A program made the translations under genes and the position numbers. Shown piece by piece: positions 1 through 44,489 of a DNA stretch of 44,489 bases (positions are counted from its first letter, which is position 1; every line of letters begins with the position of its first letter). Source of the DNA: Dehalococcoidia bacterium (GTDB taxonomy: Bacteria; Chloroflexota; Dehalococcoidia; GIF9; AB-539-J10); assembly GCA_003567655.1 (NCBI GenBank), contig PWZA01000008.1, positions 1 to 44,489 of the forward strand. Reading direction: 5' to 3'. Below the pieces are notes generated by a model. That model was not told where the DNA came from, made no database searches, and was given only the letters and a program-made list of their open reading frames with translations.

Positions 1-69
1 CTCCGGTATGAAGATGAAGCTGCATCTGATAAGGCTGGATACATAAGCAATAGGTACACCGAGTCACGT

Positions 70-954
70 TTATGCGCCTCGCCGGCCTGACTCAGAAATC
101 AAACGGTACATTTCAGCGGCATGAAAGGAACTGCGAATCAAGGGACCCGATGCAACACAGCGAAAACCCATTCGCTCTCCTATGCTCTCATATTCGGCGA
201 ATTCATCAGGACAGACATACCTCACTACCCTGTGGTGATTCAGCGAAGGGGCCAAGTACTGACCGATGGTTATGAAATCACAGCCAACCTCCCTGAGGTC
301 GGTCATGACTTCGGTGACCTCTTCCTGCGACTCCCCCAATCCCAGCATGAGGCCCGACTTGGTTAATAGTCCCGGCCTGAGCAGCCTGGCCTGTCTGAGG
401 AGTTCGAGCGAGCGGCGATAGTCGGCCTCCGGGCGCACCTCTGGGTAGAGCCGGGAAATAGTTTCCACGTTGTGATTCAGAATCGCCAGCGAGGTATCTG
501 TAACTGTTTCTAAAGCCGACAGAGAACCCCCAAAGTCAGGAATGAGAGCCTCGACAGTAATGTCGGGATCATACTCATGGATGGCGTTGATGGTGCGGGC
601 AAAGTGAGAAGAGCCGCCATCCGCGAGGTCATCCCTGGTGACCGAGGTAATGACAACGTGCCTCAGGCCCAGTTCAGCCACCGCCACAACGATATTCTCA
701 GGTTCGCCCGGATCAGGTCTCTGGGGGTACCCACCCTCAACGGCACAGAACGAACAATGGCGGGTGCAAATGTCACCCAGTATCATGAAGGTGGCAGTGT
801 TTTCAGAGAAGCACTTCTGGCGATTGGGACACCGTGCGCTCTCGCACACTGTATGCAGCTTCAGGGGACGCGTAAGCTTTCTCATCGCGGCCATCGTGGC
901 TGAGTCAAAGGGGCTGAGCTTCAGCCACTCAGGCCGTCTGGTATAGGCAGGCAC
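70..954 (-). CDS. lipA: Lipoyl synthase (radical SAM)
   Basis: 294 aa; CESARCPNRQKCF and CTRHCSFCAV cysteine motifs, C-terminal RSSF. Confidence 0.96.
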   Translation of the reverse strand: MPAYTRRPEWLKLSPFDSATMAAMRKLTRPLKLHTVCESARCPNRQKCFSENTATFMILGDICTRHCSFCAVEGGYPQRPDPGEPENIVVAVAELGLRHVVITSVTRDDLADGGSSHFARTINAIHEYDPDITVEALIPDFGGSLSALETVTDTSLAILNHNVETISRLYPEVRPEADYRRSLELLRQARLLRPGLLTKSGLMLGLGESQEEVTEVMTDLREVGCDFITIGQYLAPSLNHHRVVRYVCPDEFAEYESIGERMGFRCVASGPLIRSSFHAAEMYRLISESGRRGA

Positions 955-1676
955 TTGTCATCTCCCCGTTCGATCTGCAGACCGAACACCGCCGAAAAGG
1001 CACTGATCAAAGGGCCGATAACGGCTTCAGCTTCCACCGGGCGTCCCAGCACCTCGGAGATAGAAGTCATCGCCTTGTCACTAAGCCCGCAGGGATTTAT
1101 GTACTCGAAATGACTGAGATTGGTGTTCACATTAAGGGCGAAGCCGTGCATGGTAACACCGCGGCTGACATGTATGCCCAAAGAACAAATCTTCTCACCG
1201 CCGACCCAGACGCCCGGATGGTTTGCGTCAAGATACCCCCGGATATCAAGGCTGCGCAGAAGTCGCAGGATAGCATCCTCCAGTTTGCCGACGTACTCTC
1301 GCACACCAAGACTGTTGTCTTTGAGGCTCAATATAGGATAGCCTACCAGCTGTCCCGGTCCGTGATAGGTGATCCCACCTCCCCGGTTGGTATGGAAAAT
1401 GGCTATACCCTCGCGGGTCAGTGTCTCTTCGGGAACTACTATGTCCGCCTCGCCCTTGAACCGTCCTACAGTGAGCACCGCCGCATGCTGTAGAAGCAGC
1501 AGCACATCGGTAACGGTGCGCCTGGCCCTCGCCAGCGACAGCATTTCCTGCAATCTCAGGGCGGGCTCATATGGCACCATTCCCAGGTAGTAAGCAATAC
1601 AGGTCTTGCTGGGTGCCTGATCTCTCTTTTCAGTAGTCGCCCGCTCGTCTATCTTCTTATCAGCAGAGCCTTCCAT
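921..1676 (-). CDS. lipB: Octanoyltransferase; start placed at MEGSADKK inside the longer ORF
   Basis: TNRGGGITYHGPGQLVGYPI, KICSLGIHVSRGVTMHGFALNVN, NPCG motifs; overlaps lipA start. Confidence 0.94.
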   Translation of the reverse strand: MEGSADKKIDERATTEKRDQAPSKTCIAYYLGMVPYEPALRLQEMLSLARARRTVTDVLLLLQHAAVLTVGRFKGEADIVVPEETLTREGIAIFHTNRGGGITYHGPGQLVGYPILSLKDNSLGVREYVGKLEDAILRLLRSLDIRGYLDANHPGVWVGGEKICSLGIHVSRGVTMHGFALNVNTNLSHFEYINPCGLSDKAMTSISEVLGRPVEAEAVIGPLISAFSAVFGLQIERGDDKCLPIPDGLSG

Positions 1677-1695
1677 GACAAATACCTCATGATGC

Positions 1696-3072
1696 TTATC
1701 CAGAATGGATCGAGCCATCCAGTTGTCCCAGCGCACTCTCATGCACTGCCTCCGGAAGAGTGGGATGGGAATGGAGGGTGTGGGCAATATCGGTCGCCGT
1801 TGCACCCAGTTGCACAGCGAGAGCCCCTTCAGCGATCAGGTCGTCGGCATGCGGCCCCATAATGTGCAGGCCGAGAACCTTACCGTTATCGGCATTGCAG
1901 ATCATCTTGACAATGCCTGCAGTCTCGTCCATGGCAACAGCGCGTCCGCAGGCCACGAAGCGAAACTTGCTTACCTTGTGCGGTATCTCTCCCTCCTTCG
2001 CTTCTTTCTCGGTCATTCCGACACCCGCCACCGGCGGGAAGGTGTAGACACAGGTCGGAACGGCATGGTAATCCGTCTGCCTGCGGCGGCCCAGCGCGTT
2101 CTCCACAGCTATCCCGCCCTCATAGGAGGCAACATGGGCCACCATGTGTCTGCCCAGAACATCGCCAATCGCATAGACGCCGTCTACATTAGTCTCAAGA
2201 TATTCGTTCACCGTGACGGCTCCCCCGTCAGTATTGACACCAACATCGGATAAGCCGACACCCTTCGTATAGGGCCTACGACCGGTGGCCATTAATACCA
2301 TCTCTCCCTCTACCAAGTGCTCACCCTCGGGGGTATCCCAGCAAACCCTGATGCCCTTATCCGTCTCTCTAAGGCAGTTGACGGCAGCTCCGATTATGAC
2401 CTTTATGCCCTGCCTGGTCAAGCTCTGCGCATATCGGCGGCCCACCTCCTCGTCAACCGGCTCCAGGAGGAGCGGGCGTCTCTTCAAAATAGTGACATTG
2501 GATCCCAGCGCACTAAAGATACTGGCGAACTCGACGCCCACATGGCTGCCACCGATTACGACAAGGCTCTCGGGTAGTTTCTCCAACTCGAGAATGTCAT
2601 CAGTAGTCAGCACACCGGGCAATTCAAGCCCATCAATAGGAGGAAGCCTGGATTCTGAGCCGGTGGCGATAACGATCTTCTTTGTCGGTATCTCGGTTTT
2701 ATCAACTATAACCGTGTGTGGCGACAGAATTCGACCGGTTCCCCGGTAGACGCTTATCTTGTTTGCCTTCATCAACTGCTCAACACCCGACACCAATCCT
2801 TCAACCACCCTCCTCTTCCTTGCCATAATGAGGGGCAAGTCGGCCTTTACGTTGCCCGCCACTACTCCGAAGTCCTTTGCCCTCTTCGCTTCAAGAAGGA
2901 CTTCGGCGCTCCGCACGAGGGCCTTTGTGGGAATGCAGCCGCGGTTGAGACAGGTCCCACCCAGGCTGTCCTTCTCGATCAAAGCGACATTAGCTCCCAG
3001 TTGGGCGGCACGAATAGCCGCCACATATCCGCCGGGGCCTCCCCCGATTATAACTATGTCTTTTTCATCCAT
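1696..3072 (-). CDS. lpdA: Dihydrolipoyl dehydrogenase
   Basis: GGGPGGYVAAIRAAQLG, GGTCLNRGCIPTKAL redox motif, C-terminal HSHPTLPEAVHESA. Confidence 0.96.
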   Translation of the reverse strand: MDEKDIVIIGGGPGGYVAAIRAAQLGANVALIEKDSLGGTCLNRGCIPTKALVRSAEVLLEAKRAKDFGVVAGNVKADLPLIMARKRRVVEGLVSGVEQLMKANKISVYRGTGRILSPHTVIVDKTEIPTKKIVIATGSESRLPPIDGLELPGVLTTDDILELEKLPESLVVIGGSHVGVEFASIFSALGSNVTILKRRPLLLEPVDEEVGRRYAQSLTRQGIKVIIGAAVNCLRETDKGIRVCWDTPEGEHLVEGEMVLMATGRRPYTKGVGLSDVGVNTDGGAVTVNEYLETNVDGVYAIGDVLGRHMVAHVASYEGGIAVENALGRRRQTDYHAVPTCVYTFPPVAGVGMTEKEAKEGEIPHKVSKFRFVACGRAVAMDETAGIVKMICNADNGKVLGLHIMGPHADDLIAEGALAVQLGATATDIAHTLHSHPTLPEAVHESALGQLDGSIHSG

Positions 3073-3123
3073 AACTGTTCCTCCATGGCCACCCGACAAG
3101 ACCGATCAGAATACCCCGCACTC

Positions 3124-4575
3124 CTATTCCTTCTGCCCATTCATCTCCCAGCGCAGATCCAGTTGCCTGAAGGCTCTGGCATCATCGAGCCTCCTCACAG
3201 GCGTATTCCGGGGAGCGCTATGAAGTATCTCTGGATTCTCCTCGGCGTCCTTCGCAATCTCCTTCATGGACGCGATGTAATTATCCAACGTCTCCCTGCT
3301 CTCGGTCTCCGTCGGTTCCGTCATGAGGGCCTCACTGACAATCAACGGGAAGTAGACTGTCGGAGGATGCAGACCGTAGTCAAGCAACCGCTTGGCGATA
3401 TCCAACGTAGCCACTCCCTTTGCCTTCTGCTTCTTGCCGGAGAACACTACCTCGTGCATACAGGTGCGGTCGTACGGCAGGTGATAATAGGCCTTTAGCT
3501 TCTCCTTAATGTAATTCGCGTTCAGGACGGCGTCCTCACTGATCCGCTTCAGCCCGTCCGGCCCCAGCGAAAGGGCATAGGCATAAGCCTTGACCAGCAC
3601 GCTGAAGTTACCGTAGAAACCGGCGATCTTTCCGATCGTCTTGGCCGGTGACACAAACCCATATCTACCGTTATCCTCAGACACGAGTGGTGTCGGCAAG
3701 AAATCAACCAGATTCTCCCTCACACAAAGAGGTCCTGAGCCGGGCCCACCACCCCCATGGGGGGTGCTGAATGTCTTATGCAGATTGAGCTGCACGTAGT
3801 CAAAGCCGAGCTCACCGAACTTGGCCTGTCCCAGGATAGCATTGAGATTCGCTCCGTCCCCACCCAGAAGGCCTCCTCGCTCATGCACCAATCGGCTGAT
3901 CTCGGCTATCTTGGGATCGAACAGACCGAGGGTCGAGGGCATGGTCAGAGTTAAAGCGGCCACTTCCTCCGTCATCATAGATTCCAGACTCTTAAGATCA
4001 AGGTCGCCCTTGTCATCAGAAGCCACGATGCCCGTGTCCAGTCCGCACATGGCAACGCTGGCGGGGTTAGTGCCATGGGATGAATCGGTGAGCAGTATCT
4101 TCTTTCTGGATCTGTCTCCTCGGTCCTCATGGTATGCCTTCACCATGAAGAGGCCGGCTAACTCACCGTGGGCTCCGGCCACCGGAACCAAACTGGTAGC
4201 ATTCGTACCCGTTACCTCGGTCAGATACTCCTGCAGGCGGTACATGAGCTCAAGCGCCCCCTGAACCGAGTCCTCAGGCTGATAGGGATGAAGCGCGGCA
4301 AAACCCGGTAACCTGGAAACATCCTCGTGCCACTTCGGATTATACTTCATGGTGCAACTTCCAAGAGGGTAGAATCCGGAGTCCACGCCGTAGTTAAGCT
4401 TACTCAAGGCGGTGAAATACCTCACGAGGTCGACCTCGCTGACCTCGGGTATTCGGAGTTCCTCACGGAGTGAATCTGCGGGTGGCAGGTCGCTCGATGG
4501 AACATCCAGACTGGGCAGAGTGCATCCTATGCGGCCCGGTCTACTTATCTCAGGTAGTAAGTAATGCTCTCTCAT
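3124..4575 (-). CDS. gcvPB: Glycine dehydrogenase (decarboxylating) subunit 2
   Basis: 483 aa; PLP lysine region NLHKTFSTPHGGGGPGSGP. Confidence 0.96.
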   Translation of the reverse strand: MREHYLLPEISRPGRIGCTLPSLDVPSSDLPPADSLREELRIPEVSEVDLVRYFTALSKLNYGVDSGFYPLGSCTMKYNPKWHEDVSRLPGFAALHPYQPEDSVQGALELMYRLQEYLTEVTGTNATSLVPVAGAHGELAGLFMVKAYHEDRGDRSRKKILLTDSSHGTNPASVAMCGLDTGIVASDDKGDLDLKSLESMMTEEVAALTLTMPSTLGLFDPKIAEISRLVHERGGLLGGDGANLNAILGQAKFGELGFDYVQLNLHKTFSTPHGGGGPGSGPLCVRENLVDFLPTPLVSEDNGRYGFVSPAKTIGKIAGFYGNFSVLVKAYAYALSLGPDGLKRISEDAVLNANYIKEKLKAYYHLPYDRTCMHEVVFSGKKQKAKGVATLDIAKRLLDYGLHPPTVYFPLIVSEALMTEPTETESRETLDNYIASMKEIAKDAEENPEILHSAPRNTPVRRLDDARAFRQLDLRWEMNGQKE

Positions 4576-4587
4576 ATTTCTTTCCTT

Positions 4588-5904
4588 CTATAGATCCCCG
4601 AGGGTTTTCACCAGTTTGTCGATCTCCTGCCTGGTGTTCACTTCCGTGACACAGAGTAGCATAGCGTTCTCCTCCAGATGGCTTATATCCAGACCGCCGA
4701 TTATACGTTCCTTGTAAAGAGCCTTGGATATATCGGATGGCGGCACAGGGCAACGGACAGCAAACTCCTTGAAGAAAGGCTGAGAGAAGACAAGGGAGTA
4801 CCCCTTCAGCTTGGTTATGGCATCGGCAGCGTAGTGTGCCTTGTGGTAGCATAACTCGGCTACCTGTCGCAGACCCTGCTTGCCCATTGCCGCAAGGTAG
4901 ACGGCCGCAGCCAGAGCCATCAAGGCCTGACTTGTACAGATATTAGATGTCGCCTGCTCACGACGAATATGTTGCTCGCGGGTGACCAGGGTCATCACAT
5001 ATCCCGGGTTACCATCGACATCCACCGTCTTGCCCACAATACGACCGGGCATGCGGCGTACATAGTCCTTGCGACAGGCGAAGATGCCCAGATAGGGGCC
5101 GCCGAAGCTGGCCGGAATACCGAGCGGCTGTCCCTCACCGACGGTGATATCAACTCCATATTCTCCCGGTGGCCTGAACATGCCCAGTGACGTGGGGTCT
5201 ACGACGGCGATAAGCAGGGCACCTGTATCATGAGCCTTCTGAACATAATGCTCCATCGGCTCGAAGTGGCCGAAGAAATTCGGTTGCTGGACTATGAGAC
5301 AGGCAAGATCGGTGGGGAGGCTATCTGAACCAGAATCCAGAGTTACCAGGGGGATATCCTTGCCGCTGCAGTAGGTATCGAGTACCTCACGATATGTCGG
5401 GTGTACCGTGGAAAGCACGGCCGCTTTGCTCCTGTTGGTGATCGCGCAGGCCATCATGGCGGCTTCGGCGGCAGAGGTACTGCCGTCATACATTCCGGCA
5501 TTGCTTACCTCCATTCCCGTCAGCTGGCATATCAGAGACTGGAATTCGTAGACTGACTGCAGTGTTCCCTGGCTGACCTCGGCCTGATATGGAGTATACG
5601 CAGTATAGAACTCGCTGCGACCAATGATATGGTCCACAATGCTGGGGATGAAGTGCCGGTAGCTACCAGCACCCAGGAAGCAAGCGTAGTCATCCGGATT
5701 CACATTGGAGTTCGCCAGTCGACCGAACTCCTTCTTCAGTTCGAACTCAGACAAAGCTGGAGGCAGGTTAAAGCTCGTATCACGGAATTCCTTCGGTATA
5801 TCACAAAACAGGTCGGCAACCGATTTCACGCCGATCTCGCGCAGCATAGCAGTGCGATCGGCCTCGGTGTTTGGCAGATATGGCAATGGCGTCCTATTGT
5901 TCAT
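4588..5904 (-). CDS. gcvPA: Glycine dehydrogenase (decarboxylating) subunit 1; start at MNNRTPLPYLPNT
   Basis: FLGAGSYRHFIPSIVDHIIGRSEFYTAYTPYQAEVSQGTLQ motif; adjacent to gcvPB. Confidence 0.95.
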   Translation of the reverse strand: MNNRTPLPYLPNTEADRTAMLREIGVKSVADLFCDIPKEFRDTSFNLPPALSEFELKKEFGRLANSNVNPDDYACFLGAGSYRHFIPSIVDHIIGRSEFYTAYTPYQAEVSQGTLQSVYEFQSLICQLTGMEVSNAGMYDGSTSAAEAAMMACAITNRSKAAVLSTVHPTYREVLDTYCSGKDIPLVTLDSGSDSLPTDLACLIVQQPNFFGHFEPMEHYVQKAHDTGALLIAVVDPTSLGMFRPPGEYGVDITVGEGQPLGIPASFGGPYLGIFACRKDYVRRMPGRIVGKTVDVDGNPGYVMTLVTREQHIRREQATSNICTSQALMALAAAVYLAAMGKQGLRQVAELCYHKAHYAADAITKLKGYSLVFSQPFFKEFAVRCPVPPSDISKALYKERIIGGLDISHLEENAMLLCVTEVNTRQEIDKLVKTLGDL

Positions 5905-5923
5905 CCGCTCTCTGTTCTGCACA

Positions 5924-6313
5924 TTATGCAGATGCCTCCGCCTCATACTTCTCATACTCTTCGCTGTTCATGAGCGCGTCGAGTTGCGACGGGTCGCTGA
6001 GTTCCAGTTTCACCAGCCAGCCGGCTCCATAGGGATCTTCGTTCACCAGCTTGGGCTCATCAACCACGCTCTGGTTGATCTCCAGCACCTTGCCACCGGC
6101 CGGCGAAAACAGATCGGAGACCGCCTTCACCGATTCAACCTCACCTATCTTCTTGAACTGCTCCACCTCGGTACCCGGCTGCGGCAGATCCAGAAACACG
6201 ATGTCGCCGAGCTGGCTCTGTGCATAGTTGGCCAGCCCCATCTTCGCCTTGTTCTCAGACTCTATCGATAGCCACTCATGATCCTTTGTGTACTTGTAAT
6301 CCTTCGGGTTCAT
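5924..6313 (-). CDS. gcvH: Glycine cleavage system H protein
   Basis: 129 aa; lipoyl-lysine motif GEVESVKAVSDLFSPAGG. Confidence 0.96.
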   Translation of the reverse strand: MNPKDYKYTKDHEWLSIESENKAKMGLANYAQSQLGDIVFLDLPQPGTEVEQFKKIGEVESVKAVSDLFSPAGGKVLEINQSVVDEPKLVNEDPYGAGWLVKLELSDPSQLDALMNSEEYEKYEAEASA

Positions 6314-6314
6314 C

Positions 6315-7394
6315 TCACACTCCTCTCTTATAGAATCTCTTTTTAACTATGCGTGCCGGTGCAAGCTTGTTACGAAGCATTATCTCGATCCCGGTGCCGA
6401 TTGCAGACAGCTCAACGGGAACATAGCCGAGACCGATGTTGAGTCCCAGAGTCGGCGCATAGCCACCGCTGGTCACCTTACCGATTTCTAAACCAGAGGT
6501 ATAAATCGGGTATCCGGTGCGGGCTATTTCCCTTCCTTCCATTCGGAAACCGACCAGCTTGCGTCCAACACCCCTGCTCTTGATCTCAACGAGGGCTTCC
6601 CTGCCCACGAAGTCATCTCGCTCAAGATCGACCAGCCAACCCAGGTCGGCCTCGAAAGGATTGGTGCTCGAGTCCATATCCTGCCCGCAGAGCAGCATAC
6701 CGGCCTCTAATCGCAGGCTATCGCGTGCTCCCAGACCGCATGGTTTCACGCCCTGCTCGGTAAATGACTCCCATAGTGGCACTGCTAATGCTGCCTCGGC
6801 GATTATCTCAAAGCCATCCTCTCCCGTATATCCCGTTCGCCCCACTGAAACTTTCATATCGCCAATCTTAGTCTCTGCATAGCCGAAGCGCGGTAGATGA
6901 GTTACCCTGCCAAGGCTCTCCAGATCACAAGCTGCCGGCCCCTGCACCGCTATCATCACCGTAGAGGCCGACACATCCCTGATCTTGATATCGCGGTCGG
7001 AGCCCGCTCGACGGGTCAGCCAGTCAAGCTTACGCCTGGCATTGGCGGCATTCCAGACTATCAGGTAGCGATCGGCCCGGACACGAAACAGCCACAGATC
7101 ATCCAGAACCCCTCCATTCTCCAGACACATCATAGAGAGATGAGAGGAACCTACCTCCAAATCCTGTGCCGGCCTGGTCAATATAGAGTCCAGGAAGGAG
7201 CCTGCTTTGTTCCCCGTCACCCAGACCCGCCCCATGTCAGAGACATCGAATATACCGGCCGAATCCCTCACGGCCTTATGCTCCTCCAGAATTGACGTGT
7301 ACCACACAGGCAGCTCCCAGCCTGCAAAATCCATTATCCGTGCATTCAGCTTGCGGTGTACTTCGTTTAGAGGTGTCTTCTTCAACTCTTCCAT
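6315..7394 (-). CDS. gcvT: Aminomethyltransferase (T protein)
   Basis: 359 aa; FDVSDMGRVWVTG, GYTGEDGFEI, CGLGARDSLRLEAGM motifs. Confidence 0.96.
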   Translation of the reverse strand: MEELKKTPLNEVHRKLNARIMDFAGWELPVWYTSILEEHKAVRDSAGIFDVSDMGRVWVTGNKAGSFLDSILTRPAQDLEVGSSHLSMMCLENGGVLDDLWLFRVRADRYLIVWNAANARRKLDWLTRRAGSDRDIKIRDVSASTVMIAVQGPAACDLESLGRVTHLPRFGYAETKIGDMKVSVGRTGYTGEDGFEIIAEAALAVPLWESFTEQGVKPCGLGARDSLRLEAGMLLCGQDMDSSTNPFEADLGWLVDLERDDFVGREALVEIKSRGVGRKLVGFRMEGREIARTGYPIYTSGLEIGKVTSGGYAPTLGLNIGLGYVPVELSAIGTGIEIMLRNKLAPARIVKKRFYKRGV

Positions 7395-7449
7395 AGTTTA
7401 CTTCTCGCCAGCAGGGTGCTCAAAATCCCCTCCATTAAACAAAACAGGA

Positions 7450-7470
7450 GAACTCGTTACTCACGAATTC
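7450..7470 (-). terminator. Candidate expression-platform hairpin downstream of glycine aptamer 2
   Basis: On minus strand GAATTCGT-GAGTA-ACGAGTTC (8 bp with one G-U), followed by TCCTGTTTTGTTT. Confidence 0.45.
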
Positions 7471-7472
7471 CC

Positions 7473-7665
7473 CCCCTGTCTCTTTCCCTGAGAGATTATC
7501 CGAGCACAATAGCCGCGGACTTACCCCGTCGGTGACCTCCAGCCGAGGTCTTTCCAGGGATTCAGTTTGCGGCAGTCCTTTTGCCTGAGAGTTTCGAAAC
7601 CGGGGCTCTCGACCCCGCTCCCTTGCACCTTCGGCTCCCTTATCAGGATCTCTCCTGCCGCAAAG
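7473..7665 (-). ncRNA. Tandem glycine riboswitch (two aptamers: ~7569-7662 and ~7473-7558)
   Basis: Minus strand GGCAGGAGAGATCCTG...GCCGAAGGTGCAA...AACTCTCAGGCAAAAGGACTGCC, then CCCTGGAAAGACC...CACCGACGGGGTAAG...AATCTCTCAGGGAAAGAGACAGGG; directly upstream of gcvT. Confidence 0.95.
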
Positions 7666-7683
7666 CAAGAATCACGCTTAATC

Positions 7684-7713
7684 TTTGTACCATACGCGTA
7701 CCGGTATTGTCAA
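7684..7713 (-). promoter_or_regulatory. Candidate sigma70-type promoter for the gcv operon
   Basis: Minus strand TTGACA-N18-TACAAA just upstream of the first glycine aptamer. Confidence 0.6.
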
Positions 7714-7896
7714 TGTGAGCTAGGGTTGATAAGACCGTGGCTATTCGGACTTTCACCCAAGCAGGCTATTTTCTCCGGGCGTTGGGCAAGGACATAACAG
7801 ACCGAGAACCGAGCCGACACTTGACATAATACCTTAACATCCAGAGGATCAACCGGGAAGATAGGCAGCATACTAGTGCAGGTCTCTCTCTGCTCC

Positions 7897-9024
7897 TCAA
7901 GCGGTTGCGAACGCGCTATCTGACAGGCTATCCAATGCTCCAGTGAGTCTGGCTACGTATTCGTCCACTTGGTTGCGGTCGAATCGTATCAGTCGGTCGG
8001 CTGTCTTCCGGCAGTAATCGCAACGGTAGCACTCAGAGAGGCAGTTCTGTTTCCTGAAGAAATCGATGAACCCGTCCAGAGCCTGGTTGTCAATATAGAG
8101 TTCGGGGGGAGGTGCCGGGGTGTGACCGGTCGCGCCAGTCGGGCCGGCGTTGACGAACCCGATCTTGGGAGCGAGGGCATTCAGAATATCATGCAGGTTC
8201 CCCTCATAGTGGCGGGACGAGTATGCTGCTGCGGCCCTCAGTATGCGCTCGGTGGGCATAGCCCGGCCGCTGATTTTGAACATACCGATACCGATGTCCT
8301 CGTACAGGTGCAGGTCCTCGGGCCTTATCCAGCGGCACTTGATGTTCTCAGACATGTCGCTTAGCCGGTCCAGGGTACAGCGAATGGTGCAATAGTCGAC
8401 GTAGCAACCATGCACAGGATTGTAGCTCTGGCTGGCATGTCCCAAGCCGTCATGGTGATAATACTCGTAGGGACACTGGTACAGACAGAGATTGTTAGCC
8501 AGTACGATGATCTCGCACTCCACCGCCTTCGTGATAGCTTCGAGTGTCCTGAAGTCCCGGTTTACGTGAAAGTCGAGGTTGATGGAATCGGCCCCTAGCG
8601 ACTCGAAGAACCGCGCCCGCGCTACATTGTGCACGTGCGCTATGGTCGATATCCGTATCTTGAGTTGCGGGAACTGCCGCTTTATGAGTTCCACCAGATA
8701 GGGAATGGTCACAGTCACGCTATCGACGCCGATGCAGGTGATCCAGTCAAGGTGCTCAATCAACTCCCGATGGGTGCTCTTGTCCCACTCCATGTTGCTC
8801 ATGCTGGGAGCATTGAGTAGATAGTCGAAATTGAGGCCAGCCGCATGGGCTCTTGTTATATACTCCTCAGCCTGACCTTTGGCCATGTCCACGTTGTCGG
8901 GACTGGACCCGCCGGTACCGATGAGAGAGGTGGTCAGCACGCCATACAGATCTACGCCGGCGTCGAGCCTGCTCAACCGCTCAATCAGGGCAGGGTCCCA
9001 ATTCGTCGGTACTAGAAGTCGCAT
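7897..9024 (-). CDS. U32-family-like protein (UbiU/UbiV/TrhP/YhbU-type fold) with extra C-terminal cysteine cluster
   Basis: LANNLCLYQCPYEYYHH, GCYVDYCTIRC, IKCRWIRPEDLHLYEDIGIGMFKISGR motifs. Confidence 0.7.
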   Translation of the reverse strand: MRLLVPTNWDPALIERLSRLDAGVDLYGVLTTSLIGTGGSSPDNVDMAKGQAEEYITRAHAAGLNFDYLLNAPSMSNMEWDKSTHRELIEHLDWITCIGVDSVTVTIPYLVELIKRQFPQLKIRISTIAHVHNVARARFFESLGADSINLDFHVNRDFRTLEAITKAVECEIIVLANNLCLYQCPYEYYHHDGLGHASQSYNPVHGCYVDYCTIRCTLDRLSDMSENIKCRWIRPEDLHLYEDIGIGMFKISGRAMPTERILRAAAAYSSRHYEGNLHDILNALAPKIGFVNAGPTGATGHTPAPPPELYIDNQALDGFIDFFRKQNCLSECYRCDYCRKTADRLIRFDRNQVDEYVARLTGALDSLSDSAFATA

Positions 9025-9164
9025 GTTATTTCACGATGCGTGGCATAGTTTCGGGATGGGGGCAGTACAAGCCCACGTATTAGCATGGTTCGCGTTTGGC
9101 CGACCCATCATGCATATCGTACTACAACCGCGATCCAGTCCGACGCGGCTGTCAAAGAGGTGGC

Positions 9165-9920
9165 CTACGGAAAAGCTCCGCCATCGATTGTGATAACCTG
9201 TCCCGTTATATAGCCTGCTTTCTCACTAGCCAAAAAGGCTACTAGTTCGGCCACGTCCTCGGGTTGCCCCAGTCGCGCCAGCGGAATCAGGGACAGCAAA
9301 CCATCCCGCGTCTCCTGAGGGAGCCTATTCGTCATATCGGTCACGATGAAGCCGGGAGCGATGGCATTGACGGTTATGTTTCTTGAACCCATCTCGCGGG
9401 CCACGCTCTTGGTAAAGGCGATAATACCCCCCTTGGAGGCAGCATAGTTACACTGTCCGGCATTTCCTACCCTTCCGACAACAGAGGAGATACTGATCAC
9501 TCGTCCCCACTGCTGCTTCATCATATGCCTGACGGCATGTTTGGTACACAGGAAGGCTCCTTTCAGGTTGGTCTCTATCACTGCATCCCAGTCATCATCG
9601 GACATCCTGAGTAGAAGGGTGTCCTTGTTGATGCCGGCGTTGTTGACGAGGATATCGATCCTGCCCCATTTCTCAGCCACCTGCTCCACCATGGCCTTCA
9701 CGGCATCGCTGTTGCGGATATCGGCTTCCACAGGCATCGCCTTGCCGCCTGCATCAACTATGCTCTGCACAACTTCCCCTGCATCGTCCCTGTTACTGGG
9801 CTCGATTTCCACATAGTTGACTGCCACCATGGCACCCAGGCTGGCCAGCTTGAGGGCGATGGCTCTGCCTATGCCGCGGGAGGCACCGGTGACAAGAGAT
9901 ACCTTACCTTCCAGTTCCAC
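9165..9920 (-). CDS. fabG: 3-oxoacyl-ACP reductase
   Basis: SDR: VTGASRGIGRAIA, NNAGI, YAASKGGI, NAIAPGFIVTDM, GQVITIDGG. Confidence 0.92.
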   Translation of the reverse strand: MELEGKVSLVTGASRGIGRAIALKLASLGAMVAVNYVEIEPSNRDDAGEVVQSIVDAGGKAMPVEADIRNSDAVKAMVEQVAEKWGRIDILVNNAGINKDTLLLRMSDDDWDAVIETNLKGAFLCTKHAVRHMMKQQWGRVISISSVVGRVGNAGQCNYAASKGGIIAFTKSVAREMGSRNITVNAIAPGFIVTDMTNRLPQETRDGLLSLIPLARLGQPEDVAELVAFLASEKAGYITGQVITIDGGAFP

Positions 9921-9929
9921 AGTTCTTCC

Positions 9930-11207
9930 TTAGCTAACACGCCTGAGAACGAGACAGCAATTCTCACCGCCCAGGCCGAAGCTGTTCTTGAGAATCAGGT
10001 TCACCTGAGCCTGGCGGCCTGTGTTGGGAACGTAGTCCAGGTCGCAGTCGGGATCGGGCGTTTCGTAATTGATGGTCGGGTGGATGTAACCCTTGTTCAT
10101 GACCAACAGGGCAGCGATGGTCTCAACGACACCGGCTGCGGTGATTATATGGCCTATCATGGACTTGGTCGAGCTAATAGGCACATTATAAGCATGATCT
10201 CCGAGAACCATCTTGATGGCCTGGGTCTCGCAGGCATCATTAAGCTTGGTGCTCGTTCCATGGGCATTAATGTAATCGACATCTTCCGGCTTCGCCCCGG
10301 CATACTCCAGTGCAGTGCGCATTGCATAAGCCTCGGAATCGGGAGCGGGAGCGGTCGAATCATAGGCATCGAACGACCACCCCACACCGGCGAGCTCGGC
10401 CAGGATATTAGCTCCCCGTTTCACAGCGTGGTCATAGCTCTCGAGCACGATCAGCCCGGCGCCCTCACCGTAGACAAAGCCGTTGCGATTGAGGTCGAAT
10501 GGTCGGCAGGCCTTAGCGGGATCGGCCTCCCGGGACAGAGCTCCCAGAACATCTATTCCCGCCACACTTACAGGCTCAAGGCTGGAGTCGGACGCCCCCG
10601 CTATCATCACATCGGCATAGCCGAGTCGTATGAAGTTAGCGGCGGTACCTATGGCATCTGTACCGCTGGCACAAAGGCTATTGACAGCCCCGTTGGGACC
10701 CTTTGCTCCCAGCATCATCCCCACCTGCATCGATGCTCCGCTAGGGGTCGACCTGGTGATGAAGAGAGGATCAGCCCTCCTGGGACCGACCTTTAGATAG
10801 GTCTCCCATCCCCTGACCACATATCCCTGCTCTGTCATGGTGGATATCGTAACGCCTACGCGCTCAGGATTCTCCTGGCTCATGTCCAGTCCGGACGACT
10901 GTACAGCTTCCCTTGCGGCAGCAATGGAGAACTGAATGGTCCTCGAGGTGCGGTCGACTACCTTCAGATCCATATACTTCTCGGGCTCAAAGTCCTTCAC
11001 CTCGGCATTCACTTTAACTCGAAAGGGGGTGGGATCGAATCGGGTGATGGGGCTGAAGGCCGGCTTGCCCGCGGCAAGACCCTGCCAGAACTCGTCCGCA
11101 CTTAGCCCCAGCGGGTTGACAGTGCCCATGCCGGTGATTACCACCCTCGGTATCTTCATAGTTCCCCAGGAACTCACAGACCTCTCGGAAAACTCCGGCG
11201 TGCTCAT
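9930..11207 (-). CDS. fabF: Beta-ketoacyl-ACP synthase II (start 11207 or 11159)
   Basis: VVITGMGTVNPLG, nucleophile context NSLCASGTDA, NAHGTSTKLND, KSMIGHIITAAG. Confidence 0.93.
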   Translation of the reverse strand: MSTPEFSERSVSSWGTMKIPRVVITGMGTVNPLGLSADEFWQGLAAGKPAFSPITRFDPTPFRVKVNAEVKDFEPEKYMDLKVVDRTSRTIQFSIAAAREAVQSSGLDMSQENPERVGVTISTMTEQGYVVRGWETYLKVGPRRADPLFITRSTPSGASMQVGMMLGAKGPNGAVNSLCASGTDAIGTAANFIRLGYADVMIAGASDSSLEPVSVAGIDVLGALSREADPAKACRPFDLNRNGFVYGEGAGLIVLESYDHAVKRGANILAELAGVGWSFDAYDSTAPAPDSEAYAMRTALEYAGAKPEDVDYINAHGTSTKLNDACETQAIKMVLGDHAYNVPISSTKSMIGHIITAAGVVETIAALLVMNKGYIHPTINYETPDPDCDLDYVPNTGRQAQVNLILKNSFGLGGENCCLVLRRVS

Positions 11208-11980
11208 TCTCCCCCTTTTCCGGCGGCCGCGAACAACCCAACCGAAGTGCCTCCATCGACAACTACGGTCTGTCCCCTTATCATAAAAGCTTCTTCGCTA
11301 CACAAGAAGGCGACAACGTTAGCGACATCTTCGGGGCTGACCATTCTTCCCGCCGGAGTCAAGTAATGGCTGGCATTTGCCAACCCCTCCTTAAAGTAAA
11401 ACTTCAGGGCGTCTGTCTCAACTGCTGAGGCAGCAACAGTGTTCACGCATATGTTCTGAGATGCCAGCTCTATCGCCAGGTAGCGGGTCAGGGCTTCCAG
11501 TGCCGCCTTCGAGACTCCGACGACGGTGTAATTGGGTAATACATAGAGCGAACCAAGGCTGGATATGCTGACCACTTTGCCACCCCGTCCCTCCATCAGC
11601 TTTGCCGCCCTCTGAGTGAAGAGCAAAAGGGCCCTGGCGTTGATGTCCATCGTCCATTCCCAGGCCTTGGTATCCACCTCCATTACCGGCCGGCCTACCC
11701 CGGAAGCAGCGTTGCTAATCAATATGTCGAGGCGCCCGAACTTACTCTCGATCGTGTCGAACATCTCGTCGATCTTCGCCGGGTCTCCCACGTTGGCCCG
11801 TATGGTCTCAGCCTTAACTCCCAGCGCCTCGATCTCCCTGGCCGTTTCCGCAGCGCTCTCGCGGTGGCGGAAGAAGTTCACGATCACATCGGCACCCTGC
11901 GAGGCGAGCTTCAGGGCAATTGCCTTACCGATCCCCCGCCCACCGCCTGTGACCAGGGCAAGCTTCCCGTCCAGGGACAT
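11204..11980 (-). CDS. fabL: Enoyl-ACP reductase, FabL type (SDR)
   Basis: KIDEMFDTIESKFGRLDILISNAASGVGRPVMEVD, SISSLGSLYVLPNYTVVGVSKAALEALTRYLAIEL and TPAGRMV...MIRGQTVVVDGG closely match remembered Bacillus FabL. Confidence 0.8.
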   Translation of the reverse strand: MSLDGKLALVTGGGRGIGKAIALKLASQGADVIVNFFRHRESAAETAREIEALGVKAETIRANVGDPAKIDEMFDTIESKFGRLDILISNAASGVGRPVMEVDTKAWEWTMDINARALLLFTQRAAKLMEGRGGKVVSISSLGSLYVLPNYTVVGVSKAALEALTRYLAIELASQNICVNTVAASAVETDALKFYFKEGLANASHYLTPAGRMVSPEDVANVVAFLCSEEAFMIRGQTVVVDGGTSVGLFAAAGKGGE

Positions 11981-11982
11981 TG

Positions 11983-12231
11983 TTACACCTTCCCCGCTTC
12001 AGCTACTTTGCCTTCCACATAAGAGACGAAATCGCCGAAGTTCTCGAACTTCTGGGCTACTTCATCAGGAATCTCGATCTCAAAGAGTTCCTCTACTGCC
12101 ACGAGTGCCTGCACCACGTCCAGGGAATCGGCCTTGATATCCTTGAACGTGCTTTCCCGGGTGATTATGCTCTTATCAACGCGGGTGATCCTGGCCACTA
12201 TGTCTCTTATTTGCTCTTCGATATTGCTCAT
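11983..12231 (-). CDS. acpP: Acyl carrier protein
   Basis: 82 aa, phosphopantetheine motif ADSLDVVQALVAVEELFEIEIPDE. Confidence 0.95.
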   Translation of the reverse strand: MSNIEEQIRDIVARITRVDKSIITRESTFKDIKADSLDVVQALVAVEELFEIEIPDEVAQKFENFGDFVSYVEGKVAEAGKV

Positions 12232-13277
12232 AACTTACCCCCTTGGTTTAATTTTGCCAGTTCCGTCTTCAAGCTCTCAGTGGTCTTTACTTTCACCGAG
12301 TTCTTAGCACTTTCTATCGCGTTGGCGATATGAGGCGCCCGGCTAGCCCCATGGGCTATCCTCACAACCCCATCAATGCCCCATAGGATTCCACCACCAC
12401 CTTTCTCGGTGTCAGTCGATATCCTGGTTGCCTGAAAAAGCTTATTGAACAACAGTTTAACCGAAAACCCCACTAATGGGTATTTTCTAAGCCTTCTCTC
12501 TGTCCATCCGCGGGCGTGACCCCCGACGCTTTCATAGAACTTAAGTAGCACGTTGCCTACGAATCCATCGCAGACGATTACATTAGCTTTGCTGCTTAGG
12601 ATTTCATTGCCCTCGATGTTGCCGACGAAGTTCAAGCCGCTCTCCTTGAAGAGAGCGTGAGCCTCCCGCACCGCTTCGCTTCCTTTGCTCTCTTCTCCGC
12701 CTGTGCTAAGCAGACCTATAGTGGGGTCGGAGATGTTTAGGAACTTCCTGGCATAGACAGATCCGACGATGGCGAATTCCAGGAACTGATGCGGTTTACA
12801 GTCGACATTCGCTCCCAGGTCCACCATGACGGTATTCGGCGCAAAGCTGCCCAGAGCGCCGACGATCGCCGGTCGGTACATTCCCTCCAGCATGCCGATA
12901 TACTGAATCGCGCTTACCGCTGCCGCGGCACTCGATCCTGCGCTCACGAAGGCATCCGCCTCACCGGACTTCACCAGCCTGGCTGCTACAGCTACAGAGC
13001 TATCTGGTTTGTGGCGGATGGCGGCGACGGGGGTTTCATCCTCGCCGATAAAACCGTCAGCTGCGATAATATGTATCGCCGAGTTGTTGGTGGACCTGTG
13101 TTTATCCAGATGGTTTTGCAGCAGCTCTGCCGCACCGACCAGGAAGACTTCTACATCATCTTGCTGTGCTGCAAGTACTGCACCCTTAACGACTTCCTCG
13201 GGGGCGTAATCACCCCCCATGGCGTCCACCGCCACTCTCACTCTGCTGTTCTGAGATACGTCTCTATTTCTGGCCAC
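12228..13277 (-). CDS. plsX: Phosphate acyltransferase
   Basis: VAVDAMGGDYAPEEVVKGAV, LGANVDCKP, GFVGNVLLKFYE motifs. Confidence 0.94.
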   Translation of the reverse strand: MARNRDVSQNSRVRVAVDAMGGDYAPEEVVKGAVLAAQQDDVEVFLVGAAELLQNHLDKHRSTNNSAIHIIAADGFIGEDETPVAAIRHKPDSSVAVAARLVKSGEADAFVSAGSSAAAAVSAIQYIGMLEGMYRPAIVGALGSFAPNTVMVDLGANVDCKPHQFLEFAIVGSVYARKFLNISDPTIGLLSTGGEESKGSEAVREAHALFKESGLNFVGNIEGNEILSSKANVIVCDGFVGNVLLKFYESVGGHARGWTERRLRKYPLVGFSVKLLFNKLFQATRISTDTEKGGGGILWGIDGVVRIAHGASRAPHIANAIESAKNSVKVKTTESLKTELAKLNQGGKL

Positions 13278-13686
13278 GTGATAACTTCGCTGTTGCCTCC
13301 CCTGCGACTACTACTTCATCCTTCTGATTGCGGACCTCAAAACCGCAATTTGCATATGATACACCATCTTTCACTTCAAGGGAATTCACGATGGAACTGA
13401 TAGTGAGAGTGTCTCCGGGACGCGCCACCTCCTTAAACTTGGCGCGGAGCTTACCGCAGGACAGCCAGTCTTGACCGAAGGAGAGCGCCATCATGTCTGA
13501 CACATACGCCAGGTTAAGCATGCCGTGTGCAATCGTGCCGCCGAATGGAGTCTTAACAGCAAAGGATTCATCCACGTGTATGGGGTTAAAGTCACCTGAT
13601 GCCTCGGCATAAAGGTTGATCTTATCCTGGGTGATATGCTTCACCACTGGATCCAGGGCCATTCCCTCGTGAATATCTGTAAGCAT
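13264..13686 (-). CDS. MaoC-like (R)-hydroxyacyl dehydratase, catalytic (HadB-like) subunit
   Basis: Hydratase-2 motif YAEASGDFNPIHVDESFA...GTIAHGML. Confidence 0.82.
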   Translation of the reverse strand: MLTDIHEGMALDPVVKHITQDKINLYAEASGDFNPIHVDESFAVKTPFGGTIAHGMLNLAYVSDMMALSFGQDWLSCGKLRAKFKEVARPGDTLTISSIVNSLEVKDGVSYANCGFEVRNQKDEVVVAGEATAKLSRGQK

Positions 13687-13687
13687 C

Positions 13688-14089
13688 TCATTCCTGAGGG
13701 GGCAAGGCTATGGTGGCCTTCCCTGATTGCACTCTCTCTCTGTCCTGGTCAAGTATGTCCAGCTCAAGGATAAGCATGCCCATCTTTCCTCGAGCAATCT
13801 TCTGTGCCACCCTGATCTGACACTCTACCATAGCGCCGATAGGGATCTGCTTGAAAAACCCGAGATCCTGCGAGGCGTGGATAGCCACAGTGTCGGGCGG
13901 CAATGATATAGACCCTGCCATAGTGGCGATGGCACAGGCTGTTATGGCCAGGGGAGGTACGAATCCATCGCTCGCGCCGTCCACGGCCCTCACATACTTG
14001 GAAACGAGCGACTCGCTCAGTTCATAGCTGATTCGGGGAAATTCGTAGCCGGGTACCAGTTCTTCGTAGCTAACAGTCTTGCCCTGCAT
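13688..14089 (-). CDS. MaoC/hotdog N-domain-like dehydratase partner (HadA-like), lacking the catalytic motif
   Basis: YVRAVDGASDGFVPPLAITACAIATMAGSISLPPDTVAIHASQDLGFFKQIPIGAMVE; adjacent to the catalytic MaoC subunit. Confidence 0.7.
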   Translation of the reverse strand: MQGKTVSYEELVPGYEFPRISYELSESLVSKYVRAVDGASDGFVPPLAITACAIATMAGSISLPPDTVAIHASQDLGFFKQIPIGAMVECQIRVAQKIARGKMGMLILELDILDQDRERVQSGKATIALPPQE

Positions 14090-14132
14090 TCGTCCCCTTA
14101 CCGATAGTACATCGGATAACTATGTATGGTAA

Positions 14133-14160
14133 ATTATACACGAGCCCGCATTATTGTCAA
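14133..14160 (-). promoter_or_regulatory. Consensus sigma70-type promoter for the fatty-acid operon
   Basis: Minus strand TTGACA-N16-TATAAT, about 44 nt upstream of the HadA-like start. Confidence 0.8.
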
Positions 14161-14201
14161 CATTGCAGGGCTTAGATGATTACATACGGGACCATGACTC
14201 G

Positions 14202-14276
14202 TGGTGGGCTCGGCAGGGTTCGAACCTGCGACCAACCGGTTATGAGCCGGCCGCTCTGCCACTGAGCTACGAGCCC
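14202..14276 (-). tRNA. tRNA-Met (CAT anticodon; elongator Met or Ile2 not separable here), CCA encoded
   Basis: GGGCTCGTAGCTCAGTGGCAGAGCGGCCGGCTCATAACCGGTTGGTCGCAGGTTCGAACCCTGCCGAGCCCACCA on minus strand. Confidence 0.95.
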
Positions 14277-14324
14277 GTACCCTCTGCCATTACGACCCGG
14301 GCTGTCATGGCAACAGGACTTCTC

Positions 14325-14399
14325 TGGAGCGGGAGACGGGACTCGAACCCGCGACACCCTGCTTGGAAGGCAGGAACTCTACCACTGAGTTACTCCCGC
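14325..14399 (-). tRNA. tRNA-Gly (TCC), CCA encoded
   Basis: GCGGGAGTAACTCAGTGGTAGAGTTCCTGCCTTCCAAGCAGGGTGTCGCGGGTTCGAGTCCCGTCTCCCGCTCCA on minus strand. Confidence 0.96.
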
Positions 14400-14411
14400 A
14401 AATCTGAACCT

Positions 14412-14440
14412 ATTTTACCCGAAATAACATGATGGGTAAA
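14412..14440 (-). promoter_or_regulatory. Candidate promoter for the tRNA pair
   Basis: Minus strand TTTACC-N17-TAAAAT, 13 bp upstream of tRNA-Gly. Confidence 0.5.
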
Positions 14441-14541
14441 CTGATGGTGCTGGGTAACTCTCTCACCCCAACAGTACTCGCAATGGGTGTAACTCAGGAT
14501 CACAGCTTCTGCTTGAATCTGGCCTCCGCTGCGGGATTGCC

Positions 14542-14952
14542 TTAAGCGCGTGGTCTGACGTAATCCTTGACCCAGCCTACTATCGTATCGAGTGACGTAC
14601 CCGGCAGGAACACCTCTTTGATACCAAGCTTCTTGAGCCTGGGGATGTCTTCCTCGGGTATGATGCCTCCACCTATGACCTGCACGTCGTCCAGCTTGTG
14701 TTCTTTAAGCAACTCGATCACGCGCCCGAACAGATGTATGTGCGCTCCAGAGAGACAGCTCAACCCGATCAGGTCGACATCCTCCTGCAAAGCAGCAGCT
14801 ACTATCTGTTCCGGCGTCTGGTGAAGACCTGTATAGACCACCTCAAAGCCGGCATCTCGAAAAGCCCTGGCAATCACCCTAGCCCCGCGGTCATGGCCGT
14901 CCAGCCCGGGCTTGGCTACCAGTATCCTCATTCTTCTTGCTGAGTCTGCCAT
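14542..14952 (-). CDS. Cobalamin-binding small subunit of acyl-CoA mutase
   Basis: 136 aa; B12 motif [35 protein letters not shown]. Confidence 0.95.
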
Positions 14953-15120
14953 TTCGTCAACCTCACTTTCAGGTGATCGTCCGGTCGGCGGAGAGCAGCC
15001 CCGCCGCTACATCCAGTTCGACTTCACCCTGAGCCTTTCCGGTCAGGGGAGAGTATAATTCTCTGGCTTCACACACCCCGGCCCTCTCGCATCCGATGAG
15101 AGGAGCACACGAGTCACAGG

Positions 15121-16800
15121 CTAGTAGTATCCGGGATCTCTATACTCACCGAAGACCTCACGCCACACATCACAGATCTCCTGCTCGGTGGCATATTCCT
15201 TAACCGCCGCTATCACGTAAGGCATCAGATTCTTGTCCGTCCTGCAGGCAGCACGCAGGTCGCTCAGGATCTGGATCACCTTGCGGTTATCCCGTGCGCT
15301 CTTTACTTCCTTCAGCCGGGCTATCTGCTTCTCCTCAACCCTCTCATCCAGCTTGAGTGTCTCGGCGGAAATGCCGTCCTCTGTGACATATTTGTTGATC
15401 CCCACCACGACTTTCTCTCCGCTATCAACCTGCTGCTGGTAATGATAAGCCGCATCGGCAATCTCCATCTGGGGAAAACCTCTGTCGATGGCGGCAAGCA
15501 TGCCTCCCATATCATCTATCTTGTTGATATACTCCCAGGCCTTTTCCTCCATCTGGCTGGTCATTGATTCCACAAAATACGAGCCGGCCAGCGGATCTAT
15601 GGTGTTGGCAACGCCGGTTTCATCGGCCAGGACTTGCTGGGTGCGGAGAGCGATAGTAACGGCAAAATCCGATGGCAAAGCCAGTGTCTCATCAAGGGAG
15701 TTGGTATGCAAAGACTGGGTTCCTCCCAGTACGGCAGCCAGGGCCTCGGTGGTAGTCCTTACAATATTATTGTAGGGCTGCTGGGCGGTTAGAGAGCAAC
15801 CCGCGGTTTGAGTATGAAATCTCATCCACAAGGAACGGGGATTCTTGGCTTTGAACCTCTCTTTCATAACCCTGGCCCACATCCTCCTGGCCGCCCTGAA
15901 CTTGGCTATCTCCTCGAAGAAATCGAGATGAGAATTGAAGAAGAAGGACAAACGTGGGGCAAAGGAGTCGACATCCAACTTCTTTCTTTCCAGCACATCC
16001 TCTACATAGGCTATCCCATCGGCAAGGGTAAAAGCCAGTTCCTGAATGGCAGTCGAGCCTGCCTCCCGAATGTGGTAACCGCTAATGCTTATGGTGTTCC
16101 AGGCCGGAACATGCATAGCCCCAAACTCAACGGCATCGCTTATGAGCCTGATCGACGGTTCAGGCGGAAGCATGAAGGTCTTCTGGGCTATGAACTCTTT
16201 AAGCATATCGTTCTGAATCGTGCCCCCGATCTTGTCCCAGCTGATCCCAGATCTGTCGGCGACACCTAAATACATCGCCCACAGTACAAGGGCAGGGGGG
16301 TTGATGGTCATCGACGTAGTCACGTCCTCAAGAGGGATCCTATCAGTCAGGATCTCGAAATCCCTCAGCGTATCGATGGCCACCCCACACTTCCCACACT
16401 CGCCCCGGGCTCGAGGCGAATCGGTATCGTACCCCATCAAGGTCGGGAAGTCGAAGGCGGTGCTCAGTCCGGTCTCACCCTCCTTAAGCAGGTGATGCCA
16501 TCTCTTGTTCGTGTCCTCGGCGCTGCCCATGCCGGAGAACATGCGGAACGTCCACTCCCTTCCGCGGTACATCGTAGGCTGACATCCTCTGGTAAAGGGA
16601 AAGATCCCCGGATACCCGATATCTCCGGCAAAGCTCAGATCCCTGACATCTTCCGGAGTATATACGGCCTTTATCTCGAAATCGGAAACCGTTGAGAATC
16701 TCTCTTTCCTCTCCGGCTTCTGCTTTCTAATCTTTTCTGCTTCTTTCTCCCACTCTTTCTTACCCTCCCGGGTCTCTCGCAGAGTCTTGTCCGTGAACAT
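15121..16800 (-). CDS. Acyl-CoA mutase large subunit (methylmalonyl/isobutyryl-CoA mutase superfamily)
   Basis: FPFTRGCQPTMYRGREWTFRMFSG, GTIQNDMLKEFIAQKTFMLPPEPS, SISGYHIREAGST, HTQTAGCSLTAQQPYNNIVRT; start at MFTDKTL with AAAGGAG upstream. Confidence 0.93.
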   Translation of the reverse strand: MFTDKTLRETREGKKEWEKEAEKIRKQKPERKERFSTVSDFEIKAVYTPEDVRDLSFAGDIGYPGIFPFTRGCQPTMYRGREWTFRMFSGMGSAEDTNKRWHHLLKEGETGLSTAFDFPTLMGYDTDSPRARGECGKCGVAIDTLRDFEILTDRIPLEDVTTSMTINPPALVLWAMYLGVADRSGISWDKIGGTIQNDMLKEFIAQKTFMLPPEPSIRLISDAVEFGAMHVPAWNTISISGYHIREAGSTAIQELAFTLADGIAYVEDVLERKKLDVDSFAPRLSFFFNSHLDFFEEIAKFRAARRMWARVMKERFKAKNPRSLWMRFHTQTAGCSLTAQQPYNNIVRTTTEALAAVLGGTQSLHTNSLDETLALPSDFAVTIALRTQQVLADETGVANTIDPLAGSYFVESMTSQMEEKAWEYINKIDDMGGMLAAIDRGFPQMEIADAAYHYQQQVDSGEKVVVGINKYVTEDGISAETLKLDERVEEKQIARLKEVKSARDNRKVIQILSDLRAACRTDKNLMPYVIAAVKEYATEQEICDVWREVFGEYRDPGYY

Positions 16801-16811
16801 GTTCAACTCCT

Positions 16812-17954
16812 TTATTTCGTGCCCAGTATCTGGCGGGCGATCGTCCACCTCTGCATCTCCGATGTGCCTTCATAGATCTCGGTGATCCTCTGGTCACGGT
16901 AGTAGCGCTCCACGGCAAAGTCCTTGGTATAACCATAGCCACCGAATATCTGGAGAGCCTTGTTGCATACTCTATGTGCTGCCTCAGAGGCGAATACCTT
17001 GGCCATTGCCGCTTCCTTGGGAGGAGCATGGCCTTCCTTCTTTGTTAACCAGGCACCGCGGTAGGTCAGCAAGCGCGCTGCATCTATCTCCGTGGCCATA
17101 TCGGCGATCATCCACTGGATCGCCTGAAGGCGCGCCAACTCGGTATCGAACTGCTTCCTCTCTTTGGTATAGGCAACGGCCGCATCATAGGCAGCCTGAG
17201 CAATGCCCAGTGCCTGAGCAGCTATGCTGACTCTGCTGGCATCTATGCCCTGCAACGCTATCTTGAAGCCCTTACCTTCTTCTCCCAGCATATTGGTAGC
17301 CGGTATCCTGCAGTCATCGAAGATAAGCTCCGCTACTGAAGCAGGGTGCAGACCCATCTTCTTCTCCAGTTTACCTACAGAGAAACCCTTGGTACCCTTA
17401 TCTACGACAAAGGCACTGATACCGCGATAGCCCATGGATCTGTCCTTGGTCGCGAAGGTCGTCACGAAATCTGCCTCCGCGCCGTTGCTTATGAAGATCT
17501 TGGTCCCGTTGAGTACATAGTGATCTCCATCCCTGACATACCTGGTCTCCAGACCGGCAACATCGCTGCCAGCCATTGCTTCAGTCAGGGCGAAGGCCAC
17601 TATGGACCCATCTATTACGCGGGGAATATAGTTGCCCTTGTGCCCTTCATCACCATGCATCACGATGGGATACATGGCCAGGCCAAGGCTAACGAGATAC
17701 GCAACGCCCAGACCGGCAGAGGCCCGGGAGATCTCCTCACTCGCTATGGTGAAAGTCACCTCATCTCCGCTTCCTCCATACTGCTCAGGGAAGTGAACGC
17801 CGCACAGTCCGGCATCAGCCATCTTCTTATACGTCTCACGGGGAAACTCATTGGACTCATCCCACTTAGCAGCGTTCGGTTCGATCTCACGGGCACAAAA
17901 ATCCCGCACCATCGTCTGGAACATCTTATCTTCTTCGCTGAATCCGAAATCCAT
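16812..17954 (-). CDS. Acyl-CoA dehydrogenase
   Basis: FALTEAMAGSDVAGLET, YVLNGTKIFISNGAEAD, QIFGGYGYTKDFAVERYYRDQRITEIYEGTSEMQ. Confidence 0.96.
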   Translation of the reverse strand: MDFGFSEEDKMFQTMVRDFCAREIEPNAAKWDESNEFPRETYKKMADAGLCGVHFPEQYGGSGDEVTFTIASEEISRASAGLGVAYLVSLGLAMYPIVMHGDEGHKGNYIPRVIDGSIVAFALTEAMAGSDVAGLETRYVRDGDHYVLNGTKIFISNGAEADFVTTFATKDRSMGYRGISAFVVDKGTKGFSVGKLEKKMGLHPASVAELIFDDCRIPATNMLGEEGKGFKIALQGIDASRVSIAAQALGIAQAAYDAAVAYTKERKQFDTELARLQAIQWMIADMATEIDAARLLTYRGAWLTKKEGHAPPKEAAMAKVFASEAAHRVCNKALQIFGGYGYTKDFAVERYYRDQRITEIYEGTSEMQRWTIARQILGTK

Positions 17955-18006
17955 ATAGCCTCCTTTATGCGCTATCTAAGAACCTCCTCACACTGCAGAC
18001 CAAACA

Positions 18007-18062
18007 GCGATGCTCAACTGTACCGCAGTTTCCTTATGCTGTTCTCCGGAAGAGGGCATCGC
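18007..18062 (-). ncRNA. Candidate structured 5' leader element of the acyl-CoA dehydrogenase/mutase operon
   Basis: GCGATGC/GCATCGC 7-bp closing inverted repeat enclosing a perfect AACTG-CGGTA-CAGTT hairpin and a small UUCCGG hairpin; lies between predicted TSS and start codon. Confidence 0.3.
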
Positions 18063-18093
18063 GGTCGGACTGCCTATCCCTGCCTCAGGCCTG

Positions 18094-18123
18094 ATTTTAC
18101 ATCTGGGCACCTATCGAGGTCAA
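18094..18123 (-). promoter_or_regulatory. Candidate promoter for acyl-CoA dehydrogenase/mutase operon
   Basis: Minus strand TTGACC-N18-TAAAAT. Confidence 0.6.
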
Positions 18124-18134
18124 TTGCTTGGTCG

Positions 18135-18163
18135 TTGACGGATAGAGCCTCCTGTATTACACT
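18135..18163 (+). promoter_or_regulatory. Candidate promoter for hppA
   Basis: TTGACG-N17-TACACT, about 98 nt upstream of hppA. Confidence 0.6.
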
Positions 18164-18260
18164 TACTCCTCGAACACGCCCGTTACCCCGAACACAGGTT
18201 AAGATGGCACCCGAAACCGGCGTTAGTGCCCTGGTCGTGTGCCCGAAAGGAAGGTGAGCT

Positions 18261-20360
18261 ATGGATCTAGTCTGGATCGGTGTGATCGCTGGACTTGTGG
18301 GAGCAGCGGTGGTTGCATACTTCGTGCGGTATGTTCTGAGGCAGTACCCGGGATCGGAGAGGATCAGAGAGATTTCCGATGCCATCAAAGAAGGGGGGCT
18401 TGCTTTCATACACAGGGAGTACCGCACACTGGGTGTTGTGATAGCTGTGATCGCAATGATCCTTGCAATCGTGCCTGACCTGGGCTGGAGGATATCTGTA
18501 GCATTTGTCTTCGGAGCCTTATCCTCCATGGGGGCAGGATATGCCGGCATGAACATAGCTCTCAGGGCGAATGGCCGCACATGCGCAGCAGCACAGAAAA
18601 GCCTGAACCAGGGGCTGAAGGTATCTTTCAGGGGAGGAGCGGTCATGGGGTTGACGGTGGTAAGCGTCGGCCTCATAGGTCTATCTATTCTGTACTTCGC
18701 CTGGCATGATCTTCCCGGCTTTCGGTTTCTGTTTGTAATCCCTGCTTATGGAACCGGTGCTTCACTGGTAGCCCTGTTCTCCAGAGTTGGTGGGGGGATC
18801 TTCACCAAGGGGGCGGATGCCGGCGCCGACCTGGTGGGTAAGATAGAGGCAGGAATACCTGAGGATGATCCCAGGAATGCCGCAGTGATAGCCGACAACG
18901 TGGGCGACAACGTAGGTGATGTATGCGGCATGGGCGCTGACCTCTTCGAGTCCTATGTGCAGACAGTTATTGCTACCATGACACTTACTACTGTCGGCGT
19001 CGTGGTAGCCCCATGGGTTACGGAAACCCTGTTTCCTGGCCTTCCGGAGGCACTTGCTCTGCAACACGCCTGGTGGCTACCCATACTGATAATGGCGGGG
19101 GGAATTCTGGCCTCCGTCATCGGCTGCTTCCTGGTCAGAATAGGAGAGAAGCTGGAGATGGCCGCCCTACTGGGAGCTTTGCGCCGCGGCACACTGGGAG
19201 CCACGATCCTCGCCGCGGTATTCGGCTTCCTGGTAATCCACTTCCTGGGTGCCAGTTTAGGGCTCTTCTGGGCCATGCTTGCCGGTCTTGTCGCCGGCGC
19301 ATTGATAGGGGAAAGCACCAACTACTTCACCTCTTATGCCTTCAAGCCAACTCAAGAGATCTCCGAAGCCTCCACTACGGGTGCCGGCTCTACTATCATC
19401 CGGGGCTTCGCCACCGGCATGATGAGCACGTGGCCGCCGATAGTCCTGATAGCTATAGCGATTGTCGTATCCTTCCAGTTCGGCAGCTTCTATGGGGTTG
19501 CCCTCGCCTGCGTAGGCATGTTATCTACACTGGGAGTAACACTGGCTACAGATGCCTACGGCCCCATAGCTGACAATGCCGGAGGAATAACCACACAAGC
19601 CGGGTTGCCTGATGAGGTCCGCGAGAGGACAGATGCCCTGGATTCTCTGGGGAATACCACTGCAGCGACAGGTAAAGGATTTGCCATCGGCGCTGCGGCT
19701 ATGAACTCACTGGGCCTGATTCTGGCTTTTTCTATGGCCGTGGGCATCGTGACGATTTCATCCGCCGGAGAACTCATGCTGCCCGAAGCTCTGAGTCTAC
19801 TCAGTGTGCCAATCATAGTCGGTCTGATACTGGGTGCCCTTATGCCTCCCGTCTTCTGCGCCATGACCATGAAGGCGGTGGGGGTGACAACGGCGGCGAT
19901 CATAGAAGAGGTCCGCCGGCAATGGCGCGAGATTAAGGGACTGATGGACGGGACAGTCCGACCTGAATACGGCAAGTGCGTGGATATTGCCACCAAGATA
20001 GCATTGAGACAGATGCTGCTTCCTTCAGTGATGACCATAGTCGCCCCGGTGATTGTTGGGATAGTGCTCGGCCGGTACGCCCTGGCCGGATTTCTCATCG
20101 GTGCCCTGGTTACCGGTCTTGTCCTCGCTATTACACTGAACAACACCGGTGGCGCCTGGGACAACGCCAAGAAGTGGATTGAGGCCGGCAAGTTTGGAGG
20201 CAAGGGCTCGGAGGCCCACAAGGCCAGTGTCGTGGGGGATACGGTGGGAGACCCAATGAAGGATACAGCCGGGCCATCACTTAACATAATGCTCAAGCTG
20301 ATGTCGGTAATCTCATTGATGCTAGCGCCCGTGTTGATGCACTTCCACGGCCTTATTTAG
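18261..20360 (+). CDS. hppA: Membrane-bound ion-translocating pyrophosphatase
   Basis: ADNVGDNVGDVCGMGADLFESY, TDAYGPIADNAGGI, GNTTAATGKGFAIGAAA, GDTVGDPMKDTAGPSLNIMLK motifs. Confidence 0.96.
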   Translation: MDLVWIGVIAGLVGAAVVAYFVRYVLRQYPGSERIREISDAIKEGGLAFIHREYRTLGVVIAVIAMILAIVPDLGWRISVAFVFGALSSMGAGYAGMNIALRANGRTCAAAQKSLNQGLKVSFRGGAVMGLTVVSVGLIGLSILYFAWHDLPGFRFLFVIPAYGTGASLVALFSRVGGGIFTKGADAGADLVGKIEAGIPEDDPRNAAVIADNVGDNVGDVCGMGADLFESYVQTVIATMTLTTVGVVVAPWVTETLFPGLPEALALQHAWWLPILIMAGGILASVIGCFLVRIGEKLEMAALLGALRRGTLGATILAAVFGFLVIHFLGASLGLFWAMLAGLVAGALIGESTNYFTSYAFKPTQEISEASTTGAGSTIIRGFATGMMSTWPPIVLIAIAIVVSFQFGSFYGVALACVGMLSTLGVTLATDAYGPIADNAGGITTQAGLPDEVRERTDALDSLGNTTAATGKGFAIGAAAMNSLGLILAFSMAVGIVTISSAGELMLPEALSLLSVPIIVGLILGALMPPVFCAMTMKAVGVTTAAIIEEVRRQWREIKGLMDGTVRPEYGKCVDIATKIALRQMLLPSVMTIVAPVIVGIVLGRYALAGFLIGALVTGLVLAITLNNTGGAWDNAKKWIEAGKFGGKGSEAHKASVVGDTVGDPMKDTAGPSLNIMLKLMSVISLMLAPVLMHFHGLI

Positions 20361-20455
20361 ACACGGCAATCGAGGCATGCTCTCAGAATAGGGGGCTTCC
20401 AACTCTTGCACAAGAAGCCTCGTAAAGCAGGGCTGACAGCCCGTTAGATTTCCTT

Positions 20456-20484
20456 TTGTGAACCACGAGCGGCGGTGCTACAAT
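20456..20484 (+). promoter_or_regulatory. Candidate uvrA promoter, predicted to yield a leaderless mRNA
   Basis: TTGTGA-N17-TACAAT with the -10 ending 7 nt before the uvrA ATG. Confidence 0.6.
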
Positions 20485-20491
20485 AGCGCAT

Positions 20492-23347
20492 ATGCCGGAT
20501 GCCATATTTGTCAAGGGAGCCAGAGAGCACAATCTTAAGAACATAGACGTCATCATCCCCCGGAATAGACTGGTGGTCATCACCGGCGTTTCAGGCTCGG
20601 GAAAGAGTTCTCTGGCCTTCGATACCATATATGCCGAGGGACAGCGTCGCTACGTGGAATCATTATCCGCCTACGCCCGGCAGTTCCTGGGGCAGATGGA
20701 GAAGCCGGACGTTGATTACATCGAAGGTCTCAGTCCGGCCATATCCATCGACCAGAAGGGACCGCCTCATAACCCCAGGTCAACAGTGGGCACCCTGACC
20801 GAGATCTACGACTATCTGCGCCTTCTCTTTGCTCGTATCGGGCATCCTCATTGCCCCGAGTGCGGGAGGGCGATCTCACGCCAGACGGTGCAGCAAATCG
20901 TCGACGCAGTAATGGAGATGCCCGAAGGTAGTCGCATCATGATCCTGGCGCCACTGGTCAGAGACCGCAAGGGTGAACACCAGGTTCTTCTCACGGATCT
21001 GCAAAAGGCAGGCTTTGTGAGGGTGAGGGTTGACGGACAGATTTATGACCTATCTGAGGAGCTTCAACTGGATAAGAACAGGAAGCACACCATTGAGGTA
21101 ATTGTAGACAGATTGGTGATAGAGAGAAACGAGAACGCCACACGGGTCGCTGACTCTATTGAGACAGCATTGAAGCTGGGGTCGGGCGTGGTGCTTGTCA
21201 AAGTGCTTGACGGCGAGGAATCTCTGTTCTCAGAGCACTTTGCCTGCGTATATTGCGGCATCAGCCTGGGCGAAATCGCTCCCAGGACATTTAGCTTCAA
21301 CAGCCCCTACGGAGCCTGCCCGGCATGCACCGGGCTGGGTCGTAACCTTGAAATCGACCCTAAGCTTGCCATACCGGATAAGAGGCTGAGCCTCGCCGAG
21401 GGAGCAATCCAACCATGGGCGAGGAACGGTCAGCTCAAGCCATGGTACGATGGCATACTTCAATCTCTCAGTCGTCGCTACGGCTTCTCGTTGTCCAGGC
21501 CTGTAAAGGACCTTAGCGAAGAGACACTGCATATGCTCCTTTACGGCAACGGGGGAGAGCCTGTTCCTGTGACATATGAAGACAGATACGGCAGAACACG
21601 CCAGTATTACGCCAATTTCGAAGGTGTGCTTCCAAACCTGGAGCGCCGTTACAGGGAGACAGATTCCGACAACATAAGGGCCGACATAGAGCGGTATATG
21701 ACATCCAACCCGTGTCTCACCTGCCAGGGCAGGAGACTGAAACCGGAGTCTCTGGCCGTTACTATCACCGACAGAAGCATAATGGACATCGCCACACTGC
21801 CTGTTACGAGATCTCTGGCCTGGGCAGAGCAACTGGGCGATAGTATCAGTACTCGCGAGCTCTCCATAGCTAAGCAGATTATCAGGGAGATTCAGGCCCG
21901 TCTGGGCTTCCTCAAAGACATAGGTCTGGGCTATCTGACGCTGGACCGTCCCTCAGCGACATTGAGCGGCGGTGAGGCTCAAAGAATTCGCCTGGCCACC
22001 CAGATCGGCAGCGGACTTACCGGTGTCCTCTATATCTGTGATGAGCCCACGGTGGGTCTGCATCCTGCCGACGGCTCTCGGCTGATAACAATGCTCAGTC
22101 ATCTAAGGGACCTGGACAATACAGTGATAATCGTTGAACACGATGAGGCAGTAATGAGAGCTGCTGACTACATAGTTGATATGGGACCCGGAGCCGGCAA
22201 GCAGGGAGGCAGTGTGGTTGCAGCAGGGTCACTAGAGGACATACTGAACTGTCCTCAGTCAGTAACGGGACAGTATCTCAGCAGGAAGAGGCAAATCCCG
22301 CTGCCGTGCAAGCGCCGAGCGGGCTCGGGAGAGGAACTGATAATCAAGGGGGCCAGAGAAAACAACCTGAAGGGGATTGATGGGCATATCCCGCTAGGCA
22401 GATTTGTCTGCATTACCGGCGTATCCGGAAGCGGTAAGAGCTCGCTTATCAACGAGGTGCTGTACAAAGGTTTGACCCGCCTCCTTTATCGAGCCAAGGA
22501 AAGGCCTGGAGAGTGTGACAGTATCCGGGGTATCGAGCACATCGATAAGGTGGTCAACATCGACCAATCACCGATCGGTCGTACGCCGCGGAGCAATCCT
22601 GGCACCTATACGGGAACGTTCACGCCTGTTCGTGAGCTCTTTGCCGCTGTTCCCGAGGCAAGGATGCGGGGATATCAACCGGGACGCTTCTCCTTCAACG
22701 TTAAAGGCGGGAGGTGTGAGGCCTGCCAGGGAGCAGGCTACGTTCAGATAGAGATGCAGTTTCTGGCCAATGTCACAGTTCCCTGCGAGGTATGCAAAGG
22801 CAAGAGGTATAACCGTGAAGCGCTGGAGATCAGTTTCAAGGACAGAAACATTGCCCAGGTGCTGGACATGACGGTGGAAGAAGCCTTGCTTTTCTTCCAG
22901 CACTTTCCCAGAGTGAACAACAAGCTGCAAACCCTGAGAGACGTAGGCCTTGGGTACATCCGCCTGGGACAGCCAGCTCCTACTCTCTCCGGGGGCGAGG
23001 CACAGCGTGTAAAACTGGCCGCCGAGCTATCACGTCGTTCCACAGGCAAGACCCTATATATACTCGACGAGCCGACCACAGGCCTGTCTTTCTCAGACAT
23101 TGCCTGCCTGCTCGGTGTGCTGCAGCGACTGGTAGAGCAGGGTAATACTGTGATCATCATTGAACACCAGCTTGATGTGATCAAGAATGCAGACTGGATC
23201 ATCGACCTCGGCCCCGGAGCAGGCGACGATGGCGGATATCTGGTGGGTGCGGGGACCCCTGAGGAGCTGGCAAAGAACGATGCCTCTTCCACAGGGCAGT
23301 ACCTGCGTGGTATATTATCACCGCAGCAAGAGAAGGTGCTAACATGA
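20492..23347 (+). CDS. uvrA: Excinuclease ABC subunit A
   Basis: 951 aa; [36 protein letters not shown], two Walker A motifs and zinc motifs. Confidence 0.98.
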
Positions 23348-23904
23348 AAAGCCAGCTCGATAGGGGCAAGGTCCTTGATTCTATCTACGAGAACGTGCAC
23401 GATACTAACATGATCAAGCATATGCTGGCCACGGAGGCGATCATGCGTACCCTAGCCAAAAGGCTCGGGGAGGACGAGGACGAGTGGGGGCTGACAGGGC
23501 TGGTTCACGACATAGACACGGAACTGGTCAGTCATGACATGACCAGCCATAGTAGATTGGGAGCCGATATAGCCCGGGAACTCGGGGCAAACGACGCCAT
23601 GACTCATGCCATTTTGTGTCACAATGAGGCTCACGGTGTTCCTCGTGAAAGCAAACTGGATATGGCCCTCTTCTGTGCGGATCCTCTGAGCGGACTGATC
23701 ACCGCTGCTGCTCTTGTTCGCCCCGATAAGCTGAAGGGGCTGACTACCAAGTCGGTTATGAAGCGCTTTCGTGAGAAGAGCTTTGCTGCCGGAGTGGATC
23801 GGGAACAGGTGACGCAGTGTCAAGAGATCGGAATCGAGCTTGAAGAGTTCATAGATCTGGGAATCCAGGCGATGCAAGGAATCGCTTCAGACCTGGACCT
23901 GTGA
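23344..23904 (+). CDS. HD-domain hydrolase
   Basis: [14 protein letters not shown] motif; ATGA overlap with uvrA stop. Confidence 0.82.
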
Positions 23905-24537
23905 GATAACACCAAGCTCTCTAACCACATCAACGAAATTCTCCATAGGTCTGTATTCCAGGTTGTTCTCCCTGAAATATGCCAGCAATTCGCCCGTGGC
24001 GAAGACATGACGGGCTTGTCTTGCCGGCGCAATGTCAGAGTAGCCGTTACCCATATATATTACCCTGTACCCCGACTCCAGGAATGATCGAATGTATGCC
24101 TCCTTGAAACCATCTGCCAGTTGCTGACCATCGGGCCCTATATACTGAACCTTGATCCCTCCGGGATGAAAGCAGGCCTGTGCCGCGTGAACCTCCACGT
24201 TCTCCAAGCCTAACTCCTTAAGGGTGGAATCTATGTAGAAATCCAGACCGTTACTCACGATGGCAAATCTGAGGCCTCTTCTCACGCAGTAATCCACCAT
24301 GTCACAGAAACCCTCCCGCACTCTGACCTTATCCTTCAGGATATCAAGCACCGTCTGTTTGTCCTCCTTGACCATGGCAAAAGCTCTGGTATTGAACTCC
24401 AAAACCGATGTCTTCCGTTCTCTGTACTCTTTAAGCAATTGTCGCCAGTCTCCCCGGGCATAGGCATCGAGGATGAAGAAGCTAGCATCTCCCTCTGTTA
24501 TGGTTCCGTCGAAATCACATTGAACCATTGTTCTCAT
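23887..24537 (-). CDS. HAD-superfamily phosphatase, MtnX-like; start at MRTMVQCDFDGT (ORF extends upstream)
   Basis: QCDFDGTITEGDASFFILD, FAIVSNGLDFYI, YMGNGYSDIAPA. Confidence 0.82.
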   Translation of the reverse strand: MRTMVQCDFDGTITEGDASFFILDAYARGDWRQLLKEYRERKTSVLEFNTRAFAMVKEDKQTVLDILKDKVRVREGFCDMVDYCVRRGLRFAIVSNGLDFYIDSTLKELGLENVEVHAAQACFHPGGIKVQYIGPDGQQLADGFKEAYIRSFLESGYRVIYMGNGYSDIAPARQARHVFATGELLAYFRENNLEYRPMENFVDVVRELGVISQVQV

Positions 24538-24747
24538 GGCATCGCACCCGTGCCTGCTGGAGAGTGTCATAGCACTGCTGGCATGGTCAAAGGCAGTATA
24601 GGTTAGCACATTGGATCCGCGGGATAAACCCGCCCGGATGAAGCACGGCTCTCCAAAAACCGGCCTTACACCCTTATTGCGGAACCAGCACACCCGCCGT
24701 TTCTGAAACGATCGGAGAGGGTTGGACCGGGCAACCAGAACAGCCAG

Positions 24748-24776
24748 TTGACACCACAATTATCTTGTGTTAAATT
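24748..24776 (+). promoter_or_regulatory. Candidate str operon promoter
   Basis: TTGACA-N17-TAAATT, about 140 nt upstream of rpsL. Confidence 0.6.
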
Positions 24777-24825
24777 GTGAGGTTGGTGTCTACTAGCAGG
24801 TGAGAACTTAGAAAATAGCAAAAGC

Positions 24826-24852
24826 CGGCTGGCTTAAGCCGAGCCGAATTTT
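24826..24852 (+). terminator. Attenuator-like hairpin in the str operon leader
   Basis: CGGCTGGC-TTAA-GCC(G)AGCCG followed by AATTTT. Confidence 0.45.
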
Positions 24853-24915
24853 CCTAGTGTTGACCGGCGGATAACCAGGCGGCTTTTCACTTGCCTAGAA
24901 TAGGGGAACAGAAGT

Positions 24916-25329
24916 ATGCCGACGGTAAATCAGTTAGTTCGCAAAGGGCGTAAGAAGATCGGAAAGAAGAGCGACGTTCCGGCATTGCATTACGTCCGAA
25001 ATACAATGAAGGCCAGGGTTAGCTGGGGACAGGGAGCACCTCAGAAGAGAGGGGTATGCGTTCAGGTTAAGACGGTCACACCCAAGAAGCCTAACTCAGC
25101 GCTACGCAAAGTGGCCCGTGTCAGGCTGACCAACGGGATGGAAGTCAGCGCCTATATTCCGGGGGAGGGCCACAATCTTCAGGAGCACTCGGTGGTCCTG
25201 ATTCGTGGTGGTAGAGTGAAGGATGTTCCCGGGATTCGCTACCATATAGTACGTGGCACTTTGGACACAGAAGGAGTAGCCAACCGGAGGCGGGGTCGTA
25301 GTAGGTATGGAGCCAAGGCCCCGAAATAG
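24916..25329 (+). CDS. rpsL: Ribosomal protein uS12
   Basis: [40 protein letters not shown]. Confidence 0.98.
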
Positions 25330-25341
25330 CAAGGATGTCAA

Positions 25342-25815
25342 ATGCCAAGAGACGCAAGAAGAGTAGTTAAGAGAACGCCACAACCCGACGCCAAATACGA
25401 CAGCGTGACGGTGTCGAAGTTCATCAACAGGCTTATGATACGCGGGCAAAAGGCCACGGCTGAGCGGATCGTCTACGATGCCCTGCAGATCGCTGCCGAG
25501 CAGGTCAATAGCAGTCCCGACGAAGCCCTTGAGCGAGCAATCAAGAGCGCGACGCCCCTTGTTATGGTGAAGTCACGCCGTGTAGGTGGCGCCACCTACC
25601 AGGTACCCATGGAGGTTGCGGAGGACCGGGGACGCGCCCTTGCTATGAGGTGGCTGATCGCCTCGGCGCGGGCCCGTAGCGGCAAGTCTATGAAAGTTAA
25701 GCTGGCAGCGGAGTTAGCGGACGCTATTCAGGGTCGAGGAGTCACAATCAAGAAACGAGAGGATATTCACAGGATGGCAGAGGCCAACAAGGCCTTTGCG
25801 CACTATCGCTGGTAA
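25342..25815 (+). CDS. rpsG: Ribosomal protein uS7
   Basis: [44 protein letters not shown]. Confidence 0.98.
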
Positions 25816-25821
25816 AGAGCT

Positions 25822-27927
25822 GTGTCGAAAGCAGTACTTGAGGTAAAGGACAAACCCATGTCGCGGCCATTCGCCCTAGAGCAGATTCGAAATATAGGGA
25901 TCATCGCTCACATAGACGCTGGCAAGACCACGGCTACTGAGATGATCCTGCACCATGCGGGACGCACTTACAAGATCGGAAGCGTGGATGCAGGGACTGC
26001 CGTAATGGATTGGATGCAGCAGGAGAGAGAGAGAGGCATCACGATCTCATCAGCAGCTACTACATGCCGCTGGCAGGACCATCGCATAAACATCATCGAT
26101 ACACCCGGCCACGTAGATTTCACCGCCGAGGTCGAGCGCAGTCTCCGTGTCCTTGATGGCGGAGTGGTCATCTTCGATGGCGTTGCAGGAGTGGAAGCAC
26201 AATCCGAGGCGGTTTGGCGCCAGGCAGACAAATACGGCATAGCCAGGATCTGCTTTGTCAACAAGATGGACAGGCTTGGTGCTGACTTCGACCGTACCGT
26301 GACTATGATCAACGAGAGGCTGCGCAGCAAGGCCTTACCAGTACAGCTACCCATAGGAAGCGAGAAACTCTTTAGAGGCATCATGGACCTCGTTGAGAAC
26401 AAGATCGTTTCTTTCAATTCAGATTCAGATCCGAACTCTATTCCTGATGACAGCGATGCGTCGCTCGCCAAGCATCGCCAAGCACTGATAGAGACCCTCG
26501 CCGAGATGGATGAAGAAATCATGGTGACCTACCTTGATGGAGAGGAGATCACTGCCTCCGCCATCAAGAGCGCAATAAGAAGGCTGACTGTTTCCAACCG
26601 CGTAGTGCCTGTCCTCTGCGGCAGTGCCTTGAGAGACAAAGGAATCCAACTGTTGCTCGATGCAATCGTCAACTACCTCCCCTCGCCAAACGATATACCT
26701 CCCGTTGTAGGCACCAACCCTAGAAGTGGCGAGGAGGTTCGTCGGGTGACGAGTGATGACGAGCCCTTTTCGGCGTTGGCGTTCAAGACGGTTTCCGACC
26801 CGTTTATGGGCAGGCTGGTCTACCTCCGTGTGTACTCAGGAAGGATTAGAGCAGGGGCACAGATCCTGAACTCCATCATAGACAAGAAGGAGAGGTTGGG
26901 TAAGCTCTACATCATGCATGCCGACCACCGAGAAGAAGTGGACCGTACCGAGGCCGGTGCCATTGTGGCAACGCTCGGACTTAAGCAGACGGCTACAGGT
27001 GACACCCTTTGCGACCCCACAAGGCCGGTGCTCTTCGAGGCAATACGATTTGCGGAGCCTGTGCTGGCCATGGCTGTTGAGCCCAAGAGTAAGGCTGACC
27101 AGGACAAGCTAGATGATACCCTGGCCAAACTGGCTGTTGAAGACCCGACCTTCAAGTTCTACCTTGACCAGGATACAGGACAGACCCTGATCGCGGGCAT
27201 GGGCGAACTCCACCTCGAGGTGCTGATGGACCGCGTGTTCCGTGAATACGGGATAAAGGTCAACGCCGGCAGGCCTCAGGTAGCTTATAAAGGTACGATC
27301 ACCGTTCCCGTCGAATCTGAAGGCAGGTTTGTGCGCCAATCGGGTGGCCGGGGCCAGTTCGGTCATGTCTGGCTCAAAATAGAGCCTGCTGAGCGTGGCA
27401 GCGGCTTTGAGTTTCGCGACCAGGTTCGCGGCGGGGCGATTCCCAGAGAATTCATCCCGGCGGTACAAGCCGGTGTTAAGTCAGTTATGCAGAGCGGAGG
27501 ATCATCCGGCTATCCTATAGTAGACGTGAAGGTTACCTTGTACGATGGTAGTTTCCACGAGGTTGATTCTTCGGAAGTGGCCTTCAGGATGGCAGGCTTC
27601 ATGGCCATGAGGGAAGGGGTAGACAAGGCCAAACCCGTCGTGCTTGAGCCGATTATGGAGGTGGAGATAATAACTCCTAACCAGTTCGTTGGAGACATTA
27701 TCGGCAGTTTAACTGCCAGAAGAGCTCATATCGCAGGGGTTGAGGGTCGCGACGAGTCCTCTACCATTCGCTGTCTGGTTCCTCTGGCGGAGACATTTGG
27801 TTTCGCCGGCGATTTGAGGTCGCTCAGTCAAGGGAGGGCGAGCCATACCATGCAGTTCCATCACTATGCGGAATTGCCTCAAAATATGGCCGACCAGATG
27901 TCTGCAAAGGCGGGAAGAAACAGATGA
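25822..27927 (+). CDS. fusA: Elongation factor G (GTG 25822 or ATG 25858 start)
   Basis: [48 protein letters not shown]. Confidence 0.98.
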
Positions 27928-28232
27928 CTTCGCAGAAGGTACGGATAAAGATAAAGAGCTTCGATCACAGATTGGCCGATCAAGCAGTAAGGCAAATACT
28001 AGAGACGATCGAGCGTACAGGGGCCATAGCAGTCGGCCCTGTTCCGCTGCCCACACATATAGAGAAGTTCTGCGTTATCCGTTCGCCCAACATCGATAAG
28101 GATTCCCGAGAACAATTTGAGATCAGGACCCATAAGAGGTTGATAGATATTGTGCAGCCAAGTTCCAAGACTATAGATGCTCTAAGTCAACTCAATCTAG
28201 CATCCGGGGTCGAGATCGATATTAGGTTGTAG
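27924..28232 (+). CDS. rpsJ: Ribosomal protein uS10
   Basis: 102 aa; [53 protein letters not shown]. Confidence 0.98.
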
Positions 28233-28240
28233 TTGAGACT

Positions 28241-28867
28241 ATGTATCCAGGTATTATCGGTAAGAAGATCGGCATGACTCAACTGTTCGAGGACAGCGGA
28301 GAGGCTGTTGCGGTGACTGTCATTCAGGCCGGCCCTTCAGTGATAACTCAGATTAAGAGTGCAGACAAGGATGGTTATAGCGCCATCCAGTTAGGCCTCA
28401 TCGTGGATGAGACTAAGAAGTGCCGGCTCAACTCGCCACAGAAGGGGCATCTCCGTGGGATAGAGAGGGTTTCCCATCTTCGCGAGTTCCGAACCTATGA
28501 CACCGAGTCAGTGAAGCGCGGGGACAAGGTAGATGTGAGCGCACTTAAGCGTGGTGACACGGTGACCATAACCGGCATCTCGAAAGGCAAGGGCTTTGCC
28601 GGCGTGGTGAAGCGACACGGTTTCGCGGGCGGACCGAAGAGCCATGGTCAGACTGACCGGCATCGTGCCCCCGGCTCCATTGGTGCGACCACATATCCCG
28701 GGCGGGTGTTCAAGGGGAAGCGCATGGCAGGACACATGGGTAATGCGAAGGTGAAGGCTCGTAACCTCGAGGTAGTTCAGACCGACCCGGAACGTAATCT
28801 GCTGTTGGTCAAGGGCGCAGTTCCCGGAGCCAACGGTGGTCTCTTGATAGTTGAGAAAGCGAGTTAA
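28241..28867 (+). CDS. rplC: Ribosomal protein uL3
   Basis: GIIGKKIGMTQLFEDSG, GKGFAGVVKRHGFAGGPKSHGQTDRHRAPGSIG. Confidence 0.98.
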   Translation: MYPGIIGKKIGMTQLFEDSGEAVAVTVIQAGPSVITQIKSADKDGYSAIQLGLIVDETKKCRLNSPQKGHLRGIERVSHLREFRTYDTESVKRGDKVDVSALKRGDTVTITGISKGKGFAGVVKRHGFAGGPKSHGQTDRHRAPGSIGATTYPGRVFKGKRMAGHMGNAKVKARNLEVVQTDPERNLLLVKGAVPGANGGLLIVEKAS

Positions 28868-28878
28868 GGAAACAGGAA

Positions 28879-29502
28879 GTGGAATTGCCAGTATATAGTC
28901 TGAAGGGCGAAGTTGTAGACCAGATGCAGCTTAGCGAATCCGTCTTTGGACTCCCTTTCAACGGAGCGGTAGTGCATCAGGCTATGACCAGACAACTGGC
29001 CAACAGGCGCCAGGGCACTGCTGCGACTAAGGCTAGAAGTGAAGTTAAGGGGAGCACACGTAAGCTATATGCCCAGAAGCACACGGGCAGAGCCCGAAGG
29101 GGGAACGTTAAGTCGCCCTTGCTAAGGGGTGGTGGAGTGGTTTTCGGCCCCAATCCACGAACGTATAGGCAAGCTATGCCCAAGAAGATGAGGAGACTGG
29201 CACTGAAATGCCTTCTCTCCGCCAAGGTCAGAGAAGGGAACATGAGACTGGTACAGGAACTCGACTTTGAAGAGGCAAGGACAAGATACATGGTAGCTAC
29301 TCTGTCGTCGCTCGGCAGTGATTCCTCGGTCTTGATTCTCACTGACCGTTCGACGCCGGCTGTGGTCAAATCAGCAGCCAATCTACCAAGAGTAAAGGTT
29401 CTACCTTCGGCTCTCGTCAACGTGCTTGATCTGCTTTCCCATGAGATGCTGATAGCAACCGTGCCGGCAATACGTAACATTGAACAGATCTGGGGTGAAT
29501 GA
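28879..29502 (+). CDS. rplD: Ribosomal protein uL4 (GTG start)
   Basis: GTAATKARSEVKGSTRKLYAQKHTGRARRGNVKSPLLRGGGVVFGPNPRTY. Confidence 0.97.
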   Translation: MELPVYSLKGEVVDQMQLSESVFGLPFNGAVVHQAMTRQLANRRQGTAATKARSEVKGSTRKLYAQKHTGRARRGNVKSPLLRGGGVVFGPNPRTYRQAMPKKMRRLALKCLLSAKVREGNMRLVQELDFEEARTRYMVATLSSLGSDSSVLILTDRSTPAVVKSAANLPRVKVLPSALVNVLDLLSHEMLIATVPAIRNIEQIWGE

Positions 29503-29503
29503 A

Positions 29504-29788
29504 GTGCATCTTTACGAAGTTCTGCGGCGTCCTCTGATTACAGAGAAGGCTACCTTATTGAAAGAGGGAGACAAGTACGCATTTGAAGTGGCGAACAAAG
29601 CCAGCAAGCCTCAGATCAAAGAGGCAGTGGAACAAGCTTTCAGAGTAAGAGTGAACGGTGTCAATGTGATAACTATGCCCGGAAAGACAAAGAGGTTCGG
29701 CCGTAGACAGGTGACTAGCTCATCCTGGAAGAAGGCAATAGTTACTTTAGCTCCGGGAGACAAGATTACATTCTTTGAGGGTGTTTAA
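29504..29788 (+). CDS. rplW: Ribosomal protein uL23 (GTG start)
   Basis: EVLRRPLITEKATLL, GKTKRFGRRQVTSSSWKKAIVTL. Confidence 0.96.
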   Translation: MHLYEVLRRPLITEKATLLKEGDKYAFEVANKASKPQIKEAVEQAFRVRVNGVNVITMPGKTKRFGRRQVTSSSWKKAIVTLAPGDKITFFEGV

Positions 29789-29883
29789 TGGGTTCAGTAA
29801 CCAAGTGGCGAAAACGGAAGATGTCCAAGCACAGGCACAAGAAGTTGCTTAAGAAGACTCGCTGGCAAAGGACACACAAGTAA
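29788..29883 (+). CDS. 31-aa bS22 / mS38 (AURKAIP1-COX24 domain) family protein; not in the supplied ORF list
   Basis: TAATG overlap with rplW stop; translation [31 protein letters not shown] matches the family pattern [24 protein letters not shown]. Confidence 0.88.
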
Positions 29884-29893
29884 GGAACGATAC

Positions 29894-30724
29894 GTGGGAT
29901 TGAAGACATATCGTCCAACCTCTCCAGGCAGGAGGTTCATGTCTGGTGCTACTTTCGAGGAGCTGTCTAAGGTAGCTCCTGAGAAGTCATTGCTGGTTAC
30001 GTTGAAGAAGAAGGGAGGACGTAACAGCCGGGGTGTCTTGACAGTCCGCCACAGAGGTGGGGGCAGTAAGCGTAAGCTGCGCCTAATAGACTTCAAGAGG
30101 GATAAGATAGGCGTCCCGGGAAAGGTTGCCTCCCTTGAATACGATCCTAACCGATCAGCCCGTATTGCCCTGATTCATTATGTTGACGGCGAGAAGCGGT
30201 ACATACTGGCTCCATTGGGCATTAAGCCCGGGGACACTATACGGTCGGGTGAGGATGTTGACATAAGAATAGGCAACGCTCTGTCGTTAGCTTCTATTCC
30301 AGTGGGCACCTCAGTGCACAATGTGGAATTCGAGCCCGGAAAGGGCGGAAAGCTGGTCCATAGCGCCGGAAACTCTGCCCGTGTCATGAGCAAGGAGGGC
30401 AAGTACGTTGTGCTGGAACTCCCGTCAGGCGAACTGCGTAAGTTTCACCAAAAGTGCTGGGCCACTGTGGGACAGATAGGCAATGTCGATCACGGAAGCG
30501 TAAAGCTGGGGAAAGCCGGGAGCAAGAGATGGCGCGGCAAGCGACCTGTGGTCAGAGGCTCTGCCATGACTCCTCGTGACCATCCACACGGCGGTGGAGA
30601 GGGTAAAGCCCCACTGGGGATGCCTCCGAAGACTCCGTGGGGAAAGCCAGCTTTGGGAGGCAAGACTCGCAGGCGTAAGACGTCAGACAAAATGATACTT
30701 AAGGGGAGAAAGCAAGATGTCTAG
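29894..30724 (+). CDS. rplB: Ribosomal protein uL2 (GTG start)
   Basis: [42 protein letters not shown]. Confidence 0.98.
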
Positions 30725-31004
30725 GTCGCTCAAGAAAGGACCCTTCTGTGATGCTAAATTGCTCAAGAAGGTGGAAGCGCTCAATGATTCGGGCCAAAAG
30801 GCAGTCATAAAGACATGGTCTCGTGCATCAACCGTTATGCCTCAGATGATAGGCCATACTATTGCAGTACACAACGGCAGAAGGCATGTCCCCATCTTCA
30901 TCACTGAGAACATGGTGGGGCATAAGCTGGCAGAGTTTGCCGCTACAAGGACATACAGGGGACACGTCGCCAAATCTAAGGCTGCGCAGGCGAGGAGGAA
31001 GTAA
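30717..31004 (+). CDS. rpsS: Ribosomal protein uS19
   Basis: [42 protein letters not shown]. Confidence 0.98.
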
Positions 31005-31010
31005 GGAACG

Positions 31011-31349
31011 ATGAAGGTGCGAGCTATGGCTAAGGACATCGGTGTTTCGCCTCAGAAGGTTCGCCTGACGATGGATATGGTCAGAGGCAAGAAGGTCGAT
31101 GAGGCATTGACCATCCTCAACTTCTCGCCTACACCGACAGCCAAGGCCGTAGCCAAGGTGATTAGATCGGCAGCATCCAATGCGGAGAACAACTTCCATA
31201 TGTCCCCGGCTGATCTGAGGATAACTGACATATTCGCTGACAAGGGACACACTCTGAAGAGATTCCGCCCCCAGTCAAGGGGAAGAGCCAGCCCCATCTT
31301 GAAGCGATCCAGTCGCATTACGGTTTTCGTTGCTGAAAGGGAGGAATAG
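31011..31349 (+). CDS. rplV: Ribosomal protein uL22
   Basis: SPQKVRLTMDMVRGK, LKRFRPQSRGRASPILKRSSRITV. Confidence 0.97.
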   Translation: MKVRAMAKDIGVSPQKVRLTMDMVRGKKVDEALTILNFSPTPTAKAVAKVIRSAASNAENNFHMSPADLRITDIFADKGHTLKRFRPQSRGRASPILKRSSRITVFVAEREE

Positions 31350-31351
31350 TT

Positions 31352-32032
31352 TTGGGACAGAAAGTTCATCCTTACGGTTTCAGACTGGGCGTCAACCAGG
31401 ATTGGCGGGCCAAGTGGTATGCCGGCAAGAACTATGACCAACTCTTGCTTGACGATCTCAGGTTGCGCAGGGTTGTCGAGGACAGGTGTATGGCAGGTGC
31501 GGTTGCGCGAGTGGAAATCGAACGCTCGGGTGACGAGGTATACCTGACCCTCTATTCAGCGCGGCCTGGCATCTTGATCGGGAGAGGCGGACAGAATGTG
31601 GAGGCACTCAAGTCGGAACTGGAGGAGGTCAGCAGAGACAAGGTTAGACTTACGATCAGGGAGGTAGAGCACCCTGAACTAGAGGCGATTCTGGTAGCCC
31701 GGAGCATCGCTGGACGACTCGAAGAGAGGATCCCTTTTCGGAGAGCGATGAGGCAAGCCGCTTTCCGAACGATGCAGGCCGGAGCCAAGGGAGTAAAGAT
31801 AATGTGCAGAGGAAGGCTTGGCGGACTGGAAATCGCCAGGACAGAGACCCTGCGACAGGGGCAGATGCCACTGCATAAGCTACGTGCCAACATCGATTAC
31901 GGTTTGGCCGAAGCCCATACCCTGATGGGGCTTATCGGAATCAAGGTATGGATCTATAAGGGCGATATAGTGCCTGAGACAAAGGAGACGAGTGCTACAG
32001 CCGAAACGAGTGAAGTACCGCAAGGTACATAG
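31352..32032 (+). CDS. rpsC: Ribosomal protein uS3 with C-terminal extension
   Basis: [19 protein letters not shown] motif [28 protein letters not shown]. Confidence 0.98.
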
Positions 32033-32417
32033 AGGAAGAATGAAGGGCAGTGCCCATAGCGGCGACACCATCGCCTTCGGCGACTACGCCCTAAGGGCCG
32101 AAGAATCATCCTGGATAACAGCGCGACAGATTGAAGCAACCCGCCGCGTCCTTGTCCGCCATCTGCAACGCGGAGGCAAGCTCTGGATAAGGGTTTTCCC
32201 CGATAAGTCAGTGACTAAGAAGCCTGCCGAAACGAGGATGGGCAGCGGGAAAGGCGCTCCGGAGTTTTGGGTTGCCGTGGTTAAGAGGGGCAGGATTCTA
32301 TTTGAACTGGCCGGCGTAAAGGAGAATGTGGCTGCCGAGGCAGTTCATCTCGCCTCCTATAAGCTGCCCATAGCAACCAGTTTTGTGACTAGGGAAAGGC
32401 AGAAGATTGAAGGCTAG
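31992..32417 (+). CDS. rplP: Ribosomal protein uL16 (GTG start)
   Basis: [38 protein letters not shown]. Confidence 0.98.
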
Positions 32418-32607
32418 TGAAGTGCGCGCGCTGAACGATGAGGAGCTTGCAAAGAAGCTCGAAGAGGCTCATGAGGAGCTATTCAACCTGCGTTTTCGCC
32501 TGGCCACAAGGCAACTGGAGAATCATCGGGAGATTCCCAGAGTTAAGAAAAGGATTGCTAGAATCAAGACCATTTTAAGGGAAAGAGAGCTTGAGGCAAT
32601 AAGATGA
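32407..32607 (+). CDS. rpmC: Ribosomal protein uL29 (TTG start)
   Basis: [38 protein letters not shown]. Confidence 0.96.
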
Positions 32608-32891
32608 CTGAACTTCCTAGAAGAAAGGTTAGAGAGGGCTTGGTCGTGAGTGACAAGATGGATAAGACCGTGGTGGTGGCTGTGGAAACCAGGAAAGTCC
32701 ACCCGCTCTACAAGAAAGCAGTAAAGGTTACCAACAAGTACAAGGCCCACGACGCTGAGAACGCCTGCAAGATTGGAGACAAGGTAAGGATAGTCGAAAC
32801 TCGCCCCTTATCCAAGGAGAAGAGATGGCGGGTGGCGGGGATAGTGCCTAAGAAGGAAGCGGTTGGAGTTAAACCAGAGCAAGAGAAATGA
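32604..32891 (+). CDS. rpsQ: Ribosomal protein uS17
   Basis: [39 protein letters not shown]. Confidence 0.97.
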
Positions 32892-33253
32892 TTCAGACTC
32901 ATTCCAGGCTTAAGATAGCTGATAACACTGGGGCCAAGCAGATCATGTGCATCAATGTACTGGTCGGCGCAAGGAAGTACGCCCGCATAGGGGATGTAAT
33001 CGTAGCTACCGTTAAGCGGGCGATGCCCCACGGAATGGTTAAAGAGGGAGATGTAATTCGAGCAGTAGTTGTACGTGTGGCCAAAGGTTACCGCCGCTCG
33101 GATGGCTCCTACATCAGGTTTGATGAGAATGCCGCCGTTGTCCTTGGTGATAGAAATAATCCCAGAGGCAGCCGCATATTCGGCCCCGTGGCCCGAGAAC
33201 TCAGAGAGAAGAACTACACCAAGATAGTGTCGCTTGCTCCAGAGGTTATATGA
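32888..33253 (+). CDS. rplN: Ribosomal protein uL14
   Basis: [53 protein letters not shown]. Confidence 0.98.
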
Positions 33254-33254
33254 G

Positions 33255-33566
33255 ATGAACATCAGGAAGAACGATACTGTGATCGTAATCGCCGGCAAGG
33301 ACAGAGGCAAGAGCGGTAAGGTACGACGTGTCATCCCCGGGAAGGATAGAGTGGTGGTTGAGGGGCTCAACATGATCAAGCGCCATTCTCGAGCACGGAG
33401 AGCCACCCGCCAGGCAGGCATAATCGACCTGGAGTCTCCGATTCACGTATCGAACTTAATGCTGCTTTGCAGCAAGTGCGGCAAGCGTACTCGGGTTGGT
33501 TCCCGCTCACTCGCAGATGGCAAGAGGGTTCGCATTTGCATTTCGTGTCAAGAAGTGGTTGACTAG
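33255..33566 (+). CDS. rplX: Ribosomal protein uL24, zinc-ribbon containing
   Basis: [26 protein letters not shown]...CISC. Confidence 0.97.
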
Positions 33567-33577
33567 AGGGTTTGATT

Positions 33578-34123
33578 ATGAAATCTCGCATGCAGGAACG
33601 ATACACGACGGAGGTGATTCCCCAGTTGAAGACCAGACTGGGTTATAGCAACGCAATGCAGTTGCCCAAGCTACAGAAGATTGTACTCAGCATCGGCCTG
33701 GGAGAAGCCATTCAGGACGCGAAGGCGCTTGAAGCAGCTACAAGGGACCTATCTACGATCTCCGGCCAGCAGCCGGTGACAACGAGGGCAAAGAAGCCCA
33801 TAGCTTCTTTCAAGCTGAGGGCCGGCATGCCGATAGGCACGATGGTTACACTGCGAGGCAAGAGGATGTACGACTTCTTCGACAAGCTCGTTAGTATAGT
33901 TCTGCCCAGGTTCAGGGATTTCCGGGGAGTGTCACCGGACTCCTTTGATGGGCGGGGAAACTACAACCTGGGCATAAGAGAACAAGCTGTCTTCTCGGAG
34001 ATCGATTACGACAAGATTGACAAGATCCGAGGGCTCGAAGTTACTATTGTAACGACGGCTAAGAACGACAATGAGGGAAGGGCTTTGCTAGAACTGATGG
34101 GTGTGCCCTTCAGGAGAGCTTGA
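33578..34123 (+). CDS. rplE: Ribosomal protein uL5
   Basis: [45 protein letters not shown]. Confidence 0.97.
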
Positions 34124-34124
34124 T

Positions 34125-34310
34125 ATGGCGAAACTATCGAAGATCGTTAAGTCAAGAAAGCCACCCAAGTACAGGGTGCAGCAACGTAATCGGTGCCGAG
34201 TATGCGGCAGGCCGCGTGCTTATATGCGTAGATTCGGCCTGTGCCGCATTTGCTTCCGGGAGCTGGCTGTAACGGGGGTGATACCCGGCATAAGAAAGTC
34301 GAGTTGGTGA
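34125..34310 (+). CDS. rpsZ: Ribosomal protein uS14, zinc-binding type
   Basis: 61 aa; [32 protein letters not shown]. Confidence 0.97.
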
Positions 34311-34316
34311 ATATAG

Positions 34317-34712
34317 ATGACAGTTACTGATCCGATTGCTGATATGCTGACGCGAATGCGTAACGCCATCATGGCCGGGCATGACGGTGTCCTTATACCC
34401 GCTTCTCAGATAAAGCTGGCCATGCTCAAGATACTCAAGCAAGAGGGCTTTGTCGACCAATATGAGGTGGTGAAGGGGAAACCGCAATCCATGATAAAGG
34501 TCCACCTCAAGTACACAGATGAGCAGCCGGCAATACTGGGCTTGGAGAGGGTGAGTAAGCCAGGTTTGAGAGTCTATGTCGACAAACGTAAGATTCCCCG
34601 TGTCTACGGAGGCCTGGGTATAGCCATTCTATCAACATCCAAAGGCATTATGACCGGCCAGGAGGCATGGAGGCAGCATCTCGGCGGCGAGATCCTGTGC
34701 TATGTGTGGTAA
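34317..34712 (+). CDS. rpsH: Ribosomal protein uS8
   Basis: [34 protein letters not shown]. Confidence 0.97.
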
Positions 34713-34734
34713 TTTGATCCAGGAGTTATAGATT

Positions 34735-35280
34735 ATGTCTCGTATTGGCTTGCGCCCTATTGCTATACCCGAAGGAACCGAGATTAAGATCGACGGGAGC
34801 GAAGTCGTCGTCAAGGGCGGTAAGGGAGAACTCATTCGTCGACTGCACCCCGACATGTCTGTCACCCTGGAAAACGGACATCTGATCGTAACCCGGCCCA
34901 CTGACAGCAAGATTCACCGCTCCTTACACGGGCTCACGCGCAGCCTTCTGGCAAATATGGTGACGGGAGTGAGCGAAGGTTTTGAGAGGGTCCTGGAGAT
35001 AAATGGCGTGGGCTATAGGGCTCAGAAGGCTGGTGAAAAGCTTACGCTGCAAGTGGGATATGCCAATACAGTAGAGTTCTCTCCCCCACCCGGCATTGAC
35101 ATTGGCGTTGAAGGAACAAACCGCGTTCGGGTTTCGGGCATTGATAAGCAGGCTGTGGGCGAAACGGCAGCCCGAATTCGGGCAGTCCGTCCTGCCGATT
35201 CTTACAAAGGCAAGGGCATCAAGTATTCTGAAGAGGTACTCCATCTCAAGCCCGGCAAGGCGGGCAAGAGGGCCAAGTAG
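34735..35280 (+). CDS. rplF: Ribosomal protein uL6
   Basis: MSRIGLRPIAIPEG, RSLLANMVTGVSEGFERVLEINGVGYRA, YKGKGIKYSEEVL. Confidence 0.97.
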   Translation: MSRIGLRPIAIPEGTEIKIDGSEVVVKGGKGELIRRLHPDMSVTLENGHLIVTRPTDSKIHRSLHGLTRSLLANMVTGVSEGFERVLEINGVGYRAQKAGEKLTLQVGYANTVEFSPPPGIDIGVEGTNRVRVSGIDKQAVGETAARIRAVRPADSYKGKGIKYSEEVLHLKPGKAGKRAK

Positions 35281-35291
35281 AGCATTAGACC

Positions 35292-35657
35292 ATGAGCAAG
35301 AAGAACTCAAGGGCAGTCAGAAGAGTCCGCCACACAAGGGTCAGGCGAAAGATAACAGGATCAGTATCGCGACCCCGGCTATGTGTCTTCCGCAGCCTGA
35401 ACCACATCTACGCTCAGTTGATCGATGATTCCGCCGCCCGGACACTGGTATCAATGAGCAGTCTTGATCCCGAAGTCAGGAGTAAGGCAGACCTGACGGG
35501 AAAGAGCAAGAAGGCCGAAACAGTGGGAAAGCTGATTGCGGAGAAAGCGCTCGATAAAGGCATTAAGCAGGTGGTTTTTGACCGCGGAGGCAATAGGTAT
35601 CACGGCAGAGTCAAGGCTCTGTCCGAGGCCGCGAGGAAGGCCGGATTGGAGTTTTGA
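35292..35657 (+). CDS. rplR: Ribosomal protein uL18
   Basis: [64 protein letters not shown]. Confidence 0.97.
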
Positions 35658-35667
35658 GAGAGACCTT

Positions 35668-36210
35668 ATGAAAGCAGTTACGAGAACAAGAGTAAAGAGG
35701 GCCAAAATCGATGCCTCCGATCTGACTCTCGAGGAGAAGCTTCTGGGCATCGATCGAGTCACCAAAGTGGTGAAAGGTGGCAGGCATCTCCGATTCAGAG
35801 CATCGGTAGTAGTTGGTGACGGTCAGGGACACGTGGGATTCAGTTCAGCCAAAGCCTCTGCGGTGCCCGAGGCAGTTCGCAAGGCAGGAGCTATGGCAAG
35901 GAGAGAGATGATCAAGGTGCCCGTTAAGGACGGCACCATTCCCCATGAGATTGTGGCCAAGTTTGGTGCATCCAGGCTACTACTGAAGCCGGCGACTCTG
36001 GGGACCGGGTTGATTGTCAACAATACATCTCGAGCGTTGCTTGAACTAGCGGGCATAACAGACATACTCGGAAAGTCGTTTGGCGGTACGAGCAAGATAA
36101 ACGTGGCTAAGGCAACGATACTCGCCTTATCTAGCTTGAGGCAGAGCGAAGAGGAGTCTATTCCGGACGTAGCCGAAGATCAGGAAGCAGAAGCAGATGA
36201 AACAGAATGA
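35668..36210 (+). CDS. rpsE: Ribosomal protein uS5 with acidic C-terminal tail
   Basis: VKGGRHLRFRASVVVGDGQGHVG, GTIPHEIVAKFGASRLLLKPATLGTGLI. Confidence 0.97.
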   Translation: MKAVTRTRVKRAKIDASDLTLEEKLLGIDRVTKVVKGGRHLRFRASVVVGDGQGHVGFSSAKASAVPEAVRKAGAMARREMIKVPVKDGTIPHEIVAKFGASRLLLKPATLGTGLIVNNTSRALLELAGITDILGKSFGGTSKINVAKATILALSSLRQSEEESIPDVAEDQEAEADETE

Positions 36211-36640
36211 ACTCAGACCGCCTGCAGGCGCAAAGCACAAGAAGAAACGGCTAGGCAGAGGTGACGGCAGCGGGCATGGCACTTATTCAGGACGCGGCTG
36301 CAAGGGACAGAATTCCCGCTCTGGTGGCGGTGTGAGACTCGGCTTTGAGGGGGGCCAGCTGCCTTTGATACAGCGGCTGCCCAGAAAGAGGGGTTTCACT
36401 AACCTATTCAAGATCGAGTACAACGTTGTGAATGTGGGAAGGCTCGAGATTTTCTCACCGGGGACTGAAGTAGACTCTGAGGAGTTGCTCCGTGCAGGGC
36501 TGATTAGCACCCGGGACCACCCAACCAAGATTCTAGGCCAGGGAGAGATCCGGCATCCATTGGTAGTTACGGCCAACAGATTTTCTGCATCGGCAGAGAA
36601 GAAGATCATCGATGCCGGAGGGAAGATAATAAAGGCTTAG
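36197..36640 (+). CDS. rplO: Ribosomal protein uL15
   Basis: RPPAGAKHKKKRLGRGDGSGHGTYSGRGCKGQNSRSGGGVRLGFEGGQLPLIQRLPRKRGF. Confidence 0.97.
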   Translation: MKQNELRPPAGAKHKKKRLGRGDGSGHGTYSGRGCKGQNSRSGGGVRLGFEGGQLPLIQRLPRKRGFTNLFKIEYNVVNVGRLEIFSPGTEVDSEELLRAGLISTRDHPTKILGQGEIRHPLVVTANRFSASAEKKIIDAGGKIIKA

Positions 36641-36641
36641 C

Positions 36642-37940
36642 ATGCAGCGCAGAACAACCCAACCACGCCTCGTCCAGGCAATGATGGACATATGGACGCT
36701 GCCTGATCTGCGGCGGAAGATCCTCTTCACTTTGGGCATATTGGCAGTTTTTCGCTTTCTGGCTCACGTCCCTCTGCCCGGAGTGGATCTGGTGGCCCTG
36801 CGAGAATTCTTTGGCGAGAATCTCATCTTCGGCATGATCGACCTGTTTAGCGGCGGGGCTATGTCGAGCTTCAGCATCGTTGCTACCGGTATATACCCAT
36901 ATATCACCTCCTCCATCATAATGCAGTTGCTCGTCCCGGTCATTCCGAGACTACAGGCAATATCCCAGGAGGGGGACATCGGCCGACAGAAGATCAACCG
37001 CATTACCCACATGCTGACCGTACCATTGGCCGCTCTTCAAGGATACGGCATGCTTACGTTACTGCGCGTTCAGGGTGTTACTATCGAGCCTATCGGCCAC
37101 CTGACCACGGCTAGCATAATTGCTACTATGGTCGCCGGTACAATGTTCCTGGTATGGCTGGGCGAGTTGATCACCGAACGTGGTATCGGGAACGGGATAT
37201 CGATTATCATCTTCGGCGGCATAGTAGCCAGCCTGCCGGAGATGATCGGCCGCGCCTTTATAGCGGCCCGGGATCCTGAGGGATTGACTGTCTTCCTCAT
37301 CCTCAGTGCAGCGACTCTGGTACTCATAGTCGTCTTTGTCGAAGCCCATCGTCGCATTCCCGTCCAGTATGCCAGAAGCACTTTTCGAGGCGGGCGAATG
37401 TACCGCCAGTCAGGAGCTACTTACATACCGTTGCGAGTCAACACCGCGGGTATGATACCTATTATCTTCGCCCTGGCCATGATGCAGTTTCCCGCCACCA
37501 TCGCTAGCTTTGCAGGGGGAGCCGGAGATACAGGTTTCTGGGCTACTTTTTTCAGATATTTCCAGCCTGAAAATCCGCTCTACCAGGTAGTTTACTTCGC
37601 CTTAGTAGTTGGTTTTGCCTTTTTCTACACCTTGACAATATTCGAGCAGATGAACCTGGCTCAAACCCTACAACAGCAGAGCGGCTTCATCCCCGGGGTC
37701 CGACCGGGCAAAACAACAGCTGATTATCTGAACAAAGTGATAAAGCGTATTACCTTCGGTGGCGCCTTCTTCCTCGCTACAGTGGCGATATTGCCCTTCG
37801 TTGTCGGAGCAATCGCCAGGGTTGAAGTGCTGGTACTCCAGAGCACAGCGCTGCTTATAGCGGTTGGTGTGTCTTTGGATACCATGAAGCAACTGGAGTC
37901 TCAACTGACTATGCGTCGCTACGAGGGTTTCCTGAAGTAA
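36642..37940 (+). CDS. secY: Preprotein translocase subunit
   Basis: 432 aa multi-helix protein; IGNGISIIIFGGIVA, RRIPVQYARSTFRG, SGFIPGVRPGK. Confidence 0.98.
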   Translation: MQRRTTQPRLVQAMMDIWTLPDLRRKILFTLGILAVFRFLAHVPLPGVDLVALREFFGENLIFGMIDLFSGGAMSSFSIVATGIYPYITSSIIMQLLVPVIPRLQAISQEGDIGRQKINRITHMLTVPLAALQGYGMLTLLRVQGVTIEPIGHLTTASIIATMVAGTMFLVWLGELITERGIGNGISIIIFGGIVASLPEMIGRAFIAARDPEGLTVFLILSAATLVLIVVFVEAHRRIPVQYARSTFRGGRMYRQSGATYIPLRVNTAGMIPIIFALAMMQFPATIASFAGGAGDTGFWATFFRYFQPENPLYQVVYFALVVGFAFFYTLTIFEQMNLAQTLQQQSGFIPGVRPGKTTADYLNKVIKRITFGGAFFLATVAILPFVVGAIARVEVLVLQSTALLIAVGVSLDTMKQLESQLTMRRYEGFLK

Positions 37941-38596
37941 TGTATATCATCATACTAGGAGCCCCCGGGGCAGGAAAGGGCACCCAGGCAGACATTCTCT
38001 CCCAAGAGACCGGTTTACCCCGCATAGCTCCAGGAGATCTTTTTCGTCAGGCATTAGAGCGAGGAACCGAGTCCGGCCTGGCTGCCAAGCGCTATATGGA
38101 CGCGGGAGTACTGGTTCCCGATGAGATAGCCACGGAGATGATCCTGGAGAGAATCGCAGAGCCTGACTGCTCCTCTGGATGCCTTCTGGATGGCTTCCCC
38201 CGTACTCTTCATCAGGCTCGAGCCCTTGACCAAGCCCTTGAAGAACGAGGGGAAAGCATAGATAAGGCCGTCTACATAGAAGTGCCAAGCGAGGATCTGG
38301 CGAAGCGCCTCACCGGCAGGTGGCTCTGCCGTTCCTGTCAGACTCCATACCACGAAGCTAGCTTCCCGCCCAAAACGCCAGGCAAATGTGATAAATGCGG
38401 TGGTGCACTCTATCAACGCTCTGATGACAGGGAGGAGACAGTGCGGGGTCGGCTGAGTGTCTTCTTCGCCCAGACCGCTCCTGTCATTGACTACTACGAG
38501 CAACAGCACAAGTTGCTCAGGGTTAACGGGAGACTGAGCATACATGAGGTGACGGCTGAGATGATGTCGGCGCTCAAGCAGCCGATGTCATCCTGA
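37940..38596 (+). CDS. adk: Adenylate kinase, zinc-lid type
   Basis: ILGAPGAGKGTQADIL, LLDGFPRTLHQARAL, lid CRSC...CDKC. Confidence 0.97.
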   Translation: MYIIILGAPGAGKGTQADILSQETGLPRIAPGDLFRQALERGTESGLAAKRYMDAGVLVPDEIATEMILERIAEPDCSSGCLLDGFPRTLHQARALDQALEERGESIDKAVYIEVPSEDLAKRLTGRWLCRSCQTPYHEASFPPKTPGKCDKCGGALYQRSDDREETVRGRLSVFFAQTAPVIDYYEQQHKLLRVNGRLSIHEVTAEMMSALKQPMSS

Positions 38597-38627
38597 TAGA
38601 AGAGGATGGACCTCTTGCTAACGACGT

Positions 38628-39389
38628 TTGAAGCAAACAGGCATAGGATACGTGATAGTTATAAAATCTGCTGAGGAACTGGTCATCATGCGAAAAGGCG
38701 GGAAGATTCTAGCCGGTATCCTGGACAGACTGAGAAACGAAGTCAGGCCCGGGATTGTTACCGGTCGATTGGATGCAATGGTAGCCGAAGAGGCTGATAA
38801 GCGGGGGGTAGTCCCTTCTTTCAAGAACTATCATGGCTTTCCGGCGACGCTTTGTGTTTCGGTGAACGATGAGATAGTGCATGGCATACCCGGCGACAGG
38901 ATGTTGGAGGAAGGCGACATCGTTTCTCTGGATGTGGGGGTGAGACTGGACGGACTCCATACTGATGCCGCCATTACCATCGGCGTGGGACGGATAAGTA
39001 GTGATGCGGCGGAACTGATCTCGACCACAGAAGAAAGCCTGAAGGCAGGTATCGCTCAGGCTAGAAACGGGGCATATATAGGAGACATCTCATCCGCAAT
39101 CCAGAAACACGTTGAATCAAGAGGGTTCTTTGTAGTGAGGGAGTATACCGGACACGGAGTCGGTCGCGATCTTCATGAAGATCCGCAGGTGCCCAATTTC
39201 GCAGTGGGCAAGAGCCTTATACTCCGTTCAGGTATGACTCTGGCCATTGAGCCCATGGTTAATATGGGTGACTGGCACACTAAAGTGGGGGCCAACAACT
39301 GGACAGTGCTTACCGCCGATGGTAGTCTTTCAGCGCATTTTGAGCACACAATTGCTATAGCCGATGATGGGGCTGAGATACTTGTGTAG
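38628..39389 (+). CDS. map: Type I methionine aminopeptidase
   Basis: [57 protein letters not shown]. Confidence 0.97.
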
Positions 39390-39403
39390 GCTCAGGTAGA
39401 AGA

Positions 39404-39622
39404 ATGGCCAAGAAGGAACGCATAGAGGTTGAAGGCAAAGTCACTACTGTGCTGCCTAATACGATGTTCCGCGTCGAGTTGGCCAACGGACATCAGGTAT
39501 TGGCACATATCTCGGGCAAGATGAGAAAGCACTATATCAAGATCTTGCCAGGCGATAGGGTTTTGGTTGAACTCTCCCCCTACGATCTAAGCCGGGGCAG
39601 AGTGACTTATCGACTCAAGTAG
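39404..39622 (+). CDS. infA: Translation initiation factor IF-1
   Basis: 72 aa; [46 protein letters not shown]. Confidence 0.98.
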
Positions 39623-39623
39623 T

Positions 39624-39652
39624 TTGACAGGTTGCCTGAGAAGGTTTATCAT
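39624..39652 (+). promoter_or_regulatory. Near-consensus internal promoter for the alpha-operon half of the cluster
   Basis: TTGACA-N17-TATCAT in the infA-rpmJ gap. Confidence 0.65.
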
Positions 39653-39683
39653 ATCAGGGTTTGTCTATGTGCGGTGAAGGAAG

Positions 39684-39797
39684 ATGAAAGTACGAGCTTC
39701 GGTAAAGCCGATATGCAGGAAATGCAAGGTCGTCAGGCGAGACGGTGTGGTCCGGGTTATATGTGAGAATCCGAAGCATAAACAGAGACAGGGATAG
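39684..39797 (+). CDS. rpmJ: Ribosomal protein bL36 (37 aa, zinc type; not in the supplied ORF list)
   Basis: [37 protein letters not shown]. Confidence 0.97.
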
Positions 39798-39802
39798 CAT
39801 AG

Positions 39803-39916
39803 ATGATCCTGAGCATTACAATAGAGACTCTGAACGCATGGCCCGGCCGGAGCCTTTGCGGCCTGGAACTGGAATGTGTTGGGCAATGGAGCTTAGACTC
39901 CGGTGTTAAAGGATAG
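39803..39916 (+). CDS. Candidate 37-codon small ORF filling the rpmJ-rpsM gap (uncertain)
   Basis: ATG...TAG: MILSITIETLNAWPGRSLCGLELECVGQWSLDSGVKG; no recognised family. Confidence 0.2.
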   Translation: MILSITIETLNAWPGRSLCGLELECVGQWSLDSGVKG

Positions 39917-39919
39917 AGA

Positions 39920-40309
39920 ATGGCGCGTATTTCTGGTGTAGATCTTCCTAAGGACAGGCCGGTTGGGGTAGCACTCCAGCGTATCTATGGTATCGGGGAT
40001 ACGTCAAGCCAGCGCATCCTCGCTGCCTGTGACGTCGACCCCGGTGTTCGAGTTAAGGATCTCAGTGAAGAGCAGGCGGCCCGAATCCGAGAAGCCGTCG
40101 ACAAGCAATACAAGGTGGAAGGCGATCTAAGGAGAGAGGTTCAGTCTGACATAAAGAGACTCATTGAGATCAGCTGCATCCGGGGCTTAAGACACCGCAT
40201 GAAGCTACCGGTTCACGGTCAACGAACACGTACAAATGCGCGAACCAAGAGGGGTCCAAGAAAGACAGTAGCCGGTCGGGGTCAGCGGCGCGGTATAGCT
40301 AAGAAGTAA
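39920..40309 (+). CDS. rpsM: Ribosomal protein uS13
   Basis: [51 protein letters not shown]. Confidence 0.98.
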
Positions 40310-40327
40310 GGAGCACGTTATCACATA

Positions 40328-40711
40328 ATGCCTAAGAAGAAGAGGGTTCGTAAGTCCCAGAGGAAGGTCAGCGAAGGAAAAGCTTATATCCAGTCCACCT
40401 TCAACAATACCAGTATTGCTATCACCGATATGCAGGGAAACGTGATTGCCTGGGGTAGTTCGGGTAGCGCAGGATTTAAGGGCTCCAGGAAAGGAACTGC
40501 CTACGCTGCTCAGCTAGCGGCCAGAGATGCAGCACATCGAGCAGTGGGAAACGGTATGCGCCGGGTAGAGGTGTTCGTCAAGGGCCCTGGCAGCGGGCGC
40601 GAGGCTGCGATCCGCGCATTACAGGTCTCCGGGATTACCGTGGCCGCCATCAGAGACGTGACACCCATTCCCCATAACGGCTGTCGACCAAGAGGTAGGA
40701 GACGGGTTTAG
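40328..40711 (+). CDS. rpsK: Ribosomal protein uS11
   Basis: [43 protein letters not shown]. Confidence 0.98.
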
Positions 40712-40712
40712 G

Positions 40713-41345
40713 ATGGCACGTTACACAGGCCCCGTCTGTCGTCTATGTCGTCGCTTTGGTGAGAAGCTGATGCTGAAGGGCGAAAGGTGCCCCAGCGCCA
40801 AATGCCCCCTGGAAAAGAGGACCACTCCTCCTGGCGGGCGGTCTCAGCGTAGAGGTCGTAATGTCATCTCGGATCGTGGGCTCCAGCTGAGGGAGAAGCA
40901 GAAGGTCCGCTTCAGCTATGGTGTTCTTGAGCGACAGTTCCGCAGGTTCTTCGCAGAGGCAAAGAAGGGGCCAGGCACATCAGGAGAGAACCTTCTCATC
41001 TTACTGGAGAGGAGACTCGATAATACGGTTTACCGCCTAGGATTTGCCGACTCCCGTGCCCAGGCCAGACAGATAGTGCGACACGGCCATATGATTGTCA
41101 ACGGTCGAAAGACGGATATCCCTTCGTTTCTGGTCAAAGCTGGGGATACAATATGTTGGCGCGACACCAGTAAAAAGAACGAGTACTACAAGAGGATCGC
41201 CGAGGAGATCGAGGAAAGAACCATACCCAATTGGTTGAGCCTGGACAAGGAGAAAATGACAGGCAGGGTGGCGAGCCTCCCGACCAGGGATGACATTGAA
41301 GCGGGATTCAACGAAAAAGCTGTCGTTGAATTCTACGCGAGGTAA
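40713..41345 (+). CDS. rpsD: Ribosomal protein uS4, zinc-binding type
   Basis: [60 protein letters not shown]. Confidence 0.98.
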
Positions 41346-41348
41346 ACT

Positions 41349-42269
41349 ATGTCCGGATTATCTATCCCCACGGTGACATGCGTTGAAGGCAGCAGGAATT
41401 ACGGCCGGTTCGTGGCTGAGCCTCTTGAGCAGGGGTTTGGCACTACATTAGGCAATACCTTGCGACGCGTTCTTCTCAGTTCGCTGCCCGGTGCCGCGAT
41501 AACATGGGTCAAGATAGACGGCATTCAGCATGAATTCTCTCCCATCCCCTATGTGAAAGAGGATGCCATGGAGTTCCTGATGAATGTCAAGCAGATAAGA
41601 CTCAGCCCTCTTTCACACCAGTCCGGGCAGTTGACCATGGAGGCTGCAGGGGAGGGCAGTGTCTGTGCTGGTGATATTAAGCCATCCGCAGACTTTCGCA
41701 TTGTCAATCCTGAACTCTGCTTGCTTACTCTTGATTCCGATAAGGCCAGTCTCTACATCGAGCTTAACGTGGAGTTGGGAAAAGGCTATGTGCCAGCCAG
41801 GTCGACCGATGGTCTTCCGGCAGGGGCTCTGACAATAGACGCCATATTCACACCGGTTCGCAAGGTCAACTTCACCGTAGAGTCTATTAGGCCGGGCCAA
41901 GAAGAGAGCAAGGAGAGGCTGATCCTGGAGATCTGGACCGACGCTACTATTCCTCCCTGGGAGGCGCTCAGCCAGAGTGCTGGCATCTTGATCAACCAGT
42001 TCGGTTCCTTCAAGGATTTTGAGGTTCCGATGGCCAGAGAGTTGTCGGTCATGCCCGAGCAATATGATACTCCACTGGAGGAACTGAGCTTATCGACCAG
42101 GTCTTACAACAGTTTGAAGAGAGCGGGTATCGTCACGCTGGGCCAGTTGATGGAGAAAGGCAAAGATGGTTTGCCACCATTGCCCGGATTGGGGGCGAAA
42201 TCCCGGGCGGAAGTCGAGGAGTTGATGGCAAGACTAGGTTCTCCTCCAGTTCAGAACAAAGTAGAATGA
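41349..42269 (+). CDS. rpoA: RNA polymerase alpha subunit
   Basis: [39 protein letters not shown]-terminal domain [14 protein letters not shown]. Confidence 0.98.
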
Positions 42270-42619
42270 GACACAAGTTATCGGGACGGACATTGGGCAG
42301 ATCCACGGAGCACAGGCGGGCGTTATACCGCAATCAGGTGACGGCCCTGCTGCATCACGAGAAGATTTCCACCACCGAAGCGAAGGCCAAAGAGGTTCGG
42401 AGTCTAGCAGAGAAGATGATCACTCTGGGTAAGGACGGAAGCTTGGCCTCAAGACGGGAGGCTCTTACCTTTATCACCGATAAGAAGGTGGTTGAAAAGC
42501 TGTTTACTGAGATCGCTACGAGCTATGCTGATCGCAGCGGAGGCTATACAAGACTATTAAAGCTGGGGCCTCGCCCCGGAGATAATGCGCCTATGGTTCA
42601 AATTGAACTGGTTAAGTAA
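42266..42619 (+). CDS. rplQ: Ribosomal protein bL17
   Basis: [45 protein letters not shown]. Confidence 0.98.
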
Positions 42620-43364
42620 GTTCATCCTGCTTCTGGAGTATGACGGCACTCAATATCACGGCTTTCAGTGGCAATACGGCCTGCCTACGATCCAAGATGA
42701 GCTGGAACAAGCTATAAGGCGGTTTTGCGGGCAGCACGGCCGAGTTATGGCAGCGAGTAGGACCGATGCCGGTGCGCATGCCAAGGGCCAAGTGGCAAGT
42801 TTCTGGGCAGAGTCCAGATTGGACACCATGACGATAGTCAGAGCATTGAATCACTATTTACCTGAGGATATCGCAGTCAAGGCGGCTTACAGGGCCAGCG
42901 ACGATTTCAGCGTACGTCGCGATGCGGTAAGCAGAGAATACCATTATCGTATTCTAAACAGCACAGTGCGATCGCCGTTTAGCCGGAGATTTGCCCTGTT
43001 CATGCCGGGAATGCTGGATATAGACGTAATGAACCAGGCCTGTCAGCTTATGCTAGGCGACCATGATTTTGCTTCCTTTGCCAGTGCCCTGGATGAAGAC
43101 AAGAGCACGTTTCGCAGTGTTCATGAAGCGGAGGTCAAGAGGGAAGGGCACTTCGTCATTTTCCGTATCGTTGCCAACTCCTTTTTGCCTCATCAGATAC
43201 GTAGCACCATAGGTCTACTGAGCAGGTTAGGACGAGGCAAGATGGGCCTTCAGGGTTTTCGTGATATAATGGAGGCGAAGAGTCCGGGTTTGGCTGGCCC
43301 CGTCTCACCGGCATGTGGGTTATGTCTTATGAGTGTCAGCTACCCCGAACCTTTGGGAATCTAA
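42585..43364 (+). CDS. truA: tRNA pseudouridine(38-40) synthase; true start may lie a few codons downstream
   Basis: [44 protein letters not shown]. Confidence 0.95.
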
Positions 43365-43366
43365 GA

Positions 43367-43894
43367 ATGAAGACTTATAGTCCTAGAGCTAAAGATATAA
43401 GCCGAGACTGGTGGGTGATTGATGCCACTGATATGACCCTGGGCCGGATGGCGGCGCATGCAGCCCGCCTGCTGATGGGAAAGCACAAGCCAATATATGC
43501 CCGTCACATTGATACAGGTGACTACGTTGTGATAATCAATGCCGCCAGAGTCAGGGTGACCGGCAGAAAAACGGAACAGAAGATCTACTATAGACACACC
43601 GGATATCCGGGCGGCTTGAAGAGCCCCAGCTTCGGCGAACTATTCCGCAAGAACCCGACCCGTGTTGTCGAAATGGCTGTTAAAGGCATGTTGCCTCATA
43701 ACAGTCTGGGCAGGGCCATGTATAAGAAGCTAAAGGTTTATCCTGGAGATGAGCACCCTCACAGGGCTCAGACCTCAGCCGGCAGTGGCAACAACGAACT
43801 GTTATCTAAACGTGAAGAAAGAGGACAATCCCGCTGTGCTGAGGATGTCTCTGCCGACAGCGGAGTGTTACAGGGGAAAGGTGATACGAAATGA
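43367..43894 (+). CDS. rplM: Ribosomal protein uL13 with unusual C-terminal extension
   Basis: [85 protein letters not shown]. Confidence 0.97.
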
Positions 43895-44286
43895 GCGAGG
43901 AAAGCTACATTTGGGGAACCGGTAAGCGCAAGTGTGCAATAGCCCAGGTAAAGCTACTGTCGGGCAAGGGTGAGATCATAGTCAACGACAAGCCATATCA
44001 GGAAGCTTTCTCGAGGCTTGACCACCGCCGCAAAATTGAGCAGCCTTTTCTGTCCACCGACACCATGGGCAGGTTCCGCGTCACCGTGAAGGTGAACGGA
44101 GGCGGTGTCAGCAGTCAGGCGGAAGCGATTCGCCACGGTATTGCTCGAGCCCTCGCCAAAGAGAACGAGCTTTTTAAGCCGATGTTGCGGAAGGAAGGCT
44201 TGCTCACTCGTGACGCCAGGATCAAAGAACGTAAGAAGTACGGTCTCAAGAGAGCTCGGAAGGCACCGCAGTACACGAAGCGCTAG
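43891..44286 (+). CDS. rpsI: Ribosomal protein uS9
   Basis: [43 protein letters not shown]. Confidence 0.98.
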
Positions 44287-44329
44287 TCGACTCATCCGGA
44301 TGGAGATAGCAACTCCTGGCCTCCTGCCG

Positions 44330-44358
44330 TTGCCCCAGAGATCATAAATAGCTATAAT
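44330..44358 (+). promoter_or_regulatory. tRNA promoter
   Basis: TTGCCC-N17-TATAAT, 10 nt upstream of tRNA-Gln. Confidence 0.7.
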
Positions 44359-44368
44359 ATTGGTCTGA

Positions 44369-44439
44369 TGGGGATTAGTCTAGCGGTAGGACGACTGACT
44401 CTGGATCAGTTAGGCCAGGTTCGAATCCTGGATCCCCAG
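44369..44439 (+). tRNA. tRNA-Gln (CTG)
   Basis: TGGGGAT...ACTGA-CTCTGGA-TCAGT...CAGGTTCGAATCCTGGATCCCCAG. Confidence 0.95.
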
Positions 44440-44446
44440 CTAATGT

Positions 44447-44489
44447 GGCGCATTCGTCTAGAGGCCTAGGACACCTCCCTCTCAAGGAG
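44447..44489 (+). tRNA. tRNA-Glu (CTC), truncated by window end
   Basis: GGCGCATTCGTCTAGAGGCCTAGGACACCTCCCTCTCAAGGAG with CTC anticodon. Confidence 0.8.

Follow-up and report, generated by a model that had tools for sequence, protein, structure and literature searches.

A protein-coding gene for a peptide of 31 amino acids was found at positions 29788..29883 (+ strand) of the window, which is the whole stretch of 44,489 nucleotides that was analysed, and it lies inside the S10 operon between rplW and rplB. The product is very probably the small-subunit ribosomal protein bS22, co-transcribed with the S10 operon and translated between uL23 and uL2. The placement in the S10 operon is universal in the window's order.

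Gene structure and initiation signals

The S10 operon of the window was found to contain rplC (uL3, 28241..28867), rplD (uL4, 28879..29502), rplW (uL23, 29504..29788), the bS22 gene and rplB (uL2, 29894..30724), all on the + strand. The genes rplC, rplD and rplB were assigned from their open reading frames and homology, and rplW from the sequence and a PF00276 match at 29519-29773. The TAA stop codon of rplW (29786-29788) was found to share one base with the ATG start codon of bS22 (29788-29790) in a TAATG overlap (TTTGAGGGTGTTTAATGGGTTCAGTA), and the TAA stop codon of bS22 (29881-29883) was followed by a 10-nt gap (29884-29893) before the GTG start codon of rplB at 29894. An earlier, sequence-only reading of this DNA had given the coordinates and translation of the 31-codon ORF exactly, and had correctly described both the overlap with the rplW stop and the distance to rplB. 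It had also called the gene hidden, which holds for ORF tracks limited by length and does not hold for the NCBI model NF047430, which would now name the gene. The peptide was found to contain 14 K+R among 31 residues and no D or E, with a pI of 12.0 and MGSV at the N-terminus. Between 27800 and 31100, neither a promoter-like site on the + strand nor a terminator-like site was found. Elsewhere in the window, a glycine riboswitch of ordinary type with tandem aptamers (RF00504, 62.3 and 36.3 bits) was found at 7468-7667 on the minus strand, immediately 5′ of a gcvT-like gene on the same strand (6315-7394).

A Shine-Dalgarno-like GAGGG was present at 29777..29781 (+ strand), 6 nt 5′ of the bS22 ATG, with an anti-SD energy of -6.5 kcal/mol that was equalled by 21% of random windows. 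The same nucleotides are the C-terminal Glu-Gly codons of uL23 and were kept by many genomes without bS22, so that GAGGG alone is weak evidence of initiation in the window, and it was not accepted as proof. Among 54 distinct S10-embedded bS22 genes, drawn from the window's order and the locus of family f6, the start codon was ATG in 27, TTG in 26 and GTG in one. The members with a TTG start were found to contain a suitably spaced AGGAG or GAGG-like sequence, and the mean anti-SD energy was -8.1 kcal/mol for TTG-start genes, -5.9 kcal/mol for ATG-start genes and -4.3 kcal/mol for random windows. These free-standing spacer stretches of the TTG-start members are better evidence of initiation than GAGGG. 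A possible Shine-Dalgarno sequence of rplB, AAGGA (29882..29886, + strand), was found to overlap the bS22 stop codon, and its energy of -5.1 kcal/mol was not above background.

Coding selection and family assignment

The ORF was found to be intact in 20/20 same-genus genomes, and these copies comprised 20 distinct DNA sequences and only 9 peptides. The variable columns were distributed over codon positions 1, 2 and 3 as 8/5/25, and the mean dN was 0.047 and the mean dS 1.02, with dN/dS about 0.05. The predicted frame contained 41 synonymous versus 5 non-synonymous single-step codon pairs, whereas the other forward frames contained at most 10 synonymous pairs. Purifying selection acts on the predicted frame only, and neither frameshifts nor nonsynonymous drift, which the sequence-only reading had named as grounds for abandoning its proposal, were found among these copies.

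It can hardly be right that conservation of the rplW-rplB stretch reflects a non-coding or regulatory spacer, with an incidental frame. The spacers of r-protein genes can be regulatory and the ribosome-binding site of rplB overlaps the end of the bS22 stretch; however, this explanation is refuted by the substitution pattern given above, the start codon was found to vary among ATG, TTG and GTG only, and the stretch matches the profiles NF047430 and PF08213. Furthermore, the rplW-rplB gap of genomes without bS22 was usually of a few nt, and no Rfam match was found at the bS22 stretch between rplW and rplB.

The peptide was found to match the NCBIfam equivalog NF047430 'ribo_bS22' with 50.9 bits (cut-off 34) over model positions 1-31 of 31, and the Pfam family PF08213 COX24_C with 31.1 bits (cut-off 23). 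In the whole-genome searches, the ORF was the single match of NF047430 (E = 2.8e-12) and was recovered by PF08213 at 28.7 bits (E = 3.8e-6). The phmmer search against solved structures matched bS22 of the Mycobacterium and Cutibacterium ribosomes (E 7e-4 to 7e-9), followed by weaker matches to mS38 of the mammalian mitoribosome (E about 0.01-0.07). The peptide was identical to M. smegmatis bS22 at 17/29 aligned residues, and likewise to Cutibacterium bS22 of a solved 70S ribosome. The bS22/mS38-family assignment of the sequence-only reading, which had proposed a COX24_C profile search, was thus borne out by the cut-offs of two curated libraries and by the solved-structure relatives, and the mycobacterial sequence that it had given was correct across the 29 aligned positions. 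The bS22 family is already known, and the ORF is a further member and no new family.

Occurrence and gene order in related genomes

In the order-level set, bS22 was found in 59/60 genomes, and the exception was a genome of 67% completeness. The gene order rplC-rplD-rplW-bS22-rplB was found in 55/55 loci of the order whose contig covers both flanks, and these loci read uL3-uL4-uL23-bS22-uL2-uS19-uL22 as far as the contigs extend. Two further same-order loci reached a contig edge and contained uL2 downstream of bS22. The rplW-smORF-rplB synteny, which had been proposed as a check in relatives, is conserved throughout the window's order.

In a draw of 301 genomes over the phylum, a bS22 match was found in 75, of which 62 were over the cut-off. 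When 53 bS22 loci from this draw were inspected, the gene was S10-embedded in one only, G113 of family f6 of the same class; no S10 placement was found among the 47 loci of the phylum's other classes (0/47) or among the five other loci of the same class (0/5). A phylum-wide S10 placement was therefore rejected on the 47 loci from other classes, and the placement characterises the window's order and, within its class, a few further families, not the Chloroflexota generally. S10-embedded bS22 genes were found in the records JADFUZ010000133 (Chloroflexi bacterium C2.bin.9), MTNP01000028 ('Dehalococcoides sp. JdFR-54'), QYPU01000048 (Dehalococcoidia bacterium), JAUWQY010000003 (Dehalococcoidia bacterium CSMAG_2514) and JAUWQP010000012, and the S10 placement was absent from other Chloroflexi MAGs, from five Nitrospirae-type loci and from three Deltaproteobacteria-type loci. 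In the five Nitrospirae-type MAGs (L119, L120, L122, L123 and L125), bS22 was found upstream of an SMC gene in 5/5 and after a large gene of 900-955 codons in 4/5.

In a draw of 158 genomes over the class, bS22 was found in 57 and uL23 in 150. As judged from match positions and inspected regions, the S10 placement was present in the window's order (families f1-f4) and in families f6, f89, f90 and f101. In the other bS22-bearing families of the class, the gene adjoins unrelated genes, which were named by eye from translations: proline-biosynthesis-like genes in f115 and f100, a DNA polymerase III subunit-like gene in f109, and GAPDH- and dehydratase subunit-like genes in f107, f110, f114 and f120. 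In several other class members (L036, L068, L114, L116, L117, L213 and L221), a conserved hypothetical gene (..YHLxRPGSEL..) was found after the free-standing bS22, as a linkage that recurs.

Families such as f5, which has mostly single-contig genomes of 1.4-1.9 Mb and is presumably Dehalococcoides and kin, contained no bS22 match, and the rplW-rplB gap was at most 25 nt in the two f5 genomes inspected. Longer gaps were found in families f13 and f16. In family f13, the genome G215 contained a 77-nt gap with MGSQVKRRVKKRSK (7.9 bits), and the members L193, L195, L199 and L165 contained a common AGTCAA..GTTAA..AAAGG before rplB in gaps of 77-92 nt. A decayed bS22 relic in the f13 gap was considered and rejected, since the bS22 DNA profile scores shuffled gaps as high as real ones. 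In family f16 (L181, genome G262), a gap of 418 nt was found to hold an open frame (..YWDHYAAHWDEYDPATHLVQHIRCDARNWWMLLAGF..) that exceeds 100 codons.

Phylogeny of the placement

A tree of 91 rows and 888 columns was built from uL3-uL4-uL23-uL2-uS19. In it, the members sampled from the window's order grouped together (SH-aLRT 100), and every one of them was S10-embedded. Over the class, the S10 state was found to require five changes on the r-protein tree, with at least three of them forced by well-supported branches, and G361 of family f89 was placed in a separate clade. From these changes the rplW-bS22-rplB arrangement may have arisen several times independently and not once, a reading that is plausible but which we lean against; a tree with all S10-embedded rows as one clade was not rejected by the AU test (p = 0.345), the insertion site was identical in all cases, and one early insertion with repeated losses or relocations explains the distribution equally well. 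A single clade being compatible with the AU test, such an early insertion with later losses or relocations is a possible history.

Predicted function

The homologues occupy the h27/h44/h45 pocket of the 30S subunit and form an additional inter-subunit bridge (PMC10618245, PMC10085706, PMC5876184). In yeast, mS38 keeps h44 stable and helps the mitoribosome to assemble, to form bridges and to initiate on some mRNAs (PMC6582356). The same ribosomal role is expected for the window peptide because its size, charge and motif match bS22 and because AlphaFold2 gives a helix with a break. The model contained helices at residues 2-22 and 25-29 with the break near residues 23-24 (mean pLDDT 89, pTM 0.45), which for a 31-residue peptide is a weak test and tells little of the function; it agrees with the bent helix that has been reported for bS22 and mS38 (PMC10618245). 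By homology, the gene whose coding selection, family membership and operon position are given above would encode a highly basic, mostly helical peptide lodged in the 16S rRNA pocket of h27/h44/h45 below the decoding centre, where it would touch 23S rRNA, add an extra inter-subunit bridge and stabilise h44. From the gene anatomy, the 1-base overlap with rplW and the 10-nt gap before rplB may couple bS22 production to the synthesis of uL23 and uL2, and such coupling would supply bS22 in roughly stoichiometric amounts. bS22 is dispensable for ribosomes in general, since many genomes of the same class were without it.

It is very unlikely that the family is right and the main role extra-ribosomal, for example as an RNA chaperone or antimicrobial peptide, with the operon only securing high expression. 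When free, the bS22 of C. acnes inhibits both the growth of bacteria and translation in cell-free systems (PMC10085706), but the 30S pocket is the location in all solved structures of the family (PMC10618245, PMC5876184), no signal or export context was found, and the order-wide retention in an r-protein operon together with the very low dN/dS better fits a core ribosomal part.

The case for the ribosomal protein, which is sequence-based, puts bS22 in a large, mostly metagenome-derived order of the Chloroflexota, inside the most conserved r-protein operon, and the placement independently supports, from the genomic side, a core role of bS22 in the ribosome. It also suggests that r-proteins are missing from the inventories made for these genomes by gene callers with a length limit. 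Since relatives of one class contain bS22 in the S10 operon, elsewhere or not at all, they offer a natural comparison that could address how bS22 affects decoding, initiation and the binding of antibiotics near h44. A wider reading, on which belief and doubt are nearly balanced with doubt slightly ahead, is that bS22 is a full stoichiometric r-protein of this large Dehalococcoidia order, S10-embedded and coupled to uL23 and uL2, perhaps with feedback control of the operon, and more broadly an old, widespread bacterial r-protein that was often moved or lost and was overlooked with its about 30 codons and TTG or GTG starts.

Comparison with known systems

The ribosomes of actinobacteria, Bacteroidetes and a spirochaete (Borrelia) have been seen to contain bS22, which was recognised as unexpected cryo-EM density and was expected to turn up in further lineages (PMC10618245). 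No report of a Chloroflexota bS22 or of an S10-embedded one was found in the open-licence literature, in agreement with the sequence-only reading, which knew of no S10-embedded description of the family, and the S10-operon placement of bS22 appears unreported.

The bS22 of M. smegmatis and C. acnes (NF047430; PDB 5o5j, 8crx and others) was found to be like that of the window in the MGSV start and the highly basic composition. It differs in length (33 aa versus 31 aa in the window) and in containing V or I where the window bS22 contains W26 in the TRWQR motif, along with K/R exchanges. The window gene itself lies inside the S10 operon. Borrelia burgdorferi bb0822 is, like the window gene, a tiny un-annotated gene (PMC10618245), and both lineages use non-ATG starts, GUG in Borrelia and, in the window's order, TTG in many members. 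In the Borrelia study, bS22 was the single ribosomal protein that mass spectrometry did not identify (PMC10618245), and the window peptide is likewise very rich in K and R. For the bS22 of Borrelia burgdorferi and Flavobacterium johnsoniae the same pocket is predicted (PMC10618245), whereas the placement and lineage differ.

The window ORF is over the Pfam cut-off for the C-terminal domain of mS38/AURKAIP1/Cox24 (PF08213); mS38, however, is a mitochondrial protein that is encoded in the nucleus and has a long N-terminal part, whereas the window ORF of 31 aa abuts uL23 without any extension. The protein eL41 of archaea and eukaryotes was described in the same pocket (PMC7005279, PMC5876184) and is a structural analogue, likened here by description. 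The E. coli protein S22/SRA shares with bS22 the old name 'S22' only, and is a different, stationary-phase protein confined to enterobacteria (PMC3353972).
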